From Selenomonas sp. AB3002 (GTDB taxonomy: Bacteria; Bacillota; Negativicutes; Selenomonadales; Selenomonadaceae), in assembly GCF_000702545.1 (NCBI RefSeq), contig NZ_JNIO01000002.1:496001-560000 (forward strand): a DNA stretch of 64,000 nucleotides. Direction: 5' to 3'. The translations under genes and the position numbers were made by a program. The stretch's first letter is position 1, and every line of letters begins with the position of its first letter. Of this stretch, positions 1 to 64,000 are shown one piece after another. The notes under the pieces are model-generated. The model did not search any database, was not told the origin of the DNA, and worked only from the letters and a program-made list of their open reading frames with translations.

Positions 1-597
1 AATAATGCTGATAGAATCCCCAAATCTCGCCATATCTATCCCGGGAAAGGAATTTCTGTCTGCCAGCAGTTCAGCCGCATGGTTAAACCCCTCTGTATCA
101 GAATATAAGTCCAAAGTTTTCAGAACATCGCGGTTCAGCTGACTGATTCCTATTTCCTGCACAGCTTTTCGCTCCAGCGATTGAAAGGTCAGATCCTGCG
201 CCTTGGCCGCCAGCTGTTCATAATTCAGGTTACGCCCTTGCAAAATAAGCCTGGTCAATTCCAGCTTATCCACTTCGATAGTCGCCGTGTCGTTTCTGCG
301 GTAGGCCTTCGATTTATACATATATGGCTTTTCCATGCCAGCATGAACCTTCAAGGTTACTGTCTTCTTTTCATATTGTACAGTCAGCTCGTAATCAGGC
401 TGTGGCTGTATCGTATCATTGATTTTGTTTTCAATATCCAGGCAGGCCTTCTCCGGGTCAGCCAGCCCCGCAATACTGCCATCATCGCGAACACCAAAAA
501 TGATACTGCCACCGCCATAGTTGGAAAAAGCGCTGACAGTCTTCAGAAAGGTATTCGTTATGTCTTCCTTGAATTCTAAGGTCTTGTTCTCCTTCAT
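1..597 (-). CDS. AlbA_2/Schlafen-type DNA-binding regulator, partial (3' end outside window)
   Basis: The reading frame is open for 199 codons from an ATG at 597 to the window edge, so the C-terminal part is missing. A GGTGG-type ribosome binding site lies just upstream of the ATG. The N-terminus (MKENKTLEFKED) followed by a glycine-rich strand (SNYGGGSIIFGVRDDG, then IAGL) is the typical start of the AlbA_2/divergent AAA-4 domain, the Schlafen-like fold once called 'putative transcriptional regulator'. In full-length relatives this domain is usually followed by a winged-helix region. These proteins are common in accessory regions and their physiological role is generally unknown. The gene lies downstream of, and on the same strand as, the ATPase at 772-2205, separated by a perfect palindrome. 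Confidence 0.75.
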   Translation of the reverse strand, partial: MKENKTLEFKEDITNTFLKTVSAFSNYGGGSIIFGVRDDGSIAGLADPEKACLDIENKINDTIQPQPDYELTVQYEKKTVTLKVHAGMEKPYMYKSKAYRRNDTATIEVDKLELTRLILQGRNLNYEQLAAKAQDLTFQSLERKAVQEIGISQLNRDVLKTLDLYSDTEGFNHAAELLADRNSFPGIDMARFGDSISII

Positions 598-708
598 ACT
601 AAATTCACCACCCATTCATAGAAAAACTTCATCTGTCCTTATTTTACCTTACAAATGTTATACTATCAACTGTATTCTGCTATTTTACGCACTTTTAGAA
701 ACATACAT

Positions 709-752
709 CAGCTGTATTTCAATTGTATTTTTTTGCAATTGAAATACAGCTG
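709..752. repeat. Perfect 17-bp palindrome with A/T-rich loop
   Basis: Arms at 709-725 (CAGCTGTATTTCAATTG) and 736-752 are perfect reverse complements around a 10-nt loop. The element lies between two minus-strand genes. Neither side has a clear U-tract, so it is not a typical intrinsic terminator. It could stabilise an mRNA end or be a binding site. Confidence 0.6.
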
Positions 753-771
753 TTCTTGATGCATGAAAAAG

Positions 772-2205
772 TTATGCATGGGAAATATCTTTCGCTTCAA
801 CCAACAAAACCATTTCCTTGTCTGCCATTCTCTTCAGCTTATCTGTAAAGCCGTAGAATGAGCAGATAACATAGTGATATTCGCCCTTATACTTATTGAC
901 AGGGAACTTTTCCTTCAATTTGCCCAGCACTTCAACGTCTGCCCGTTCATGGCGGAACTTGCACTCACCTAGCAGATACTGCTTGCGCTCCCTGTCCGTG
1001 GCCACAAAATCAATTTCTTCTGCTACAGCTCTATTTTTGCCCTCAACTGTATGAGTCACGCTCTCCCACCAACGGCCAACCTTTGCAAAATGGAAAGGCA
1101 ACTCTCCCTTTTGATTAAGAAGACGCATATATTCTATGCATACTTTTTCAAAACTATGGGAGACAAACTGATGCAGCTGCGGCTCCACCTGATACTGCCA
1201 TACCCCAGCCACATCATCGGTCTCCAGCTCGGAATGATTGCTGTAAACAAAAGAATACCAAAAACGGAAATACTCATCTGTAAGCTTATATAAGCCCCGC
1301 TGGCTGCCTGCCCGCTCTTTATCTGAAGCCAAAACAGAAAACTCACGCTCCACCAGTCCCAATTCCAGCAAATTTCTGAGATAGACACTTATTTTCGTCT
1401 TCTCTATCTGTGTCTTGCTATGGATCAGAGCCATGGTGTTGTTTCCCAGAGCCACTGCTTCAATGATGGCATTATAAACACTGGTTTCCCGCAATTCCTG
1501 ATGAAGCAGAAATTCCACTTCATTATAAAGAACGCATCCCTTTCTCAAAATATTCTCCCGAATATTCTCCGACAGAGAGATTTCCGCACGAAACTGAATC
1601 AGGTAATAAGGAATCCCCCCAAGTATAGCATACGCCGTCAGCTGCTCTTCCAATGTATAACCGGGGAAGAAATCCCTACTCTCCTGAAAGGACAGGGGCC
1701 GCAACTTATAGATTCCCGTTGCCCTGCCATAGAGCGGATTCTTCTCTCCAAGAATTTCATGCTCCATAAAACTCATGGAACTGCCACAGAGCACCAACAT
1801 GACATTCTGCCTGGATAGCTCATGGTCCCAAAGATTCTGCAAGAGTGAAGGAATCTCCGGGTTCGCCTTGCACATATAGGGAAATTCATCAACTATTAGC
1901 AGTTTCTTCTTCTCCGAGGGCAGGTCAACTATACTATGAAAAGCCGCCTCCCAATCCGAAAAGACGCTGATATACCTGGCCGCCACCATTCCAGACTGCA
2001 GCAATCGCTTGGAGAAGCGAGCCAACTGTTCTGTACCAGTGCACTCCGTACAGGCATAAAAAACTGCCTGTTTGTCTTTGGAGAACTGATACAGGAGCTC
2101 TGTCTTGCCAATCCGCCGCCGTCCATACAGCACCACCAGTTCAGCTCTGTCAGAATCATAGCGCTCCTGCAAAAACTTCAGCTCCCGCTTGCGCCCAACA
2201 AACAT
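772..2205 (-). CDS. Archaeal-type ATPase with DUF234/nuclease-like C-terminus
   Basis: This 477-residue protein has an ATPase_2-type N-terminus (MFVGRKRELKFL) with a Walker A motif, GRRRIGKTE, near residue 30 and a Walker B motif, LLIVDEFPYM, near residue 105. A winged-helix-like middle follows. The C-terminal region near residues 395-420 has an E/D...ECK pattern (EEIDFVATD, then LGECKFR) resembling a PD-(D/E)XK nuclease core, as in the DUF234 family. The ATG at 2205 is preceded by an AAGGCGGTGAG ribosome binding site. Members occur as stand-alone genes in many bacteria and archaea and their substrate is unknown. Two tandem palindromes overlap its promoter, suggesting tight repression. Base composition is A+T-richer than the metabolic genes nearby, consistent with an acquired gene. 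Confidence 0.8.
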   Translation of the reverse strand: MFVGRKRELKFLQERYDSDRAELVVLYGRRRIGKTELLYQFSKDKQAVFYACTECTGTEQLARFSKRLLQSGMVAARYISVFSDWEAAFHSIVDLPSEKKKLLIVDEFPYMCKANPEIPSLLQNLWDHELSRQNVMLVLCGSSMSFMEHEILGEKNPLYGRATGIYKLRPLSFQESRDFFPGYTLEEQLTAYAILGGIPYYLIQFRAEISLSENIRENILRKGCVLYNEVEFLLHQELRETSVYNAIIEAVALGNNTMALIHSKTQIEKTKISVYLRNLLELGLVEREFSVLASDKERAGSQRGLYKLTDEYFRFWYSFVYSNHSELETDDVAGVWQYQVEPQLHQFVSHSFEKVCIEYMRLLNQKGELPFHFAKVGRWWESVTHTVEGKNRAVAEEIDFVATDRERKQYLLGECKFRHERADVEVLGKLKEKFPVNKYKGEYHYVICSFYGFTDKLKRMADKEMVLLVEAKDISHA

Positions 2206-2221
2206 AATCTCACCGCCTTAT

Positions 2222-2274
2222 ATAATCATGATTATTATAATCGTGATTATATAATACCATATACAACGCTACAA
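2222..2274 (-). promoter_or_regulatory. Promoter with two tandem 14-bp palindromic operator sites
   Basis: On the minus strand, TTGTAG (2269-2274) and TATAAT (2246-2251) are separated by 17 bases. ATAATCATGATTAT (2222-2235) is a perfect palindrome. The adjacent 2237-2250 copy differs from it at one base and overlaps the -10. The 15-base spacing suggests a repressor bound as two dimers on nearly the same face pattern. The regulator is not identified. Confidence 0.6.
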
Positions 2275-2316
2275 CAAAAGGCCAAGTTGAATAAACATCT
2301 AACTAAAATTGAACTA

Positions 2317-2361
2317 GAAAAAGCTGTGCATAAGCAAATACAACACTCATGCACAGCTTTT
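2317..2361 (-). terminator. Intrinsic terminator after the zinc-ribbon gene
   Basis: A 13-bp perfect stem (arms 2319-2331 and 2349-2361) lies 22 bases after the 2383-2919 stop. On the minus strand it runs into five T residues. Confidence 0.75.
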
Positions 2362-2382
2362 ACTATCAATATCTAATGACAG

Positions 2383-2919
2383 CTACTTTCTGTCACCATA
2401 CATGTCCACATACTCATACAGCGTACTTTCCAAAATCCTTCGCCGCCTCTGTCTTGCGCGCTCACTTTTCAGCAGGGGCCGCCCAATGCCGCCATACTTG
2501 GCAAAGGTGTCCACCAAAAACTTGCTGTCTGCCATACGTCGCTCCCCCCAGCGGCCACTATACATATTGTCACGCATCCTTCGGGAGGCCAGATCCGCAC
2601 GTTTCTGGGAAAAAGCCGCTACACAGTTCATGCAATAAAGCCCCTCATCAATGATTGCGCCGCAAGTTTTGCAGCGATGTGGTTCCTGCAGCCGCTGTGG
2701 GGTCAGGAAACCTTCCCGCTTCATTCTCATAATGGTCTTGAAGGAAAGGCCCGTGCCATGGGCGATGGATATAAGGTCGGTGGCCAGATGGCTGTCCATA
2801 TACTCCCGCACCATCTGCCGCTGGGCTTCCTGCTTATCCTTGCAATGCGGGCAGCAATCCTCTCCCCTATCCAGATAGACCTTATGACAATAAGGACAAT
2901 TCTTCAACTCGCCTTCCAT
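2383..2919 (-). CDS. YvyF-like flagellar-operon zinc protein, paralogue next to the giant flagellin
   Basis: The 178-residue protein starts with a zinc-ribbon-like cysteine pattern (NCPYCHKVY, then CCPHC) and has a second pair near residues 84-99 (CKTCG, then CMNC). A helix-turn-helix-like segment lies between them. The layout matches the protein at 56460-56870, a TIGR03826/YvyF-type flagellar operon protein: N-terminal CPxC-KLY/KVY ribbon, HTH-like middle, second CxxCG...C. Here the C-terminus is longer and rich in Arg (RARQRRRR). The ribosome binding site is AAAGGAGG. It lies directly downstream of the giant flagellin gene, separated by a terminator, and may act with that accessory flagellin. 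Family function is not established; a regulatory or DNA-binding role is inferred from the HTH-like part. Confidence 0.7.
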   Translation of the reverse strand: MEGELKNCPYCHKVYLDRGEDCCPHCKDKQEAQRQMVREYMDSHLATDLISIAHGTGLSFKTIMRMKREGFLTPQRLQEPHRCKTCGAIIDEGLYCMNCVAAFSQKRADLASRRMRDNMYSGRWGERRMADSKFLVDTFAKYGGIGRPLLKSERARQRRRRILESTLYEYVDMYGDRK

Positions 2920-2981
2920 ATAATCCGCTCCTCCTTTTGTTATGGCATATCCCTTCCAAGTGCCACAATCATTGCCCGAAT

Positions 2982-3026
2982 AAAAGAAACACCTCCATCA
3001 GCCAATGGAGGGTGTGGCTGATGGAG
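2982..3026 (-). terminator. Intrinsic terminator of the giant flagellin gene
   Basis: A perfect 12-bp stem (CTCCATCAGCCA at 2993-3004 with its complement at 3015-3026) begins 12 bases past the flagellin stop. On the minus strand it leads into GTGTTTCTTTTA. Confidence 0.8.
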
Positions 3027-3038
3027 ATATTGGCAAAT

Positions 3039-6000
3039 TCATTGCAGGAGTGACAGGACACTGCTACTGTTCTGATTTGCCTGAGCCAGCATAGACTGGG
3101 CCGCCTGGGAAAGAATATTGCTCTTGGTGTACTCCGTCATTTCCTTGGCCATGTCCGCATCCCGTATGGTGGATTCGGAAGCAGCGGTACTTTCCTGCTG
3201 GACGATGATGTTATCATGGGTTGTCTCCAGACGGCTGGTCTGGGCACCTACCAAGGTGGCAGCATCGGCAAGGTACTGGATGGCTTGGTCAAGCAGCCCT
3301 GGCTCGTCCTTAGTGACCATACGGGTGCCATCACGGGACATCTTGCCCGCCTGGTTGCCCAAAAGTTCTTCACGGTGCTCAACTGTGAGGACATCGTAAT
3401 CTGTATATTTTTTAATTTTTGTATTGTAGCCAAAGATATGATCCATAGAAGTCTGAGGAATTTGCAAATGAATATTCATGCTTGCCTTATCCGTGTGATG
3501 AATAATCAAGTCATTAACATAAAGTTTGCGAGTCATGAGCTGAACATCATCGTAGAGGCCATCGGCAAGTTTACTTCCTTTTTCTTGCAAATCCCTATAT
3601 CTTTCTCGCCGCTCTCTCAAATCAAACATACGATCATCATAAACTGTAAGTTTACCAGCTTCCGGATCTGCTGCAAAATGCAGAAAATGGGAGTGGTTAT
3701 TTTTCATATGCTCCAAGCCATCTCCTCCTTGGTCATATATTGTCTGAACCAAGGATTCAACATCCGTAACATTAGAAACATCAATCAATGTGGTTTTGAA
3801 ATCAGCTCCAGATATACCTTTAGGACGAAGCGCATTCTGTGAATCATTGCCATCTACGAATTGGAAATTCATCCACTGCTCAGGGCAAGTAGCACAATAG
3901 ACCCTGAACCCTTTATTATACAAATTATCAGGTATGCCTGAAACATTGGAAAAATCAATCGTATAGGCACTCATAATTCCCTTTGTAATACTAATAGTAT
4001 CGCTATTGCCAGCTAAATTCTTGTTGTAGGCATTAATTTTTAACGCTTTGGTTCCCCCAACACTGGCATCCTCAAAACAACTAACGCCATTGTAATATGA
4101 TGGATTGTTAGCGACCATCAAATTTATAAAAGCATCGGCAATAGTATCTCCATTACTTACAGCATTTCTCAAGGCATTCAAATCTATAACACGGTTTGAG
4201 GCAGAGTGCTTCATTGCATCAAAAGAAATATCTACTTTCGTATCTATAAATTCCCAACTGTAGCCAACAACATTAAGATTTTTACCCTTCAGTTCTTCAA
4301 TGAAGCTCTCCAATACATCACTGTCCGTGGTATCGTAGTCTGTAGGATTAGATAAGTCAATGGTATAGCTTGCCCTGTTGCCATCATGCTCTGCTCCAGC
4401 ATCTGCTCCTCCAGTAGCAGTCACTGTATTTGGATATGCCAGTACTGGCTGAAAGTTCACATCAGTATAGGTCGAATCCTTGCCAGGCGCGCCCTGCATA
4501 GCACCGTTTGAGTTGCTATCAAACCCGTCAATAACCGTAATAGTATCTCCCATATACTGTGACACCAAGCTAAGTGTGCCATTGGCATAAGAAACGTTAA
4601 CCCCACAACTTCTAGTGCTCTTATTATTTAAATTGTCCCAAACGCAAAGAGCCTGTGAATCATATTTAGCATTGAGATCAAAAATATAAACACCAGTATT
4701 GTCGCGAGGTATTTCACTTGGTGTGCCTCCACTGCCCCTAACAAAACGTACATACGCTGTACCAGTAGAACCAGTGATACGTACACCAGAACCTGCTTCC
4801 ACCGTATTAAGGTTGAGATTCATATTTGCATATGTTCCATTAACTCCATCTTTTTTTATTTCAGGAGACACTAAAACTGGTTTATAAACAGGAATATATT
4901 CATCAAGCTCATTTTTTTCGTATCCTATTAATACGTTATCATAAACAGCTGGTTGTACAGTCGCGTTTTGGGGTGCTGTACCACTTGCACTGATACTTCT
5001 GTTAGAGTTTTTAAAATAGGATAACTCCGTATGTACAGCTCCAGTACGTCCATAAGTTGTAGGCACACCATCGTGATTATTTCGCTTTGCAACCGCACCT
5101 GGTTCTGCCCATCCTTCGACCTTGGTATTATTAGCAGCCGAGCCATAAGTAGATGTAGTCATATCCACAGCAGTACCATTAGCTGTTGCATTACCAATAG
5201 CACCTACATTCTTGACAACACTTGCCACCTTTGCAGCTATATCAGCAGAGGTATTGCAGCCACTTACATCTATTTCGATTACATTTTCTTCAGTTGCAGT
5301 GCTGCCATGCCTATAATTCTTGCCTGGATTGGTAGTAAGAACATAATATTTTGTTCCATGAGAAGAGTCGCTAGTATAGAACCCCACACCATCAGCAGCA
5401 GTGCCGTCAGCATACATACTAAAATCCACTGATAACGTTCCTGGAGTAGATGTCTGCGGATTATCACGAGTGCTTGATGTGCCCCCTGACATTGTGACTA
5501 CACTATCCGACCCTAGCAATGGTTCTGCTGTGGAGGATATTTCATCAAAAAACGGCATCGTATCAAAGGGTCCCTCTATTCCATCCAGCCTATCGTACAC
5601 ATCTGGTATCAAATGAAGGTCACTGTCTTCTACAATCATTGGTTGCGGAAGTTTTTCCCAGGTGGTAATCCTTTCAATCTCCTTGCTACCCACCAACAGC
5701 AGCTTCCCATTGTAATTCGTCTCATACGCAATATCATTAATATGCTCGAACCCTTGGGAAATCTCCTTCTGAATGGTCACCCTGTCCAGATCCGTATTGC
5801 TGTCATTATCTGCATCTATGACCTTGGCCTTGATGTTCTTCATAATCTCTATCTGCTGCTGAATGCCACCTGCCGCCACATTCAGCAGGGAAATGCCCGT
5901 CTGCACGTTCGCCTCGTCCCTGTCCAATGCACGTTTGCGCACCCGCATTCTTTCAGAAATGGCATACTCAGAGGCTCCGTCCCCGGCGCCCACGATTTTT

Positions 6001-6107
6001 TGCCCACTGGCCACCTTAGCCAGATCCTTGCCCAGCTTGGACACGTTCTTATTGAGCTCCCCCAGGCTCATCATGGCCGAAGGGTTGTTCATCACTGTCA
6101 TTGCCAT
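3039..6107 (-). CDS. Giant flagellin (1,022 residues)
   Basis: Both conserved flagellin ends are present. The N-terminal D0/D1 segment includes SGQKIVGAGDGASEYAISER and the C-terminal segment ends STIRDADMAKEM...SVLSLLQ, close to the three 513-520-residue flagellins at 41-46 kb. About 700 residues of Ser/Thr/Asn/Gly-rich variable region (roughly 150-860) are inserted between them, making the protein about twice the usual length. The start is placed at the ATG at 6107 (MAMTVMNNPSAMM), which aligns with MAMVVKNN of the other flagellins and follows a GGGGGTAAGG ribosome binding site. An in-frame extension to 6191 exists but would place the conserved start at residue 29. A sigma-28 promoter lies at 6204-6230, a serine recombinase gene just upstream and a YvyF-like gene downstream. 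The product is expected to be exported by the flagellar type III system and to form a filament with a large surface domain. Confidence 0.9.
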   Translation of the reverse strand: MAMTVMNNPSAMMSLGELNKNVSKLGKDLAKVASGQKIVGAGDGASEYAISERMRVRKRALDRDEANVQTGISLLNVAAGGIQQQIEIMKNIKAKVIDADNDSNTDLDRVTIQKEISQGFEHINDIAYETNYNGKLLLVGSKEIERITTWEKLPQPMIVEDSDLHLIPDVYDRLDGIEGPFDTMPFFDEISSTAEPLLGSDSVVTMSGGTSSTRDNPQTSTPGTLSVDFSMYADGTAADGVGFYTSDSSHGTKYYVLTTNPGKNYRHGSTATEENVIEIDVSGCNTSADIAAKVASVVKNVGAIGNATANGTAVDMTTSTYGSAANNTKVEGWAEPGAVAKRNNHDGVPTTYGRTGAVHTELSYFKNSNRSISASGTAPQNATVQPAVYDNVLIGYEKNELDEYIPVYKPVLVSPEIKKDGVNGTYANMNLNLNTVEAGSGVRITGSTGTAYVRFVRGSGGTPSEIPRDNTGVYIFDLNAKYDSQALCVWDNLNNKSTRSCGVNVSYANGTLSLVSQYMGDTITVIDGFDSNSNGAMQGAPGKDSTYTDVNFQPVLAYPNTVTATGGADAGAEHDGNRASYTIDLSNPTDYDTTDSDVLESFIEELKGKNLNVVGYSWEFIDTKVDISFDAMKHSASNRVIDLNALRNAVSNGDTIADAFINLMVANNPSYYNGVSCFEDASVGGTKALKINAYNKNLAGNSDTISITKGIMSAYTIDFSNVSGIPDNLYNKGFRVYCATCPEQWMNFQFVDGNDSQNALRPKGISGADFKTTLIDVSNVTDVESLVQTIYDQGGDGLEHMKNNHSHFLHFAADPEAGKLTVYDDRMFDLRERRERYRDLQEKGSKLADGLYDDVQLMTRKLYVNDLIIHHTDKASMNIHLQIPQTSMDHIFGYNTKIKKYTDYDVLTVEHREELLGNQAGKMSRDGTRMVTKDEPGLLDQAIQYLADAATLVGAQTSRLETTHDNIIVQQESTAASESTIRDADMAKEMTEYTKSNILSQAAQSMLAQANQNSSSVLSLLQ

Positions 6108-6148
6108 ATTCCTTACCCCCTTGTCCCCCATCCATGGACGACTCACTC

Positions 6149-6175
6149 TTTTCCAAAAGGTATACTTTTTTATAA
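6149..6175. repeat. hix/res-like palindromic site B (in flagellin leader)
   Basis: A 27-bp imperfect palindrome centred on GGTATAC with flanking CAAAA and TTTTT arms. It matches the reverse complement of site A (6241-6267) at 24 of 27 positions. In the direct orientation it matches at 19 of 27. It lies between the sigma-28 promoter and the start of the giant flagellin. Confidence 0.55.
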
Positions 6176-6203
6176 ACGGTCTCTTTTTCATGCTACATAA
6201 TAG

Positions 6204-6230
6204 TTATCGGCGAAAATGGAATTTCCTTAA
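6204..6230 (-). promoter_or_regulatory. Sigma-28 promoter of the giant flagellin
   Basis: The minus strand reads TTAA (6227-6230), 15 bases, then GCCGATAA (6204-6211), a perfect sigma-28 -10. The same layout precedes the three tandem flagellins. The promoter sits between the two hix/res-like sites A and B. Confidence 0.8.
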
Positions 6231-6240
6231 GCTGAATTTC

Positions 6241-6267
6241 TTTTCAAAAAGTATACCTTTTTGAAAA
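6241..6267. repeat. hix/res-like palindromic site A (between recombinase gene and promoter)
   Basis: Perfect 10-bp arms TTTTCAAAAA (6241-6250) and TTTTTGAAAA (6258-6267) flank a GTATACC centre. The half-site resembles the TTATCAAAAACC half of Hin sites. It begins upstream of the sigma-28 promoter and ends 12 bases from the recombinase stop codon. Confidence 0.55.
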
Positions 6268-6279
6268 TGGTCTCTCTTT

Positions 6280-6876
6280 TTAGTTTCTGATATGGCGTGC
6301 TTTGTAGTAGAATGTAGAAGCTGGCATGCCACACTTCTCGGCAGCTTGTGCCAGAGTTACCTTGCCCTGACGCCACTTTTCGCACTGCCGATAGAATTCC
6401 TGAGGGATTTTACGTTGGGGCCTGCCAAAGCGTACCCCACGCTCCTTGGCGGCAGCAATACCCTCCGCCTGTCTCTGGCGTATGCTGGTCCTTTCATTCT
6501 CTGCCACAAAGGACAAAATTTGCAATACCAGGTCGCTAAGGAAAGTCCCAATCAAATCCTTCCCTTTACGGGTATCCAACAGCGGCATATCAAGTACCAC
6601 TATGTCTGCCCCCTTTTCCTTGGTAATGCGCCGCCATTCCCGAATGATTTCCTGATAGTTCCTGCCCAACCTGTCCAAAGAATGAATGTAGAGCAGTGAA
6701 CCCTTTTTCAGCTTTTTCAGCAGCCTCTGATACGCAGGCCTCTGAAAGTCCTTGCCAGACACACGGTCAATGAGTATGCACTTGTTGGGCACCTTGGCCT
6801 TCCGCAGGGACAGCACTTGCCTGTCCGTATTCTGCTCTCTGGTGCTCACCCTTGCATAACCGTATATGTTTCCCAT
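6280..6876 (-). CDS. Small serine recombinase (resolvase/invertase family)
   Basis: The 198-residue protein starts GNIYGYARVSTREQNTDRQ, with the catalytic serine in the YxRVST motif. The expected SLDRLGRN segment lies near residues 66-73. A C-terminal helix-turn-helix (about 155-195, VTLAQAAEKCGMPASTFYY) follows the GRPQRK hinge. Length and order fit the resolvase/DNA-invertase class (TnpR, Hin, Bin). The ribosome binding site is GGGAGGCGAT. No transposase or terminal repeats are nearby, so it looks like a chromosomal recombinase. It lies directly upstream of the giant flagellin gene, with two palindromic sites resembling serine-recombinase crossover sites in the gap. This suggests control of flagellin phase, by inference. 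Confidence 0.9.
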   Translation of the reverse strand: MGNIYGYARVSTREQNTDRQVLSLRKAKVPNKCILIDRVSGKDFQRPAYQRLLKKLKKGSLLYIHSLDRLGRNYQEIIREWRRITKEKGADIVVLDMPLLDTRKGKDLIGTFLSDLVLQILSFVAENERTSIRQRQAEGIAAAKERGVRFGRPQRKIPQEFYRQCEKWRQGKVTLAQAAEKCGMPASTFYYKARHIRN

Positions 6877-6923
6877 AAATAATCGCCTCCCACCCCCACC
6901 ATACTCCTTATTTCAAAATACTT

Positions 6924-6965
6924 CAAGGGGCTTGCCCGCGCTTTGCGACGCAGACCAGCCCCTTG
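6924..6965 (-). terminator. Probable terminator of fbp
   Basis: CAAGGGGCT (6924-6932) pairs with AGCCCCTTG (6957-6965), 9 bases past the fbp stop. The U-tract is weak (AAGTATTTT), so termination strength is uncertain. Confidence 0.5.
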
Positions 6966-6974
6966 TTTATGCCC

Positions 6975-8888
6975 TTACTCTTGCGGCTTCATCACACCGT
7001 TCTGATAAGCCAGCAGCAAATTATACAAATCCGTAATTTCATCCTGTATAGCCCGTCCCTGGTCTGTCTCCCCCACGGTAGTCCTCATGGTCTGCAGTTC
7101 CACGGTCTCCGACACGGACTCTATGTCCTGGTTCTCCCTCAGGGCTTCCCGGACGTCGGCGATTTTCTGATGGGCCAGCAAACGCAGGCCCCGGGAGTTG
7201 GAAATCAGGGTGAAGCCTGAGATGCCGGTTTTCTTGTGATAGGCCTTGCAGAAGCCGCCGTCGATGATGATGGCCTTGCCGTGAGCCTTCACAGGGCTTT
7301 CCCCCTTCTTGACCTTCACGGGCACATGGCCGTTGACGATGTGGCCTCTCACAGGGTCCAGTCCGAACTCCTGCAAGACCCTTTCGCAGGCGCTCTGGTC
7401 GTTGAGGAAATGGAAATAGGGGTCAGAGGGCTCCTTCCAGGTGCTCTCGTCTGCCACCAGCACCCGCTCGAAGGTCTTCATTTCCCTGCCGGACAAAGGC
7501 GAGAGGCGGCCGCACCAGAGGAAGTACATGAAGTCCAGGGCGCTTTCCGTACGGTGGAGATACGCCTCCCTAGCCTTGGCCTCGCAGAAATTGAACCAGC
7601 TGCGGCCCTTGTAGTCCTTGCCTTCAAAGTGTATAGTGCGGAAGCTGCCGTCCTCCTCCATGGGCACGCAGCCGTGGAACAGCAGATTGCCGTTGTAACA
7701 GGTGTAGATGCTGCCCTTCTGGTAAAGATAGTCCAGATGCTTTTTCAGCACAGCGCTTTCTGTGAAGTAGGATTTCAAATCTGCCATGATGGCAGCTTCT
7801 TTTTCCGTCAGCTGATAGGGATCTTCCGCATTTTCATCAATAGTGGGGAAATAGGCGCTGGCCAGCTCATAGCGCTTCCCGTCTCCCAGCACTGCATAGC
7901 AGGAGCGGAAATCGATCTTGTCCAGCAGCAGCCTGTCATTCATCTGGAAATCCGGGTTGCGGCGTATCATCTGGCCTTCCAGCTTCAGCATCATGATGGC
8001 CGCCGCCTTCTCCCCTGCCTTGATGGGATTTGAATCGGGATAAATGCGATTAGCAAAGGTAGTGAGAGGCCTCAGGCTGATGCCGTAGCCCCGCTCCAGC
8101 ACGTCTGTGTTGTTGTAGCGCAGGGAGTTGCGCACCACGGCAGCAATGCAGATCTCGCTGCCCATGGCCGCCCCCATCCAAAGCACATCGTGGTTGCCCC
8201 ACTGGATATCTACTGAAGGGTGCTCCATCAGGAGGTTCAGGATGGCATCGGGCCTGTTGCCCCGGTCAAAGAAATCCCCCACAATGTGCAGCCTGTCCAC
8301 CGCCAGCCGCTTGATGAGCACCGTGAAAGCCACGATGAAATCCGCCCCGCTGTCAATCTGCACAATGGTATCCAGCAGGCGCTTGTGGTAGATGAACTGA
8401 GCATTGTCCGCCTCCGGCCTGGTGTTCATGAGCTCCACGATGACCCCTTCGTACCTTTTGGGAATGAAGCCAGCCACCTTGGAAGCGGGATACTTGTAGC
8501 TCATCAATTTCGCCAGCTCCAGCAGGCGTGACAGATTTTCCCGATACCAGGCAGGGGTGTTCTCCCGCCGCTCTGTCACCTGCTCGATTTTCTCCCGGGG
8601 GTAGTAGATAAGGGTGCAGAACTCCGCCTTCTCCGCCTCCGTCAGCCGCACGCCAAAGACGTACTCCACCTTTTCCCGTATGACCCCGGAACAGTTGTTC
8701 AAGATGTGGAAAAAGGAAGAATACTCCCCGTGCAGATCGCTCATGAAATGCTCAATGCCCTTGGGCAGCTGCAACTGGGACTGCAGGTAGATAAGCTTCT
8801 CGTAAACCACTTCCTTGGTGGGATATTTTTCCGACAGCAGGCGCATTACCTTGCTGGGACGGCTGCCGTGTTTCTGTGCGCTGGTCAT
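6975..8888 (-). CDS. fbp: Fructose-1,6-bisphosphatase, class III
   Basis: This enzyme hydrolyses fructose 1,6-bisphosphate to fructose 6-phosphate in gluconeogenesis. The protein is about 637 residues, the usual size for the Firmicute class III (Bacillus Fbp) family and unrelated to class I or GlpX. Metallophosphoesterase motifs are visible: FMSDLHGEYSSF, then VGDFFDRGNRPD, then WGNHDVLWMG, and a C-terminal GHVPVK. The start is taken at the ATG at 8888 (MTSAQKHGSRPSK), 8 bases after AGGGAGG. An in-frame TTG ten codons upstream at 8918 lacks a ribosome binding site. The gene is divergent from a PTS EIIA gene, and the gap between them carries an operator-like inverted repeat. Confidence 0.95.
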   Translation of the reverse strand: MTSAQKHGSRPSKVMRLLSEKYPTKEVVYEKLIYLQSQLQLPKGIEHFMSDLHGEYSSFFHILNNCSGVIREKVEYVFGVRLTEAEKAEFCTLIYYPREKIEQVTERRENTPAWYRENLSRLLELAKLMSYKYPASKVAGFIPKRYEGVIVELMNTRPEADNAQFIYHKRLLDTIVQIDSGADFIVAFTVLIKRLAVDRLHIVGDFFDRGNRPDAILNLLMEHPSVDIQWGNHDVLWMGAAMGSEICIAAVVRNSLRYNNTDVLERGYGISLRPLTTFANRIYPDSNPIKAGEKAAAIMMLKLEGQMIRRNPDFQMNDRLLLDKIDFRSCYAVLGDGKRYELASAYFPTIDENAEDPYQLTEKEAAIMADLKSYFTESAVLKKHLDYLYQKGSIYTCYNGNLLFHGCVPMEEDGSFRTIHFEGKDYKGRSWFNFCEAKAREAYLHRTESALDFMYFLWCGRLSPLSGREMKTFERVLVADESTWKEPSDPYFHFLNDQSACERVLQEFGLDPVRGHIVNGHVPVKVKKGESPVKAHGKAIIIDGGFCKAYHKKTGISGFTLISNSRGLRLLAHQKIADVREALRENQDIESVSETVELQTMRTTVGETDQGRAIQDEITDLYNLLLAYQNGVMKPQE

Positions 8889-8958
8889 GACCCTGTCCTC
8901 CCTTGTGTGCTTTTTCAAGTATTATTCTACCACATAATAGATAATATTGTGAAATTTA

Positions 8959-8998
8959 TTGAAATAAAGTGTTCGCCGTGCTATAGTAATAGCGAACA
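8959..8998 (+). promoter_or_regulatory. Promoter with inverted-repeat operator for the EIIA gene
   Basis: TTGAAA (8959-8964), a 17-base spacer, and TATAGT (8982-8987). The inverted repeat TGTTCGC (8970-8976)...GCGAACA (8992-8998) spans the spacer, -10 and probable start, a typical repressor position. The regulator is unknown. Confidence 0.6.
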
Positions 8999-9039
8999 AA
9001 AGAAAATTCATGCAAATTGTGCAAAGGAGAGAAATTGCC

Positions 9040-9369
9040 ATGGAAGATCTGGAACTCTTGGCCTTCAAAATCATCTCAGGCGTGGGCAGCGCCCGCAGCT
9101 TCTACATCGAGGCCATAGCCGCTGCCAAGGCTGGTGACTTCCAGCGGGCGGAGAACCTCATCAGGGAGGGAGAGAAGAGTTTCGTGGAAGGCCATCATTC
9201 CCATCTGAAACTGCTGGAAGCAGAGGGAAAGGGAGAGAACGTGGTGTCCCTCTTGGTGCTCCATGCCGAAGACCAGCTCATGAGCGCCGAGGCTTACAAG
9301 ACCATCGCCAAGGACTTCATTGACACCTATATGCGCATCGAGAAGCTGGAAAAACAATTAGAAAAATAA
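9040..9369 (+). CDS. PTS EIIA, lactose/cellobiose family
   Basis: A roughly 109-residue all-helical EIIA of the Lac/Chb family. It accepts phosphate from HPr on a histidine in the EGHHSHLKLL segment and normally passes it to an EIIB. The conserved VVSLLVLHAEDQLMSA segment near the C-terminus matches the family (the L-x-HAQDHLM pattern). The start is the ATG at 9040, preceded by AAAGGAGAG. An in-frame ATG ten codons upstream has no ribosome binding site. No EIIB, EIIC or phospho-glycosidase gene is adjacent, so this is an orphan EIIA. Its place opposite fbp suggests either a regulatory role or service to a PTS encoded elsewhere. A terminator follows immediately. Confidence 0.9.
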   Translation: MEDLELLAFKIISGVGSARSFYIEAIAAAKAGDFQRAENLIREGEKSFVEGHHSHLKLLEAEGKGENVVSLLVLHAEDQLMSAEAYKTIAKDFIDTYMRIEKLEKQLEK

Positions 9370-9374
9370 AAGCC

Positions 9375-9415
9375 AATCCCCCGGAGGACACACTACAGTC
9401 CCACGGGGGATTTTT
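9375..9415. terminator. Bidirectional terminator between convergent genes
   Basis: ATCCCCC (9376-9382) pairs with GGGGGAT (9405-9411), followed by TTTTT on the plus strand. It separates the EIIA gene from the convergent membrane protein gene. Confidence 0.7.
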
Positions 9416-9864
9416 CATCCCAAAACTATCTTTATGCCGTAAGCGCCTATAATCAGTATCAAAGCCACTATATACTCCCGGATGGAGCCAACCTTGAACA
9501 GCTTGACACCTATCTTCTGTGTGGGCGTGATAAACGGCACCTTGCCGCAGATGGCATCTTCGGCAATATGCAGCAATGCTCCCACTGCCATGAAGAAGAT
9601 AATCTCCCCCAAGGTGCCAAGGCTGAGTCCCAGGTACTCCTCTCCCCTGAGGGCTGCTCCCCCTATCAGCAGGTAAAGCATGGGCCAGTGGGACCAGCCA
9701 CGATGAGCGCAGCGAAAGCCAAAAAGGCTGCGGCGCTGAAAAGGGTTGCCCTCCACCTTGTCCGGCACAATGGCCCCTGCCATGCTGTAAATTGCCGCCA
9801 TAGGGTCCTCCGTAGCCGCATAAACAATAACTCCCGTCACCACTTCATGGGTCAGCCATTTCAT
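9415..9864 (-). CDS. YdjM-like membrane-bound metal-dependent hydrolase family protein
   Basis: The 149-residue membrane protein fits the YdjM (PF04307) family. It starts MKWLTHEVVTG with an early histidine, has DKVEG in the first loop, then HRGWSHWPML, and later LLHIAEDAICGKVPFITP. The conserved His/Asp residues (H6, D35, HRGxSH, H-x3-D) suggest a metal site at the membrane. About four hydrophobic segments are visible. Relatives are called inner-membrane hydrolases and their substrate is not known. The gene stands alone between two terminators. Confidence 0.75.
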   Translation of the reverse strand: MKWLTHEVVTGVIVYAATEDPMAAIYSMAGAIVPDKVEGNPFQRRSLFGFRCAHRGWSHWPMLYLLIGGAALRGEEYLGLSLGTLGEIIFFMAVGALLHIAEDAICGKVPFITPTQKIGVKLFKVGSIREYIVALILIIGAYGIKIVLG

Positions 9865-9913
9865 GAGTCTTTCTCCTTTTAGACAAACAGAACATACTAT
9901 CTATAGTATAGCA

Positions 9914-9957
9914 AAAAAAGCGCCTGTTGTGGACATTTTTCCACAACAGACGCTTTT
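9914..9957 (-). terminator. Intrinsic terminator of hcp
   Basis: A long near-perfect stem (AAAAGCGCCTGTTGTGGA with its complement, one mismatch) about 7 bases past the hcp stop. It has T-runs on both strands. Confidence 0.85.
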
Positions 9958-9963
9958 TCTCGA

Positions 9964-11592
9964 TTAGCCAATCATCTTCTTGATATCTTCTTCAACCGTC
10001 GTAATGCCGTCTATGCCGAAGTTTTCTACCAGCACCTTGGCCACATTAGGAGACAGGAAGGCGGGCAGGGTGGGGCCCAGGTGGATGTTCTTCACCCCCA
10101 AATGCAGGAGTGCCAGCAACACGATCACGGCCTTCTGCTCATACCAGGAGATATTGTAGGCAATGGGCAGCTCGTTGATATCTGCCAGGCCAAAGGCCTC
10201 CTTCAGCTTCAGGGCAATGAGGGCCAGAGAATAGGAATCATTGCACTGGCCTGCATCCAGCACCCGGGGAATGCCGCCGATATCCCCCAGGCCCAGCTTG
10301 ATGTACTTGTACTTGGCGCAGCCTGCGGTGAGGATGATGGTGTCATGGGGCAGAGCCTTGGCAAAGTCCTCATAGTAGCTGCGGGACTTCATGCGACCGT
10401 CGCAGCCTGCCATGACCACGAACTTCTTCACGGCGCCGGACTTCACTGCCTCTACCACCTTGTCCGCCAGGGCAAAGACCTGCTCATGGGCAAAGCCGCC
10501 CACAATCTCGCCCTTTTCCAGTTCTTGGGGGGCAGGGCACTTCTTAGCCAATTCGATGACAGCGCTGAAATCCTTCTTGCCGTTCACTTCTTCGATGTGA
10601 GCGCAGCCGGGGAAGCCCACAGCCCCCGTGGTGAAGACTCTCTCCTTATAGCTCTCCTTAGGAGGCACAAGGCAGTTGGTGGTCATGAGGATGGGACCGC
10701 CGAAGGCCTCGAACTCCTCCTTCTGCTTCCACCAGGCATTGCCGTAGTTGCCGGCAAAGTGCTTGTACTGCTTGAACTTGGGATAGTAATGGGCAGGCAG
10801 CATCTCGCCGTGGGTGTAGACATCCACCCCCGTGCCCTCTGTCTGCTCCAACAGCATTTCCAGATCACGCAGGTCATGACCGGAAATAAGGATGGCGGGA
10901 TTGCTCCTCACCCCTAAGTCCACCTTGGTGATTTCCGGGTGGCCGTAGGCGCCGGTGTTGGCATTGTCCAGCAGAGCCATTCCCTTCACGCCCCACTCGC
11001 CGGCCTCGAGAGCCAGCGCCGTGAGTGTCTCGCCGTCAAGATCCTCCAAAAGCCTGGCCAGGGCAGACTGCTGGAAGGCATCAATAGTCTCATCTTCCTT
11101 TTCCAGCGCATTGGCATGCCACAGATAAGCTGACAGGCCCTTCAGGCCATAGGTGATAAGCTCCTTCAGGCTGCGGATATCCTCGTTGGCCTCGGCGAGA
11201 ATCCCCACGGCAGCAGCCTTGGCTTCAAACTCCTCCCGCCTGCCAGTCCAACGAGCCGCCTCAGGCAGGTTCTCCCTGCTTGCAAGTCTCTCCAGCAAGC
11301 CCGCCTTCACAGCCAGAGTTTCCTCAACACGGGCCGCAATGGCCTCCAGGTCAAAGTTGGCATTGGTGATGGTGGCAAAAAGGTTCAAAGTCACCAGATG
11401 ATTAACTTCTTTAGCCACAGATTTGCCTTCCTCACGCATGCGCACAGCAACAGCAGAAATCCCCTTGGTCACATATATAAGCAAATCCTGCATAGCTGCC
11501 ACTTCCGGCTTCTTGCCGCAGACACCCACCTGGGTGCAGCCTTTGCAACCCGCGGTTTCCTGGCACTGGAAGCAAAACATCTTATTTTCCAT
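9964..11592 (-). CDS. hcp: Hybrid-cluster protein (hydroxylamine reductase / NO-stress protein)
   Basis: The 542-residue Hcp carries the N-terminal cysteine cluster [17 protein letters not shown]. Its spacing fits the C-x2-C-x7-8-C-x5-C type that holds a [4Fe-4S] cluster in anaerobes. Hybrid-cluster ligands appear in [16 protein letters not shown], the TNCLVPP and GFPGCAHI segments, and [10 protein letters not shown]. Hcp reduces hydroxylamine in vitro and NO to N2O in several bacteria, protecting anaerobes from nitrosative stress. No hcr reductase gene is adjacent. The upstream region carries a perfect palindrome suited to an HcpR/CRP-FNR-type activator. Transcription stops at a strong terminator. 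Confidence 0.95.
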
Positions 11593-11638
11593 GGTAAAAC
11601 TCTCCCTTGCATACTCGTCTCAATCAATCTATGGGTAT

Positions 11639-11681
11639 AATATAGCCTATTGACGCCCAAACATCTGTAACAAAAGTTACA
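11639..11681 (-). promoter_or_regulatory. hcp promoter with HcpR/CRP-FNR-type palindrome
   Basis: TGTAAC-N4-GTTACA (11666-11681) is a perfect inverted repeat upstream of a TATATT -10 (11639-11644) on the minus strand. If transcription starts about 7 bases past the -10, the palindrome centre lies near -41.5, the class II activator position. From memory, GTAAC-N4-GTTAC resembles the HcpR motif proposed for Clostridia and relatives. Confidence 0.6.
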
Positions 11682-11775
11682 TTGATGGAATTTTCGTAGT
11701 CAAAAAAGCAGAATGATGGTATGATAAAATAGTTTTGACACCTAGGACGTGTTGATTAAAGGAGGACTATCCTGA

Positions 11776-12873
11776 ATGGATGACTATACCTGGCAACGGA
11801 AGCTGCGTGAGCGCAAATCCAAAAGCTCCCGCTGGCAGCTGCTGCTTTTTTTGGTGCTGGCCGTATCTATCGGCACGGCAGCCTGGTATTTCGGCTTTTT
11901 CTACCGCACCCCGGAGTATGCCCTGGAACAGGCTAAGCTGGCCTGGCAGGCAAAGGATGAGGAGAAATTCAAGCAATATGTGAATCTCAATCTCCTGACC
12001 TCCCGGGCCTATGATGACCTGACCGTAGATCTCTTTGCCTACGATGCCACCCTCAACGCCCAGAGCAAGGTGATGTTCGAGAAATTCTACATTCTCATCA
12101 AGCCCCAGCTCTCCCAGGGCACGGAGGAAACAATCCTGCGCCGTCTCACCACGGGCAGCTGGACCTTGCCCGAAGGAGCAGATATTCTGAAAGGCCGCCA
12201 GCTGGGCATCGACTATGAGCGCTTCCTTGAACGCAGCCAGCTGCGCAACACCACTTTCCTGGAAATCACCAAGGTGGATCGCCACGGCAGCACAGCTCTG
12301 GCAGAAGTAAAGGTGCGGGAGGATTACACCCAGACGGATTTCACCATGGTGCTCTCCATGGAAAAGGCCGATGACGGCCACTGGCAGGTAGCATATATCA
12401 AGAACTACAAGGAGTATCTTGACACCATTGCCCCCCTGCAGAACAAGGACATTGCCGACTACATCGAATCCACTAAAGCCATCGTTTCTGACTGCAACGA
12501 AAAGCTCCGGGACCATCAGATCAAGTTCCAGTCCCTGACAGGCACCTCTGCCGGAAAGCTCTCTGACTACCAGAAGAAGAACCTGAAGAAGCTTCTAACC
12601 CAGGAAGTCATTCCCACCCTGCAGGACAGGCAGGCCCAGCTTGACCAGGTTCCCGTGCCCAAAGGGGCACAATATCTGGCTGACCAGCGGAAGCTCTCCA
12701 CCAAAACCACCATTGAAGCCTGGGAACATTTCATCAAGGGACTGGAGAATGACGACCAGACTGAATTTGCCGCCGCTGAGACCTTGCACAAACAGGAGCT
12801 GGCCATTGACCTCAGGGTGGACGAAATCATACACCACACCGCCCTCAGCAAGAATATCCCCAACCTGCCGTAA
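11776..12873 (+). CDS. DUF2939-like membrane-anchored protein
   Basis: The 365-residue protein has a short basic N-terminus, one membrane segment (about residues 23-42, LLLFLVLAVSIGTAAWYFGFF region), and a large domain predicted outside the membrane. The segment right after the membrane helix (RTPEYALEQAKLAWQAKDEEKF, then YVNLNLL) resembles the DUF2939 pattern, in which paired helices count a 'residence' domain. The C-terminal half is charged and probably helical. Start at 11776 follows AAAGGAGG. The function is unknown. It is divergent from hcp and followed by its own terminator, so no operon partner helps. Confidence 0.65.
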   Translation: MDDYTWQRKLRERKSKSSRWQLLLFLVLAVSIGTAAWYFGFFYRTPEYALEQAKLAWQAKDEEKFKQYVNLNLLTSRAYDDLTVDLFAYDATLNAQSKVMFEKFYILIKPQLSQGTEETILRRLTTGSWTLPEGADILKGRQLGIDYERFLERSQLRNTTFLEITKVDRHGSTALAEVKVREDYTQTDFTMVLSMEKADDGHWQVAYIKNYKEYLDTIAPLQNKDIADYIESTKAIVSDCNEKLRDHQIKFQSLTGTSAGKLSDYQKKNLKKLLTQEVIPTLQDRQAQLDQVPVPKGAQYLADQRKLSTKTTIEAWEHFIKGLENDDQTEFAAAETLHKQELAIDLRVDEIIHHTALSKNIPNLP

Positions 12874-12878
12874 TTTTT

Positions 12879-12906
12879 GCTTCCCCTTCCAGGGGAGGCT
12901 TTTTAT
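12879..12906 (+). terminator. Intrinsic terminator of the DUF2939-like gene
   Basis: A 9-bp stem (GCTTCCCCT with AGGGGAGGC, one G-T pair) followed by TTTTTATTTT, 5 bases past the stop. Confidence 0.85.
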
Positions 12907-12945
12907 TTTACAGCTTTTGGTTTTGTCAAGGACTTTATTTTATTT

Positions 12946-13002
12946 GGTAAACGTTTCCTTCGAGCTCTCCAATCTTGACAAAAAACTGCAAAGGTTTAAA
13001 AT
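12946..13002 (+). promoter_or_regulatory. Promoter and CcpA/LacI-type operator upstream of the glucose-type EIIA
   Basis: GGTAAACGTTTCC (12946-12958) is a near-palindrome with the AAACGTTT core of LacI/CcpA-family sites. TTGACA (12975-12980) and TAAAAT (12997-13002) with a 16-base spacer form a likely promoter. The operator lies upstream of the -35, so activation or looping is as possible as repression. Confidence 0.5.
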
Positions 13003-13050
13003 ATAGTCAAAGGGACATGTACAAAATTTTCAAAATTTTAGCAAAGGCAG

Positions 13051-13599
13051 GTGAAATGCTTCTGTCGGTGCAGTGGATGTACCCATGCACTCATACACAT
13101 GAAGCAGCAAGGCATGACTAAGCAGGAAAAGGATTTACAAGCACTACACCTCTTGGCTCCCATTTCCGGACAGACGGTGCGACTCGAAAGTGTCCCGGAT
13201 CCGGTTTTCTCCGAGAAGCTTACAGGAGACGGCCTGGCTATCCTGGCAGACGGTGACACGGTACTGGCTCCCTGTGACGGGGAGATCACCCTCTTCTTCG
13301 ACACCAAGCACGCTTTCGCCATCACTACTCCCGACGGGGTGCAGGTCCTGGTACACGTAGGCCTGGACACCATCATCATGAACGGGGACGGCCTCACGGC
13401 CCTGAAGCACAGCGGCGAGAAAGTCACCGCCGGCACCCCCATTCTGAAACTGGACAGGGCCCTTCTGGAGAAGAACAAGATCAACATGATTTGTCCCGTG
13501 CTGATCGTGAATTATGAACGGGTCAAAAAAATCACTCCCAGAATGGCAGGAGAAGCTGTCATTGCAGGAGAGGATACCGTACTTCAGTATGCTGTGTAA
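13051..13599 (+). CDS. PTS EIIA, glucose family (Crr-like)
   Basis: The 182-residue protein contains one glucose-type EIIA domain (PF00358): LAPISGQTVRLESVPDPVFS, then GDGLAILADGDTVLAPCDGEI, then the active-site region VLVHVGLDTIIMNGDGL with the phosphorylated histidine in the VLVHVG motif. It carries phosphate from HPr to a sugar EIIB, and in some bacteria acts as a regulator. The start is uncertain. A GTG at 13051 gives a cysteine-rich leader (CFCRCSGC), while ATGs at 13099 and 13114 give leaders closer to the usual domain length but lack strong ribosome binding sites. No EIIB/EIIC is adjacent, so it is an orphan. A CcpA/LacI-type site lies upstream and a strong terminator follows. Confidence 0.88.
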   Translation: MKCFCRCSGCTHALIHMKQQGMTKQEKDLQALHLLAPISGQTVRLESVPDPVFSEKLTGDGLAILADGDTVLAPCDGEITLFFDTKHAFAITTPDGVQVLVHVGLDTIIMNGDGLTALKHSGEKVTAGTPILKLDRALLEKNKINMICPVLIVNYERVKKITPRMAGEAVIAGEDTVLQYAV

Positions 13600-13611
13600 T
13601 TGCATATATTA

Positions 13612-13656
13612 AGAAAGTCTCGAAGCATGAAGCCGCTTCGAGACTTTCTTTTTATC
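13612..13656. terminator. Bidirectional terminator between EIIA and rnfB
   Basis: A perfect 16-bp stem (AAGAAAGTCTCGAAGC and its complement, 8-base loop) followed by TTTTTAT on the plus strand. On the minus strand it overlaps the very end of rnfB. Confidence 0.9.
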
Positions 13657-14488
13657 AGGCTGATTTTTCCTGCAAGGCAGGTACTTTCACCAGGCTCTGT
13701 ATAGCCTTGGTAGGACATTTCCCCAAACACGTCGGTTCCGGGCAACCTATGCACTTCTCTGAATCCACCACGGCCAGGAAGTTCTCCACCTTGATGGCGC
13801 CACGGCTGCAGTTCCTCATGCAGAGGCCGCAGCCTATGCAGGCCTGCTGGCAGTTTTTCTTGGCTGCAGGTCCCTTGTCATGGGAGCTGCAGGTGACTTC
13901 CACAGGAGCGCCGAAGGTCTTCAGGGCCATGAGCCCCTGGGGGCAGGTCTCCACGCACTTGCCGCAGCCTGTGCAGATTTCCTTGTCCACTACCGGCAGG
14001 CCCTCCTCCCCCATGGAAAGGGCACCGAAGGGGCAGGCCTTGACACAGTTGCCAAAGCCCAGGCAGCCGAACTTGCAGCCCTTGGGGCCGCCTCCCACCA
14101 ATTTAGCAGCAGCGCAGTCAGGCACGCCTTCATAGCGGGCAGCCATAACCGCTGCCGTGAGAGTGCCACGGCACTTGAGGTAAGCGTAATGAGGCTCCGC
14201 CGCTTCAGCCTTCTTGCCGGTGAGCTCCGCAACCTTGGCCGCCACGGCAGCCTTGCCGGGCACGCAGAGGTTCGGCGGCACCTCGGGGTCCTCCACCACA
14301 GCCTCAGCATATTTGGCACAGCCTGCAAAACCGCAGGCGCCGCACTGTCCTTTGGGAAGGATGTCCTCCACTTCTGCAATGAGGGGATTCGACTCCATGG
14401 CAAATTTCTTGTCTGCCAGAGCCAGCACCAGCCCAAAGAAGGTGCCCACCCCCACCAGCACTACGATTATATATATAGCAGTTTCCAT
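13655..14488 (-). CDS. rnfB: Rnf complex subunit RnfB (iron-sulfur)
   Basis: RnfB passes electrons from RnfC's input side toward the membrane in the ferredoxin:NAD+ oxidoreductase. The 277-residue protein has an N-terminal membrane helix (IYIIVVLVGVGTFFGLVLAL), then a 4Fe-4S Fes-type domain (LPKGQCGACGFAGCAKYAE). Several ferredoxin-type clusters follow (CLGFGNCVKACPFGAL, CTGCGKCVETCPQG, CIGCGLCMRNCSRGAI, and a last one around CIGC...CLGKCP). It is the last gene of the operon, 10 bases after rnfA, with an AGGAGG ribosome binding site. A terminator overlaps its end. Confidence 0.96.
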   Translation of the reverse strand: METAIYIIVVLVGVGTFFGLVLALADKKFAMESNPLIAEVEDILPKGQCGACGFAGCAKYAEAVVEDPEVPPNLCVPGKAAVAAKVAELTGKKAEAAEPHYAYLKCRGTLTAAVMAARYEGVPDCAAAKLVGGGPKGCKFGCLGFGNCVKACPFGALSMGEEGLPVVDKEICTGCGKCVETCPQGLMALKTFGAPVEVTCSSHDKGPAAKKNCQQACIGCGLCMRNCSRGAIKVENFLAVVDSEKCIGCPEPTCLGKCPTKAIQSLVKVPALQEKSA

Positions 14489-14498
14489 AAGAAACCTC

Positions 14499-15074
14499 CT
14501 ACAACATACCAGAGAAGCCCAAGAAGGCCAAAGACAGCATTCCTGCTAAGATAAACGCAATACCAATTCCCTGCAGGGGCTTGGGCACATCGGCGTAAAC
14601 CAGCTTCTCGCGCAGGGAAGCCATCAGGGCAATTGCCAACGCAAAGCCCAAGCCTGACCCGATGGCAAACACGATGCTCTTGAGCAGGCTGTAGCTGTTC
14701 TCCACATTCAGCAGGGGCACGGCCAGCACTATGCAGTTGGTGGCAATCAGCAGCAGGTAGATGCCCCACATATTGTAGAGGGCAGGGGCCTGTTTTTTGA
14801 TGACCAGTTCCAGCAGCTGCACGAAACTGGCTGTGAGCACCACGAAGACGATGGTGGTCAGGAAGGTGACTCCCAAAGGCTCCAGCACGAAGAAGTACAC
14901 AATCCAGGCCAAAATGGAGCTCATGGTCATGACGGAGGTCACCGCCATGCCCATGCCCACAGAGGCAGAAAAGCTCTTGGATATGCCGAAGAAAATGCAC
15001 AGTCCCAGAAACTTCGTCAGCACGAAGTTATTGATAATCACCGCTCCGATAAAAAGCGTCAAATACTCAGCCAT
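14499..15074 (-). CDS. rnfA: Rnf complex subunit RnfA (membrane)
   Basis: The 191-residue integral membrane subunit has six hydrophobic segments and the RnfA/NqrE signature NNFVLTKFLGLCIFFGIS. RnfA and RnfE form the inverted-topology pair that binds a [2Fe-2S] cluster between them and takes part in ion pumping. The conserved Cys in GLCIFFG fits this. Its start overlaps the rnfE stop by one base, so translation is probably coupled. Confidence 0.96.
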   Translation of the reverse strand: MAEYLTLFIGAVIINNFVLTKFLGLCIFFGISKSFSASVGMGMAVTSVMTMSSILAWIVYFFVLEPLGVTFLTTIVFVVLTASFVQLLELVIKKQAPALYNMWGIYLLLIATNCIVLAVPLLNVENSYSLLKSIVFAIGSGLGFALAIALMASLREKLVYADVPKPLQGIGIAFILAGMLSLAFLGFSGML

Positions 15075-15739
15075 CAGCCTTCAGCCCCCTCTCTGGCTTC
15101 CCTGCGCCGCGCCTCCTGTGCCTCGATCTTCTCCCTGTGGGAGTTCCAGGTCTTGGTGGCAGCCACCAGATAGCCAATGAGAATAAAGGCCCCCGGCGGC
15201 AGAATCATCATCAGCATGGGCTCATAGCCGGAACCCATGACCTGATAGCCCAAGAGCGTACCTGAGCCAATCAGCTCGCGGATGGCAGAGATGATGAGCA
15301 TGGCCAGCGTGAAGCCGCAGCCCATGCCGAAACCATCAGCAAAGGAGCGTATGGGGCCATTCTTGGAAGCAAAGACCTCAGCCCGGGCCAGGATGATGGC
15401 GAACACCACCACCAGGGCCAGATAGATGCCCATGGCCTTGTAAAGCACCGGGAAATACGCCTGCAATACCAGCTGGGCCACCGTGACGATGGTGGCGATG
15501 GAGGTGATATAGACAGGCACACGCACCTTGGGATTCACCAGGTGACGCACCAGTGATACCACCACATTGTTGGAGGTGATGACGAAGGTCACCGTCAGCC
15601 CCATGGTCAGGCCGTTCACCACCGTGGTGGTCACCGCCAGTGCCGGACACAGGGACAGCGCCAGGATGAAAATGGGGTTTTCCGCCAGCAGGCCCTTGCT
15701 GTAGATGGGCCAGAGTTCTTTCAGCTTGTCCATGCTCAC
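15074..15739 (-). CDS. rnfE: Rnf complex subunit RnfE (membrane)
   Basis: The 221-residue membrane protein belongs to the RnfE/NqrD family: LAENPIFILALSLCPALAVTTTVVNG carries the conserved cysteine and TM start, and later ANNVVVSL-type loops appear as SNNVVVSLVRHLVNPKVRVPVYI. A charged C-terminal tail follows the last helix. It pairs with RnfA in the membrane core. The start overlaps rnfG by four bases (ATGA) and its stop overlaps the rnfA start. Confidence 0.96.
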   Translation of the reverse strand: MSMDKLKELWPIYSKGLLAENPIFILALSLCPALAVTTTVVNGLTMGLTVTFVITSNNVVVSLVRHLVNPKVRVPVYITSIATIVTVAQLVLQAYFPVLYKAMGIYLALVVVFAIILARAEVFASKNGPIRSFADGFGMGCGFTLAMLIISAIRELIGSGTLLGYQVMGSGYEPMLMMILPPGAFILIGYLVAATKTWNSHREKIEAQEARRREAREGAEG

Positions 15740-16287
15740 CTGCCCCCTTTCCCTAAGGTCATAGCTTTCTCTGCGGCCTCACGGACGCCCTTGGTGACGG
15801 CCCGGGAGGAAATGGTAGCTCCCGTCATGGCCTGGATGTTTTCCTTGTTGGACGGGTCTTTGGTAACCTCCAAAAGCTCCGCCCCCTTACCTGCAAACTG
15901 ATTGCGGAAGGCGGGTTTCTGGGCATTGTCACCCAGGCCCGGGGTCTCGTTGTGCTCCAGGATATTGAAGTCAAGCACCTTTCCCTCGGTGTCCACTGCC
16001 ACCAGCAGCTTGATCTTGCCGCCGTAGCCCTTGGACTCAGATGGGATGATATAGGCCACGGTCCTGCCGCCCTTTTCGGCTGCAAAACAGCCCTCTTCCC
16101 CGGGAATTTCTTTGAAGGCATCAGCCTCAGCCACCAGGGAGCGCATGGACTCCTGCTTCATTTCCTCTGCTTTCTGGGCCGCCACGGGAGCCGTCACATA
16201 GTAGACAGCGCCTATGACCAGACCGGACACGAAACAGGCCAGGGCTAGGTTGGAGGCAATCTTGAAGATGGAATGCTCATCAGCCAT
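15736..16287 (-). CDS. rnfG: Rnf complex subunit RnfG (covalent flavin)
   Basis: The 183-residue protein has one N-terminal membrane helix (IASNLALACFVSGLVIGAVYYV) and an FMN-binding domain. The motif MTGATISSRAV holds the threonine expected to carry covalent FMN in RnfG/NqrC proteins. The PGLGDNAQKP segment is typical of the family. No ApbE flavin transferase is in the window, so attachment must depend on one encoded elsewhere. The gene overlaps rnfD by one base. Confidence 0.96.
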   Translation of the reverse strand: MADEHSIFKIASNLALACFVSGLVIGAVYYVTAPVAAQKAEEMKQESMRSLVAEADAFKEIPGEEGCFAAEKGGRTVAYIIPSESKGYGGKIKLLVAVDTEGKVLDFNILEHNETPGLGDNAQKPAFRNQFAGKGAELLEVTKDPSNKENIQAMTGATISSRAVTKGVREAAEKAMTLGKGGR

Positions 16288-17351
16288 CAGTTTGCGCCTC
16301 CCTTCGGTGCCCCAAAGATGCGGGGCTTCACATAGCGGTCAATAAGAGGCGTCACCGCATTCATCAGCAGCAGGGAATAGCAGACCCCCTCCGGGTAGCC
16401 TCCTGCCAGACGGATCAGCACCGTCAGGGCTCCAGCCCCCACGGCAAAGATCATCTGCCCCGTGATGGTCATGGGAATAGTCACCATGTCAGTAGCCATG
16501 AAGAAAGCGCCCAGCATCAGTCCCCCTGCCATCACATGGAACAGTGGGTCGCCGCTGCCAAAGCCCGCAGGACCGAAGAGCCAGGTGAGCACCCCCACGG
16601 TGGCAATCATGCCCAGAGGCACCACCCAGTTGATATAGCCTTTATAGATAAGGTAAAGCCCCCCAAGCACCAGCAGGATGGTGCTGGTCTCCCCCAGGCT
16701 GCCGTTGCGGGTGCCCAGGAGCAGGCTCTTGTACATCTCCCCCTGACCTCCGAAGGTGGCTACCAGGGCATCATAGCCCTGCAGCTTCAGGATGTTCAGC
16801 GGGGTAGCGCCTGTCACGGCATCCACAGCCCCGGCTGACAGGTCCTGCATCTTCGTCCAGGTGGTCATGGCCACAGGCCAGGATACCATAAGGGCCGCAC
16901 GGCCGATATGAGCAGGGTTGAAGATATTGAATCCCAGTCCTCCCATGGACTGCTTGGCCACCACGATGGCCAGAACAGAGCCGACGGCCACCATATAGGG
17001 CGGCAGCACCGGGGACATGGACATGGCCAGCAGCAGGCCAGTAATGCAGGCACTGCCATCAAAAGCCGTGATATTCTGCCCCATGGCCCGCTGCCAGACA
17101 TATTCGGCACCGATGGCCGCTGCAATGCCAACCAACATATTGATAAGTGCGGGAATCCCAAACCAATAGATTGCAAAGAGAGCCGCAGGCAGCAAAGCCA
17201 GGTTGACCTGCCACATGATATGGGGAATGGTTTCCCCGTCGCGGATATGGGGAGAGGAAGAAATGGTGAATTTCAGTTCCTCCTTAACCTCCGGCTGCTT
17301 GGGCGGTACCGCCTTCACAGCGGCTGTTTCCTTGATTTCTGCTTCGCTCAT
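16287..17351 (-). CDS. rnfD: Rnf complex subunit RnfD (membrane, covalent flavin)
   Basis: The 354-residue polytopic subunit is homologous to NqrB. After a soluble N-terminus containing SSPHIRDGETIPHIMW there are about nine membrane segments. DAVTGATPLNILK carries the threonine that binds FMN covalently in the family. GYPEGVCYSLLLMNAVTPLIDRY is the usual C-terminal signature. It overlaps rnfC by four bases. Confidence 0.96.
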   Translation of the reverse strand: MSEAEIKETAAVKAVPPKQPEVKEELKFTISSSPHIRDGETIPHIMWQVNLALLPAALFAIYWFGIPALINMLVGIAAAIGAEYVWQRAMGQNITAFDGSACITGLLLAMSMSPVLPPYMVAVGSVLAIVVAKQSMGGLGFNIFNPAHIGRAALMVSWPVAMTTWTKMQDLSAGAVDAVTGATPLNILKLQGYDALVATFGGQGEMYKSLLLGTRNGSLGETSTILLVLGGLYLIYKGYINWVVPLGMIATVGVLTWLFGPAGFGSGDPLFHVMAGGLMLGAFFMATDMVTIPMTITGQMIFAVGAGALTVLIRLAGGYPEGVCYSLLLMNAVTPLIDRYVKPRIFGAPKGGAN

Positions 17352-18703
17352 TTCACCGCCTCCTTTTTCTCCCTAGCCTCAGCCTTGGCTTTGGCCCGGG
17401 CTGCCTCAGCCCTGACTTCATTCTTGGCCAGGCGGATGTACTGGACGATATTGCGCTTGGCCGGGCAGATATAAGTGCAGCAGCCGCATTCCACACAGTT
17501 CATGAGACCGTAATCATCACGGCACTTGCCATAGTCACCCCGCTGGGAAAGTATGCTCAGCATGCTTGGCACCAATCCCATGGGACAGGCCTTCACGCAG
17601 CGGCCGCAGCGGATGCAGTTCATCTCCGGGCCGTGTTCCGTGATTTTCCTTGTCAGGGCCAATATGCCAGAGGAGCCCTTCATCACCGGCACTTCCAAAG
17701 ACTGCTGGGCCATGCCCATCATGGGACCGCCCGCCAGGATCTTGTCCGGCGTTTCCCTGAAGCCACCGGCATGATCAAGACAGGCCTGATAACTGGTGCC
17801 AATGCGAACCCTGAGATTCTTCGGCTCTGCCACCGCATCACCTGACACGGTTGTCACACGCTCAATAAGAGGAATCCCTTGCTCCACTGCGTCCGCAATG
17901 GCCGCCACGGTACCCACATTCTGCACCACGGCGCCTGCGTCCATGGGCAAGCCGCCCATGGGCACTTCCCTGCCCGTGAGGGCGTAAATCAGCATTTTCT
18001 CCGCACCCTGGGGGTAGCGGGTAGGCAGGGCCACTACCTCGATCTCCGTGTCCTCTGCCGCCTTGTCCAGAGCCTTCACCGCCTCAGTCTTGTTGTCCTC
18101 CACGCCGATGATGCTCTTCTTCGTCCCAAGAGCCTTGGCGAGAATCTGCACCCCTGTGACAATCTTCTGGGCCTCCTCCAGCATCAGCCGATAGTCAGCC
18201 GTCAGATATGGCTCACACTCCGCACCATTGATGACCAGGACATCCACCGGCTTCTGGGGCTTCAGCTTGATATGGGCGGGAAAAGTCGCACCGCCCATGC
18301 CTACGATGCCCGCCTGCTGGATAGCCGTAAGGATTTCCTCCTTGCTCATGGCCTCCCAATTGCGGCTGAGGGGCAAGCCCTCAGCCCATTCGTCTCTGCC
18401 GTCCACAGCAATGACAATGGCCGGACACATCCCGCGCCCGGAATGAGGCCTGTCCTCAATCTTAGCCACCTTGCCGGAAGTAGGAGCATGGATATCCGCA
18501 TGCATGAAGGCCTCGCTGGTGGCAATAAGCTGCCCCTTGAGCACCGCGTCCCCCACCTTCACCGTGGGCTTGCAGGGCGCCCCAATATGCTGGCTCAGAG
18601 GCACCACCAGTTCCTTTGGCAAGGGCATGGCTTCAATAGCCTTGTCCTTGGCCAAATCCTTCCCATCCCGGGGGTGAATACCTCCCAAGAATCTTTTCAG
18701 CAT
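17348..18703 (-). CDS. rnfC: Rnf complex subunit RnfC (NADH/FMN, iron-sulfur)
   Basis: RnfC binds NAD(H) and FMN on the cytoplasmic face. The protein of about 451 residues shows the family start (GGIHPRDGKDLAKDKAI), a glycine-rich nucleotide site (GIVGMGGATFPAHIKL, INGAECEPYLTADYRLM), and two ferredoxin clusters near the C-terminus (CIRCGRCVKACPMGLVPSML and CVECGCCTYICPAKRNIVQYI). The C-terminal tail is Ala/Glu/Lys-rich. The start is set at the ATG at 18703, 8 bases after GAGG. An upstream GTG/ATG pair at 18709-18712 is too close to the ribosome binding site. Confidence 0.95.
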   Translation of the reverse strand: MLKRFLGGIHPRDGKDLAKDKAIEAMPLPKELVVPLSQHIGAPCKPTVKVGDAVLKGQLIATSEAFMHADIHAPTSGKVAKIEDRPHSGRGMCPAIVIAVDGRDEWAEGLPLSRNWEAMSKEEILTAIQQAGIVGMGGATFPAHIKLKPQKPVDVLVINGAECEPYLTADYRLMLEEAQKIVTGVQILAKALGTKKSIIGVEDNKTEAVKALDKAAEDTEIEVVALPTRYPQGAEKMLIYALTGREVPMGGLPMDAGAVVQNVGTVAAIADAVEQGIPLIERVTTVSGDAVAEPKNLRVRIGTSYQACLDHAGGFRETPDKILAGGPMMGMAQQSLEVPVMKGSSGILALTRKITEHGPEMNCIRCGRCVKACPMGLVPSMLSILSQRGDYGKCRDDYGLMNCVECGCCTYICPAKRNIVQYIRLAKNEVRAEAARAKAKAEAREKKEAVK

Positions 18704-18734
18704 GAACATCACCTCGTAAGTCTCCTGAAATATA

Positions 18735-19151
18735 TCAAGAAATGATTTCCGTAATCACTGGCTGCTCCTTCTGCCGGGCAGCAGCCCGCCTGTCATACCA
18801 CTTCACTATGCCAGACCCCAGGCAGAACCCCAGGAAAGCCAGCCCCATGGGGTATAAATCTTCAGCCTCCCCGCCATACCCCAGCTGCCAGCCAATGATG
18901 CCCCCAGCTCCTGCCAATATCAGCGGCAGCAAGAAAACCACAAAGGCCCCCTTGAGCATCTGCTGTTCCTGCATGGAAAACTTGACCCGCTGCCCTATGA
19001 CAGCTCCCAGCCCATTCACCGCCTCCACCGTCAGCTGACGGCTTCCGGCACAGGCTCCACAGGCGCTGCAATCCTCATGCCTCCCCACCTTCACCGTGGC
19101 GGTGCCATCTTCAGGATTCACCCCAATAACAAATCCTTCCTCCTCCTTCAT
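18735..19151 (-). CDS. RseC/MucC-family protein leading the rnf operon
   Basis: The roughly 138-residue protein has an N-terminal cysteine cluster (DCSACGACAGS) followed by two membrane helices (GAFVVFLLPLILAGAGGIIGW and LAFLGFCLGSGIV), the SoxR-reducing/RseC (PF04246) layout. RseC-like genes often precede rnf or sit beside it; a role in redox sensing or Rnf assembly is proposed by analogy with the SoxR-reducing system, not shown. The start at 19151 (MKEEEGF) fits the GAGGTGG ribosome binding site better than the GTG four codons upstream. rnfC begins 31 bases after its stop. Confidence 0.85.
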   Translation of the reverse strand: MKEEEGFVIGVNPEDGTATVKVGRHEDCSACGACAGSRQLTVEAVNGLGAVIGQRVKFSMQEQQMLKGAFVVFLLPLILAGAGGIIGWQLGYGGEAEDLYPMGLAFLGFCLGSGIVKWYDRRAAARQKEQPVITEIIS

Positions 19152-19265
19152 CTGCCACACCACCTCAGATTTTCAGAAATTTCATTTATGATACTTATTT
19201 ACATTAACATCTTTTGTATTCGCCATAAATGCAGATAATCCTTTTGTAATTGTAGAAAAACACAA

Positions 19266-19313
19266 AAATCCCCCTGCCCGTACAAGCCACAGCCCGTACA
19301 AAACAGGAGGAAT
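19266..19313 (-). terminator. Terminator of mtaB
   Basis: TCCTCCTG pairs with CAGGGGGA (one G-T pair) around a 26-base loop that contains TGTACGGGC twice. On the minus strand TTTTTG follows. It lies 10 bases past the mtaB stop. Confidence 0.65.
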
Positions 19314-19322
19314 AATTTTAAA

Positions 19323-20621
19323 TTACCCAATCACTTTCCCTAAGACACCATCTTTATATTCTTCCACCAGCTCTACCTGGTAAATCTCCCCACAGGTAAC
19401 TTCATCCTCGGTATAGACTCGGATATAGTTATCCGTCAGGCCGTCAGTGATGCCGTCGGTGTTGGTCTCGAACAGCACCCGCATGGTCCTGCCCAGGAAG
19501 GAGCGATAGAACTCACGGGATTTCTTTTCAGCCAGAGCCTGCATGCGGTGGACGCGGTCTTTTTTGACCGGCTCGGGAATCTGGTCCTTGCGGGCAGCGG
19601 CGGGGGTGCCTTCCCTTCTTGAGTATGGGAAAACATGCATACGGGAGAAGTTCATTTTTTCTACAAACTTCAGCCCCTCAGCAAATTCTTCTTCTGTTTC
19701 ACCCGGAAAACCTACGATGATATCCGTAGAAACTGCTACGCCGGGCAGTTCCTGCTCCACCTGCTCAATGAGGCGGGCGAACTCCGCCGTGTCGTAGCGG
19801 CGGTTCATGTCGCGCAATACCTTGTCGGAGCCTGCCTGCAGGGGCAGGTGCAGATGGGCACAGAAGCGGTCGTCGCTGCGAATCAGCTCAAAGAGTTCTG
19901 GAGAGAGCTCTATGGATTCCAGGGAGCCCAGGCGCAGGCGCTTCAGCCCCTGCACCTGCAGCACCTCCCGGCAGGCATCGGTGAGGGTGACGTCGCCCTC
20001 CAAATCGCTGCCGTACTTGCCCAGATGGATGCCCGTCAGCACGATTTCCAGGAAACCTGCCGCCACCAGCTTTTCCGCTTCCCTGCGGATGGCAGAGAGC
20101 TGACGTGACTTCACGGGACCGCGGGCATAAGGGATAATGCAGTAGGAGCAGAAATTCTGGCAACCGTCTTCGATTTTTAGGAAAGCCCTGGTACGGCGGG
20201 GCATATCGTAAAGGGGAATATCCTCGAAGGAGTCCGTATGCATCACATCACCCACGCCGTCCAAGGGCTTGCCATCTTCACGGGCAGCGCACTCCACGTA
20301 TTCTACGATGCGGGAGCGCTCTTTGGTGCCCAGGACTACCCGGACTCCCTCCAGCAGTTTCACTTCTTCGGGCTTCACCTGGGAGTAGCAGCCGCAAACG
20401 GCGATGATGGCATTGGGGTTCTCACGGCCTGCCCGACGGATGATCTGACGGGATTTCTTTTCGCCCAGGTTGGTGACAGCGCAGGTGTTGACTACGTAGA
20501 CGTCGGCTTTTTCGCTGAAGGGGACGATTTCGTAGCCTTTGGCTTTGAAGAGGCCCTCCATGGTTTCTGTCTCAAATTGATTTACTTTGCAACCGAGAGT
20601 CATAAAGGCTGCTTTTGGCAA
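19323..20621 (-). CDS. mtaB: tRNA t6A37 C2-methylthiotransferase MtaB
   Basis: This radical SAM methylthiotransferase converts t6A37 to ms2t6A37 in tRNAs reading ANN codons. The N-terminal UPF0004 domain has TLGCKVNQFET and further cluster cysteines (NTCAVTN, VCGCYSQ). The radical SAM motif is CQNFCSYC (C-x3-C-x2-C) in EDGCQNFCSYCIIPYARG. A C-terminal TRAM domain ends the protein. The start is a TTG at 20621, seven bases after AAAGGAAG; further GTGs upstream have no site. It stands alone between a terminator and a palindromic repeat element. Confidence 0.94.
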   Translation of the reverse strand: MPKAAFMTLGCKVNQFETETMEGLFKAKGYEIVPFSEKADVYVVNTCAVTNLGEKKSRQIIRRAGRENPNAIIAVCGCYSQVKPEEVKLLEGVRVVLGTKERSRIVEYVECAAREDGKPLDGVGDVMHTDSFEDIPLYDMPRRTRAFLKIEDGCQNFCSYCIIPYARGPVKSRQLSAIRREAEKLVAAGFLEIVLTGIHLGKYGSDLEGDVTLTDACREVLQVQGLKRLRLGSLESIELSPELFELIRSDDRFCAHLHLPLQAGSDKVLRDMNRRYDTAEFARLIEQVEQELPGVAVSTDIIVGFPGETEEEFAEGLKFVEKMNFSRMHVFPYSRREGTPAAARKDQIPEPVKKDRVHRMQALAEKKSREFYRSFLGRTMRVLFETNTDGITDGLTDNYIRVYTEDEVTCGEIYQVELVEEYKDGVLGKVIG

Positions 20622-20658
20622 GATAATTCTTCCTTTCACTAATATAGACACACTGAAA

Positions 20659-20832
20659 TTTAAGGCCTTACCTCCACCGCTTGCGGGGGAGGGGGACCGC
20701 CGGAAGGCGGTGGAAGGGGGGAACTAGGGGCCGAATCGTGCTCTTCGAAGTCACTTGCCCTTCTCGCCCCTTCCACCGGCTACGCCGGTCCCCCTTCCCC
20801 GTTTCACGGGGCAGGTAAGGCCTACAATTTAG
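20659..20832. repeat. GC-rich composite inverted-repeat element
   Basis: The outer arms TTAAGGCCTTACC and GGTAAGGCCTACAATTTA close a 170-base element built of inner palindromes (CCACCGCTTGCGGG..., GGACCGCCGGAAGGCGG, CCACCGGCTACGCCGG, CCCCGTTTCACGGGG). The same modules recur at 47604-47735 and 50515-50572. It fills the gap between mtaB and rsmE and probably terminates or stabilises the rsmE transcript. Confidence 0.75.
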
Positions 20833-20879
20833 GGGGTAATTCTAAAGTCAGCTACACGTGCAAAATGAATGTTTTTACA

Positions 20880-21617
20880 CTACCCCAAATCCCCCAACTC
20901 ATATTGAATCACAGTCATAGCCGCTATCGCAGCTGTCTCTGCTCTTAGTATCCTTGGGCCCAAGGTTACGCTTTGGCCGCCGGCTTCTTCTATGGCCTTG
21001 GCCTCATCAAGAGTAAAGCCACCCTCGGGGCCAATCAGAACTGAGGCATTTTTCGCCTTGGAGGCTTGCAGGGCTTCTTTGAGGGTCTTCTGCTCCTCGT
21101 TTTCATAGCAGAAGTATAATGGGTTGTCTTCACCGAATCCTGACTTTGCTAGGAATTCCTTGATGCCCATGATGGGCTCAACCTGCAGGAGTTTTGTCCT
21201 GCCGCATTGTTTGGCGGCTTCGTCGGCTATCTTTTGCCAGCGTTCCTGGCGCTGTTTGGCTTTTTTGCCATCGTACTGGGCTACGCAGTTGCGGCTGGCC
21301 AGGGGCTGGATTTTGTTGGCTCCCAGCTCCACGGCTTTCTGCACTATCCAGTCCATCTTGTCGGACTTCAGCAGGCACTGGACTAAGGTCAGTTCCAAGG
21401 GAGATTCCGTTGTGCCTTCCAGACGTTCCTTCAAGGTCAGCTCTACACTTTCAGCAGTGAAGGCAGTCATTTCCATCAGTGCCACGCTGCCCTCGTCGTC
21501 CACTACCGTCACCTGCTGCCCGGCCTTGGCACGCATGACGTGCATGAGGTGATGGGCATCCTGGCCGGTGATGTTGATTTTCTCAGCCAGGATCCCTTTA
21601 TAAAAGAGCCGCCTCAT
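20880..21617 (-). CDS. rsmE: 16S rRNA m3U1498 methyltransferase RsmE
   Basis: The 245-residue SPOUT-class enzyme methylates U1498 of 16S rRNA. It starts MRRLFYKG with a small PUA-like N-terminal domain. The knotted SAM site is visible as VLIGPEGGFTLDEA and LGPRILRAETAAIAAMTVI. The start overlaps the prmA stop by four bases, a coupled pair commonly seen behind dnaJ in Firmicutes. Confidence 0.95.
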   Translation of the reverse strand: MRRLFYKGILAEKINITGQDAHHLMHVMRAKAGQQVTVVDDEGSVALMEMTAFTAESVELTLKERLEGTTESPLELTLVQCLLKSDKMDWIVQKAVELGANKIQPLASRNCVAQYDGKKAKQRQERWQKIADEAAKQCGRTKLLQVEPIMGIKEFLAKSGFGEDNPLYFCYENEEQKTLKEALQASKAKNASVLIGPEGGFTLDEAKAIEEAGGQSVTLGPRILRAETAAIAAMTVIQYELGDLG

Positions 21618-22558
21618 GCTGCTTCACCTTTGCGGACGATGGTAATAGCTGTCCAGCCCTTTTCCTCCACCACTTTTGCCACCACGAAGCCATGCTCCAG
21701 GGCCGCTTCTGTCACTTCGGCCAGCCTTTCCGTGATAATGCCGGAGGCCAGCAGCCTGCCCCCCTCAGCCAGATGCTCATCCAGTTCCTCAAAGAGGCGG
21801 ATGACCAGGTCGGCAATGAGGTTGGCAATGATGATATCTGCCTTGCCCTCGAAGGATTTCAGCAGGTCGCTCTGCCCCGTCCTGATACGGCTTTCCACCC
21901 CATTGGCACGGATATTTTCCCCGGCAATCCTGACGGCGGTGTTGTCGTAGTCCATGGCTGTGATGTCCGTGGCTCCCAGCTTGGCAGCGGTGATGGCGAG
22001 GATGCCGGAACCGGTGCCCACGTCGAAGACGCGCTGGCCGCCCTTGATAAGTCCCTCCAGCTCTCTGATGCACATGGAGGTGGTGGGATGGGTGCCGGTG
22101 CCAAAGGCGGCGCCGGGGTCAAGGCTCACCACGATGTCATCAGGAGCTGCCTCGTATTCCTCCCAGGCAGGGCGCACCACCACCAGCGCTCCCACTTTTT
22201 CCGTGTGGAAGTAAGCTTTCCAGTTGTCCTCCCAGTCCTCATCACGTACACTCTGGCTGGTAATGTCACAGGGGCCTGCAGCAGGTGTGGCTGCCTGCAT
22301 GGCCCTGACCTTCTCTTCCAGTTCCGCCATGCGTTCAGCCAGTTCTTCGTCCACGGGCAGGTAAGCTTTCACCGTCACCACTTCTGTCTGCTCAGACCTG
22401 GGAATATCAGTATAGTCCCAGCCCCCGGCCTGTATGTAATCGTTCACCAAAGCCGGGTCTTCGATAACCACCCCGGAGGCGCCGATATCGTGGAAAATCT
22501 CCGCCACTACGTCCGTTGCCTCGTGGGAGGTACGGATGCTGACCTCGGACCACTCCAT
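21614..22558 (-). CDS. prmA: Ribosomal protein L11 methyltransferase PrmA
   Basis: The 314-residue SAM enzyme trimethylates ribosomal protein L11. The N-terminal substrate-recognition part (MEWSEVSIRTSHEATDVVAE) is followed by the LDPGAAFGTGTHPTTSMC signature, the SAM motif VFDVGTGSGILAI and MANLIADLV-type motif IIANLIADLV. The ribosome binding site is AAGGAG. It lies 52 bases after dnaJ with a terminator in the gap, so expression is probably partly uncoupled from the heat-shock operon. Confidence 0.95.
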   Translation of the reverse strand: MEWSEVSIRTSHEATDVVAEIFHDIGASGVVIEDPALVNDYIQAGGWDYTDIPRSEQTEVVTVKAYLPVDEELAERMAELEEKVRAMQAATPAAGPCDITSQSVRDEDWEDNWKAYFHTEKVGALVVVRPAWEEYEAAPDDIVVSLDPGAAFGTGTHPTTSMCIRELEGLIKGGQRVFDVGTGSGILAITAAKLGATDITAMDYDNTAVRIAGENIRANGVESRIRTGQSDLLKSFEGKADIIIANLIADLVIRLFEELDEHLAEGGRLLASGIITERLAEVTEAALEHGFVVAKVVEEKGWTAITIVRKGEAA

Positions 22559-22574
22559 GAAAATGCTCCTTCCT

Positions 22575-22604
22575 AAAAAAACGGCTCCCCAGTCGGGGGA
22601 GCCA
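22575..22604 (-). terminator. Terminator between dnaJ and prmA
   Basis: GGCTCCCC pairs with GGGGAGCC around five bases, followed by GTTTTTTA on the minus strand, 7 bases past the dnaJ stop. Confidence 0.85.
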
Positions 22605-22610
22605 ACATTA

Positions 22611-23777
22611 TCAGTTAAACAAATCCTTCAGCTTCTCCTTGAAGCTCTTCTGCTCCGGGTTCACCTTGTCCCCGCCCTGCTCGGCAAATTCCTTCAGCAG
22701 TTCTTTCTGCTTGTCGGAAAGATTCTGGGGAGTGAGGACCTTGATGCGCACATGCTGATCACCGCGGCCCGTACCACGCAGGAAGGGGATGCCGCGATTC
22801 TTCATGCGCAACACTTTGCCGCTCTGGATGCCGGCGGGAATCTTGAGGTCCACAGGACCGTCCAGAGTAGGCACCTGCACCGTATCACCCAAAGCCGCCT
22901 GCACGAAGCTGATGGGCACCTCCACAATGACATCTGAGCCCTGACGGTTGAAGAACTTGTGGGGCTTGATGAAGATGTAGAGATAGAGGTCGCCGTAGCC
23001 GCCGCCGCGCACGCCAGCCTCGCCCTGGCCGGAGAGGCGCACTCTGGAGCCCTGGTCCACACCAGCGGGCACCTTGCCCTTGACGGTGCGCTGTCTCTTG
23101 ATATGGCCTGTGCCGCCGCAGGCATGGCACTTCTTCTTGATTATCTTGCCCGTGCCGCCGCAGCGTCCGCAGGTGCGGCTGCTCATCATGCGGCCCAGGG
23201 GGGTATTGTGCACCACCTGCTGCTGGCCTGTGCCATGACAGTCGGGACAAGTCTCAGGAGAGGTACCGGCAGCAGCGCCGGTGCCGTGGCACTCACTGCA
23301 CTCCTCGGTGCGGGGCACGGAAATCTCCACTTCCTTGCCGAAGGCCGCCTCTTCAAAGGTAAGCTCCAGGTCATAGCGCAGATCTGCCCCACGCTCCGGA
23401 CCGGGCTGGCGTGAACGCCTGCCGCCACCTCCGAAGAAAGCATCGAAGATATCTTCAAAACCGCTGCCGCCGCCAGAAAAACCACCGCCGCCAAAGCCGC
23501 CGAAACCACCAAAGCCACCGAAACCGCCGGCACCAGCGCCGCCGCCCTCGAAGGCTGAATGACCGAACTGGTCATAGGCAGATTTCTTCTGGGGGTCCTT
23601 CAGCACATCATAGGCCTCGTTGACCTCCTTCATTTTCTCCTCGGCGGCCTTGGGATCATCCTGATTCAGGTCCGGATGATATTTGCGGGCCATCTTTTTA
23701 TAGGCTTTCTTGATCTCAGCCTCAGAGGCGCCTTTCTGAATGCCCAGCACCTCATAATAATCGCGTTTCTCGCTCAC
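22611..23777 (-). CDS. dnaJ: Chaperone DnaJ
   Basis: The 388-residue type I J-protein stimulates DnaK ATPase and delivers clients. The J-domain has YHPDLN (HPD near residue 35), then a Gly/Phe-rich region ([11 protein letters not shown]) longer than in many homologues. Four zinc-binding CxxCxGxG repeats follow ([32 protein letters not shown]), then the C-terminal substrate domains. The start is a GTG at 23777 with a GAGG site upstream. The 135-base gap from dnaK holds a hairpin and a probable separate promoter. Confidence 0.97.
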
Positions 23778-23802
23778 GTTGCACCATCCTCGTAAATCTA
23801 GC

Positions 23803-23844
23803 TTGAGCCATATATATAATATACGCTAAGCCTGCTCAAGGCAA
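23803..23844 (-). promoter_or_regulatory. Probable dnaJ promoter with flanking inverted repeat
   Basis: The minus strand has TTGCCT (23839-23844), 17 bases, then TATTAT (23816-23821). An inverted repeat CTTGAGC...GCTCAAG lies across the promoter (about 23803-23840). The role of the repeat is unknown. Confidence 0.45.
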
Positions 23845-23853
23845 GCCTTTCAT

Positions 23854-23885
23854 TAAAGAGAAATGGAGGTGGGAACCACCTCCAT
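23854..23885 (-). terminator. Hairpin after dnaK (partial terminator)
   Basis: A 10-bp perfect stem (ATGGAGGTGG with its complement, 3-base loop) lies 28 bases past the dnaK stop. The following minus-strand run TTTCTCTTT is a weak U-tract, so read-through to dnaJ is likely. Confidence 0.6.
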
Positions 23886-23912
23886 ACCTCATTTATCTGA
23901 ATATCAGACTAT

Positions 23913-25775
23913 TTACTTCTTGTCACTCTCGGTGAACTCAGCGTCCACTACATCATCATCAGCCTTGGCCTGCTGCTGGGCACCGGCTGCGCCTGCAGCA
24001 CCTGCATCAGCGCCGGGAGCACCCTGAGCGCCTGCGGCCTGAGCCTGCTGGTAAGCGGCAGCGGAGAGCTCATAGAGGGGCTTCTGGAGCTCCTCAGTAG
24101 CCTTCTTGATGGCCTCAGTGTCGGTGCCCTTCAGAGCTTCCTTCACCTTCTCGCAGGCTGCCTGGACTTCCTTCACCTTGCCCTGATCGGCCTTGTCGCC
24201 CAGATCCTTGATGGTCTTCTCAGCCTGATAAACCATCTGCTCAGCGGTGTTCTTGGTGTCCACAGCCTCTTTCTGCTTCTTATCCTCAGCTGCGTGAGCC
24301 TCAGCTTCCTTCACCATGCGGTCGATGTCTTCCTTGCTCATGCCGCCATCGGACTGGATGGTGATCTTCTGCTCCTTGCCCGTGCCCAGATCCTTGGCGG
24401 ATACGTGCACAATGCCGTTGGCATCGATATCGAAGGAAACCTCGATGCGGGGCACGCCGCGGGGTGCAGGAGGAATATCGGAGAGCTCGAAGCGTCCCAG
24501 GGTCTTGTTGCCTGCAGCCATCTCGCGCTCGCCCTGAAGCACATGGATGTCAACAGAGGGCTGATTGTCAGCAGCGGTGGAGAACACCTGGCTCTTGTGA
24601 GTCGGGATGGTGGTGTTGCGCTCGATGAGCTTGGTGCAGACACCGCCCAGAGTCTCGATACCCAGGGACAGCGGAGTGACATCCAGCAGGAGCACGTCCT
24701 TGACCTCGCCTACCAGCACGCCGCCTTGGATAGCAGCACCCACGGACACGCACTCATCCGGGTTCACACCCTTGGAAGGCTCCTTGTTCAGGATCTTGCG
24801 GATAGCATCCTGCACAGCGGGGATACGGGAAGAACCGCCCACCAGGATGATCTTATTGATGTCGCTGCCGGAGAGGTCAGCATCTGCCATAGCCTTGTGA
24901 GTAGGCTCCATGGTGCGCTCTACCAGGTCGCGGGTCAGTTCATCGAACTTTGCACGGGAAAGGGTCAGGTCCAGATGCTTCGGGCCGGAGGCATCTGCCG
25001 TGATGAAGGGCAGGTTGATGTTGGTCTGGGTCATGCTGGAAAGCTCAATCTTAGCCTTCTCAGCAGCCTCGATGAGGCGCTGGGCGCTCATCTTGTCCTG
25101 AGAAAGGTCGATGCCATTCTCTTTCTTGAACTCCTCAACCATCCAGTCCATGACAGCCTTGTCGAAGTCATCGCCGCCCAGGTGGGTATCACCGTTGGTA
25201 GCCAGAACCTCGAAGGTGCCGCCGGAGAGCTCCAGGATGGACACATCGAAGGTACCGCCGCCCAGGTCGAAGACCAGCACAGTCTCGTCCTCATCCTTGT
25301 CCAGGCCGTAAGCCAGAGCAGCTGCCGTCGGCTCGTTGATGATGCGGAGGACCTCCAGACCTGCGATGCGGCCTGCGTCCTTGGTAGCCTGGCGCTGGCT
25401 GTCGTTGAAGTAAGCCGGCACCGTGATGACAGCCTGAGTTACGGTCTCGCCCAGATAAGCCTCGGCATCAGCCTTCAGCTTCTGGAGCACCATAGCGGAA
25501 ATCTCCTGAGGAGTGTAATCCTTGCCATCAATGCTGACCTTGTAGTCACTCTCGCCCATGTGGCGCTTGATGGAAGCAATGGTGCGGTCCGGGTTGGACA
25601 CAGCCTGGCGCTTGGCCAACTGGCCCACCAGACGCTGGCCGTCCTTGGTGAAGCCCACCACAGACGGGGTGATGCGGCTGCCCTCGGGGTTCGTGATAAC
25701 AGTAGGCTCGCCGCCTTCCATGACGGAGACGACGGAGTTCGTAGTACCTAAGTCAATACCAATAACCTTTGACAT
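23913..25775 (-). CDS. dnaK: Chaperone DnaK (Hsp70)
   Basis: The 620-residue Hsp70 has the nucleotide-binding start [12 protein letters not shown], phosphate motif [14 protein letters not shown], adenosine motif [13 protein letters not shown], and the substrate domain ([13 protein letters not shown]). It ends in an Ala/Gly/Gln-rich tail and a DDDVVDAEF-type motif. It refolds proteins with GrpE and DnaJ. The ribosome binding site is AGGAGG and grpE ends 43 bases upstream. Confidence 0.98.
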
Positions 25776-25818
25776 GATAATCCTCCTATATGTGTAAACT
25801 AAATTATTAACAAAATAT

Positions 25819-26490
25819 TTAGCTGTTCGCTACAACCTGCACCATGCTGGGGCGAATCACGCGGCCTTTCACCATGTAGCCCTTCTGGAGTTCTTGGGCA
25901 ATGGTCTCATCCTCCAGCTCCGGGTTCTCCACCCGCATGACTGCCTGGTGGAAGTTGGGGTCGAATTTAGCGCCCTCAACCTCGATATGCTCAAGGCCGT
26001 TCTTCACTAGGACTTCCCCAAACTGCTTGAAGATCATCTCCACGCCCTGCTTGAAGGAATCAATGTCCTTGGCCTCAGCAGCCATGGCCCGCTCGAAGTT
26101 ATCCAGAAGAGGAAGCATATCCTTCAGGATGCCCTGAGTCACCACTGCAGAAAGCTCTTCCTTTTCCTTGGCGGTGCGGCGGCGGAAATTCTCGAAATCA
26201 GCCTGCAGGCGAAGAGCACGCTCTTCCTTTTCCTGCACAGCCGCCTGCAGCTTTTCAAGCTCAGCCTTGGCAATGGCAACCTCTTCCTGAGGTTCTGCCT
26301 GAGCTTCAGTCTCGGCATTTTCTTCGGCAGTAGGAGCCTCTTCAGCTTCTCCCTCCGCCTCCTTGCCTACAGCACGCTTGATTTCCTCCTGCATGTCCGC
26401 CAGCTTCTGCTCATCTTTTTTCTTTAATTCATCTTTCATGAATGATGGCAATTCCTTCACCTTCCTTATGGTCATCTCGTACCGCTTCAC
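25819..26490 (-). CDS. grpE: Nucleotide exchange factor GrpE
   Basis: GrpE releases ADP from DnaK. The 223-residue frame has an acidic, Ala/Glu-rich N-terminal coiled coil, then the conserved [19 protein letters not shown] and [11 protein letters not shown] segments, and ends [11 protein letters not shown]...[14 protein letters not shown]. The frame opens at a GTG at 26490 that overlaps the hrcA stop by four bases. An ATG at 26439 (MKDELKKK) has an AAGGA site at a long distance and is a plausible alternative, giving 206 residues. Confidence 0.95.
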
Positions 26491-27521
26491 CAGTTGTACT
26501 TTCTGATGACCTCGGTAAGATTGTCATTCATATATTCCAGCAGGCTCATGGCCTTGGCGTACTCCATGCGGGTAGGTCCCAGCACTGCAATGGTGCCCAG
26601 AAGCTCCCCGTTCAGATGATACGTGGCCGTGATGATGCTGCTGTCCTTCATGTGGGAATCCTCATTTTCCTGGCCGATGGTGACCTCCAGGCCGTCTCCC
26701 ATGTGGGCGTGGAGGATATCCTTGATAAGTTCCTCCTCCTCAAGCATCATCAAAGTGTGCTTGACCTTCTCCACATCGTGGAACTCAGGCTGTGTCAGCA
26801 TCTGAGTGGTGCCTCCCAGGTAAAGCCTTTCCTGCTTGCCTGAGTCCAGCGCCCGATTCACCACTTCAAGGGCAGATTCGTACAAGCCCTCGTCCCCAAT
26901 CTCATCCCGGATAGGCAGCAGCCTGTCAGGAGAGATGGCAGAAAGAGACTTGCCCGCCAGATTCTTGTTGATGACAGCAGCCATGCGCTGGAAATCTTCG
27001 AAAGTAGCGCCATCCGGCATCTCCACAATCTTGTTTTCCACAAAGCCTGCATCCGTCATCAGCACCGTGATGACCCGCCTGTCATCCAGGGGCAGGAACT
27101 GCAGCACCCGGAACCTGGCCTGGGTCAGCTGAGGTGCCAACACCAGGGAGACGTTCTTCGTCACCTTGGAAATGATCCTGGCAGTCTCCTGGAACACCTC
27201 GTCAATGCGACGAACCCTTGCCTGATACCAGTCGTTGATGAGTTTCTTTTCCTCATCGCTGACCGGCTTCGGCGGAATCAGCCCATTCACATAGAAGCGG
27301 TATCCCTTGGATGAGGGCACCCGCCCCGAAGAAGTGTGCAGATGCTCCAGGTAACCCAGCATCTCCAAATCCGCCATCTCATTGCGGATGGTGGCGGGGC
27401 TAACCCCCAAATCATGCTTGCGGGCAAGGGTACGGGAACCAACCGGTTCAGCCGATTCGATGTAGTCATCAATAATGGCCTTCAGCACTTTTTGCTTGCG
27501 TGCATCCAGTTCCATTGGCAC
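26487..27521 (-). CDS. hrcA: Heat-inducible transcriptional repressor HrcA
   Basis: The 344-residue repressor binds CIRCE and is first in the operon. The winged-helix N-terminus is clear (KQKVLKAIIDDYIESAEPVGSRTL, GVSPATIRNEMADLEMLGYL), with HTSSGRVPSSKGYRFYV after it and the GAF-like regulatory domain C-terminal (QPEFHDVEKVKHTLMMLE). The start is a GTG at 27521, six bases after GGAGG; an ATG two codons later is the alternative. It shares the CIRCE-controlled promoter upstream, so it represses itself. Confidence 0.97.
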   Translation of the reverse strand: MPMELDARKQKVLKAIIDDYIESAEPVGSRTLARKHDLGVSPATIRNEMADLEMLGYLEHLHTSSGRVPSSKGYRFYVNGLIPPKPVSDEEKKLINDWYQARVRRIDEVFQETARIISKVTKNVSLVLAPQLTQARFRVLQFLPLDDRRVITVLMTDAGFVENKIVEMPDGATFEDFQRMAAVINKNLAGKSLSAISPDRLLPIRDEIGDEGLYESALEVVNRALDSGKQERLYLGGTTQMLTQPEFHDVEKVKHTLMMLEEEELIKDILHAHMGDGLEVTIGQENEDSHMKDSSIITATYHLNGELLGTIAVLGPTRMEYAKAMSLLEYMNDNLTEVIRKYNW

Positions 27522-27545
27522 CCCTCACCTCCCCGCCGGGTCCTG

Positions 27546-27572
27546 TTAGCACTCTCGTTAAATGAGTGCTAA
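27546..27572 (-). promoter_or_regulatory. CIRCE operator
   Basis: TTAGCACTC-N9-GAGTGCTAA, a perfect match to the HrcA operator consensus. It lies between the promoter and hrcA. Confidence 0.97.
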
Positions 27573-27587
27573 ATTGAATCTAATAAG

Positions 27588-27616
27588 AATATACACCGCA
27601 TAAAACAAAAAGTCAA
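27588..27616 (-). promoter_or_regulatory. Vegetative promoter of the hrcA operon
   Basis: TTGACT (27611-27616), 17 bases, TATATT (27588-27593) on the minus strand, just upstream of CIRCE. Confidence 0.8.
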
Positions 27617-27634
27617 TAGAAAAATCAAAAAGTC

Positions 27635-27672
27635 AAAAAATAAGTGTCCCCATCTGCTTCAGATGAAGACAC
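27635..27672 (-). terminator. Terminator of the GT2 gene
   Basis: A 12-bp stem (arms 27644-27655 and 27661-27672, two G-T pairs) followed by TTATTTTTTG on the minus strand, 14 bases past the stop at 27686. Confidence 0.75.
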
Positions 27673-27685
27673 CTGTCAAACACAC

Positions 27686-30073
27686 TCAGCCTCCTGCCCA
27701 GTTCCGCACTCTTCGGCAGGCCCCTAAAACTCTGCCAGCTTCCAAAGCCGCCGCAGGTATATGCCCGCCAATCAGGAAGGAATCCGCCTCCTCCACAGCC
27801 AGCCCAGCCTTCTTCCTATAATAAAGCCACACCTGCCCTGCCCGGGGGGTGAGGTTCTCTGCCAGGAAGATCATATCCTCCCTGCCGCTGTACAAACCAC
27901 CCAAAAGCTCAATTTGATCAGCAGCACCTATGCCCTGCTTCTGCAAGAGCGACTGAAAGGCACGCAGGATATCTGGCAAGTGGCGGCTCAGCTGCAGGGC
28001 AGCCAGATACTCATTCAGAGCTTCATCTTCCCTTCCTCCCATATATGCCATCTCTCCCAAACGGGCGTGGATATGGGGCAGCAGCCTGCGGGAACTGTCA
28101 GTGACAGCCTCATCCCCCTGAGATTTGCTCAGTTCTTCCTCCCCGTCTAAAGCCTTTCGCAGGATTTGCTCCGCTTCCTCATAAAGCCGTGCTTCGAAGA
28201 GGCACAGCCCTTTCATAGCCTGCAGGCGGTAGAATCTCGGATACTCCTTCAGCCCACCTTCCAAAGGCACCAATGCCTCCCGTATGGTATGTCCCCCCTT
28301 GAGACAGCTACTGGCCCAGGTCTCCCAGGCATTCTTGCGGTCATGTGGGGGAAGATTTGGTTCTTCGATGATCTTTTTTGCATACACCATGGCCTTCTCA
28401 TAGTCCCGCAAGCCATAGTAAGTATCCATGAAATAGTGCCACTCCCCGGGGGAGTCACCATACTGCTGCCGTCCTGCCTCCAGCATCTCCAGGTTGCGTG
28501 TGAACTTCTTCAGCTGCTGCCGGGAGGAATAGCCCGTGTGGTAGACTGTCAGCTCACGGGCCAGATAGATGCTCTGCTGGGGAATCCCCGCCAGGACTTC
28601 ATGGATATACCCCTGATATCTGAGCTGGGGCAGATTGCGGAAGATCCGCAACTGCACGATAGCTTCCATGACCCGGTTGTTATCGTCCTTATCTATATTG
28701 ATCAAAGGGCAGGTAACCCCTAATATGTTCCTGCCCTCCAACTCTTTCAACAAGGCAGGTATGCGCTGCTGCGAGGCCTCATCAAAATACTCATCAGCAT
28801 CAGGAAAGACAATCCAGCGGCCACTAGCCTTCCCTATGGCAAAGTTCTTGGCGGCAGCAAAATCATTTATCCACTGGAAATCAAAGACCTTGGCGCCTGC
28901 TGCCCTAGCTAGTTCCTTGCTATTATCCTCTGAACCCGTATCCACCACTATCATTTCATCGGCAAAAGTTCTCACAGAAGCCAGCCACTTAGGCAGGTTC
29001 TCTGCCTCGTTTTTCACTATCACACAAGCAGAAATAAACATATCTCCCCCGTACTCCTTCAGTACTTCCCCCACCAGGGGCAAAAGGTACGCCGCATTTG
29101 CCCCCAGGGCAGCAAAATCCTTTGTGGTCTCCAGACTTTGGCAGCTTTCATATATGGAAAGGCCCCTGCGCAAAAGCTCCTGCGCCCCCGGCTCTTTCTT
29201 TTCATGCAGATAAAGCCCCAGCATCCAGGGAAACTCTGCGGACATAGGCAGAGCAACTTCCGCCGCCTCAGTCACTTTTTCTATTTCAGACAAAGGACTG
29301 TCCAGTCGCATAAGACTTGAGAGATAGGCGCTATACAGCCCTGCCAGATTATCCGTAGAAATCTCCTGCTCCCTGTCCTCCGCACTCAGTATTTCCTCCG
29401 CCAGGCGGCAGGTTTCCTCCCACTCCTTCAGACCGTAGGCACAGTCAAGGAGATATTTTTTCTGCTGCAAAGAAGCCTTTCCTCCCGCTTCTTCTATATC
29501 TCTCAAAAGCAAGCGACGATTTCTGAGCAATTTGTCCGCAGCTATGTTCTGGGAATAGCCCGTATGGTGTATTTCAATTTCCTTGGTGGCCAGCACCTTG
29601 TAGCGCTGGGGGACATCCAGCGCCTCATGGATACGCCCCTTGTACCGCAGTCCCCGCAAATTGCGGAAAAGCCGCAGCTGCACCGCAGCGCTCTGCAGCT
29701 GCATGCCATTGTCTTCATCAAAATTCACCCACCGACAAAGAATCCCCGCCGTCCTGATATCCCTGTCCGTCTCCTCCAAAAGAGAACGCACCCTGGAAAT
29801 GGACTCAGGAGGAAAATACTCATCCGCATCCAAAAAGAGAATCCACTTCCCCGTGGCCTGCTCCAGAGCAAAATTCTTGGCCGCAGAAAAATCATCCCGC
29901 CAGGGAAAACTAAATACCCGCGCTCCCCCAGCCTCAGCTATCTCCACCGTCCTGTCCTCAGAACCAGTATCCACCACGATAAGCTCATCTGCCAGCTGCC
30001 GCACACAAGCCAGCCAGCGAGGCAGATGCTTCTCCTCATTTTTCACTATGACACAGGCAGAAAGGTTAACCAT
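27686..30073 (-). CDS. Tandem GT2 glycosyltransferase with TPR-like regions
   Basis: The 795-residue protein carries two GT2 (GT-A) domains. The first begins ACVIVKNEEKHLPRWL at residue 6 and the second SACVIVKNEAENLPKWL near residue 346. Each has the IVVDTGSED motif and a D-x-D signature (FLDADEY; FPDADEY). After each domain come helical repeats that look like TPRs, and the C-terminal 200 residues are TPR-like. This is the SunS/WaaE-like clade that often transfers sugars to proteins or to cell-surface glycans. Duplication of the catalytic half inside one protein suggests two sequential transfers. The ribosome binding site is GGAGGTAG. It is separated from the flagellar glycosylation locus by an unrelated ATPase gene, so a role in flagellin glycosylation is possible but not shown. 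Confidence 0.85.
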   Translation of the reverse strand: MVNLSACVIVKNEEKHLPRWLACVRQLADELIVVDTGSEDRTVEIAEAGGARVFSFPWRDDFSAAKNFALEQATGKWILFLDADEYFPPESISRVRSLLEETDRDIRTAGILCRWVNFDEDNGMQLQSAAVQLRLFRNLRGLRYKGRIHEALDVPQRYKVLATKEIEIHHTGYSQNIAADKLLRNRRLLLRDIEEAGGKASLQQKKYLLDCAYGLKEWEETCRLAEEILSAEDREQEISTDNLAGLYSAYLSSLMRLDSPLSEIEKVTEAAEVALPMSAEFPWMLGLYLHEKKEPGAQELLRRGLSIYESCQSLETTKDFAALGANAAYLLPLVGEVLKEYGGDMFISACVIVKNEAENLPKWLASVRTFADEMIVVDTGSEDNSKELARAAGAKVFDFQWINDFAAAKNFAIGKASGRWIVFPDADEYFDEASQQRIPALLKELEGRNILGVTCPLINIDKDDNNRVMEAIVQLRIFRNLPQLRYQGYIHEVLAGIPQQSIYLARELTVYHTGYSSRQQLKKFTRNLEMLEAGRQQYGDSPGEWHYFMDTYYGLRDYEKAMVYAKKIIEEPNLPPHDRKNAWETWASSCLKGGHTIREALVPLEGGLKEYPRFYRLQAMKGLCLFEARLYEEAEQILRKALDGEEELSKSQGDEAVTDSSRRLLPHIHARLGEMAYMGGREDEALNEYLAALQLSRHLPDILRAFQSLLQKQGIGAADQIELLGGLYSGREDMIFLAENLTPRAGQVWLYYRKKAGLAVEEADSFLIGGHIPAAALEAGRVLGACRRVRNWAGG

Positions 30074-30161
30074 AGAGCTACCTCCACGCTTATGCGTTGC
30101 GTTTGCTATGCTATTGATATAAAATTATCCTATGAATCCAATTACCAGGAGGTGTCGTATT

Positions 30162-31838
30162 GTGAAGCAGAATTATGTCATGCCCGTAGGCGTAGACGAT
30201 TTTCGCCAGGTGCGGGAAGAGTACTATTATGTTGATAAGACAGACTTTATCAAAGCTCTTATTGACGGTCACAGCAAAGTGACCCTCATCACACGCCCAC
30301 GACGCTTCGGCAAGACTTTGGCTATGAGCATGCTGTACTACTTCTTTACCATGGAGGACGCAGGCGCTAACAGAAATCTGTTCAAAGGTTGCAAAGTTGA
30401 AACAGCTGGTGAAAAATACATGAAACATCAAGGCACCAAGCCTACCATTTTCCTCAGCTTAAAAGATATCAAGCAAGTGGACTTCACACGCATGATGAGA
30501 AGTTTCAGTTCTCTCATGCAGGATCTGTATGCTCTGCACAGCTATCTTCTGGACAGTGACTGCCTAAATGAATATGATCGTGAATACTTCCATTCGATAG
30601 TCACTCGCCAAGCAGACAGTGTAGATCTTCAGCTTTCCCTGAAAAAACTGACCGTTTGGCTGCAACGGTATCACCAAAAAGCTGTCTTATTGCTGATAGA
30701 CGAATATGACGCCCCCATACAATATGCTTTTGACCACGATTACTACGATGAAGCCATTGAATTCATGCGCAATTACCTTAGCTCCGCATTGAAATCGAAC
30801 CCAAGTCTGGACTTCGCAGTAATAACCGGTGTGCTTAGGATTGCCAAGGAAAGCATCTTCAGTTCCCTGAACAATCTTGAAATTGCCAGCGTTGTTTCTG
30901 GCAGATATCAATCCGCCATGGGATTTGACTATCATGAAATTGAGCAAGTAGCAACTGATTTCAATTGTCCCCAAAAACTGGAAGAAATCAAAGACTGGTA
31001 TGACGGTTACAATTTTTCGGGGCAGGAAATCTATAATCCCTGGTCAGTCATCAACTACATACTCCATAACTGCCAGCCTGCTCTCTATTGGTTGAACACC
31101 TCTGGCAACACCATACTTAACGATTTATTGAAACATATCGATAAAAAACAGGAAAAAGAGCTTTATACCTTGCTACGCGGCGGCTCAATCACTGCCAGGA
31201 TTGACGAAAGCATCATATATACCGATATCAGCAAAAGTCGCAACGCTCTCTACACTATGCTCCTCACCACCGGCTATCTGACCCCGGTCTCCCAACCTAG
31301 CCTGACAGGTTTCACCCTTTCAGCCCGCCTGCGCATCCCCAACCAAGAAATCCGCGCCGTTTACGCCAAGGAAATATTGGAACGCATAGAATCTATGGAT
31401 GGCCAGCCTAATCTCCTGAGCATGATGGACAATCTCCTATCCGGCAATGTAGAGGAATTCTCTGCCAGACTCAATGAGTATCTGGAAACATTGGCAAGTT
31501 ACTATGACACCGCCAACCGGGAGAACTTCTACCACGGCTTTCTCCTGGGCCTGCTGGCTCTTCTATTGCCTGATTACACAGTCCGCTCGAACCGGGAAAG
31601 CGGTTATGGCAGATTCGACATAGCAATCTTCCCGAATCGGAAACACCAAAATGGTGTTATCATGGAATTCAAGGTAGCAGAAAGCGAAGCAGCCTTGCCT
31701 AAAATGGCCGAAGCAGCCCTCACCCAAATTGAAAGCATGGACTACATGGCCGAGTTCCGCAATAAAGGAATAGAGCAAGTATGGCAGTACGGCATAGCCT
31801 TCTGCGGCAAAAAAAGCCATATAGCAGCAAAAATATAA
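30162..31838 (+). CDS. AAA-ATPase-like / PD-(D/E)XK nuclease-like protein
   Basis: The roughly 558-residue protein matches the AAA-ATPase_like plus PDDEXK_9 pair. The N-terminus is PVGVDDFRQVREEYYYVDKT, with a Walker A-like TRPRRFGKTL near residue 55 and LLIDEYDAPIQ as Walker B. The C-terminus has a nuclease-like core (YGRFDIAIFP, then GVIMEFKVAE) with the Asp and Glu-x-Lys residues. Such genes are numerous in Bacteroidetes and Firmicutes and have no settled function. The start is a GTG at 30162, eight bases after AGGAGG; an in-frame ATG at 30132 has no site. It is the only plus-strand gene between 13.6 and 60 kb, which fits an insertion into the locus. Confidence 0.85.
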   Translation: MKQNYVMPVGVDDFRQVREEYYYVDKTDFIKALIDGHSKVTLITRPRRFGKTLAMSMLYYFFTMEDAGANRNLFKGCKVETAGEKYMKHQGTKPTIFLSLKDIKQVDFTRMMRSFSSLMQDLYALHSYLLDSDCLNEYDREYFHSIVTRQADSVDLQLSLKKLTVWLQRYHQKAVLLLIDEYDAPIQYAFDHDYYDEAIEFMRNYLSSALKSNPSLDFAVITGVLRIAKESIFSSLNNLEIASVVSGRYQSAMGFDYHEIEQVATDFNCPQKLEEIKDWYDGYNFSGQEIYNPWSVINYILHNCQPALYWLNTSGNTILNDLLKHIDKKQEKELYTLLRGGSITARIDESIIYTDISKSRNALYTMLLTTGYLTPVSQPSLTGFTLSARLRIPNQEIRAVYAKEILERIESMDGQPNLLSMMDNLLSGNVEEFSARLNEYLETLASYYDTANRENFYHGFLLGLLALLLPDYTVRSNRESGYGRFDIAIFPNRKHQNGVIMEFKVAESEAALPKMAEAALTQIESMDYMAEFRNKGIEQVWQYGIAFCGKKSHIAAKI

Positions 31839-31917
31839 CTAATAACTACAAATTTTCTTTTATCTAATATTGACTGCCTCACGCGCAGGCACACACTCAG
31901 ATTTATTCTAACCCACA

Positions 31918-31943
31918 CTCCCGCCAAAGCGGGAGCTTTTTTA
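31918..31943 (+). terminator. Intrinsic terminator of the AAA-ATPase gene
   Basis: CTCCCGC-CAAA-GCGGGAG followed by CTTTTTTA on the plus strand. Confidence 0.9.
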
Positions 31944-31956
31944 TTGGCAGCAGGTC

Positions 31957-33363
31957 TTAGCAAAATCTTATAGGCTTCTGTGCCCCCTTGGCTATCTGCA
32001 TATTCAAGGCTTCATAGGCATACAGCATGGTCTCCACGCTGATGCCCAATATGCAGTGGGCCTCATCCTTCCGGCTGCAGCCGGGGCCGTCAATATCATG
32101 GCAGTCATCACGGTGCTCTTTAGGGAAGACCTGCACGGCAGGCACACCCCAGGGGGCGAAGCGGACGGGCATGGAAACACTATATAGCTTCAAATCCAAC
32201 GGATAGGCATAAGCCACCAGAACAGGCACCTTCTGAGCTACCGAAAGATGCACTGCTCCCGTATCATTTCCCAGGTACTTCTGGCAACGCTTCAAAAGAG
32301 CAGCTGTTCCCCTAAAAGTGAGCCGACCTGCTACTGATACCACCCTGCCCCGAAAATTTTTATTCAATTCTTCTTCCAGCCAATGAGCAATTCTCTGTTC
32401 CCTAGGCCCCCCCAATATCACTATCGCTGTCCTTGGCTCTCTGGCTAAAATTGCCTCTGACAATCTGGCCCACCGGTCCACCGGCCAGCGTCTCCGCTCC
32501 TCGCTCACCCCCGGCATCAGAGCATAAATTTGCCGGTAGCCCCTGACACGCAGACTTCTCAATACCGCCGTAGCCGTCTTTTCATCTTCCTCATCGGTCC
32601 AGACCTCCAGCGACCTGTCCTCTACTGTCTTTCCCGTCAGCGCTTCCAAAAGCCGCAAAGCCTTCTCCGAATCACGCAAAACTTCGCCCCTATTCCTCGG
32701 CACAGCAAGCGTCAGCATATCATACCAGAGTTTAGCCTCCGGCTTCATTTCTGCTCCTTCAAAAACATAGGGCCCATAGCCGACACGTTCCCGGACACCT
32801 GCCAGATACAGCCATAGTTTATCATTTGCTCCACGAGCTTCGTTCCAGGTAAAGCCCAAAGAGTAACGGTGTGCTAAAATTTTTGGTAATTCTTCCAAAA
32901 AGGCAGCCACATAATCCTGCCAATTTTCAAAACTATACGAATCACATCTCACTTTCACTTCATTCACATAAGGAGATTTCTCCGCCAGTTCTCTGCTGTT
33001 TTCTGGCACCAGCAAAGTGACAAAAGCTTTGGGATATTTTCTCTTGATTTCTCTTATCAAAGCTGAGGACATAATAAAATCGCCGTTGGCTTCACTATGC
33101 AGAAGCAGAATAGATGAAACCTCCCCAGTCTCCCGCCAGCCGTTCTCACGAAATGCAGGTTCCAACTCGCAGGTCAAAGACGCCAAGGGCAAAGAAGTCT
33201 CCCCTCTATGCCTTTCAAAAAAATTCCTCTCAGCCGCCAACATTCTCTCAACCGCTGTATCCACACCTTTTCCCTCACTCTCAAACATTCGGCAATGACT
33301 TTGCAATACAGCACAATCTTCTGCAAAAACAACTGTGCTCCTACACCAACTGGAGCTTTTCAT
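31957..33363 (-). CDS. Glycosyltransferase family 9 (heptosyltransferase-like)
   Basis: The 468-residue protein has an unusual N-terminal extension of about 85 residues. It then has the GT9 pattern: ILLLHSEANGDFIMSSALIREIKRKYP (first Rossmann strand), GFTWNEARGANDKL, ALMPGVSEERRRWPVDRWARL and a late GNDTGAVHLSVAQKVPVLVAYAY, where GT9 enzymes bind the ADP-sugar. The C-terminus has a cysteine-rich segment (DDCHDIDGPGCSRKDEAHC), also seen in lipopolysaccharide heptosyltransferases. It overlaps the GT41 gene by four bases, so it is the last gene of the flagellin glycosylation run. Acting on LPS or on flagellin glycans are both possible. Confidence 0.85.
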   Translation of the reverse strand: MKSSSWCRSTVVFAEDCAVLQSHCRMFESEGKGVDTAVERMLAAERNFFERHRGETSLPLASLTCELEPAFRENGWRETGEVSSILLLHSEANGDFIMSSALIREIKRKYPKAFVTLLVPENSRELAEKSPYVNEVKVRCDSYSFENWQDYVAAFLEELPKILAHRYSLGFTWNEARGANDKLWLYLAGVRERVGYGPYVFEGAEMKPEAKLWYDMLTLAVPRNRGEVLRDSEKALRLLEALTGKTVEDRSLEVWTDEEDEKTATAVLRSLRVRGYRQIYALMPGVSEERRRWPVDRWARLSEAILAREPRTAIVILGGPREQRIAHWLEEELNKNFRGRVVSVAGRLTFRGTAALLKRCQKYLGNDTGAVHLSVAQKVPVLVAYAYPLDLKLYSVSMPVRFAPWGVPAVQVFPKEHRDDCHDIDGPGCSRKDEAHCILGISVETMLYAYEALNMQIAKGAQKPIRFC

Positions 33364-34949
33364 TGTACGACATCTTCCTGCAAATTTTTATATAACTCTT
33401 CTACATCTCGCATATAGGCATGTCTATCCATCAATGGAGATTCTTGCATCATCTGCCTTAGTCTGCTACGCAATATTGACAAAAATTCATAATCACTGGC
33501 TAACTCTACTGCAATGGCCACATACTTCCCCCCGCAATCGGCTGATAGTTCCCCCATACCCAAATTCCTTAAGAAACTCTCCCCAAACCTCGCTCCGTGA
33601 CGATTGCCGCACAAGGACACCAGCGGAACCCCCATGTACAAAGCTTCGCAGGTTGTAAGTCCGCCAGGATAAGGTGAGGTATCCAGTGCAATGTCAATCT
33701 CTCCATATTCCTGTAAATAATCTACCGAATAGCTCCTCAACTCGATGCGTTCCAAAGGCATCTTCAGACTCTTCAAACGTCTAATTGTATAATCACGCCC
33801 CTCATCTGTACTCAAAAGCTGATGCTTAAGCATCAATCTAGAACTAGGAACTTGAGCCAAAATTTCCCTCCACAGACTCAGCATACCATCATTGACCTTA
33901 ACGAAATTATTAAAGGAACCAAATGTGACATACCCATTTCTTAGGCAGGGCGGTGGCACAACCTGAGGAAATTTCTTATAAGGGCAATAACAAAAATGAG
34001 TATGTGGCAATCTGAGGAGTTTTTCTGTAAAGTAGGGAGAATATTCCTCTGGAGCGCAATATATATCTGATAAAAAACCGTCGCACTCCGAAATACCTGT
34101 ACTATTAAAATAGCCAATCCCAGAAATCTGTATTTTAGCAGCCCGGTAAGCTAAGACCGGCAAAGCATTATTTCCCGTATGCCCCCCAAGTTCAACCAAG
34201 ATATCAATTTCATCACGCCGTATATCACTGGCGATTTCATCAAAATTCTTGCCAGCAATATTTCTCCAATAAACTGGTGCGCTCTGCAAATCTTCCGTTA
34301 CAAAATCACTTTTTTTATTAAGTTGAAAAACATACACCTTGAAAAATCTTCTATCAAAATCAAAGAAAAAAGGGCGAACAAACTGCCCTACTGCATGGTC
34401 CATCAAATCCGCGGAAAGATAACCTATACGAATTTTTTCATGCTGCCATTGTGGTAAAGGATATGCCTCTATTTTCATCTTCTTTAGGTAATACCTATAC
34501 AGTCGGTAAACTTCCTGTAATCTATCCGATGACAAATTCTCTATTGCATTAGCCACAAATAAGGCATTACTGATTTCCACAAGCTTTTGTGGTATTTCTG
34601 GCTCAAGTTGTGCCGATTTCATATAAGATTCTACAGCCTTCTCACTCTGTCCTAGTCTGGCATATGTCCCCCCCAAAATGCTAAAAGCACCAGCCAATCT
34701 CTTTTTATCTTCGCTGGTGGCATACTCCCTCAGCAATGCCTTCAGCTGGACAATCGTAGATACATACTTTTTCTGTTCCCATAGAATATGTGACTTTAAA
34801 AGTTCTGACACAAGTGACTTTGCGCCTGTTTGCTGGTAATAACTCTCCAATAATTGCCAGGCTTCGTCATAAGCTTTCTGCTTGAACAATCCCAAGGCTC
34901 GTTCATATACAACAAAAAAACCTCTCACTTCAACAGAGTCTACCATCAT
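33360..34949 (-). CDS. GT41 O-GlcNAc-transferase-like (SPINDLY family) with TPR domain
   Basis: The roughly 529-residue protein has a helical TPR-like N-terminus (about residues 5-165) followed by the GT41 catalytic region. Family signatures include IGYLSADLMDHAVGQFVRPF, LVELGGHTGNNALPVLAYR with the conserved His, IGYFNSTGISECDGFLSD, GSFNNFVKV, and DTSPYPGGLTTCEALYMGVP ending in SLCGNRHGARFGESFL. GT41 enzymes transfer a sugar, usually GlcNAc or fucose, from a nucleotide to Ser/Thr of proteins. The gene sits among GT8 genes directly behind flagellin genes, so flagellin O-linked initiation is a reasonable inference. The start at 34949 follows AGCGGGGAA; a TTG at 34985 would overlap the preceding gene. 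Confidence 0.9.
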   Translation of the reverse strand: MMVDSVEVRGFFVVYERALGLFKQKAYDEAWQLLESYYQQTGAKSLVSELLKSHILWEQKKYVSTIVQLKALLREYATSEDKKRLAGAFSILGGTYARLGQSEKAVESYMKSAQLEPEIPQKLVEISNALFVANAIENLSSDRLQEVYRLYRYYLKKMKIEAYPLPQWQHEKIRIGYLSADLMDHAVGQFVRPFFFDFDRRFFKVYVFQLNKKSDFVTEDLQSAPVYWRNIAGKNFDEIASDIRRDEIDILVELGGHTGNNALPVLAYRAAKIQISGIGYFNSTGISECDGFLSDIYCAPEEYSPYFTEKLLRLPHTHFCYCPYKKFPQVVPPPCLRNGYVTFGSFNNFVKVNDGMLSLWREILAQVPSSRLMLKHQLLSTDEGRDYTIRRLKSLKMPLERIELRSYSVDYLQEYGEIDIALDTSPYPGGLTTCEALYMGVPLVSLCGNRHGARFGESFLRNLGMGELSADCGGKYVAIAVELASDYEFLSILRSRLRQMMQESPLMDRHAYMRDVEELYKNLQEDVVQ

Positions 34950-34965
34950 AATTCCCCGCTTATAC

Positions 34966-36309
34966 TCACAGTTTTTCAAACACAATTTGCGGCTTCACTG
35001 ATAAATCTAAGCATATATATTCATCTAGCAAGGATGCACCGTCTAGATAATCTAAGCCTTCCTTCAATCCAGCTGAAGATAGCAAACTATTTATACGCGG
35101 ATAATCTGGTACAAAAAAAAGATATAGATGCTTTTCAACATCATAACTCAGTTCCAATTTCAAATGTTCATTTGTGCCTAGAAAACATATACGATATTCC
35201 CTTTTAAAAGGATCCACACTATCGTTCATAGAAAATTCACTGCCATCTAATGTGCATGGATTTTTTAGCATATTTATTACTTTGGGCATAAATTCGCTAG
35301 TCGAGGCAATGACCAAAGACTTATGACAAAGAACACTTGCCATTTGCCGTAGGAGGATAGTCTTATTTATTACCATAGGTGCATAGTACCCCTTAAACAC
35401 TTGAGTGAATGTATCAAAGAATTGACAAAAAAATTCAGGTGTGCACCAAGGCGTCTTGAGAAAATATTTAAAATAAAGCAAATCTCTCGGATCATCTTTA
35501 TCAAGTCCAAGATGATGACCTAAATAATGATATATGCCCCGAACCTCACAGGGCTTGCCGTAATCTTTATCCCAATTAATCAAAATGTTATAATACCAAG
35601 GTAAAGGAGTCACATCAGCAGCGAAATAATAATTCAGTATACTCTGATCATAAAATTCACTTTCATCAGGATGCTCTGCCAATATTTTGAGGCCTTCTAT
35701 CAATAAATTTTCCTTACATCTTAGTTTTCTTAAATCAATCAACAAAACACCTGCATTAAAATACGTTGTCAACGAAACACCTTTATCCCCCATACGCCTC
35801 GAAAGAATATCCTGTGCCTCCCCTTCGGCTTTCACTCCATAATGTGTTAAAATATCCGATTCCCTTACAGCAGATAACCCCGCAATTCCTATTTCTTCCT
35901 GCCAAATTTCTTTAACATCTATGTTTACAATAGTGTCTGCATCTAGATAGATTATGCGGCCCAATTCTCTTGGGAGCAAATCTGGAGCCAAAAGCCTGTA
36001 AAGCGTAGCTTCTGTAAAGTGTGCATCATGAATGGCCTTGGGAAAAATTTCTTCAGCTTCTTCCCATAACTTTGGTATTATTTTACGTACATTATAAAAA
36101 AGTATTCTTTGCCCATAGCAATTCACCAATTCCTCAAACTTACTTTTATTCTTTTCTGAAATACTGCCATCATGAAAAATATGTATTCTCACCTTCTCAC
36201 TGGTATTTTCCAAAAGAGAACAGATAGATGTTCCCACCACCTTGCTGTAATTTCCATTTTTATCCACCATTGCATAGAGAATGTCTATTATTGCATCATT
36301 ACCAGTCAT
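34966..36309 (-). CDS. GT8 glycosyltransferase paralogue 1 (A)
   Basis: The roughly 447-residue protein starts MTGNDAIIDILYAMVDKNG and shows the GT8 (LgtC/glycogenin) core: TSICSLLENTSEKVRIHIFHDGS, TEATLYRLLAPDLL, IIYLDADTIVNIDV with the D-x-D metal site, then YFNAGVLLIDL and FYDQSILNYYFAADVTPLPWYYN, ending with GIYHYLGHHLG. After about residue 310 comes an extra C-terminal domain (LVIAST..., YDVEKHLYLFFVPDYP, AGLKEGLDYLDGA) that recurs in the other GT8 copies. The start at 36309 follows GGGAGGC. An upstream in-frame ATG at 36363 overlaps the methyltransferase end. Probably transfers a hexose in the flagellin glycan pathway, by context. Confidence 0.88.
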   Translation of the reverse strand: MTGNDAIIDILYAMVDKNGNYSKVVGTSICSLLENTSEKVRIHIFHDGSISEKNKSKFEELVNCYGQRILFYNVRKIIPKLWEEAEEIFPKAIHDAHFTEATLYRLLAPDLLPRELGRIIYLDADTIVNIDVKEIWQEEIGIAGLSAVRESDILTHYGVKAEGEAQDILSRRMGDKGVSLTTYFNAGVLLIDLRKLRCKENLLIEGLKILAEHPDESEFYDQSILNYYFAADVTPLPWYYNILINWDKDYGKPCEVRGIYHYLGHHLGLDKDDPRDLLYFKYFLKTPWCTPEFFCQFFDTFTQVFKGYYAPMVINKTILLRQMASVLCHKSLVIASTSEFMPKVINMLKNPCTLDGSEFSMNDSVDPFKREYRICFLGTNEHLKLELSYDVEKHLYLFFVPDYPRINSLLSSAGLKEGLDYLDGASLLDEYICLDLSVKPQIVFEKL

Positions 36310-36359
36310 CTGCATTGCCTCCCGAATTAATACCATATAATATTCTTGCCGACTTATTG

Positions 36360-37058
36360 TCAAGAATTTTTATTTGGAAGCAACTTTATAAACCAGTCAA
36401 TAGTATTCATGAACATCTGCGGATCAACATAATCCAATACCTGACATTCACGATGCTTCAAATAATAATCCAGTAGCAAGGGATGCTGAGACAATGTAGT
36501 TTCTCTGGCATAAATAATCATATTTTGAGCATAACAAATAATGCATCCTTGCAATTTATCTTTTTGTGGACGAATACAATCTATGGGAACATAACCGAAA
36601 TTGTAAAATATATCTGCCCAATAGGACTGCCACTGCTCATTGATGTGATTTGTCCCACCTTGGAAAGGTATTGCCGCTGAAAATAACACCACATCACTTA
36701 TTTCCGTTAGATTGCGTACAAACTCAACGGCTCTCTCTTTAGGGAGATGTTCTGCCACTTCAAGGGACTCAACCAAATCTGCTTTTTGACTCACATTTAC
36801 AAAGTTTTTAGATAAATCTGCCGCCATAAACTCTTCTTCTTCAATATAAAGCATATTTCTATCTACATAATCACCATCCACACCATATACCTGGGAACCC
36901 TCAGACTTCCAAACAGCCAGCCACGTTCCCAGACCACACCCCATATCAACTACCGTACGCGGATTAATAAATCCTTTAACTAAAGGTATTACTATCCTCG
37001 CAGATTCATAACTTCCATCTTTTTGTGACCGATAAAACTTTTCGTCATATGTACCCAT
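36360..37058 (-). CDS. Class I SAM-dependent methyltransferase
   Basis: The 232-residue protein shows a SAM-binding Rossmann start VVDMGCGLGTWLAVWKSEG, with GVDGDYVDRNML as the acidic second strand and ESLEVAEHLPKERAVEFV as the later motif. The remainder (SAAIPFQGGTNHINEQWQSYW) resembles glycan- or lipopolysaccharide-associated methyltransferases. It is embedded between two GT8 genes in an A+T-rich stretch, so it likely methylates a sugar of the same glycan. The substrate is not shown. It ends 50 bases before the next GT8 start, which has its own ribosome binding site. Confidence 0.8.
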   Translation of the reverse strand: MGTYDEKFYRSQKDGSYESARIVIPLVKGFINPRTVVDMGCGLGTWLAVWKSEGSQVYGVDGDYVDRNMLYIEEEEFMAADLSKNFVNVSQKADLVESLEVAEHLPKERAVEFVRNLTEISDVVLFSAAIPFQGGTNHINEQWQSYWADIFYNFGYVPIDCIRPQKDKLQGCIICYAQNMIIYARETTLSQHPLLLDYYLKHRECQVLDYVDPQMFMNTIDWFIKLLPNKNS

Positions 37059-37069
37059 TCCCTATCCCC

Positions 37070-38257
37070 CTAACATTTTAAGAACAAATTATACTCTTTA
37101 GTATTGCTTTTTTCTATACCAAGTTTTTGAAGCAAATTGAAGAAATGAATATCTTCTGTCAGCTCAAGGGATTTAAGGTTTTCTCTCATAGATTCATACT
37201 CTGGCTGATTCAGCGCAATCAATAAAACATCTTTATTCTTATTAAAATCAAATATATACTCCTCCATCTTCTCAAACGGTATAAACAACTCATCTTCTCG
37301 TAGCATCAGCATATTACAAATGCTATCCCTTGCACTATCTAACCCAACAACAATTCTTCGCTTATTTGCGCATTTATTTCCCAAATCCAATATTTCAAAT
37401 CTTACATATTCTATCATACGACTCATATTGCCTATAAATATTTCATCACACCATGGAGTTTTAGAAAAATATCTATAAAAAAGAGCATTATACTCATCTC
37501 TCATTTCAAACCCCAAGCAGTTATTGACGTAATGATATATACATTTACCCACACTCTTGTGAGATTCCTGCTCCATCCAAACAACTGCATTATATTTACC
37601 ATCCAACACACAGCTACGAGGAAAATAATAATTAAGTATATCTTGATCCAAATAATCAGGATCATGTCTCATCAAAAAAGACAATGCCTTGTCCGTCAAA
37701 TCTTCTACTAATCTAAATTTATCTAAATCCACCAGCAGTACTCCGGCATTGAAATATTCTTTCTGAGGTACAATAGCATTACGCGTTATATTATGATGAT
37801 ATTTCTGTATAAAAGGATCTGCTGCTGCTCCTATACCATTAGGCCCTGTTTTTTCATGCCATAATTCACGAACGTCCATATTGACAATAGTATCAGCATC
37901 CAAATAAATAATACGTTTTTCTGATGAGAGGACCTCCCCCATAATTAGCCTAAAAAATGTTGCTATGCTTAATCTGGAATTTGCGAGTTTTGGAATGATG
38001 CCGTTGATTCTTTCCCATAGATCTGAATAAGATGTACTCACATCATGCAAGACAAGTTTTTGCTTGTACTTTTCTTCAACAAGTCCGTACAAGTAATCAA
38101 CATTTCTTTTATTTAAAGTACCATCATGCAGAATATGAACTATTACATTTCCCGATGTATTATCTAGCAACGAACAAATAGATGTTCCTGCTATCTTCGT
38201 GTAACCTCCATCTGTATCAGACAGTGCATAACAAACATTGATTTTTTCTGCCGCCAT
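37070..38257 (-). CDS. GT8 glycosyltransferase paralogue 2 (B)
   Basis: The 395-residue protein starts MAAEKINVCYALSDTDGGYTK. The GT8 core is present (TSICSLLDNTSGNVIVHILHDGT, FFRLIMGEVLSSEKRIIYLDADTIVNMDV, YFNAGVLLVDLDKF, YLDQDILNYYFPRSC, HYVNNCLGF). It is the shortest and most divergent of the four copies, with different sequence where A, C and D keep TEATLYRLLAP. The C-terminal extra domain is reduced but still recognisable (RIVVGLDSARDSICN, LIALNQPEYESMRENL). The ribosome binding site is GAGGTGAT. It follows paralogue C after 18 bases. Donor and acceptor sugars cannot be read from sequence. Confidence 0.87.
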   Translation of the reverse strand: MAAEKINVCYALSDTDGGYTKIAGTSICSLLDNTSGNVIVHILHDGTLNKRNVDYLYGLVEEKYKQKLVLHDVSTSYSDLWERINGIIPKLANSRLSIATFFRLIMGEVLSSEKRIIYLDADTIVNMDVRELWHEKTGPNGIGAAADPFIQKYHHNITRNAIVPQKEYFNAGVLLVDLDKFRLVEDLTDKALSFLMRHDPDYLDQDILNYYFPRSCVLDGKYNAVVWMEQESHKSVGKCIYHYVNNCLGFEMRDEYNALFYRYFSKTPWCDEIFIGNMSRMIEYVRFEILDLGNKCANKRRIVVGLDSARDSICNMLMLREDELFIPFEKMEEYIFDFNKNKDVLLIALNQPEYESMRENLKSLELTEDIHFFNLLQKLGIEKSNTKEYNLFLKC

Positions 38258-38275
38258 ATGTACATCACCTCGATA

Positions 38276-39538
38276 TTACATACCCTCGAAAATCTCTTGG
38301 ATAGTATACAAGTCATCTACCAGCTTTCTATTCTCTAGGAACATATCCCCATCCAAAAAATGCTCTCCCTCTACTAAACCTGCTTTTTCAAGCATTACTT
38401 TAATTTTGGGGTAATCTGGCAAAAATAACAAATAGAAATGAGTTTCCACATCATATTCAAAACGCAACTGCAAGGAATTTCCTTGCCCCGCTTGGCAATA
38501 AATCGTATTTTCATTAAACAATTTATGAACACTAGAACCAAAGCCATCGGCATAGACTACTACCAAAGTTTTACCACCTATAGCTGATAATACAGCACGT
38601 ATCTTTTTGAAAGTTGTGCTGCCTGTTAATTGATATAACTTTCTAAATTCACTAAAAAAGCGACAAAAAAATTCTCCGTCAGCCCAAGGAGTCTTTAAAA
38701 AGTAATTCCAGTACATAGTGTCACGTTCGTCTTTAGGATTGAGTGTCAAGCTATGACCTGAATAATGATATATCCCCTCTATCGTCTTTGTATTTCCATT
38801 CTTTTTATCCCAATACTGTAACAAATTATACCTACTCGGCAAAGGTGTCAAATCCTTAGCAAAGTAATAATTTAGAATATTTTGGTCATAAAAATTTGTT
38901 TCATCACTAATACCAGTCAACATTCTAAAACCATCCAGCAACAAATTCCCCCTTTTTCGCAAGATATGTAAATTCATAAGCAAAACTCCAGCATTGAAGC
39001 AATTATCTATATTCACACCACCAGCAGACATATCTTCAACAGTCTGTTGGAAAGGTGAATCTAATCTCTTCAATTCAAAGTGTTTTATCACATCTGCTTC
39101 ACGAACTGCCGCTAATCCAGAAGGGCCAATTCTTTCTTGCCATAATTTTATGATATCAATGTTAACCACAGTATCTGCATCCAAATATATTAAACGTTCA
39201 ATATTCGACAGTATCTGTGGTGCAAGCAAGCGGTACAAAGTTGCTTCTGTAAAACGTGAATCGCTAATCGCTTTTGGCAAGATTCGTTCTGCCTCTTCCC
39301 ACACATCCACAAGAAGTTCCCTTACATTATAAAACTTTATTCGTTGCTGGTAAACTTCGACCAGCTGTTCTAGACATTCGCGGTTCTTGCCACAAACACT
39401 GCCATCATGAAAAACATGAATCCTAATTCGAGAATTTGTATTTTCTAATAGAGAACATATAGATGTCCCTACTAATTTACTGTAATTCCCATTTCTGTCT
39501 TTTAATGCATAAAGAATATCTATGATATTTTCTTTCAA
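38276..39538 (-). CDS. GT8 glycosyltransferase paralogue 3 (C)
   Basis: The 420-residue protein starts with a TTG at 39538 preceded by GGGAGG nine bases upstream. GT8 motifs match copies A and D: SICSLLENTNSRIRIHVFHDGS, TEATLYRLLAPQILSN, LIYLDADTVVNIDI, CFNAGVLLMNLHIL, FYDQNILNYYFAKDLTPLPSRYN and GIYHYSGHSL. The C-terminal extra domain is present (TLVVVYADGFGSSVHKLF, YDVETHFYLLFLPDYPKIKVM, EGEHFLDGDMF). It is separated by 18 bases from both neighbours, an operon-like arrangement. Confidence 0.88.
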   Translation of the reverse strand: MKENIIDILYALKDRNGNYSKLVGTSICSLLENTNSRIRIHVFHDGSVCGKNRECLEQLVEVYQQRIKFYNVRELLVDVWEEAERILPKAISDSRFTEATLYRLLAPQILSNIERLIYLDADTVVNIDIIKLWQERIGPSGLAAVREADVIKHFELKRLDSPFQQTVEDMSAGGVNIDNCFNAGVLLMNLHILRKRGNLLLDGFRMLTGISDETNFYDQNILNYYFAKDLTPLPSRYNLLQYWDKKNGNTKTIEGIYHYSGHSLTLNPKDERDTMYWNYFLKTPWADGEFFCRFFSEFRKLYQLTGSTTFKKIRAVLSAIGGKTLVVVYADGFGSSVHKLFNENTIYCQAGQGNSLQLRFEYDVETHFYLLFLPDYPKIKVMLEKAGLVEGEHFLDGDMFLENRKLVDDLYTIQEIFEGM

Positions 39539-39556
39539 ACTTACTCGCCTCCCTTT

Positions 39557-40960
39557 TCACAGCATCTCAAACAATTTGGTAGGATTTGTGAGACCACCTG
39601 TTCCTGGTGTATCTTCAATAAATATATTACCATCCATATAATTTCCTTCTTCTTCCAACCCAGCCTGTTCCAACATAACCTTCAATTCCACATAATTATT
39701 GACAAAAAAGAGGTAATAGTACTCATCAACATCATACGGCAAATTGAGATTAAAACGCCCCTCTTCTCCTAATGGATAATAACAGACATCATCTGGAATT
39801 ATAAATTTGCCTTGTTTTTTTGCCCTAACATTACTCTTTTTCACTACTGTTTTCCCGTCTCTTATTTTGGGATTCAAATTAGCCGCTTCCTCTATATGAT
39901 AATCGAAGTCTTCCGGTTTTGTTATCAAATGACTGACCAAATATTTCTTTTCATCACTCACCGCTAAAACCAGTTTCTTCTTTGCCAGCGAACCTATAAT
40001 TTTCCGCAATGAAATTATTTTTTGAGATGTACGCCACAAATATATTTCTTCCATCTTATGATAAAAACTGCATAAAAATTTGCCGTTTGCCCAAGGAGTT
40101 TTCAAAAAATAATCATAGTACAATGTATCTCTTACATCATGTTCATCCATCTTAAGGCTTCTACCCATATAATGATATATACCCTCGACTTCCCTCGGTC
40201 CTTTAAATTCCCTCTCCCAATGCTGAAGAATATTATAGTACCATGGCAAAGGTGTCACTTTTCTAGCAAAATAAAAGTTCAAGATATTCTGATCATAGAA
40301 ATTATTATCAGCATCGCAATTCAATGCAACCTTCAATCCTTTTAGCAGTAAATTACCCATAGGTCGTATTTTATCCAAATCCATCAAGAGAATTCCTGCA
40401 TTAAAACATTCATCAATTTTCTCCCCCAGACTTTCCCAATAATCCAATAATTTCTGCAGTTCTTCTCCAACCCCTGTACCGTGCATACCGTACTGCATCA
40501 ATAAATCATTCTCTCTAACAGCCGCCATGCCATTTTCACCAATTTTTTCCTCCCAAAGTTTCTTTATATCAATATGCACTATAGTATCTGCATCAATATA
40601 AATCAAACGTGAGATATTACTCGATAATATTTCTGGTGCAAGAAGTCTATACAGCGTTGCCTCTGTAAATCTAGCATCCCTTATAGCTTCTTTCTTGATT
40701 TTTTCTGCTTCTTTCCACACTTTCGGCAATAACTTTCTTACATTGTATAAAACAATCTCTTGCTTATAATCCAATGCTAATTTTTCAAAGTTTAATTTGT
40801 TTTTTCCTTTTATGCTCCCATCATGAAACAAATGTATACGAACCTTTTCTTTTGTATTTTCAAACAATGAACATATTGAAGTCCCTGCTAGTTTACTATA
40901 AGTACCTTTCTTGTCCACCAATGCATAAAGCACTTCTATTTTTCTTTCATCTTGTTCCAT
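39557..40960 (-). CDS. GT8 glycosyltransferase paralogue 4 (D)
   Basis: The roughly 467-residue protein is the longest copy. The start at 40960 (MEQDERKIEVLYALVDKKG) follows GGAGG with ten bases; an upstream GTG is too close to the site. GT8 motifs: SICSLFENTKEKVRIHLFHDGS, TEATLYRLLAPEILSS, RLIYIDADTIVHIDI, CFNAGILLMDL, FYDQNILNFYFARKVTPLPWYYN. Its C-terminal domain has an inserted basic stretch before the shared YDVDEYYYLFFVNNYVELKVM part. It is the first gene of the glycosylation run, 270 bases after the flagellins, so read-through from flagellin 1 or an unseen promoter drives it. Confidence 0.88.
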   Translation of the reverse strand: MEQDERKIEVLYALVDKKGTYSKLAGTSICSLFENTKEKVRIHLFHDGSIKGKNKLNFEKLALDYKQEIVLYNVRKLLPKVWKEAEKIKKEAIRDARFTEATLYRLLAPEILSSNISRLIYIDADTIVHIDIKKLWEEKIGENGMAAVRENDLLMQYGMHGTGVGEELQKLLDYWESLGEKIDECFNAGILLMDLDKIRPMGNLLLKGLKVALNCDADNNFYDQNILNFYFARKVTPLPWYYNILQHWEREFKGPREVEGIYHYMGRSLKMDEHDVRDTLYYDYFLKTPWANGKFLCSFYHKMEEIYLWRTSQKIISLRKIIGSLAKKKLVLAVSDEKKYLVSHLITKPEDFDYHIEEAANLNPKIRDGKTVVKKSNVRAKKQGKFIIPDDVCYYPLGEEGRFNLNLPYDVDEYYYLFFVNNYVELKVMLEQAGLEEEGNYMDGNIFIEDTPGTGGLTNPTKLFEML

Positions 40961-41230
40961 GTCGTTCACCCCTCCAATAGTAATTTACATCCTCTTACTA
41001 CATTCGACAGTTGATGTAAAAAACCTTTATAGATTAAAATAATTTAAGCCCCCCACTGAAGCGGAACTATCAATCATCATAATGTTCTTTACTTGAAACT
41101 ATCCATATATAGTCGTCGCTGTAAATATCATAATTTTTCGTTTTATTTTATATGGATGCAACACTAAATCCCCCTCCCAAAGGAGGGGGATTCACAGTTA
41201 ATGGCAACTTTACGTTGACGCGATGTTTAA
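40961..41230 (-). other. A+T-rich gap between flagellin 1 and the GT8 genes
   Basis: This 270-base gap holds the flagellin 1 hairpin near its right-hand strand end and otherwise A+T-rich sequence. I found no sigma-28 promoter of the TTAA-N15-CGATAA type and no convincing vegetative promoter for the downstream glycosyltransferases. Confidence 0.4.
41168..41191 (-). terminator. Hairpin after flagellin 1
   Basis: ATCCCCCTCC (41168-41177) pairs with GGAGGGGGAT (41182-41191). The U-tract is poorer (TTTAGTGTT) than after flagellins 2 and 3, so partial read-through into the glycosyltransferase genes is plausible. Confidence 0.65.
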
Positions 41231-42772
41231 TTACTGGAGCAGAGACAGGACCGAAGAACTGCTCTGGTTGGCCTGGGCCAGCATGGACTGAGCTGCCTGC
41301 AACAGGACGTTGTTCCTGGTGTAGTTCGTCATTTCCTTGGCCATATCTGCGTCGCGGATAGTGGATTCGGAAGCCTGGACGTTCTGACTGGAAGTCGTCA
41401 AGTTGGTGCTGGTGTATTCGAGACGGGACTCGATAGCGCCGATGGTGGTCTGCTGATCCAGAGCTTTCTGGATAGCATTGTCCAGCACATTGATAGCAGC
41501 GTTTGCATTCTTCTGGGTAGAAACGTTTAAGGTTTCACCGTTGCTGCTCTGCAATCCCAAAGCCTCAGCACGCATATCAGTCAAGCCCACACGGATGGAC
41601 TGGTTAGCCTTGGTGCCTACCTGCAAGGTGATGGCATTGTCCTTGGACACGTTCTGAGCGCGAATAGTCTCAGAGAAGTTATCCAAAGCTGCGTTCACAC
41701 TCTTCTGTACTGCCCCCTTGGTGTTGCTGACACTAAGGGTAATGCCTGAAACCTGAGCGGAAACACCGGTCGTTGCCGCGCGAACAGTGATACCATTGCT
41801 GCGGTCTGCCGTGTAAACAGTGTCACCTGCAGTATCCTTACCAATGATAGTGTCATTACCAATGTTGTAATCTATGGATGCCTTAAGAGTAAGTGTACCA
41901 AAGGTGGCCGACATAGCACTCTCCTTCTTAGTGGAGATTGCATTGTTAATAGCACTAATCTTACCGGTCGGAGTAGCCTGAGTATCAGCCTTGTTCAATT
42001 CAGCAACATAAGCACTAACATTAGACTTGTAGGCAGTAGTCAGTGAAGCCCAATCACTCTTGACAGTAGAATTGGAGAAGTCATACCCCTTCTCAATCAG
42101 TTGTTGCTTGAACGATGCCAGGTTAGCTTCCTGAATCAGGCTCTGCATATTGGCACCAGAAGCCTGGAGAGAAGTTGTGTAAGTCTTGCCCTGCTTCACG
42201 AACGAGATGGACACCGTGTCATCAGACTGGATGTTCAGGCTGTTGCCATTACGGTCAGTCATGGCGGTGAACTGGGTGCTTCCCTTAGTGCTCTCGTTCA
42301 GAGACTGGTTAGTAAAGGAAGTAGTGGTGGCGGTATCAATCTTGTTGTTGTGAGAGCCGTCTACCAGATACTTGCCGTTGTAGGTGATGTTGGCATTGTC
42401 GTTGATCTGGTCGATGGACTGGTCAAGCTCTTTCTGGATAGCCTGACGGTCTGCATCAGTCTTATCATCGTTGGCTGCGCTGATGACTTTTTCCTTCAAC
42501 GTCTTGAGGATGTCAACAGTGGAGCTTACAGCACCTTCAGCGGTCTTCATCATAGAACTGCCGTTCTGGGTGTTGGCGTTAGCCTGGTCGAGGCCACGGA
42601 TCTGGACTCTCATGCGCTCGGATATTGCGTACCCGGATGCGTCATCAGCTGCGCCGTTAATCTTCATGCCGGAAGATACCTTTGCCAGACTCTTGGAAAG
42701 AGCCGAGCTATTGGTGTTCAAGGTATTCAGAGTGTTGATTGCCGACATGTTGTTCTTTACTACCATTGCCAT
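41231..42772 (-). CDS. Flagellin 1
   Basis: The 513-residue flagellin is one of three near-identical copies. It has the conserved N-terminal D0/D1 domain (MAMVVKNNMSAINTLNTLN, SSGMKINGAADDASGYAISE) and the C-terminal D1/D0 end (ASESTIRDADMAKEM, AQSMLAQANQSSSSVLSLLQ). The central region (about 160-340) is Ser/Thr-rich, suitable for O-glycosylation. Its variable segment (STVKSDWASLTTAYKSNVSAY) matches flagellin 3, not its direct neighbour flagellin 2. A sigma-28 promoter and a CsrA-type leader precede it. It carries the filament and is exported by the flagellar type III system. Confidence 0.95.
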   Translation of the reverse strand: MAMVVKNNMSAINTLNTLNTNSSALSKSLAKVSSGMKINGAADDASGYAISERMRVQIRGLDQANANTQNGSSMMKTAEGAVSSTVDILKTLKEKVISAANDDKTDADRQAIQKELDQSIDQINDNANITYNGKYLVDGSHNNKIDTATTTSFTNQSLNESTKGSTQFTAMTDRNGNSLNIQSDDTVSISFVKQGKTYTTSLQASGANMQSLIQEANLASFKQQLIEKGYDFSNSTVKSDWASLTTAYKSNVSAYVAELNKADTQATPTGKISAINNAISTKKESAMSATFGTLTLKASIDYNIGNDTIIGKDTAGDTVYTADRSNGITVRAATTGVSAQVSGITLSVSNTKGAVQKSVNAALDNFSETIRAQNVSKDNAITLQVGTKANQSIRVGLTDMRAEALGLQSSNGETLNVSTQKNANAAINVLDNAIQKALDQQTTIGAIESRLEYTSTNLTTSSQNVQASESTIRDADMAKEMTNYTRNNVLLQAAQSMLAQANQSSSSVLSLLQ

Positions 42773-42780
42773 GATAATAT

Positions 42781-42838
42781 TCCTCCCTGAGTGTTTAGTA
42801 ACAATAAACTATCTGCAAACGGCCTTCCGTGACCGTCT
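42781..42838 (-). promoter_or_regulatory. Flagellin 1 leader: CsrA-type hairpin and ribosome binding site
   Basis: The leader has TCACGGAAGG in the loop of a hairpin closed by ACGG (42819-42822) and CCGT (42833-42836). A second GGA lies in the TCAGGGAGGA ribosome binding site at 42781-42790. This dual-site layout resembles the B. subtilis hag leader bound by CsrA, and csrA lies in the same locus. Confidence 0.6.
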
Positions 42839-42939
42839 TTGCCAAACTCTTATATAATAAACCGAATAGACCCACTGTCTGGCTACTAGCCGACCTGACA
42901 GGTGAATCTGGACGGCTCATTATCTTGGCTTATACCTAT

Positions 42940-42966
42940 TTATCGTAGATTTTGGGATTTTCTTAA
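42940..42966 (-). promoter_or_regulatory. Sigma-28 promoter of flagellin 1
   Basis: TTAA (42963-42966), 15 bases, TACGATAA (42940-42947) on the minus strand. Confidence 0.85.
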
Positions 42967-42994
42967 GCTTTTTTGAAAAAATTTTTTTACCATC

Positions 42995-43023
42995 AAAAAA
43001 TCCCCCTCCCGAAGGAGGGGGAT
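42995..43023 (-). terminator. Intrinsic terminator of flagellin 2
   Basis: ATCCCCCTCC pairs with GGAGGGGGAT around a 4-base loop, then TTTTTT on the minus strand, some 40 bases past the flagellin 2 stop. Confidence 0.9.
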
Positions 43024-43062
43024 TTATAGTTAATGGTAACACTTCGCCTAAGCGATATGGTC

Positions 43063-44625
43063 TTACTGGAGCAGGGACAGAACCGAACTGCTGCTCTGGT
43101 TGGCCTGGGCCAGCATGGACTGAGCGGCCTGCAGAAGAACGTTGTTCTTCGTGTAGTTCGTCATTTCCTTGGCCATATCTGCGTCGCGGATGGTGGACTC
43201 GGATGCCTGGACGTTCTGGCTGGAAGTCGTCAGGTTGGTGCTGGTATACTCAAGACGAGACTCGATAGCACCGATAGTGGTCTGCTGATCCAGAGCTTTC
43301 TGGATAGCATTATCCAGCACGTTGATAGCAGCGTTTGCATTCTTCTGGGTAGAAACGTTCAAGGTTTCACCGTTGCTACTCTGCAGTCCCAATGCCTCAG
43401 CGCGCATATCAGTGAGACCCACACGGATGGACTGGTTGGCCTTGGTGCCTACCTGCAGAGTGATGGCGTTATCCTTGGAAACATTCTGAGCACGGATGGT
43501 CTCGGAGAAGTTATCCAAAGCTGCGTTGACACTCTTCTGGACGGCGCCCTTGGTGTTGCTGACACTGAGGGTAATGCCAGAAATCTGAGCAGAAACACCG
43601 GTCGCCGCTGCACGAACAGTGATACCATTGCTACGATCTGCCGTGTAAACGGTGTCACCTGCAGTATCCTTACCAATAATAGTGTCATTACCGATATTAT
43701 AGTCAATGGATGCCTTGAGGGCAACAGACGAACCACCGATAGTAAAGGTTGCACTCATAGCAGAGGCCTTACCGCCAGTAGTTGCATTGATAGCACTGTT
43801 AATTGCAGAAATCTTATTTGCCGGCGTAGCCTGAGAGTCCGCCAAATTCAAATTCGATACATACGTCGAAACAGCCGTCTTATAGTTGGAAGCCGTTGTC
43901 TCCCAAGCAGAAATAACCGAAGAATTGGAGAAGTCATACCCCTTCTCAATCAGTTGCTGCTTGAACGATGCCAAGTTAGCTTCCTGAATCAGGCTCTGCA
44001 TATTGGCACCAGAAGCCTGGAGAGAAGTTGTGTAAGTCTTGCCCTGCTTCACGAACGAGATGGACACCGTGTCATCAGACTGGATGTTCAGGCTGTTGCC
44101 ATTACGGTCAGTCATGGCGGTGAACTGGGTGCTTCCCTTAGTGCTCTCGTTCAGAGACTGGTTAGTAAAGGAAGTAGTGGTGGCGGTATCAATCTTGTTG
44201 TTGTGAGAGCCGTCTACCAGATACTTGCCGTTGTAGGTGATGTTGGCATTGTCGTTGATCTGGTCGATGGACTGGTCAAGCTCTTTCTGGATGGCCTGAC
44301 GGTCTGCATCGGTCTTATCATCGTTGGCTGCGCTGATGACTTTTTCCTTCAACGTCTTGAGGATGTCAACAGTGGAGCTTACAGCACCTTCAGCGGTCTT
44401 CATCATAGAACTGCCGTTCTGGGTGTTGGCGTTAGCCTGGTCGAGACCACGGATCTGGACTCTCATACGCTCGGATATTGCGTACCCGGATGCATCGTCA
44501 GCTGCGCCGTTGATTTTCATGCCGGAAGATACCTTTGCCAGGCTCTTGCTGAGAGCCGTGCTGTTGGTGTTCAAGGTATTCAGAGTGTTGATTGCCGACA
44601 TGTTGTTCTTTACTACCATTGCCAT
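43063..44625 (-). CDS. Flagellin 2
   Basis: The 520-residue flagellin has the same ends as flagellins 1 and 3. Its variable region differs from theirs between about residues 250 and 305 (SSVISAWETTASNYKTAVSTY, then an inserted GGSS-type stretch). The upstream 200 bases are almost identical to those of flagellin 1, and the 3' end is almost identical to that of flagellin 3. This fits exchange between copies. It has its own sigma-28 promoter and terminator, so it can be expressed alone. Confidence 0.95.
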   Translation of the reverse strand: MAMVVKNNMSAINTLNTLNTNSTALSKSLAKVSSGMKINGAADDASGYAISERMRVQIRGLDQANANTQNGSSMMKTAEGAVSSTVDILKTLKEKVISAANDDKTDADRQAIQKELDQSIDQINDNANITYNGKYLVDGSHNNKIDTATTTSFTNQSLNESTKGSTQFTAMTDRNGNSLNIQSDDTVSISFVKQGKTYTTSLQASGANMQSLIQEANLASFKQQLIEKGYDFSNSSVISAWETTASNYKTAVSTYVSNLNLADSQATPANKISAINSAINATTGGKASAMSATFTIGGSSVALKASIDYNIGNDTIIGKDTAGDTVYTADRSNGITVRAAATGVSAQISGITLSVSNTKGAVQKSVNAALDNFSETIRAQNVSKDNAITLQVGTKANQSIRVGLTDMRAEALGLQSSNGETLNVSTQKNANAAINVLDNAIQKALDQQTTIGAIESRLEYTSTNLTTSSQNVQASESTIRDADMAKEMTNYTKNNVLLQAAQSMLAQANQSSSSVLSLLQ

Positions 44626-44633
44626 GATAATAT

Positions 44634-44691
44634 TCCTCCCTGAGTGTTTAGTAACAATAAACTATCTGCAAACGGCCTTCCGTGACCGTCT
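44634..44691 (-). promoter_or_regulatory. Flagellin 2 leader: CsrA-type hairpin and ribosome binding site
   Basis: Same layout as flagellin 1: hairpin loop with TCACGGAAGG (44670-44691) and GGA in the TCAGGGAGGA site (44634-44643). Confidence 0.6.
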
Positions 44692-44792
44692 TTGCCAAAC
44701 TCTTATATAATAAACCGAATAGACCCACTGTCTGGCTGCTAGCTGACCTGACAGGTGAATCTGGACGGCTCATTATCTTGGCTTATACCTAT

Positions 44793-44819
44793 TTATCGTA
44801 GATTTTGGGATTTTCTTAA
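44793..44819 (-). promoter_or_regulatory. Sigma-28 promoter of flagellin 2
   Basis: TTAA (44816-44819), 15 bases, TACGATAA (44793-44800) on the minus strand. Confidence 0.85.
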
Positions 44820-44847
44820 GCTTTTTTTAAAAAATTTTTTCAACATC

Positions 44848-44876
44848 AAAAAATCCCCCTCCCGAAGGAGGGGGAT
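44848..44876 (-). terminator. Intrinsic terminator of flagellin 3
   Basis: ATCCCCCTCC pairs with GGAGGGGGAT, then TTTTTT on the minus strand, about 40 bases past the flagellin 3 stop. Confidence 0.9.
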
Positions 44877-44915
44877 TCATAGTTAATGGTAACACTTCGC
44901 CTAAGCGATATGGTC

Positions 44916-46457
44916 TTACTGGAGCAGGGACAGAACCGAACTGCTGCTCTGGTTGGCCTGGGCCAGCATGGACTGAGCGGCCTGCAGAAGAACGTTGTTC
45001 TTCGTGTAGTTCGTCATTTCCTTGGCCATATCTGCGTCGCGGATGGTGGACTCGGATGCCTGGACGTTCTGGCTGGAAGTCGTCAGGTTGGTGCTGGTGT
45101 ATTCGAGGCGGGACTCGATAGCGCCGATGGTGGTCTGCTGATCGAGAGCCTTCTGGATAGCGTTGTCCAGCACGTTGATAGCTGCGTTGGCGTTCTTCTG
45201 AGTAGAAACGTTCAGGGTTTCACCGTTGCTGCTCTGGAGGCCGAGAGCCTCAGCACGCATATCGGTGAGACCTACGCGGATGGACTGGTTGGCTTTGGTG
45301 CCCACCTGCAAGGTGATGGCATTGTCCTTGGAAACATTCTGAGCACGGATAGTCTCAGAGAAGTTATCCAGAGCTGCGTTGACGCTCTTCTGGACTGCAC
45401 CCTTGGTGTTGCTGACACTAAGAGTAATACCAGAGACCTGAGCAGAAACGCCAGTCGCTGCTGCACGAATAGTGATACCATTGCTACGGTCTGCCGTGTA
45501 AACGGTGTCACCTGCAGTATCCTTACCAATAATAGTGTCATTACCAACGTTGTAATCTATGGACGCCTTAAGAGTAAGCGTACCAAAGGTGGCCGACATA
45601 GCACTCTCCTTCTTAGTGGAGATTGCATTGTTAATAGCACTAATCTTACCGGTTGGAGTAGCCTGAGTATCGGCCTTGTTCAATTCAGTAATATAAGCAC
45701 TAACATTAGACTTGTAGGCAGTAGTCAGTGAAGCCCAATCGCTCTTAACAGTAGAATTGGAGAAGTCATACCCCTTCTCAACCAGTTGCTGCTTGAACGA
45801 TGCCAAGTTGGCTTCCTGAATCAAGCTCTGCATATTTGCACTAGAAGCCTGGAGAGAAGTTGTATAGGTCTTGCCCTGCTTCACGAAGGAGATGGACACC
45901 GTATCATCAGACTGAATGTTCAAGCTGTTGCCATTGCGGTCAGTCATAGCGGTGAACTCGGTGCTCCCCTTGGTACTCTCGTTAAGGGACTGGTTGGTGA
46001 AAGAAGTGGTGGTAGCAGTGTCAATCTTGTTGTTGTGGCTGCCGTCTACCAGATACTTGCCGTTGTAGGTGATGTTTGCATTGTCGTTAATCTGGTCGAT
46101 GGACTGGTCAAGCTCTTTCTGGATAGCTTGGCGGTCTGCATCGGTCTTATCATCGTTGGCTGCGCTGATGACTTTTTCCTTCAACGTCTTGAGGATGTCA
46201 ACAGTGGAGCTTACAGCACCTTCAGCGGTCTTCATCATAGAACTGCCGTTCTGGGTGTTGGCGTTTGCCTGGTCGAGACCACGAATCTGGACTCTCATGC
46301 GCTCGGATATTGCGTACCCGGATGCATCATCAGCTGCGCCGTTAATCTTCATGCCGGAAGAAACCTTAGCCAAGCTCTTGGACAGAGCCGAGCTGTTCTG
46401 GTTCAAGGTGTTCAGAGTATTGATTGCCGACATGTTGTTCTTTACTACCATTGCCAT
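44916..46457 (-). CDS. Flagellin 3
   Basis: The 513-residue flagellin is the first copy in transcription order. N- and C-terminal domains match the other copies. It begins MAMVVKNNMSAINTLNTLNQNS, with Gln-Asn where the others have Thr-Asn. Its variable region is nearly the same as that of flagellin 1. Its promoter has a closer sigma-28 -10 (TCCGATAA) and a leader hairpin with a closer CsrA-site match (CACGGATGG). This suggests it may be the most tightly regulated or major copy. It is preceded by fliT-like and fliS genes. Confidence 0.95.
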   Translation of the reverse strand: MAMVVKNNMSAINTLNTLNQNSSALSKSLAKVSSGMKINGAADDASGYAISERMRVQIRGLDQANANTQNGSSMMKTAEGAVSSTVDILKTLKEKVISAANDDKTDADRQAIQKELDQSIDQINDNANITYNGKYLVDGSHNNKIDTATTTSFTNQSLNESTKGSTEFTAMTDRNGNSLNIQSDDTVSISFVKQGKTYTTSLQASSANMQSLIQEANLASFKQQLVEKGYDFSNSTVKSDWASLTTAYKSNVSAYITELNKADTQATPTGKISAINNAISTKKESAMSATFGTLTLKASIDYNVGNDTIIGKDTAGDTVYTADRSNGITIRAAATGVSAQVSGITLSVSNTKGAVQKSVNAALDNFSETIRAQNVSKDNAITLQVGTKANQSIRVGLTDMRAEALGLQSSNGETLNVSTQKNANAAINVLDNAIQKALDQQTTIGAIESRLEYTSTNLTTSSQNVQASESTIRDADMAKEMTNYTKNNVLLQAAQSMLAQANQSSSSVLSLLQ

Positions 46458-46464
46458 GATATTT

Positions 46465-46522
46465 TCCTCCCTGATTGTTTAGTAACAATAAACTATCTGC
46501 AAACGGCCATCCGTGACCGTTT
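46465..46522 (-). promoter_or_regulatory. Flagellin 3 leader: CsrA-type hairpin and ribosome binding site
   Basis: AAACGG (46501-46506) pairs with CCGTTT (46517-46522) and exposes CACGGATGG in the loop, close to the CsrA consensus. A second GGA lies in the TCAGGGAGGA ribosome binding site (46465-46474). Confidence 0.65.
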
Positions 46523-46623
46523 TTGCCAAAATTATATAATAAACCTGCGCACAACAAGGAGAGGTTGCTAGCTTACCTTTTTCTTGGCTGTGTTTAGTTT
46601 ATTACCTTTGCCTTACACTTATA

Positions 46624-46650
46624 TTATCGGAGGATTTCCGATTTACTTAA
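46624..46650 (-). promoter_or_regulatory. Sigma-28 promoter of flagellin 3
   Basis: TTAA (46647-46650), 15 bases, TCCGATAA (46624-46631) on the minus strand. Confidence 0.85.
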
Positions 46651-46683
46651 GTGTTTTTGAAGTTTTTTAGATTTTTTTATTGC

Positions 46684-46818
46684 CATCCCGTGAAGAGATG
46701 GTTACCCGCAGGGAGGGATGAGGTGAAGCCATTCTTATATCATTATGCAACATGAGAAAAATCCCACCTCATCCGTCAGCCCCTTGGGCTGCCACCTTCC
46801 CCTCAAGGGGAAGGCTTT
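46684..46818. repeat. Palindromic repeat element after fliT
   Basis: Contains GGGATGAGGTG and its partner CACCTCATCC about 75 bases later, then a short CAGCCCCTTGGGCTG palindrome and CCTTCCCCTCAAGGGGAAGG (46797-46814). The last hairpin is placed to end the fliT transcript. It belongs to a different repeat class from the element at 47604, though the modular build is similar. Confidence 0.6.
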
Positions 46819-46821
46819 GTC

Positions 46822-47175
46822 TTACATCTTCTTGTTCAGTATATTCCCCACCACACCGAACTTTGGAGCCGTCAGGTCGTAGGAGCGGACAGCGGCGTTT
46901 TGGCGGCGACTCTTATTGAGCCAGGACTTAGCCTTATACATGATCTGGCGGTCCAGGGGCACCACTTCCTCAATGAGAGCCTGGCACTCCGGAGTATCAC
47001 GATAAGCATCGCAGGCAGGGTTTTCCTTCATGCGGTCCACCAGTACCTCCCGCTGGTCCACCAGCTGGAGGAATTCTTCTATATCTTCCTTGTCCATGAA
47101 CTTTATCAGCTCATGGGTGAGCGTCCTATAAAGCTCCCAATCCCTTTTGGCCTGCACTTCCTGCTCACCCGACAT
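46822..47175 (-). CDS. FliT-like flagellar chaperone
   Basis: The 117-residue, highly charged helical protein starts MSGEQEVQAKRDWELYRTLT and has a central EEFLQLVDQREVLVDRMKE helix, the FliT pattern (short Glu/Gln/Arg-rich coiled coil). It lies immediately after fliS, with an 11-base overlap, and before the flagellins. FliT-type chaperones bind FliD and can affect flagellar gene control. Sequence similarity is weak in this family, so the call rests partly on position and length. Confidence 0.65.
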   Translation of the reverse strand: MSGEQEVQAKRDWELYRTLTHELIKFMDKEDIEEFLQLVDQREVLVDRMKENPACDAYRDTPECQALIEEVVPLDRQIMYKAKSWLNKSRRQNAAVRSYDLTAPKFGVVGNILNKKM

Positions 47176-47578
47176 AGCCTGCGCCTCCGGCTGCCTTCTG
47201 GGGCTGCTTTTCCTGGCGGGCTTTCTTCATGGCCTGTGCCCAGGCATCCCTCAGCTCTGTGATGATATCCTTGGCCTCCCCTATCTGCTTGGTGTCATTC
47301 TTGAGGTTGCCCTCTACCAGTCTGTCATAGCAGTAGTTGTACAGGGGCATAAGCTGATGAGATATCTCGTAATCCATGTTCAAAGTGATGCGGAACTCGG
47401 AGATGATATTCTGCGCTTTCTGCAGCGAGATATTTGCCTGTTCATAGTCCTTGCGTTCAATTGCTTCGGTGCCTTCGTTGATAAACTTCAGGCACCCGTT
47501 GTAAAGCATAAGTGTCAACGCCTCCGGCGTTGCGGTCATGATCTGCTGCCTGCGATAGGCTTCAGCTGCATTTACCAT
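47165..47578 (-). CDS. fliS: Flagellar chaperone FliS
   Basis: FliS binds flagellin and keeps it unfolded for export. The 137-residue protein matches: AAEAYRRQQIMTATPEALTLMLYNGC, then FINEGTEAIERKDYEQANISLQKAQNIISEF, and LMPLYNYCYDRLVEGN. The C-terminal tail is Lys/Gln/Ala-rich. The ribosome binding site is GGGGAGG. A palindromic repeat element separates it from fliD. FliS is also the partner that links flagellin export to the FliW/CsrA switch in Firmicutes. Confidence 0.95.
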   Translation of the reverse strand: MVNAAEAYRRQQIMTATPEALTLMLYNGCLKFINEGTEAIERKDYEQANISLQKAQNIISEFRITLNMDYEISHQLMPLYNYCYDRLVEGNLKNDTKQIGEAKDIITELRDAWAQAMKKARQEKQPQKAAGGAGYVG

Positions 47579-47603
47579 AGTATCCTCCCCATCTTGTTAT
47601 TAC

Positions 47604-47735
47604 AGCCTCCCCCGCCTGCGGGGGAGGTGGCAGCCAAAGGCTGACGGAAGGGGGAATAGGGGTCGCATTGCGGCTTCGAAGCCCCCTTCCACCGGCTACG
47701 CCGGTCCCCCTCCCCCGTAAACGGGGGAGGCTTTT
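47604..47735. repeat. GC-rich composite inverted-repeat element between fliD and fliS
   Basis: Starts AGCCTCCCCCGCCTGCGGGGGAGG, includes CAGCCAAAGGCTG and CCACCGGCTACGCCGG, and ends CCTCCCCCGTAAACGGGGGAGG. It is a shuffled version of the element at 20659-20832. Confidence 0.75.
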
Positions 47736-47766
47736 GTCATCCCTCACTGCATCTCTAATTTCCACC

Positions 47767-49674
47767 TTACTGTCCGCCAGTGATATACCCCAGCTGCATG
47801 CCAAGTTTCTGGATGGCGGACTCCATCTTGTCGTATCTCTTATACAGGGCGCTTTCAAAGGCATTCATCATGACCTTGAAATTGCTCATCTTCTGCTGCA
47901 TGTCCTGAATCAGCTTGCCCAGGGAGCTGCCGTCTGCCACTTCCGTGGAAGTGCCGGCGTAGGACTTGATGGACTTCATGGCCTTATTGGCCACATCGCT
48001 GACGCGCTGGACTACGCCATTCTTGCTGTAGTCATCATCCTTGTCCAGATTGCCCATCATCTGATAAACGATGTCCGGGTCTTCCGCGATGACTTTCCTC
48101 AGCTTGTCCTCGTCAATCTTCAGATGACCTCTATCAGTCTTGGACTCTATCCCCAGGGACATCATAGTCTTGTACTTGCCGTCTACAGATTCCACTGGGG
48201 TGTAGATGGCCTCGCGCAGGTCGCTGATAAGCCTGCCCACATACTCATTGCGGTGCATGAGCCCGCTCTTGGCCTTTTCCTCCCACTTCTCAATCTGCTC
48301 CTCCGTCATGCCCTTCTTCTGGGACTCGGTGAGCACATCGTAGTCGGAGTACTTCTGCTCATTGTACATATCATTGAGCTTGTCCAATAGCTTGTTGTAG
48401 TCATCTACAAAAGCCTTGACATTTTCAACGACTTTCTCAGTATCCTGAGAAACAGTCATGGTGGACTTGCCAGTACCTGCGAAAGTATAGGTAACATTGC
48501 TGACAGTCAACTTATTAGTATTAGTTTTGTACTCCTTGCCATCAATCACGACAGTGGCATCTTCCCCCGCTGCGCCACTAAGCTTATGTGACGTAATGGT
48601 CTTAGTGCCGGTCTCAGGCTCAGGCTGATACTTGTCACCATTCTGCTTCAAGGTAAATGTGTAAGACACATCTTCCATCTTGTCGCCATTGACAGAGCTG
48701 CCAAAGTCAAGGTTAAATGCCATCCCCGTGGATATATCCCCACTGTAAGTGCCGCTATAACTCTTTTCGCCTGCCTTAAATGTGAATGTACTGCCATCCG
48801 TGCCTATGACGATATCGCCTGTGGTACCGTTTACGTTGACCCCTGTATAGGTGTTTTTCTCTGCATTGTAGCCGATATTTCCACCTATTGCCACATCTTC
48901 AGTTTCCGTCGTAGGTCCACCCGCATAGCCATCGAAGGTCAGGGCATTGCCACTAAGAGAACTTTCACCTTCGGCATTCACACTCACCGTGTGCAGATTC
49001 AGGCTATTTAGCAACTGCTTCGAATAGCCATCATTAGACTTCATATAGATGCCATTTTCCTTGCCACCGGTGTTATTGTATAAAGTGAAAGAGTCGTTGG
49101 TAGCATCGTAACTCGCCTTAAGCCCCAATCCCGCGCCGTTGAAAGCAGAAACCAGGTCATTGAGAGTCTGTCTACCCAGCTCTTCCTTGGTGATGGTAAT
49201 GGTGGCATCCTTCTGACCATCGCTGACGGTGAAACTAAGACCGTCGCGATCCATATTTGTGATATCTACTATATCCTTAAGATAAAGGCTGCCCTTCTTA
49301 TCATCGCCATCAAGACGTTCAATGCCCTCATTGCCTGTCAGCAGATAAGCATTTGAGGACATGCTCTGGACATCCACATAGTGTGTCATAGCCGCCGCAT
49401 CGGCGTTTGCCGTGGCGGTGGCAGCTGCAGAGTTGCTGGAACTCACCGTCTGGGGATTCAAAGTCGCAGACATCTTGTACTTCGACATGGTAGAGGTGGT
49501 GAAGGTGGTGAGGTCTGAGTAGAGGTTGGCGTAGGCTTCCTTCGTCCACTCCTGCCGGACTTCCTTTTTGTACATGCGGTCATACTCATTTTGCTTGGTC
49601 AGCATGCCGACTTTTACCATGGAGTCGACATCGATGCCGGAGCCTGAGAGACCATAGATACCTGTTGCACTCAT
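47767..49674 (-). CDS. fliD: Flagellar filament cap FliD
   Basis: FliD (HAP2) caps the filament and directs flagellin assembly. The 635-residue protein begins MSATGIYGLSGSGIDVDSMVKVGM, the conserved FliD N-terminus, and ends with the coiled-coil segment ALYKRYDKMESAIQKLGMQLGYI. The D2/D3 middle is Thr/Gly/Asp-rich and typical in size. FliS and FliT-like genes follow it. The ribosome binding site is AGGAGGTG. Confidence 0.95.
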   Translation of the reverse strand: MSATGIYGLSGSGIDVDSMVKVGMLTKQNEYDRMYKKEVRQEWTKEAYANLYSDLTTFTTSTMSKYKMSATLNPQTVSSSNSAAATATANADAAAMTHYVDVQSMSSNAYLLTGNEGIERLDGDDKKGSLYLKDIVDITNMDRDGLSFTVSDGQKDATITITKEELGRQTLNDLVSAFNGAGLGLKASYDATNDSFTLYNNTGGKENGIYMKSNDGYSKQLLNSLNLHTVSVNAEGESSLSGNALTFDGYAGGPTTETEDVAIGGNIGYNAEKNTYTGVNVNGTTGDIVIGTDGSTFTFKAGEKSYSGTYSGDISTGMAFNLDFGSSVNGDKMEDVSYTFTLKQNGDKYQPEPETGTKTITSHKLSGAAGEDATVVIDGKEYKTNTNKLTVSNVTYTFAGTGKSTMTVSQDTEKVVENVKAFVDDYNKLLDKLNDMYNEQKYSDYDVLTESQKKGMTEEQIEKWEEKAKSGLMHRNEYVGRLISDLREAIYTPVESVDGKYKTMMSLGIESKTDRGHLKIDEDKLRKVIAEDPDIVYQMMGNLDKDDDYSKNGVVQRVSDVANKAMKSIKSYAGTSTEVADGSSLGKLIQDMQQKMSNFKVMMNAFESALYKRYDKMESAIQKLGMQLGYITGGQ

Positions 49675-49687
49675 GAGTCACACCTCC

Positions 49688-50122
49688 TCAGGCATTCTTG
49701 TCGAGGAACGCTCCTATCCAGTCCTTGGCCTGAATCATGTTGTCAATCATCTCTTCCGGAGGAAGTTCCTTGATGACTTCATGGGTGGACTTGTCAATCA
49801 TCTTGACGGACATGACGTTCACTTCTTTGTGATAGCTGAATTCCAGATTGCAGTTGATGCGGCTCATTAGCTCGTTGAGCTCCTTGATCATCTCCTGCAT
49901 ATCTTCATCTTTGGGTTCCTCTTTCTTCTGGGCATTGGCCTCTACAGTTTCCTGTACATTCATGCCTTCTTCTTGCTTAGCCTTCTGCAGTTCATCTACA
50001 GGAGCCGCTGATGCGCCGCCTTGATCCTGTTGGCGCTGCGCTGCCGTCCCAGCAGCATAGTCCTGGGTCATGGAACCGATTACCACCGCACCGGATACCA
50101 TATCATTGACTTTCCCAATCAT
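49688..50122 (-). CDS. flaG: FlaG family protein
   Basis: The 144-residue protein shows the FlaG signature in its C-terminal half (LNELMSRINCNLEFSYHKEVNVMSVKMIDKSTHEVIKELPPEEMIDNM). The N-terminal half is Gln/Ala/Glu-rich and probably disordered. FlaG is linked to filament length in several genera, and the gene precedes fliD with a 13-base gap. The ribosome binding site is GGAGGGAT. Confidence 0.9.
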   Translation of the reverse strand: MIGKVNDMVSGAVVIGSMTQDYAAGTAAQRQQDQGGASAAPVDELQKAKQEEGMNVQETVEANAQKKEEPKDEDMQEMIKELNELMSRINCNLEFSYHKEVNVMSVKMIDKSTHEVIKELPPEEMIDNMIQAKDWIGAFLDKNA

Positions 50123-50231
50123 GTTTTATCCCTCCATAGATAATAAAAGTTGTCCCTAACCTTCAGATTAATCTTGCCGCTTGGACGGCCTCCCTGCATA
50201 GCGGAACCTCCGCAGAAAAATAAATAATCCC

Positions 50232-50465
50232 TTAGGATTCACGCGGCGGCATCACTGCGCTGAAATCCAGATTCTTGGGCACCGGAGTAGCTGCCTTCTG
50301 GTTTTCCTCCTGGATGGCACGGTAGATTTCCCCGCGGTAAATCTTGATCTCACGCGGCGCATCGATGGCCAGTCGGACATTCTCGCCCTGCACTTCTACC
50401 ACATTGATGACAACGTCATCACCTATCATAATCTGCTGTCTCGGTTTGCGTGTAAGAACTAACAT
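50232..50465 (-). CDS. csrA: Carbon storage/translation regulator CsrA
   Basis: The 77-residue RNA-binding protein starts MLVLTRKPRQQIMIGDDVVI and has VRLAIDAPREIKIYRGEIYRA with the conserved surface Arg residues. The C-terminal extension (about residues 55-77) is longer than in E. coli. It binds GGA motifs and in Firmicutes represses flagellin mRNA until FliW sequesters it. Flagellin leaders in this window carry suitable GGA pairs. fliW is immediately upstream in the operon. The ribosome binding site is AAGGAGG. Confidence 0.97.
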   Translation of the reverse strand: MLVLTRKPRQQIMIGDDVVINVVEVQGENVRLAIDAPREIKIYRGEIYRAIQEENQKAATPVPKNLDFSAVMPPRES

Positions 50466-50514
50466 ATACTAGTAGCCTCCTTAGTGTGATATAGCAAAAC
50501 GATGAAAGTTGGCT

Positions 50515-50572
50515 CTCGAAGCCCCCCTTCCACCGCCTTCGGCGGTCCCCCTCCCCCGCAAGCGGTGGAGGC
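50515..50572. repeat. Partial GC-rich palindromic element between fliW and csrA
   Basis: Contains CCCCCTTCCACCGCCTTCGGCGGTCC and CTCCCCCGCAAGCGGTGGAG, one half of the 47604 and 20659 elements. Confidence 0.65.
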
Positions 50573-50603
50573 ATGTTCTGCTACAAAGCTGCATCTTCTA
50601 GTT

Positions 50604-51044
50604 TTACTTTTTCTTTTCGGGGAACAGTCTGTGCTTGGTGGTGTAACCGCCTTTCTCCAGCACTACCTGCTTGGCCTGCATGGTCTTCTTGTTGAGAACC
50701 ACCGGAGCCGTGAGATTGGCGGTCATGTCCTCAATCCTGCCCTGGGGAATGGTGATGATCACATAGATGAGCATCTCTTCCTGATCCTTGATGCCCAGCT
50801 CCTTTTGCGTGGCATCGTCCAACTCAAACTCATAGTCCGGGAAGAACAAGAAGGGCATGGTGATGAGGAAGGCCAGATCCGGAGTAGAAAGCGACTGCAT
50901 GAACAGATATGGACTTTCACTGTCATAGGGAATGATGACAAATTCCTTTTCCTCCTCAAAGGCAGGTATGCCATGGGAGAAATGGGTGATCTTCTCTTCC
51001 TCAATCTCAATAGTTCCAAAACGCAGGGTATCGACTTTTCTCAT
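50604..51044 (-). CDS. fliW: Flagellar assembly factor FliW
   Basis: FliW binds CsrA and flagellin, coupling flagellin level to translation. The 146-residue protein has the family motif KITHFSHGIPAFEEEKEFVII and later NLTAPVVLNKKTMQAKQVVL. The order fliW-csrA upstream of flaG-fliD-fliS matches Firmicute late flagellar operons. A palindromic element lies between fliW and csrA. Confidence 0.96.
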   Translation of the reverse strand: MRKVDTLRFGTIEIEEEKITHFSHGIPAFEEEKEFVIIPYDSESPYLFMQSLSTPDLAFLITMPFLFFPDYEFELDDATQKELGIKDQEEMLIYVIITIPQGRIEDMTANLTAPVVLNKKTMQAKQVVLEKGGYTTKHRLFPEKKK

Positions 51045-51069
51045 AGTGCGCCTCCATTAAAATGAAGAA

Positions 51070-51648
51070 TCAAGCATAGATATCATATTTTCCCTCGGTG
51101 ACCCACTGCCGCACGCTTCCCTGCTGCGCAATATAGGTCTCAGCCTTGGCAGGAGTAAAGTTCACATCTGCCTTGTAATCAGCATCCACCGTCCAGTCAT
51201 ACTTGCCCGGATCAGGTGTTCCCACCAGCTGGCCTGGTGTGTAATGAATCTCGGGATTTGGTATGTGCTGAGCCACTATGATGCGCCTCTTGCTGATTTC
51301 CTGGGCGATGTGCTGCTTGGCCTGAGCGGCTATCTCGTCATGGCCGCGCTTGGCGCCACTGTTGGCCATGGCCAGGCCTTCGTGATTGTGGCGCTTGATG
51401 GCCGCCTGCAAGTCCTGTAAGCCACGCTGCCCAGCCGCCTTGGTCAGGTCATCGCAGGTGCTATGACCGTATGAGTGGCGGCTGGGATAGCTGTTGATAT
51501 CAAGCTTTGGCTGAGTAATCCCCATGTTCGACCTGGGCGCCACATACTCCGTGTGGGCTTCGGCCGGTTTGTAATGCGTTGCGAGTGTGGACGGTTGCGT
51601 GCGAATTCCTATCTGTGTGTAGGTCTGACGGATATTCAATCGCAACAT
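51070..51648 (-). CDS. DUF6470/YviE-like flagellar-locus protein
   Basis: The 192-residue protein starts MLRLNIRQTYTQIGIRTQPS and is conserved in position between flgL and fliW, where B. subtilis has yviE. It is rich in charged residues and His/Tyr, with no signal peptide or membrane helix. The N-terminal beta-strand (LRLNIRQTYTQIGI) and the YKPAEAHTEYVAPR segment match the DUF6470 pattern. No biochemical role is known. The ribosome binding site is weaker than for its neighbours. Confidence 0.7.
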   Translation of the reverse strand: MLRLNIRQTYTQIGIRTQPSTLATHYKPAEAHTEYVAPRSNMGITQPKLDINSYPSRHSYGHSTCDDLTKAAGQRGLQDLQAAIKRHNHEGLAMANSGAKRGHDEIAAQAKQHIAQEISKRRIIVAQHIPNPEIHYTPGQLVGTPDPGKYDWTVDADYKADVNFTPAKAETYIAQQGSVRQWVTEGKYDIYA

Positions 51649-51700
51649 ACCTTTTTATTCCCCCTTCCTTTGGGAAATTCCTGCTTAGTTACTCATATTT

Positions 51701-53074
51701 TTACAGATAATCAGCCAAGGACTGAGGCAGGATCCTGGAACCTACAGAAAGCGACATATTATAGATAGTCTGCATAGTCATAAGGTCGATGGCCAGCTTC
51801 GCCACGTCCGCATCACTGCAGTTGCTGATGTCCTCGGTGATGGTCTCGTTCTGCTTGTCAAGCATAGTGGAAACGCTGTCGTAGACATTCTGGCGGGCAG
51901 CAGCAGAGGTCTCTGCCTCCACTACCTGCACATGAGCTTTGTCCGTGGCGGTAAGTCCATCCGAGGAAAGCCATATCACATCCCCTGCTTCCATCTTAGC
52001 GATAACCTGCAAGAGATCATTGAGAGCGGCAGTACCACCAGAAGAACCATTCACCTGGTTGCCGGAATTTTCATTGTCGAAAATATCGGAGCCAAAGAGA
52101 TCCTGTCCTGTAACATTGACTGTATCAGCAGTGGGATCGGTGGTGCCGTTACGCTTGACCATGGAGATTTTTTTGTCATCACCGGTGTATTCCACCACGT
52201 ACTGCTCGATGGTGGCAAATTCCAACTTAACCGTATTGCCATTTACCTCAATTTCTTTGCCAAATGGAACATTCTCTTTGGTTACTGGGTCTTTCCTTCT
52301 CTGGCCATTTTTATCGAAATATATTGACACATCAGTAGAAGCACTCCATTCTGTATTGTCAAGAGTGTCCACCTCGTCTCCATCCATTACCTGAGTCTGA
52401 CCATTACCTACTTTTCTCTTATATCCCTCATCCATAAATTCACGGGTATAAACCTTGCCTGTGGTAGTGCTGAGATAGTAAGTGTTGCCGTCATCGCCGT
52501 TGAGTACCAACATCTGGGTCATATTTCCCTTGCTGTCCGCCACCGTATTACCTTTAGAGTCTGCTATTGTGGAGAAAAATGCCTTCTGCGGGTCATCTAG
52601 TGTCTTGGTAAGTCCACGCTCCACTTTGGCACTAGTAATGGTAAAGGGCTGGGTCAAATCGCTCTGTCCAGCAAACATATAGCGGTCGCCCTGCTGGGTA
52701 TTGCCCAAGGAAACGAGTTCTCTCACTTTGGCCAGCACGTCCTTGCCTATGGCCTGGATATTGGATGTATCGTTGGTATCGGTAGCCGCTTGGACGGTTT
52801 TTTCATGGATGGTGGTCAGTAGGTCTTTCATATTGGCCATAGCCGAATCGGCTGTCTTCATCCAGGAAATACCTGTCTTCACGTTATTCTGGAACTGGTC
52901 GTTCTCCGTATCGGTATTCTGATAGCGTAGGAACTTTGAATAGTTGACGGAATCATCCGAAGGACGGTGCAGCCTGCTGCCATCGGACTGTTCCATGAGC
53001 TTTGCCTGGTCTTCGTAGCTATCGTTAAGCTGCTTCTGGTAGCGGCCTATCATCTGAGTACTGCTTACACGCAT
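51701..53074 (-). CDS. flgL: Hook-filament junction protein FlgL (HAP3)
   Basis: FlgL joins hook and filament with FlgK. The protein of about 457 residues starts MRVSSTQMIGRYQKQLNDSY and has a flagellin-like N-terminal domain (RLHRPSDDSVNYSKFLRYQN). The C-terminal helix (SNCSDADVAKLAIDLMTMQTIYNMSL) resembles the flagellin C-terminus. The middle is longer than in many homologues. The start at 53074 is preferred over a GTG nine bases upstream because the conserved N-terminus begins MRVS. Confidence 0.93.
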   Translation of the reverse strand: MRVSSTQMIGRYQKQLNDSYEDQAKLMEQSDGSRLHRPSDDSVNYSKFLRYQNTDTENDQFQNNVKTGISWMKTADSAMANMKDLLTTIHEKTVQAATDTNDTSNIQAIGKDVLAKVRELVSLGNTQQGDRYMFAGQSDLTQPFTITSAKVERGLTKTLDDPQKAFFSTIADSKGNTVADSKGNMTQMLVLNGDDGNTYYLSTTTGKVYTREFMDEGYKRKVGNGQTQVMDGDEVDTLDNTEWSASTDVSIYFDKNGQRRKDPVTKENVPFGKEIEVNGNTVKLEFATIEQYVVEYTGDDKKISMVKRNGTTDPTADTVNVTGQDLFGSDIFDNENSGNQVNGSSGGTAALNDLLQVIAKMEAGDVIWLSSDGLTATDKAHVQVVEAETSAAARQNVYDSVSTMLDKQNETITEDISNCSDADVAKLAIDLMTMQTIYNMSLSVGSRILPQSLADYL

Positions 53075-53115
53075 TGCTTCCACCTGTCCTTTCGGTTGCT
53101 ACGGCTTATGCTATA

Positions 53116-54969
53116 TTACCTGCCGACTGTGCCGGTGCCATTAATAAGCTTATCCAGCATCTCATCCATAGTGGTGAGGCATCTAGAGCAGGCGCTGTAG
53201 CCCTGCTGGAACATGATCATATTAGTAAGTTCTTCGTTCCAGTTTACCCCGGATACGGACTCGCGCCATTCTTCCACCTGCACCAGCACTTCGTTCTGAG
53301 CCTTCACCTTGGAATCCATTGTCTCAGCATCGCTGCCCAGAGCAGTCATGCGCTGATTGTAATAGGCTTCCAGGGAAATGGTGCCCATAGAGCGCCTGTC
53401 CGTGCCGGTCTGCTGATTGCCGGTGAACTGCTTGGCGATAAAATCTATTTGTGTGTTTTCCTGATTCATATTAAACAATGTGCTGAGATCCACCGCATTG
53501 GTGCCATCACCGGAACCATTGGCTTCCGCTACATGAGTTCCAAGATCCGTTGCCACATGAGTAGTGGGATCAACACTGGTAGTGGTAGTGCCCCAAGTGC
53601 GTGCGGCCACCAGATTCTGCCCGTTCTCTGCGGTAAGCTGGGCGTTAAGTTCCAAAGCTTTAATTATGTCAATAGCCTTCAAAGTTTCCGCGGTTTGGGT
53701 ACTGCCCGTGTTTTCTTTCACAGTAGCCTTGCTGTAATAATTTATAAGCCCGGCCTCTTCTTTTTCATAGGTGGAAACCACCATATGCCAGCCTGCACTG
53801 TATTTGGTGGCTGTCACAGTCTGGGTCGCTTCATCCCAAGTGTATATCACATCGGCTGCCCCATAGAAGTTGACACCGGAAGTGCCAGTAAGATCCGTAC
53901 CCGCCGCCGTTACTACCTTGTTGCCAGAATCAGTAATCTCACCATAAGTCGGAGACGTATCATCAAAATCCTCTGTGCCATAGGTGGCGGTGCAGGCAGC
54001 ACTGTCAATGCCTATGCCCTGCTGATGCTGATGGTTGAAGGTAGTGAGCATGAAGGCTGACATCTTGGCCAGATAATCGATATAGGCCTTGTCTTCCTCT
54101 ATCTGATCCATCTGGGCCTTCAATGTGCCGTTGGTAGGCTGATAGGCTATGCCCGACTCCTTCAACAGAACTGTATAATCATTGATGCCATAAGTGTCAT
54201 TGGCAATGGGGTCGGAAAGCTCAAGGGTAAGCTTGTTTACTCCATTCACCAGGGATACGCCGTTTGACACCACGCTGTACATGCCATTGCTATCTTCATA
54301 TATATTTACGTTGACAAAGCTGGAAAGCTTGTCTATCAAGAGATCCCGCTGATCACGCAAATCATTGGCCATACCGCCAGTGGCTTCTGTGCTCATGATG
54401 CTCTTGTTTAGCTGCACTATCTGGTCAGTATAATCATTGATCCTAGTGATATTGAGTTCCATATCCTTGTAGTTGGCATCTATCTGCTCCTGCATCTTCT
54501 GGGCTGCCGTATGGATGCGGTCTGCGAAAACCTTGCCCTTTTCCACCACTGTAATGCGAGTGGAAGAATCACTGGCGTTGGCTGAGAGAGAGGACCAGGC
54601 CTTGTAAAAATCCTGAATGGAGTTCTGGATGTTCTCCAGTGTAGTATCATTGAAAATCGACTCTATCTTGTCATATTCCTTCTGCCGGGACGTATAATAG
54701 GCGCTGGTGGAGTTCTCGCTCCAGTACTGCCTGTCCGCATAAACATCCCTGGCGCGGGTCAGAGATGTGGAATCCACACCTTGTCCTACCAGCACATTGC
54801 CGTAGAGGGACGCTTCCTTACGGGCATCTACGGCTGCGAGATTTACGCTCTGGCGGGAATATCCTTCTGTATTGGCATTGGAGATATTGTGGCCAACCGT
54901 GTTCTCAGAAAGCTGGTTGGCATTGATGCCCCGTACCAGAGTATTGAGGCCTGCAAAGGTTGAACGCAT
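53116..54969 (-). CDS. flgK: Hook-filament junction protein FlgK (HAP1)
   Basis: The protein of about 617 residues starts MRSTFAGLNTLVRGINANQ and has the family motif NTVGHNISNANTEGYSRQ. The C-terminus (GVNWNEELTNMIMFQQGYSACSRCLTTMDEML) is the usual FlgK coiled-coil end. The start at 54969 follows AGAGGG by six bases; an ATG two codons upstream is too close. It precedes flgL with the usual short gap. Confidence 0.95.
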   Translation of the reverse strand: MRSTFAGLNTLVRGINANQLSENTVGHNISNANTEGYSRQSVNLAAVDARKEASLYGNVLVGQGVDSTSLTRARDVYADRQYWSENSTSAYYTSRQKEYDKIESIFNDTTLENIQNSIQDFYKAWSSLSANASDSSTRITVVEKGKVFADRIHTAAQKMQEQIDANYKDMELNITRINDYTDQIVQLNKSIMSTEATGGMANDLRDQRDLLIDKLSSFVNVNIYEDSNGMYSVVSNGVSLVNGVNKLTLELSDPIANDTYGINDYTVLLKESGIAYQPTNGTLKAQMDQIEEDKAYIDYLAKMSAFMLTTFNHQHQQGIGIDSAACTATYGTEDFDDTSPTYGEITDSGNKVVTAAGTDLTGTSGVNFYGAADVIYTWDEATQTVTATKYSAGWHMVVSTYEKEEAGLINYYSKATVKENTGSTQTAETLKAIDIIKALELNAQLTAENGQNLVAARTWGTTTTSVDPTTHVATDLGTHVAEANGSGDGTNAVDLSTLFNMNQENTQIDFIAKQFTGNQQTGTDRRSMGTISLEAYYNQRMTALGSDAETMDSKVKAQNEVLVQVEEWRESVSGVNWNEELTNMIMFQQGYSACSRCLTTMDEMLDKLINGTGTVGR

Positions 54970-54996
54970 CGTCATCCCTCTTTCTATGCACAGCGC

Positions 54997-55494
54997 CTAG
55001 ACGCTGGAATCAAACATCTTTCTTTCCCGGCCTCCATCTCTGCCCGGCCCTCCCGGAGCTGAGTAGATAGTGCCGGCATCAACGCCGCTCATGAGATTCA
55101 CATGAAAGTCTATGTATTCCTTGCTGCGGCTCATGAGCTGCTGGTTCAGGGCTATGCTCTCACGGAGAGTCCTGCCCAAAGCATTAACCTTGTCCACCAG
55201 CCGAAAGGCCACATCCCTTTCCACAGAGTCAGGCTGGCTGGCTACAAAGGCCGACATGTGTGGGCTTCCCTGCTCCCTGAGAAAAGCTGATTGTTCTTCC
55301 TCCAGACGGGCATAATCCCCCAGAGCCGGTTCCAAAGCCTGGACGGTTCCCGTGATTTCCGCTCCGCTATTATGAATCAAAGCTGCTTTCATTTCCCGCA
55401 GCCAATCCACACAGCTATTCCCCAGTAACAACTGCTTCCTCAGGAGCGCAATGGCCTCCTTCATAGCGGCTTTTCCCGCTTCCTGCTTTTCCAT
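54997..55494 (-). CDS. FlgN-like chaperone (copy 2)
   Basis: The 165-residue helical protein resembles FlgN: leucine/glutamine-rich helices, LNQQLMSRSKEYIDFHVNLMSG near the end, and a TIYSAPGG tail matching the FlgN TY-x-GG end. FlgN binds FlgK and FlgL for export. It follows another FlgN-like gene and precedes flgK by 21 bases. Two FlgN-like genes in a row are unusual; each may serve one hook-associated protein. Confidence 0.7.
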   Translation of the reverse strand: MEKQEAGKAAMKEAIALLRKQLLLGNSCVDWLREMKAALIHNSGAEITGTVQALEPALGDYARLEEEQSAFLREQGSPHMSAFVASQPDSVERDVAFRLVDKVNALGRTLRESIALNQQLMSRSKEYIDFHVNLMSGVDAGTIYSAPGGPGRDGGRERKMFDSSV

Positions 55495-55523
55495 AGGCCC
55501 TACCTCGATGATTGCTATATAAA

Positions 55524-56003
55524 CTACGCATCGTATTCAAAATTCTGCCTGTGGCTGACATTTTCCCTGCCGCCCCGTCCGTAGACTGGGTCAACTGACA
55601 CACCGCCAATCTGCCCCAGGCGCTGATTCACGGCTCCCAGAGCCCCCATGGCAAGGATATTGTTGATCTCTGCCTGGGATTTGACATCCTCGACCAGTTT
55701 CGTGAGTGCTTCGTGGGCGCTCTTCAGCTCGCCGGCCAGCGGGCCCGCGAGCTGATACGCTTCCTGCATCTTCATTTCAGGAGTAATGGAGGGATATGCC
55801 TTAATGATTTTCAAGCATAATTCCTGCCTTGCAGACTCGGTTTTCTGGATAGAGGAGGCAAGGTCTGCCTCACGCTTTATCAGCCTGTCCAGGGTCTTCA
55901 TATCCACCCCAACCAGCGCTCTATGCTTCTCTTTGCCCAGGGCTGCCACAACACCATAATCACTGCTTAGCTTGCTTAGAATCTTGAGTAATTCCTGCCA
56001 CAT
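55524..56003 (-). CDS. FlgN-like chaperone (copy 1)
   Basis: The 159-residue helical protein shows the FlgN layout (heptad-like Leu residues, then NNILAMGALGAVNQRLGQI, then DPVYGRGG). It lies between flgM and the second FlgN-like gene. The C-terminal tail NVSHRQNFEYDA is short and charged. Overall similarity to the neighbouring copy is low, so they probably diverged long ago or arose separately. Confidence 0.7.
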   Translation of the reverse strand: MWQELLKILSKLSSDYGVVAALGKEKHRALVGVDMKTLDRLIKREADLASSIQKTESARQELCLKIIKAYPSITPEMKMQEAYQLAGPLAGELKSAHEALTKLVEDVKSQAEINNILAMGALGAVNQRLGQIGGVSVDPVYGRGGRENVSHRQNFEYDA

Positions 56004-56035
56004 ATAATGCCTCCCTAAAGCCTAAATCAAGCCTC

Positions 56036-56320
56036 TCAGAACTGCAGGTTCATGATGCGCTCTGCCACGGCTTTTACATCCGGCTCATAAGAACCAGACT
56101 TCACCTGCTGTGCAAGGACATCTACCTTCTCGCTGCGAACCTCATCCATGGTCTTCAGCTCATTCAGCATATCGCTGAAACTCTGGGCCTCCTGGGAGAG
56201 AACCAGTTCATCCTTGAAGCTTGTGCCCTCTGCCTGCTGGGTGCGTTTGACGCTCTTTACCTGATCGTTGCTGTAAAGACTGGCCAGGGCCTGGAGAGCG
56301 CTGTTGTTGCTTACATACAT
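56036..56320 (-). CDS. flgM: Anti-sigma-28 factor FlgM
   Basis: FlgM binds and inhibits sigma-28 until it is exported through the completed hook. The 94-residue protein starts MYVSNNSALQALASLYSN and has the C-terminal sigma-binding segment VDVLAQQVKSGSYEPDVKAVAERIMNL (the I/V-x2-G-x-Y pattern). It lies 32 bases before flgN and follows a terminator, with a candidate sigma-28 promoter overlapping that terminator. Confidence 0.93.
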   Translation of the reverse strand: MYVSNNSALQALASLYSNDQVKSVKRTQQAEGTSFKDELVLSQEAQSFSDMLNELKTMDEVRSEKVDVLAQQVKSGSYEPDVKAVAERIMNLQF

Positions 56321-56354
56321 CGTTTTTCACCACCTTCTTATACTTCTGCTCATT

Positions 56355-56382
56355 CTATCGAAAAAAAAAGCAGGAGTCTTAA
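56355..56382 (-). promoter_or_regulatory. Candidate sigma-28 promoter of flgM inside the yvyF terminator
   Basis: TTAA (56379-56382), 16 bases, TTCGATAG (56355-56362) on the minus strand. The TTAA is in the loop of the upstream terminator hairpin. Spacing is one base longer than in the flagellin promoters. Confidence 0.45.
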
Positions 56383-56394
56383 CTCCCGCTTTTG
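56361..56394 (-). terminator. Intrinsic terminator of yvyF
   Basis: AAAAGCGGGAGT pairs with ACTCCTGCTTTT (one mismatch) around TTAAG, followed by a run of T on the minus strand. Confidence 0.85.
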
Positions 56395-56459
56395 GTCTTT
56401 TATATGAGATTATCTTAAAATATCTTTGTTTTACTTCTATATCCTCATATATTCTACTA

Positions 56460-56870
56460 TTAACGGCCCTTATCCTTGGAATGCATGCCCTGGCCACGAT
56501 TGGCACTGGCTGCCTGGCGGGCGGCCACCACACCTGCCGCCTGCTTCTGGAGTTCTTTCTGCATATTCTCCTTGCAGGTCTGGCAGAACTTGCCGCTGAG
56601 GATGGGGGCACCGCATTTTTCGCAGGGGTAGGTCATCTTCACGCCCACCTGCTCAAAGCGTCCTTCACGGATAAGTTTCTTGATCAGCTGCTCGCTGCAG
56701 CCTGTAGCCTCGGTGATTTCAAGAATCTTGGCCTTAGGATTGTCGCGGACATAGTTCACTACTTCCGCTTCTTTCTCCCGCATCTTGTCTTCACAGTCAC
56801 GGCACATATGTGCGCCGTAATCAGCGTACAGCTTGCCACAATGAGGACAATTCTTTACCTTTCCAGCCAT
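56460..56870 (-). CDS. YvyF-like flagellar operon protein
   Basis: The roughly 136-residue protein has an N-terminal zinc-ribbon pattern (NCPHCGKLYADYG, then MCRDC), an HTH-like middle (ILEITEATGCSEQLIKKLIREGRF), and a second pair (CEKCGAPI, then CQTC). This matches the TIGR03826/YvyF flagellar operon family, which in Bacillus precedes flgM exactly as here. The start at 56870 follows AAGGGAG. Its function is unknown; a regulatory role is inferred from the HTH-like part. A longer paralogue lies at 2383-2919. Confidence 0.85.
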   Translation of the reverse strand: MAGKVKNCPHCGKLYADYGAHMCRDCEDKMREKEAEVVNYVRDNPKAKILEITEATGCSEQLIKKLIREGRFEQVGVKMTYPCEKCGAPILSGKFCQTCKENMQKELQKQAAGVVAARQAASANRGQGMHSKDKGR

Positions 56871-57003
56871 TGAATTTCGCTCCCTTCCACACAACATGTA
56901 CCGGACAATTTTAGCTGTCGCTATGTCTATTCGCCAACATAACTAAAATTCCTTCTCTAATTTTATTTTCGGTTTGGATTTAATGTTGGAAAGGCCGCTT
57001 TTA

Positions 57004-57045
57004 GCAAATGCCCCACCGGGGCATTTGCACCATCCATGGACGCCG
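57004..57045. repeat. Palindromic module downstream of ilvH
   Basis: GCAAATGCCCC-ACC-GGGGCATTTGC (stem 11 bp) followed by CCATCCATGGACGCC. The last part is shared with the modular repeats at 60.7-63.5 kb. The U-tract is weak, so it is probably a transcript-end repeat. Confidence 0.6.
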
Positions 57046-57058
57046 TTACATTGTTATC

Positions 57059-57586
57059 TTACATTTCTTTAACTGGCACAGGCCCGCGGGAGAGGGCAAT
57101 TGCCCCGGTGCGGGCAATCTCGATGATTTCATAGTCGGCAAACATATCGATGAAGCCGTCAATCTTGCTCTGCTGTCCAGTAAGCTCCACCACCACGTTC
57201 TCTGGACTGATGTCCACGATTTTCGCGCGGAAAATCTCCACGATATTCTTGATGTCTGCGCGGCTTTCCTTGCCAGCCTTGATCTTGATGAGCACCAGCT
57301 CCCTAGCAATGCTGGGCAGCTTGGTGAGGTTCACTATCTTGATGACGTCTATTAGCTTAGAAAGCTGGGTAACCACCTGGTCCAGCTCCCTGTCGCTTTC
57401 CACGGACACCACGATGTTGATGCGGGTGACTTCCGGCTCCTCGGTGTAACCTGCAGAAATGCTCTCGATATTGAAAGCACGGCGGCTGATAAGGCCGGAA
57501 ACGTGGGTGAGGACACCGGGCTTGTTGTCCACCAGGATGGCCAAAAGGTATTTCTGCATATTCTCCATCTGCACTTTATCTCCCAT
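57059..57586 (-). CDS. ilvH: Acetolactate synthase small (regulatory) subunit
   Basis: The 175-residue ACT-domain protein starts with the GTG-free ATG at 57586 (MGDKVQMENMQKYLLAILVDNKPGVL). Motifs GLISRRAFNIESISAGYTEEPEVTRI are the valine-binding ACT domain, and LVLIKIKAGKESRADI marks the C-terminal half. It stimulates IlvB and brings feedback inhibition by valine. The start overlaps the ilvB stop by one base, with GGAGG upstream, so translation is coupled. Confidence 0.95.
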   Translation of the reverse strand: MGDKVQMENMQKYLLAILVDNKPGVLTHVSGLISRRAFNIESISAGYTEEPEVTRINIVVSVESDRELDQVVTQLSKLIDVIKIVNLTKLPSIARELVLIKIKAGKESRADIKNIVEIFRAKIVDISPENVVVELTGQQSKIDGFIDMFADYEIIEIARTGAIALSRGPVPVKEM

Positions 57587-59280
57587 CAGTCCTTACCTCC
57601 CAATACCATCTGGTCCAAACGCTTGCCACCCGGCACCATGGGCAGCACATCCTCGTCCTCAGGCACCATCACATCTATGAGCATGGGGCCTTTTTCGGAA
57701 AGGAGCTTGGGCAGTACAGTTTCCAGTTCCTCCTTCTTAGTCAGGCGATAGCCCTTCACTCCCATAGCTTCGGAAAGCTTCACGAAATCTGTCTTGCCCT
57801 TGAGCTCGGACTGGGAATAGTGATGGCTGTAGAAAAGCCGCTGCCACTGGGCCACCATGCCCAGGATGCTGTTGTGAAGTATGACCACCTTGAGGTCGAT
57901 ATCATTATCCGCAATGGTGGCAAACTCCTGACAGTTCATCATGATGCTGCCATCGCCTGTAAAGAGCACCACAGGGCTGTCCGGCTTACCCAGTTTTGCT
58001 CCCAGAGCCGCCGGCAGGCCGTAACCCATAGTGCCCTGGCCGCCGGAGGTGAGGAAGTGGCGTGGCTCGTAGACATTGAAGAACTGGGCCGCCCACATCT
58101 GATGCTGCCCTACGTCTGTCACAGCAATGGTATCACGGGGCATAAGAGAACTTATCTTGGAAATCAGGGCGCCCGGTTTGATGAGTTCTCCTTCCTCCAA
58201 ATATCCGAAGGGCTTCTCTTTGGCACGGGCGACAGCCTGCTCCAACCAGGGGGCAAAACGGCTCCTGAAATCATCGGCTGCCTTGGAGAGCTTGTCCCTC
58301 AGCAAAGGCAGGGACCAGCGCAGGTCTCCCAGCACTCTGAGGTCCGCCTCCACATTCTTGTTCACCTCGGCAGCATCCAGCTCGAAATGCACGATCTTGG
58401 CATGAGGTGCAAAAGCCGCTACCTTGCCCGTCACCCGGTCTGAGAAGCGCATGCCGATGCAAAGGAGCAAATCGCATTCCTGGATAGCCATATTGGAACC
58501 GTAGCTGCCGTGCATGCCAGCCATGCCCAAAAAGCCCTCCCCATCAGCAGGGTAAGTGCCAATGCCCAAAAGGGTAGTGGTGACAGGGACGCCCAGGCGC
58601 TGCACTATTTCCCGCAGTTCCTGCGCCGTATCAGAAGTATTCACGCCGCCGCCGGTGAAGATCAGGGGCTTCTTGGCCTTCTGGATGGCGCGCACTACCG
58701 CATCCACCTCAGCTTCGTCCCCTTCATACTCACCACTGTAACCCTTGAGGGAAACTTTCTCCGGATATTTGTAGTCAATCTCCGTATCGAAGACATCCTT
58801 GGCCACATCGATGACCACCGGGCCGGGACGGCCCGTGCGGGCGATGAAGAACGCTTCTTTCAGCACCCGGGGCAAGTCCTTGGCCTTTTTCACCAGATAG
58901 TTGTGCTTGGTGATGGGGGTGGTGATGCCGCACACATCAGCCTCCTGGAAGGAATCCTTGCCAATGTATGGATTGGCCACCTGCCCAGTGATGCAGACCA
59001 AAGGCACAGAGTCCATGCTGGCAGTGGAAATACCGGTGATAAGGTTGGTAGCACCGGGGCCGGAGGTGGCGAAAACCACCCCCACCTTCCCCGTAGCCCG
59101 GGCATAGCCATCCGCAGCATGCACTGCCCCCTGCTCATGGCGGGTCAGGATATGGGGAAATTTCATCTTGTATACGGCGTCATAAAGAGTCAGCACAGCT
59201 CCTCCGGGATAGCCAAACACCACTTCCACGCCTTCTTTTTTCAGGCTTTCCAGTACAGCCTGGGCACCATTCATCTTCAA
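57586..59280 (-). CDS. ilvB: Acetolactate synthase large (catalytic) subunit
   Basis: The 564-residue ThDP enzyme forms acetolactate or acetohydroxybutyrate in branched-chain amino-acid synthesis. It has the catalytic Glu in TRHEQGAVHAADGYARATGK, FAD-domain SGPGATNLITG and the ThDP motif GDGSIMMNCQEFATIADNDID. The QWQRLFYSHHYSQSE segment is typical of the biosynthetic form. The start is a TTG at 59280 with GGAGG ten bases upstream; an ATG two codons later is the alternative. No T-box or leader peptide was found upstream. Confidence 0.95.
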   Translation of the reverse strand: MKMNGAQAVLESLKKEGVEVVFGYPGGAVLTLYDAVYKMKFPHILTRHEQGAVHAADGYARATGKVGVVFATSGPGATNLITGISTASMDSVPLVCITGQVANPYIGKDSFQEADVCGITTPITKHNYLVKKAKDLPRVLKEAFFIARTGRPGPVVIDVAKDVFDTEIDYKYPEKVSLKGYSGEYEGDEAEVDAVVRAIQKAKKPLIFTGGGVNTSDTAQELREIVQRLGVPVTTTLLGIGTYPADGEGFLGMAGMHGSYGSNMAIQECDLLLCIGMRFSDRVTGKVAAFAPHAKIVHFELDAAEVNKNVEADLRVLGDLRWSLPLLRDKLSKAADDFRSRFAPWLEQAVARAKEKPFGYLEEGELIKPGALISKISSLMPRDTIAVTDVGQHQMWAAQFFNVYEPRHFLTSGGQGTMGYGLPAALGAKLGKPDSPVVLFTGDGSIMMNCQEFATIADNDIDLKVVILHNSILGMVAQWQRLFYSHHYSQSELKGKTDFVKLSEAMGVKGYRLTKKEELETVLPKLLSEKGPMLIDVMVPEDEDVLPMVPGGKRLDQMVLGGKD

Positions 59281-59398
59281 TGCAAAGCCCCCTCCAATAT
59301 TACGTCATATTGTGCAACTGTTTGTCCAGTATAGCATCAATTTACAAATATACACTCATATAGTATAGCCTATTGTATACAATGTTACAACCACAACT

Positions 59399-60082
59399 TC
59401 AATGGTCGCTGGCCAAAACCAGGCCAACAATCCTTTCTGCCCCTGCCTCCTTCAGGACCCTGCCGCAGGCTTCCATAGTGCTGCCAGTGGTGAAGATATC
59501 GTCAAGCAGCAGGATTTTCCTCCCCTGCACCAAAGGCACGCCAGCTTCCTCCACTGCTGAAAAAGCCCCTCGCAGATTCTCCTCCCTTTCCGCAGGACTA
59601 AGACCATACATGGCCATAGTCTCACGGTTGCGGATAAGGCCCCGCACCGTGGATATGCCCTTCTCCTGCAGCCATTCGCCGAAAATCTTCTCCGTCTGAT
59701 TGAAGCCCCTGGCTTTTTCCTTGTCGGCAAAGAGAGGCACTGGCACTGCTAAAAAATCACTGTCTGCCAGCCACACCAGTTCCTGCTCCGAGCCCTGCAG
59801 CAGGGACTTGATATAAGGCAGCGTGCTCATCTTCCTGCGGTACTTCAAATCCTTGATCAGCTTCTGCAAATACTCTTTGTAAAAGCTCAAGGCCCAGATT
59901 TCCTCAAAGGGCGAACCAGGAGGCAAGGCAAGCTTCCTCACCGTCAAAGCCTTCTGCAAGCAAGACGGACACCAGCCACTCCTCTCTGCCACATATCGGC
60001 CACACATGGGGCAGCGTGAGGGAAAGAGAAAATCCCAAAAGCTTCCCAGTATGTCCCGGGACATCTCATTAAGTTTCGGCAA
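59399..60082 (-). CDS. comF: ComF-family phosphoribosyltransferase-like protein
   Basis: The protein of about 227 residues has an N-terminal zinc-binding CPMCGRYVAERSGWCPSC pair, the middle SFYKEYLQKLIKDLKYRR, and the PRPP-binding LLLDDIFTTGSTMEACG motif. ComF proteins act in competence for DNA uptake or in purine salvage-like reactions; the role here is not shown. The start is a TTG at 60082, eight bases after GGGAGG. An ATG at 60064 and the frame start at 60118 are alternatives. Confidence 0.88.
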   Translation of the reverse strand: MPKLNEMSRDILGSFWDFLFPSRCPMCGRYVAERSGWCPSCLQKALTVRKLALPPGSPFEEIWALSFYKEYLQKLIKDLKYRRKMSTLPYIKSLLQGSEQELVWLADSDFLAVPVPLFADKEKARGFNQTEKIFGEWLQEKGISTVRGLIRNRETMAMYGLSPAEREENLRGAFSAVEEAGVPLVQGRKILLLDDIFTTGSTMEACGRVLKEAGAERIVGLVLASDH

Positions 60083-60213
60083 AATGCACGCCTCCCTTCT
60101 TTCACCGTCAGAATACAAACTTCGACCTAAATGGCACTTTTCCTGCTAAACGTTGATTTAAGAAGCCATTTGATTTATTATTAGAGAAAATGTATTAAAG
60201 TAAGGAGCAAGCT

Positions 60214-60705
60214 ATGAGAGACAAAGCCGAAGAGAAAATCACCCTGCTGGGAGAGAAAAAGGTCAAATATCACTATGACTACTGCCCGGAGATTCTGGAG
60301 ACCTTTGAGAACAAGCACCCGGACAATGACTACTGGGTGAAATTCAACTGCCCCGAATTCACCGCCCTCTGCCCCATCACCGGTCAGCCAGACTTCGCCA
60401 CCATCTATATTTCCTATATCCCCGACCACAAGATGGTGGAGAGCAAATCCCTGAAGCTCTATCTGGTAAGCTTCCGCAGCCACGGCGACTTCCATGAAGA
60501 TGTGGTGAATGTCATCATGAAGGACCTCATCAAGCTGATGGATCCCAAGTATATTGAAGTCTGGGGCAAATTCCTGCCCAGAGGCGGGATTTCCATTGAC
60601 CCGTTTGCCAATTATGGGCGGCCGGGGACGAAGTACGAACAACTTGCCTGGGAGAGGTTTGCCAAGCATGACCTCTACTCACTTGATAAAGTAGACAATA
60701 GATGA
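60214..60705 (+). CDS. queF: NADPH-dependent 7-cyano-7-deazaguanine reductase QueF
   Basis: QueF reduces preQ0 to preQ1 for queuosine. The 163-residue unimodular enzyme has the catalytic Cys in [14 protein letters not shown] and the QueF signature [28 protein letters not shown]. The ribosome binding site is AAGGAGC. No preQ1 riboswitch was seen upstream. A palindromic repeat unit begins about 16 bases past its stop. Confidence 0.96.
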
Positions 60706-60721
60706 TTCTTTGTTTGGTTAC

Positions 60722-60858
60722 GGCTGTTCATTTTCTTTGGCGCAAAGAAAACGAACCAAAAGAGTAAACATGCCGGTGGCATGTTTACGCGGACTGAAAT
60801 CACATCCTGTGATTTCCGCGTCCGCGGGGCCCATCCTTGGGCCCTAGGGTTCGGATAA
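60722..60858. repeat. Modular palindromic repeat, copy 1
   Basis: Successive palindromes: TTTTCTTTG-GCG-CAAAGAAAA (60731-60751), GTAAACATGCC-GGT-GGCATGTTTAC (60764-60788), a GAAATCAC...GTGATTTC stem inside a CGCGGAC...GTCCGCG stem, and GGGCCCATCC-TTGGGCCC. Parts recur in copies 2-4. Confidence 0.8.
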
Positions 60859-60882
60859 TACAATTATTCTGGGGGGCTGCAT

Positions 60883-61713
60883 TTGAAACGGCAGAAACGC
60901 ATTGCACTGATAAATGACATAACCGGCTTTGGGCGGTGCTCCGTTACGGTGGAGCTTCCCCTGATCTCTGCTCTGAAAGTCCAGGCCTGCCCACTGCCTA
61001 CTGCTATTCTCTCTACTCATACAGGCTTTGCCGAGCATTATCTGGACGATTACACAGAGCGCATGAGGCCCTATATGGACAACTGGGAGGCCAATCACCT
61101 GTCCTTTGATGGGATTCTCACAGGCTTTCTCGGTTCCGAGCAGCAGATACAGATTGTGCTGGACTTCATCCGCCGCTTCAAAAGCAAGTCCACCCGCATT
61201 ATGGTGGACCCGGTAATGGGTGACTACGGCAAGCTCTACAAGTCCTACACCCCCGAGATGTGCCAGAGCATGAAGCGCCTTTTAACGGTAGCTGACCTCA
61301 TCACTCCTAATCTTACCGAAGCCTGCGAACTGCTGGATGTGCCCTACCCTGAGGACGGGCAGGTTTCCTTTGACACCCTGGAATACATGGCGGCAGAACT
61401 CTCAGAGCGCGGCCCCTCACAGGTGGTAATCACAGGACTGGGCACTCCCGATGGCAAGAGCATCCGCAACTTCATCTATGAGGCAGAGCGTGGCACCCTG
61501 CTGGAAGTGCCCAAAATCGGCCATGACAGAAGCGGGACAGGAGATGCTTTTGCAGGTATACTGGCAGCTTCGCTGATCAAGGGAGAGACACTGGAAAGTT
61601 CTGTGCAGAAGGCAGCCGACTTCATCAGCAGGTGTTTGCAATACGCAGAGAAGTTGGAACAGCCATGGAATTACGGACTGCCTTTTGAAGAATACTTGAC
61701 TGAACTCAAGTAA
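60883..61713 (+). CDS. Pyridoxamine/pyridoxal kinase-like protein
   Basis: The 276-residue PfkB/ribokinase-fold protein starts with a TTG at 60883 after GGGGGG. It has LINDITGFGRCSV, the catalytic GTGDAFAGILA motif, and MVDPVMGDYGKLY typical of pyridoxal/pyridoxamine kinases (PdxK/PdxY type). It phosphorylates a B6 vitamer to feed pyridoxal 5'-phosphate. Copies 1 and 2 of a palindromic repeat flank it, so no operon partner is visible. Confidence 0.88.
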   Translation: MKRQKRIALINDITGFGRCSVTVELPLISALKVQACPLPTAILSTHTGFAEHYLDDYTERMRPYMDNWEANHLSFDGILTGFLGSEQQIQIVLDFIRRFKSKSTRIMVDPVMGDYGKLYKSYTPEMCQSMKRLLTVADLITPNLTEACELLDVPYPEDGQVSFDTLEYMAAELSERGPSQVVITGLGTPDGKSIRNFIYEAERGTLLEVPKIGHDRSGTGDAFAGILAASLIKGETLESSVQKAADFISRCLQYAEKLEQPWNYGLPFEEYLTELK

Positions 61714-61843
61714 GGCCTGCGGCCTGTACTTTTCTTTGGCGCAAAGAAAAGTACCAAAAGAAGTAAACATGCCGGTGGCATGTTTACGGGGCTGCATTCC
61801 TTCACGGAATCCAAAGCCCGTCAGGGCGCCCATCCATGGGCGC
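61714..61843. repeat. Modular palindromic repeat, copy 2
   Basis: Shares with copy 1 the CTTTG-GCG-CAAAG palindrome, here extended by GTACTTTT/AAAAGTAC, and the GTAAACATGCC/GGCATGTTTAC module. It then has its own GGGCGCCCATCCATGGGCGCC module. It begins at the stop of the kinase gene. Confidence 0.8.
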
Positions 61844-61888
61844 CAGCCTCACTTGATAGATTGCCCCCAAAAGGAGAACATATAAGAA

Positions 61889-62548
61889 ATGATCGTTTAT
61901 GCTACACATAAGGGCGGCAGATACCTGCCGATTGAAGAAAGTCTGGCTGAACAGCCGGAGGGCAAGCGCAATATCTATGTGAACCTTACCAATAAATGCA
62001 ACTGCGCCTGCACCTTCTGCCTGCGCAATATGAAGGAAATGGCTGAAGAGCACAGCCTTTGGCTGAAAAGCGAGCCCACCGTTGACGAAGTGAAAAATGA
62101 ACTCAATGCCCTGCCCTGGGACAAGATTGCCGAAGTGGTGTTCTGCGGGTTCGGAGAGCCCACCCTGCGTCTCCCTGCCCTGGTGGAACTGCTGCACTTC
62201 GTGAAGGAGAATTACCCCGAGCATCCCACCAGAGTCAATACCAACGGACTCAGCGAGCTGCAGTACGGACATGAGACAGCCTCTGCCTTCCGCGGCATCC
62301 TCGATACTGTTTCCATCAGCCTCAATGCCTCCTCTCCAGAGAAATATTATGAACTGACCCGGGCTAAATATGGTCTGGAATCTTATGAGGGCATGCTGAC
62401 CTTCGCGGAGCACTGCAAGGAATATGTGCCAAATGTGGTACTTACTATCGTTGATCATGTGACCAGCGAGGAAGATATTGAGAAGTGCAGGAAAATCTGC
62501 GAGAGCAGAGGGTTGACACTGCGGGTGCGTCCGTATGAAAACTCATAA
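61889..62548 (+). CDS. TatD-linked radical SAM protein
   Basis: The 219-residue protein has the radical SAM cluster C-NCA-C-TF-C near residues 38-45 in LTNKCNCACTFCLRN. FCGFGEPTLRL and TVSISLNASSPEKYYEL are the SAM-binding and later barrel strands. The context around the cluster (IYVNLTNKCNC, SLWLKSEPTVDEVK) resembles the short TatD-associated radical SAM family (TIGR04038-like). No TatD nuclease gene is in the window. The reaction is unknown. The ribosome binding site is AAAAGGAGAA. Confidence 0.8.
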   Translation: MIVYATHKGGRYLPIEESLAEQPEGKRNIYVNLTNKCNCACTFCLRNMKEMAEEHSLWLKSEPTVDEVKNELNALPWDKIAEVVFCGFGEPTLRLPALVELLHFVKENYPEHPTRVNTNGLSELQYGHETASAFRGILDTVSISLNASSPEKYYELTRAKYGLESYEGMLTFAEHCKEYVPNVVLTIVDHVTSEEDIEKCRKICESRGLTLRVRPYENS

Positions 62549-62649
62549 GTTTCGGCTGTTCATTTTCTTTGGCGCAAAGAAAACGTGGCCTTGAATTTGT
62601 CCTAAATTCAACGGCCACAGGGCCCCATCCCTGGGGCCCGGGGTTCGAT
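62549..62649. repeat. Modular palindromic repeat, copy 3
   Basis: Starts right at the radical SAM stop. Modules: TTTTCTTTG-GCG-CAAAGAAAA, GTGGCC...GGCCAC enclosing TTGAATTT/AAATTCAA, and GGGCCCCATCCCTGGGGCCC. It shares its first and last modules with copy 4. Confidence 0.8.
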
Positions 62650-62664
62650 AATTGCATACACACT

Positions 62665-62706
62665 AAAAAGCGGCTTGCATCTTATCGGATACGCAAGCCG
62701 CTTTTA
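62665..62706. terminator. Bidirectional intrinsic terminator ending the candidate ncRNA
   Basis: GCGGCTTGC (62670-62678) pairs with GCAAGCCGC (62693-62701). TTTTT follows on the minus strand and TTTT on the plus strand. On the minus strand it ends the transcript from the 63238-63266 promoter; on the plus strand it can end the radical SAM transcript. Confidence 0.85.
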
Positions 62707-63231
62707 TACAGTAGAAACCATCAAAATTTTACCCTTCTTATTCACTTGTCTGCCATGGCTCCCTCTCGAGCAGGAACCGAAGCGAAGTATTTGATTGCTT
62801 GGCCCAAACATTAGTGATTCAGCATCACAACTTCAGTGTACACCACACATACCGTTTGCCGTTACCGATAACGATAGGATACCGATTGGTTTACCTTGGT
62901 TTCGAATGGCTAACGATGATTCGTAAAGATACCCGGGATAGAGAACCCCTTTGGAACCGGCCTCGTGCCTTTTATCCACCTAGCTCTGGGTACGACTGGC
63001 GACCAAGTCATCATCACGTCCCATTTTCTGTCTGGCAGATGCTTTCACTTCATCTTCTGCACTGCTATCCGGAACTCAAAGGAAGCTCGCGGCAAGACAT
63101 CTTCAATAACCGCTCACATCCTTTCACGCAAGGGATTGAAGAGAGCCTTTTTCGGCTGGTAGACACCCTGAGGAGCAATCACCCTCTAGGACTCATGCCC
63201 ATTCGGCTTATCTATCCATCTCCTCTTTACG
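62665..63231 (-). ncRNA. Candidate large structured non-coding RNA (about 565 nt)
   Basis: On the minus strand a near-consensus promoter (63238-63266) starts a transcript that runs through sequence with no ORF of note and ends at a strong terminator. Many local stems are visible, such as CGTTA-TCGG-TAACG, a GCAGA...CATCTGC hairpin, and CTCCTC pairing with GAGGAG near the 5' end. The only ORF crossing this region is on the plus strand, starts at a TTG without a ribosome binding site and has an odd His/Trp/Tyr-rich composition. Size and context recall large bacterial RNAs such as OLE, ROOL or GOLLD, but I did not recognise a family signature. Searches against tmRNA, RNase P and 6S patterns by eye were negative. 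Confidence 0.5.
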
Positions 63232-63237
63232 ATTATT

Positions 63238-63266
63238 ATTATAGCACTCTATTCAGACTATTGCAA
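63238..63266 (-). promoter_or_regulatory. Strong promoter for the candidate ncRNA
   Basis: TTGCAA (63261-63266), 17 bases, TATAAT (63238-63243) on the minus strand, with an extended TGC before the -10 and an A/T-rich upstream stretch. This is typical of stable-RNA promoters. Confidence 0.75.
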
Positions 63267-63341
63267 TGGTTTTGATATAATTTCTTAAAAAAAATTCGTC
63301 TTTGTCAAACACGCTGACGTTGCGTTATAATTATAAAGTCA

Positions 63342-63475
63342 AGTTTCGGCTGTTCATTTTCTTTGGCGCAAAGAAAATGAACCAAAAGAAGTAAACATGC
63401 CAGTGGCATGTTTACGGCCTTGAATTTGTCCTAAATTCAACGGCCACAGGGCCCCATCCATGGGGCCCGGAGTAC
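63342..63475. repeat. Modular palindromic repeat, copy 4
   Basis: Contains the CTTTG-GCG-CAAAG, GTAAACATGCC/GGCATGTTTAC, GGCC...GGCC (TTGAATTT/AAATTCAA) and GGGCCCCATCCATGGGGCCC modules, so it combines modules of copies 1 and 3. It lies just before the yqeB-like gene. Confidence 0.8.
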
Positions 63476-63510
63476 GATGTAGTGTATGTGCAAAAAGAGG
63501 AGCAACTGCC

Positions 63511-64000
63511 ATGAAACATTTGGTCATCGTCCGGGGCGGCGGAGAGCTGGCTTCCGGGGTCATCCATTGCCTGTACAAGGCGGGGCTTAGGGTCATCATC
63601 CTGGAACAGGAGCAGCCCACCGCCACCCGCCGCAGAGTTTCCTTTGCCGATGCTATTTACCGGGGTGAGGCCACTGTGGAAAGGCTCACCTGCCATCTGG
63701 CTCAGAACGTAAAAGAAGCGAAGCAGAGGGTGAAGAAGGGCGAGCTCATCATGCTCTGCGACCCCAAAGGCGAGAGCATCAAAGAACTGAAGCCCCGGGT
63801 AGTGGTAGATGCCCTGCTGCGCCATGAAAATGTAGCAGGCACCAACCGTGAGATGGCTGACCACACGGTGGCTCTCGGCCCCGGCTTCTGCGCCGGGCGC
63901 GATGTGGATGTGGTGGTGGAAACCATGCGCGGCCACAACCTGGGCCGCCTCATATATGAAGGCTACTCCTACCGCGACCAGCAGAGCGACGGAGGCCTGG
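63511..64000 (+). CDS. yqeB: YqeB/EF2563-family molybdenum hydroxylase-associated protein, partial
   Basis: The frame is open from the ATG at 63511 (ribosome binding site AGAGGAG) to the window edge, 163 codons. It starts MKHLVIVRGGGELASGVIHCL, an N-terminal Rossmann-like strand, and continues AGLRVIILEQEQPTATRRRVSFADAIY, then VVDALLRHENVAG and TVALGPGFCAGRDVDVVVETMRGHNLG. This matches the EF2563/YqeB family associated with selenium-dependent molybdenum hydroxylases. Whether the maturation partner and hydroxylase genes follow cannot be seen. The C-terminus is missing. Confidence 0.85.
   Translation, partial: MKHLVIVRGGGELASGVIHCLYKAGLRVIILEQEQPTATRRRVSFADAIYRGEATVERLTCHLAQNVKEAKQRVKKGELIMLCDPKGESIKELKPRVVVDALLRHENVAGTNREMADHTVALGPGFCAGRDVDVVVETMRGHNLGRLIYEGYSYRDQQSDGGL

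Follow-up and report, generated by a model that had tools for sequence, protein, structure and literature searches.

Only a few bacterial RNAs are large, structured and without a known function. Of the described RNAs that invite comparison with the locus presented here, OLE binds Oap proteins and has a membrane location, whereas ROOL and GOLLD are associated with phages, prophages or plasmids. Other structured RNAs combine their fold with a short reading frame: RNAIII (hld) and SgrS (SgrT) are regulatory, and tmRNA contains an internal short frame that is read by ribosomes. Published abstracts on OLE mention both OapC and the membrane, and VcdRP is described as a dual-function RNA with a 29-residue protein.

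We analyzed a 64,000-nucleotide stretch of the genome of Selenomonas sp. AB3002 (the window; contig C2) and find in it a gene for a member of a new family of large structured RNAs, with a mini-ORF module as its unusual trait. It resembles OLE, which published abstracts describe as an RNA of about 600 nt with an intricate structure and conserved stretches from Gram-positive extremophiles and anaerobes, but differs in giving no match to the Rfam model even at an E value of 10, in its yqeB and radical SAM neighbors, and in a conserved module of Shine-Dalgarno (SD)-like element, start and stop codon. ROOL and GOLLD are also large and ornate bacterial RNAs; here, in contrast, there is no Rfam match, the chromosomal neighbors are conserved, and, at the sensitivity used, homologues are absent from phages and plasmids (0 hits by blastn) and from viral contigs (0 by exact pattern). 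With RNAIII, SgrS and VcdRP the locus shares a short frame within a structured, putatively regulatory RNA, although this frame has only 9-18 codons, starts with UUG or CUG and shows no significant conservation of its peptide. As for tmRNA, the genome's copy is found on contig C8 (176.8 bits), and ARAGORN detects none in the window.

Results

Search for Known Families

The initial annotation had recognized no known family signature in the region, and database comparison agrees. At gathering thresholds Rfam 15 returned nothing in the window and nothing in nine related loci, and at E values up to 10 the RNA region produced only 12 rows (best E 0.11), all far below cut-off; the OLE, ROOL and GOLLD models matched under neither setting. 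RNase P, tmRNA and 6S RNA were rejected as identities because the genome's own copies, all over cut-off, are located on C8 and not on the contig of the window. A further Rfam search of ten divergent loci at E values up to 1 gave 39 rows; those near the gene that could be placed are P31 (E 0.078) and L20_leader (E 0.5) (3′ flank of L155), both under cut-off, and two tRNAs and many microRNA rows fall elsewhere in the loci. Two stretches, 4457-4670 of locus L139 and 3520-3565 of locus L137, attract many sub-cut-off microRNA models on both strands and are probably perfect inverted repeats. No account of this RNA was found in the titles and abstracts searched, nor in the passages available from PMC6429828, PMC8632094 and PMC11109978, whose supplements were outside the scope. 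The RNA is undescribed in this sense, namely absent from Rfam 15 and unseen in the literature searched, supplements not covered.

A Predicted Transcription Unit with Its Own Promoter and Terminator

The RNA gene spans about 568 nt on the minus strand (62664-63231), its start inferred from the -10 element and its end from the terminator, with no experimental mapping of either. The promoter (63238-63266, minus strand) comprises a -35 element TTGCAA (63266-63261), a 17-base spacer ending in TGC, and an extended -10 element TG.TATAAT (TATAAT at 63243-63238). All 55 homologous loci have a TTG -35, a spacer of exactly 17 bases and TG ahead of the -10, and the full TTGCAA recurs in 35 of them. It should be borne in mind that 44 of the 55 units were cut at a promoter-like match; the same form is also present in all 11 units (L131-L141) that were cut by a covariance-model hit alone. 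Judged across the homologues compared, the recurrence of this geometry is more than chance. At the other end, an intrinsic terminator (62667-62704, minus strand) is formed by a 14-bp stem with a 10-base loop followed by T's; a first scan admitted only loops of 3-8 bases and therefore overlooked it. A scripted search for a stem of at least 10 pairs ahead of a T-rich stretch succeeded at the 3′ end of 49 of the 55 loci. In the remaining ones (L011, L012, L031, L049, L052 and L155) the script's choice is weak or not the most plausible candidate, and in L049 and L052 a hairpin is visible despite that poor choice. The promoter and strong terminator that the initial annotation had read from this strand are confirmed, and the comparative data support its inference that a large structured RNA is encoded here together with a promoter and a terminator of its own. 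That the locus is an independent transcription unit nevertheless rests on sequence evidence only, transcription itself being inferred.

Direct copies of a modular intergenic repeat lie on both sides of the unit, as that annotation had also stated, at 62547-62649 and 63341-63478; further copies at 60715-60792 and 61714-61791 bring the number in the window to four. The repeat modules are TTTTCTTTGGCGCAAAGAAAA, a GTAAACATGCC hairpin and a GGGCCCC block, some copies lacking one or another of them. The short flanks of L002-L005 look unlike the repeats that flank the RNA gene in the window. Separately, the 6S RNA gene of the same genome (L091, G000:C8:1887060-1887233) is preceded by TTGCAA-N17-TATCAT with an extended -10 (read by eye). 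TTGCAA-N17 with an extended -10 may be a promoter form shared by the lineage's stable RNAs, an inference drawn from the likeness to 6S.

Distribution and Length Variation

The homologous set comprises 55 loci from 54 Selenomonadaceae genomes, representing 16 of the 30 genera. A DNA search recovered the region in 13 of 60 relatives (including the genome of the window); DNA similarity identifies homologues in 41 of the 189 genomes of the family, from 8 of its 30 genera, and a covariance model of the 5′ domain (R1) detects 52 of the 189 (14 of 30 genera). A class-wide model search of 380 genomes returned the same 52 only and none outside the family, under strict filters that lose weak matches. 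No model hit was obtained in the other 137 family genomes; since these are the majority, the RNA is not essential to the family. Synteny searches beside the radical SAM gene covered 30 hit-less genomes, of which 26 matched and 19 loci were read, and added two homologues, L155 (genome G017) and L156 (G027), both without the P1-P3 region. Both still have a perfect SD and strands of the P5 type, which makes the 5′ module look dispensable. One genome bin, G199, carries two copies of the RNA gene (L043 and L057); it is 88% complete and 4% contaminated and perhaps holds two strains.

An exact-pattern scan of a collection of 84,980 species found 33 stretches, whose titles name, within Selenomonas, S. 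ruminantium (including HD4), S. montiformis, S. bovis, S. ruminis and others, and beyond it Mitsuokella (M. multacida, M. jalaludinii and oral taxon 131), a Megamonas MAG, and Selenomonadaceae and Veillonellaceae MAGs. Named strains with the RNA are Selenomonas ruminantium HD4, Mitsuokella multacida DSM 20544 and M. jalaludinii DSM 13811. From start to terminator the RNA measures 559-601 nt, save in five members of group g25 (452-455 nt) and in L049 (541 nt), and the g18 and g27 forms are shorter at about 325-370 nt. Locus L052 (G201) has an insertion of about 130 bases between P3 and the SD-like element.

Genomic Neighborhood and Descent

Downstream and convergent with the RNA gene lies a gene for a radical SAM protein of the TatD-associated type (61889-62548, plus strand; TIGR04038 182.1 bits, cut-off 129.7), which also scores 234 bits against TIGR04100, under the cut-off of 262; beyond it follow a pyridoxamine kinase gene and queF. 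Upstream and divergent is yqeB (63511-64000, plus strand), cut by the end of the window and scoring 189.2 bits against TIGR03309 on the partial protein (cut-off 220); yqeB adjoins the RNA gene in other loci too. Of the 55 RNA-bearing loci, 40 include the radical SAM gene in the fetched stretch; the other 15 do not, some of them being shortened by contig ends. In four genomes without an RNA hit (G036, G062, G025 and G008) a yqeB-like start comes directly after the radical SAM gene (by eye). When the RNA's occurrence is mapped onto a tree of 53 radical SAM proteins, its presence or absence requires 8 changes, compared with 14.6 when labels are shuffled. This distribution fits vertical descent of the RNA gene with several losses, as far as the sequence comparison can tell; the backbone of the tree has little resolution, and gains remain possible.

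Comparative Support for the Fold

The initial annotation had pointed to many local stems, which are suggestive but weak when taken alone: the single sequence folds with a z-score of -1.86, and 3 of 100 shuffles fold as well. Covariation among homologues, in turn, was found by the helix scan, by counts over P1 and P5, and in a sequence-only alignment. An antiparallel helix scan of a 39-sequence alignment placed four distinct helices above the maximum of a parallel-strand null (1.33): the terminator, which is the top covarying helix of the RNA (5.02), two 3′ hairpins (1.80 and 1.42) and the outer P5 helix (1.37). None of P1, P2, P3 and P4 rose above that maximum. The scan, clade-wise folding and the helix counts described below replaced an APC-corrected G-test over all column pairs, which failed to separate helices from relatedness and in which many top pairs were noncomplementary.

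All elements of the fold are given on the minus strand. P1 joins GAGGAGA (63219-63225) to UCUCUUC (63138-63144), the CUUC of which is common to P4. Across 23 representatives, 158 of its 160 cells are paired, individual positions showing up to three pair types; none of 2000 shuffles of the 3′ letters reached this count (shuffled maximum 153). P2 is an arm with inner loops (63158-63217; 5′ strand 63217-63210, 3′ strand 63163-63158), and P3 is a hairpin GCC-GAAAAA-GGC (63145-63156), the most conserved block and the core of the pattern scan. In alignment A1, built by MAFFT from 27 sequences without recourse to structure, P1 is paired in 93.7% of cells with one-sided changes only, and P2 in 77.9% with two-sided changes in five of its six pairs. 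P1-P3 taken together pair in 89.5% of A1 cells versus 36-53% once the 3′ side is slid by 1-3 columns. Two of the five measures applied to A1 were not unusual: shuffling gave at least as many two-sided pairs in 87 of 500 trials, and at least as many pair types in 113 of 500.

P4 (63101-63141) pairs CUUCAAU (63141-63135) with AUUGAAG (63107-63101); it covers the UUG start codon described below and competes with P1 for CUUC. It was not seen in the g25 lineage, and in L012 only four pairs are visible by eye. Under the energy model, in 16 of the 18 homologues folded, the shared CUUC strand has a pairing probability of at least 0.2 with its P1 partner and likewise with its P4 partner; P4 pairing is the stronger of the two in 11 of the 18, and pairing of the start codon tracks it (r 0.89). 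In L008 the strand is committed almost entirely to P4, and in L011 to P1 alone. When four clades were folded separately by alifold, three gave P1-P3, whereas g10 shows P4 instead.

Further downstream, the P5 domain (62956-63073) is closed by an outer helix (63073-63069/62960-62956) and an inner one (63062-63059/62968-62965). Over 32 sequences 275 of 288 cells pair, as against a shuffled maximum of 238; eight of the nine pairs are canonical in all 32, with up to four pair types per pair, and the outermost forms in only 19 of the 32 and is absent from the window RNA. The strands vary among homologues as CCGG/CCGG, CCUAG/CUAGG, CUGA/UCAG, UUGAG/CUCAA and GGCGA/UCGCC. Within P5 a central arm, GGGACGU ... 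GUCGUACCC (62988-63022), appears in separate alifold runs of all four clades. The 3′ domain (62757-62809) contains the two hairpins recovered by the helix scan, GUUU..AAGC (62809-62797; score 1.42) and GGUUCCU..GGGAGCC (62778-62757; 1.80). It is important to note that the registers of P1 and P5 were set by hand with complementarity in view and so lean towards pairing, and that the sequences counted (23 of 55 loci for P1, 32 of 55 for P5) are hand-picked lineage representatives from which near-copies were left out; the P5 count also omits L049, L052 and L155, and L155 and L156 have no P1.

A Putative Ribosome-Binding Element and a Mini-ORF

Between P3 and P5 lies an SD-like loop, GAAAGGAUGUGA (63114-63125, minus strand), in which 11 of 12 letters agree with GAAAGGAGGUGA, the complement of the 16S 3′ end; the 16S tail sequence GGATCACCTCCTTTC occurs seven times in the genome. 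In all 10 representatives, no stretch of the RNA matches the anti-SD sequence better than this loop. The strength of the site is ordinary, as at least one of 30 shuffles has an equal or better site in 9 of the 10 RNAs, so that the argument lies in the fixed place of the element and not in its energy. For the two forms without P1-P3, L155 and L156, the best sites in the first ~370 bases are GAGGAGGUG and AAAAGGAGGUG, at the corresponding place and with a perfect SD.

About ten bases past GGAUG follows a UUG or CUG, a spacing longer than optimal between SD and start. In the window this codon opens a mini-ORF of 13 codons plus UAG (63065-63106, minus strand): UUG AAG AUG UCU UGC CGC GAG CUU CCU UUG AGU UCC GGA UAG. 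Ribosome-binding site, start codon and open frame are kept in 53 of the 55 loci, each with UUG or CUG at the homologous place and an in-frame stop. All 51 such loci read by script stop after 9-14 codons, and L049 and L052 have CUG frames of 18 and 14 codons respectively; L012 and L155 carry UCG at the start position. Where present the homologous start is always UUG or CUG, never AUG, and in seven loci the following codon is AUG. The other frames behave differently: frame +1 meets an immediate stop in 44 of 51 loci (the UGA within UUGA), and in frame +2 the stops spread from 2 to 38 codons, one locus having none within 40. Across 35 sequences in eight clade groups no in-frame stop interrupts the mini-ORF, an outcome matched by 0.2% of 5000 column shuffles, whereas its amino-acid (BLOSUM) score is not significant (307 of 5000 shuffles as high). 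This codon test takes in 35 of the 55 loci, with near-identical rows and lineages lacking an equal-length partner omitted.

The stop codon sits in the 5′ side of P5 and stays in frame where the distance from start to P5 differs, as in ACC UAG CUAG of L007. Letters near the start and the stop are also held by P4 and P5, and part of the conservation of the frame could be structural. Comparison of the homologues leaves the impression that frame and stop look selected, and the peptide hardly so. The claim of the initial annotation that this strand has no ORF needs amendment, as it overlooked the SD-like loop with the conserved 13-codon UUG frame behind it, and as there is also a 48-codon GTG frame (62833-62979), itself broken in near relatives and discarded. 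Its description of a large structured noncoding RNA holds for size and structure, but the presence of a conserved ribosome-binding element together with a mini-ORF makes the noncoding part doubtful. Another candidate frame, GUGAAGUACAAG..., does not hold up across genera when read by eye.

Discussion

In light of this comparison we propose, with a probability of roughly 0.5 and in the absence of transcript or translation data, that the locus is an old, mostly single-copy RNA gene of the Selenomonadaceae, inherited vertically with losses, whose product acts in trans, is read by ribosomes and is gated by translation; it is probably a regulatory RNA with its folding tied to translation. The proposal starts from features established by comparing homologous sequences, namely the conservation itself, promoter, terminator, P1, P2, P5, the SD-like element, and the frame with its stop. 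Transcription, translation, switching and effector action are inferred, as is everything past a sequence that is conserved and folded. The structured RNA of ~570 nt (about 325-600 nt in relatives) would act in trans and be read by ribosomes, its 5′ part serving as a small decision module. There the 30S subunit would pair with the GAAAGGAUGUGA loop and start at UUG (CUG in some relatives). With P4 formed this start codon would be buried and with P1 formed it would be accessible, since the two helices draw on one and the same CUUC strand. A ribosome reading the 9-18 codons would reach the stop within the 5′ side of P5, and by virtue of that position termination there should unwind P5, on which a putative central effector domain rests. 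Translation would in this way gate the fold of the large RNA, with the short peptide as a by-product or a second output. Whether this amounts to a new RNA class, in which a ribosome reading a mini-gene of ~13 codons switches the fold of an ornate RNA whose trans activity reports the state of translation initiation, is a suggestion we make only tentatively.

Other explanations must be weighed against this one. The RNA may be a purely noncoding scaffold or enzyme-like RNA that works in a ribonucleoprotein in the manner of OLE, its purine-rich loop binding a protein or RNA and its frame a structural by-product. Such an RNA is possible, if short of even odds: it would account for a covarying structure, for amino-acid conservation that falls short of significance, for two homologues without a UUG or CUG start, and for an SD-like site of ordinary strength, but it leaves unexplained why that element should outrank the other anti-SD sites in all 10 RNAs, why a perfect SD persists in two forms devoid of the 5′ domain, and why an in-frame stop is found in 53 of 55 loci despite altered lengths. 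The SD-like loop might alternatively be a 30S decoy that titrates the anti-SD sequence and damps initiation without productive translation, as its complementarity to the 16S 3′ end (11 of 12 letters, of a sequence found seven times in the genome) would allow. We consider this unlikely, given that a decoy would need neither a similarly spaced start codon nor an in-frame stop and that each RNA has one main site. A shade less credible again is a messenger with long structured ends whose product is a signal or toxin-like peptide of 12-14 residues; a C-terminal (S/T)D and starts of the LKIS or LKKS type recur in several lineages, yet the column-shuffle BLOSUM test is not significant, the last codons are also pinned by P5, and the most conserved letters lie outside the frame.

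Two further possibilities carry little weight. CsrB/RsmZ-type sponges display many GGA motifs in loops, the window encodes csrA (about 50307-50465, minus strand; PF02599, 86.5 bits), and AAAGGAUGU resembles the consensus of a CsrA site; a CsrB-like sponge for CsrA is nonetheless very improbable, there being no general enrichment of GGA, which was counted over whole RNAs without separating loops and in 8 of 10 RNAs comes close to expectation or falls short of it (7 observed versus 11.7 expected in the window RNA). The exceptions are L012, clearly above expectation (21 versus 13.8), and L007, mildly so (12 versus 8.6), with L008 above it for ANGGA (7 versus 3.5). Finally, the plus-strand frame at 62799-63275, expression of which, with ribosome footprints, the initial annotation named as refuting its reading, is open for 158 codons in the window, but at the sequence level it is broken by stops and frameshifts in the nearest relatives, L002-L005, and a protein encoded there would have to coexist with a promoter, terminator and covariation that all belong to the minus strand; we give it next to no credence.

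The preferred reading of a ribosome-read, translation-gated RNA lends itself to experiment, since the presence of the gene in named strains means that the RNA can be tested. Within the family some relatives have no RNA at the same locus, and in others its length ranges from about 325 to 600 nt, marking out a minimal core. If the ribosome-landing module is real, a single start codon would offer a direct handle on the function of this Selenomonadaceae RNA.
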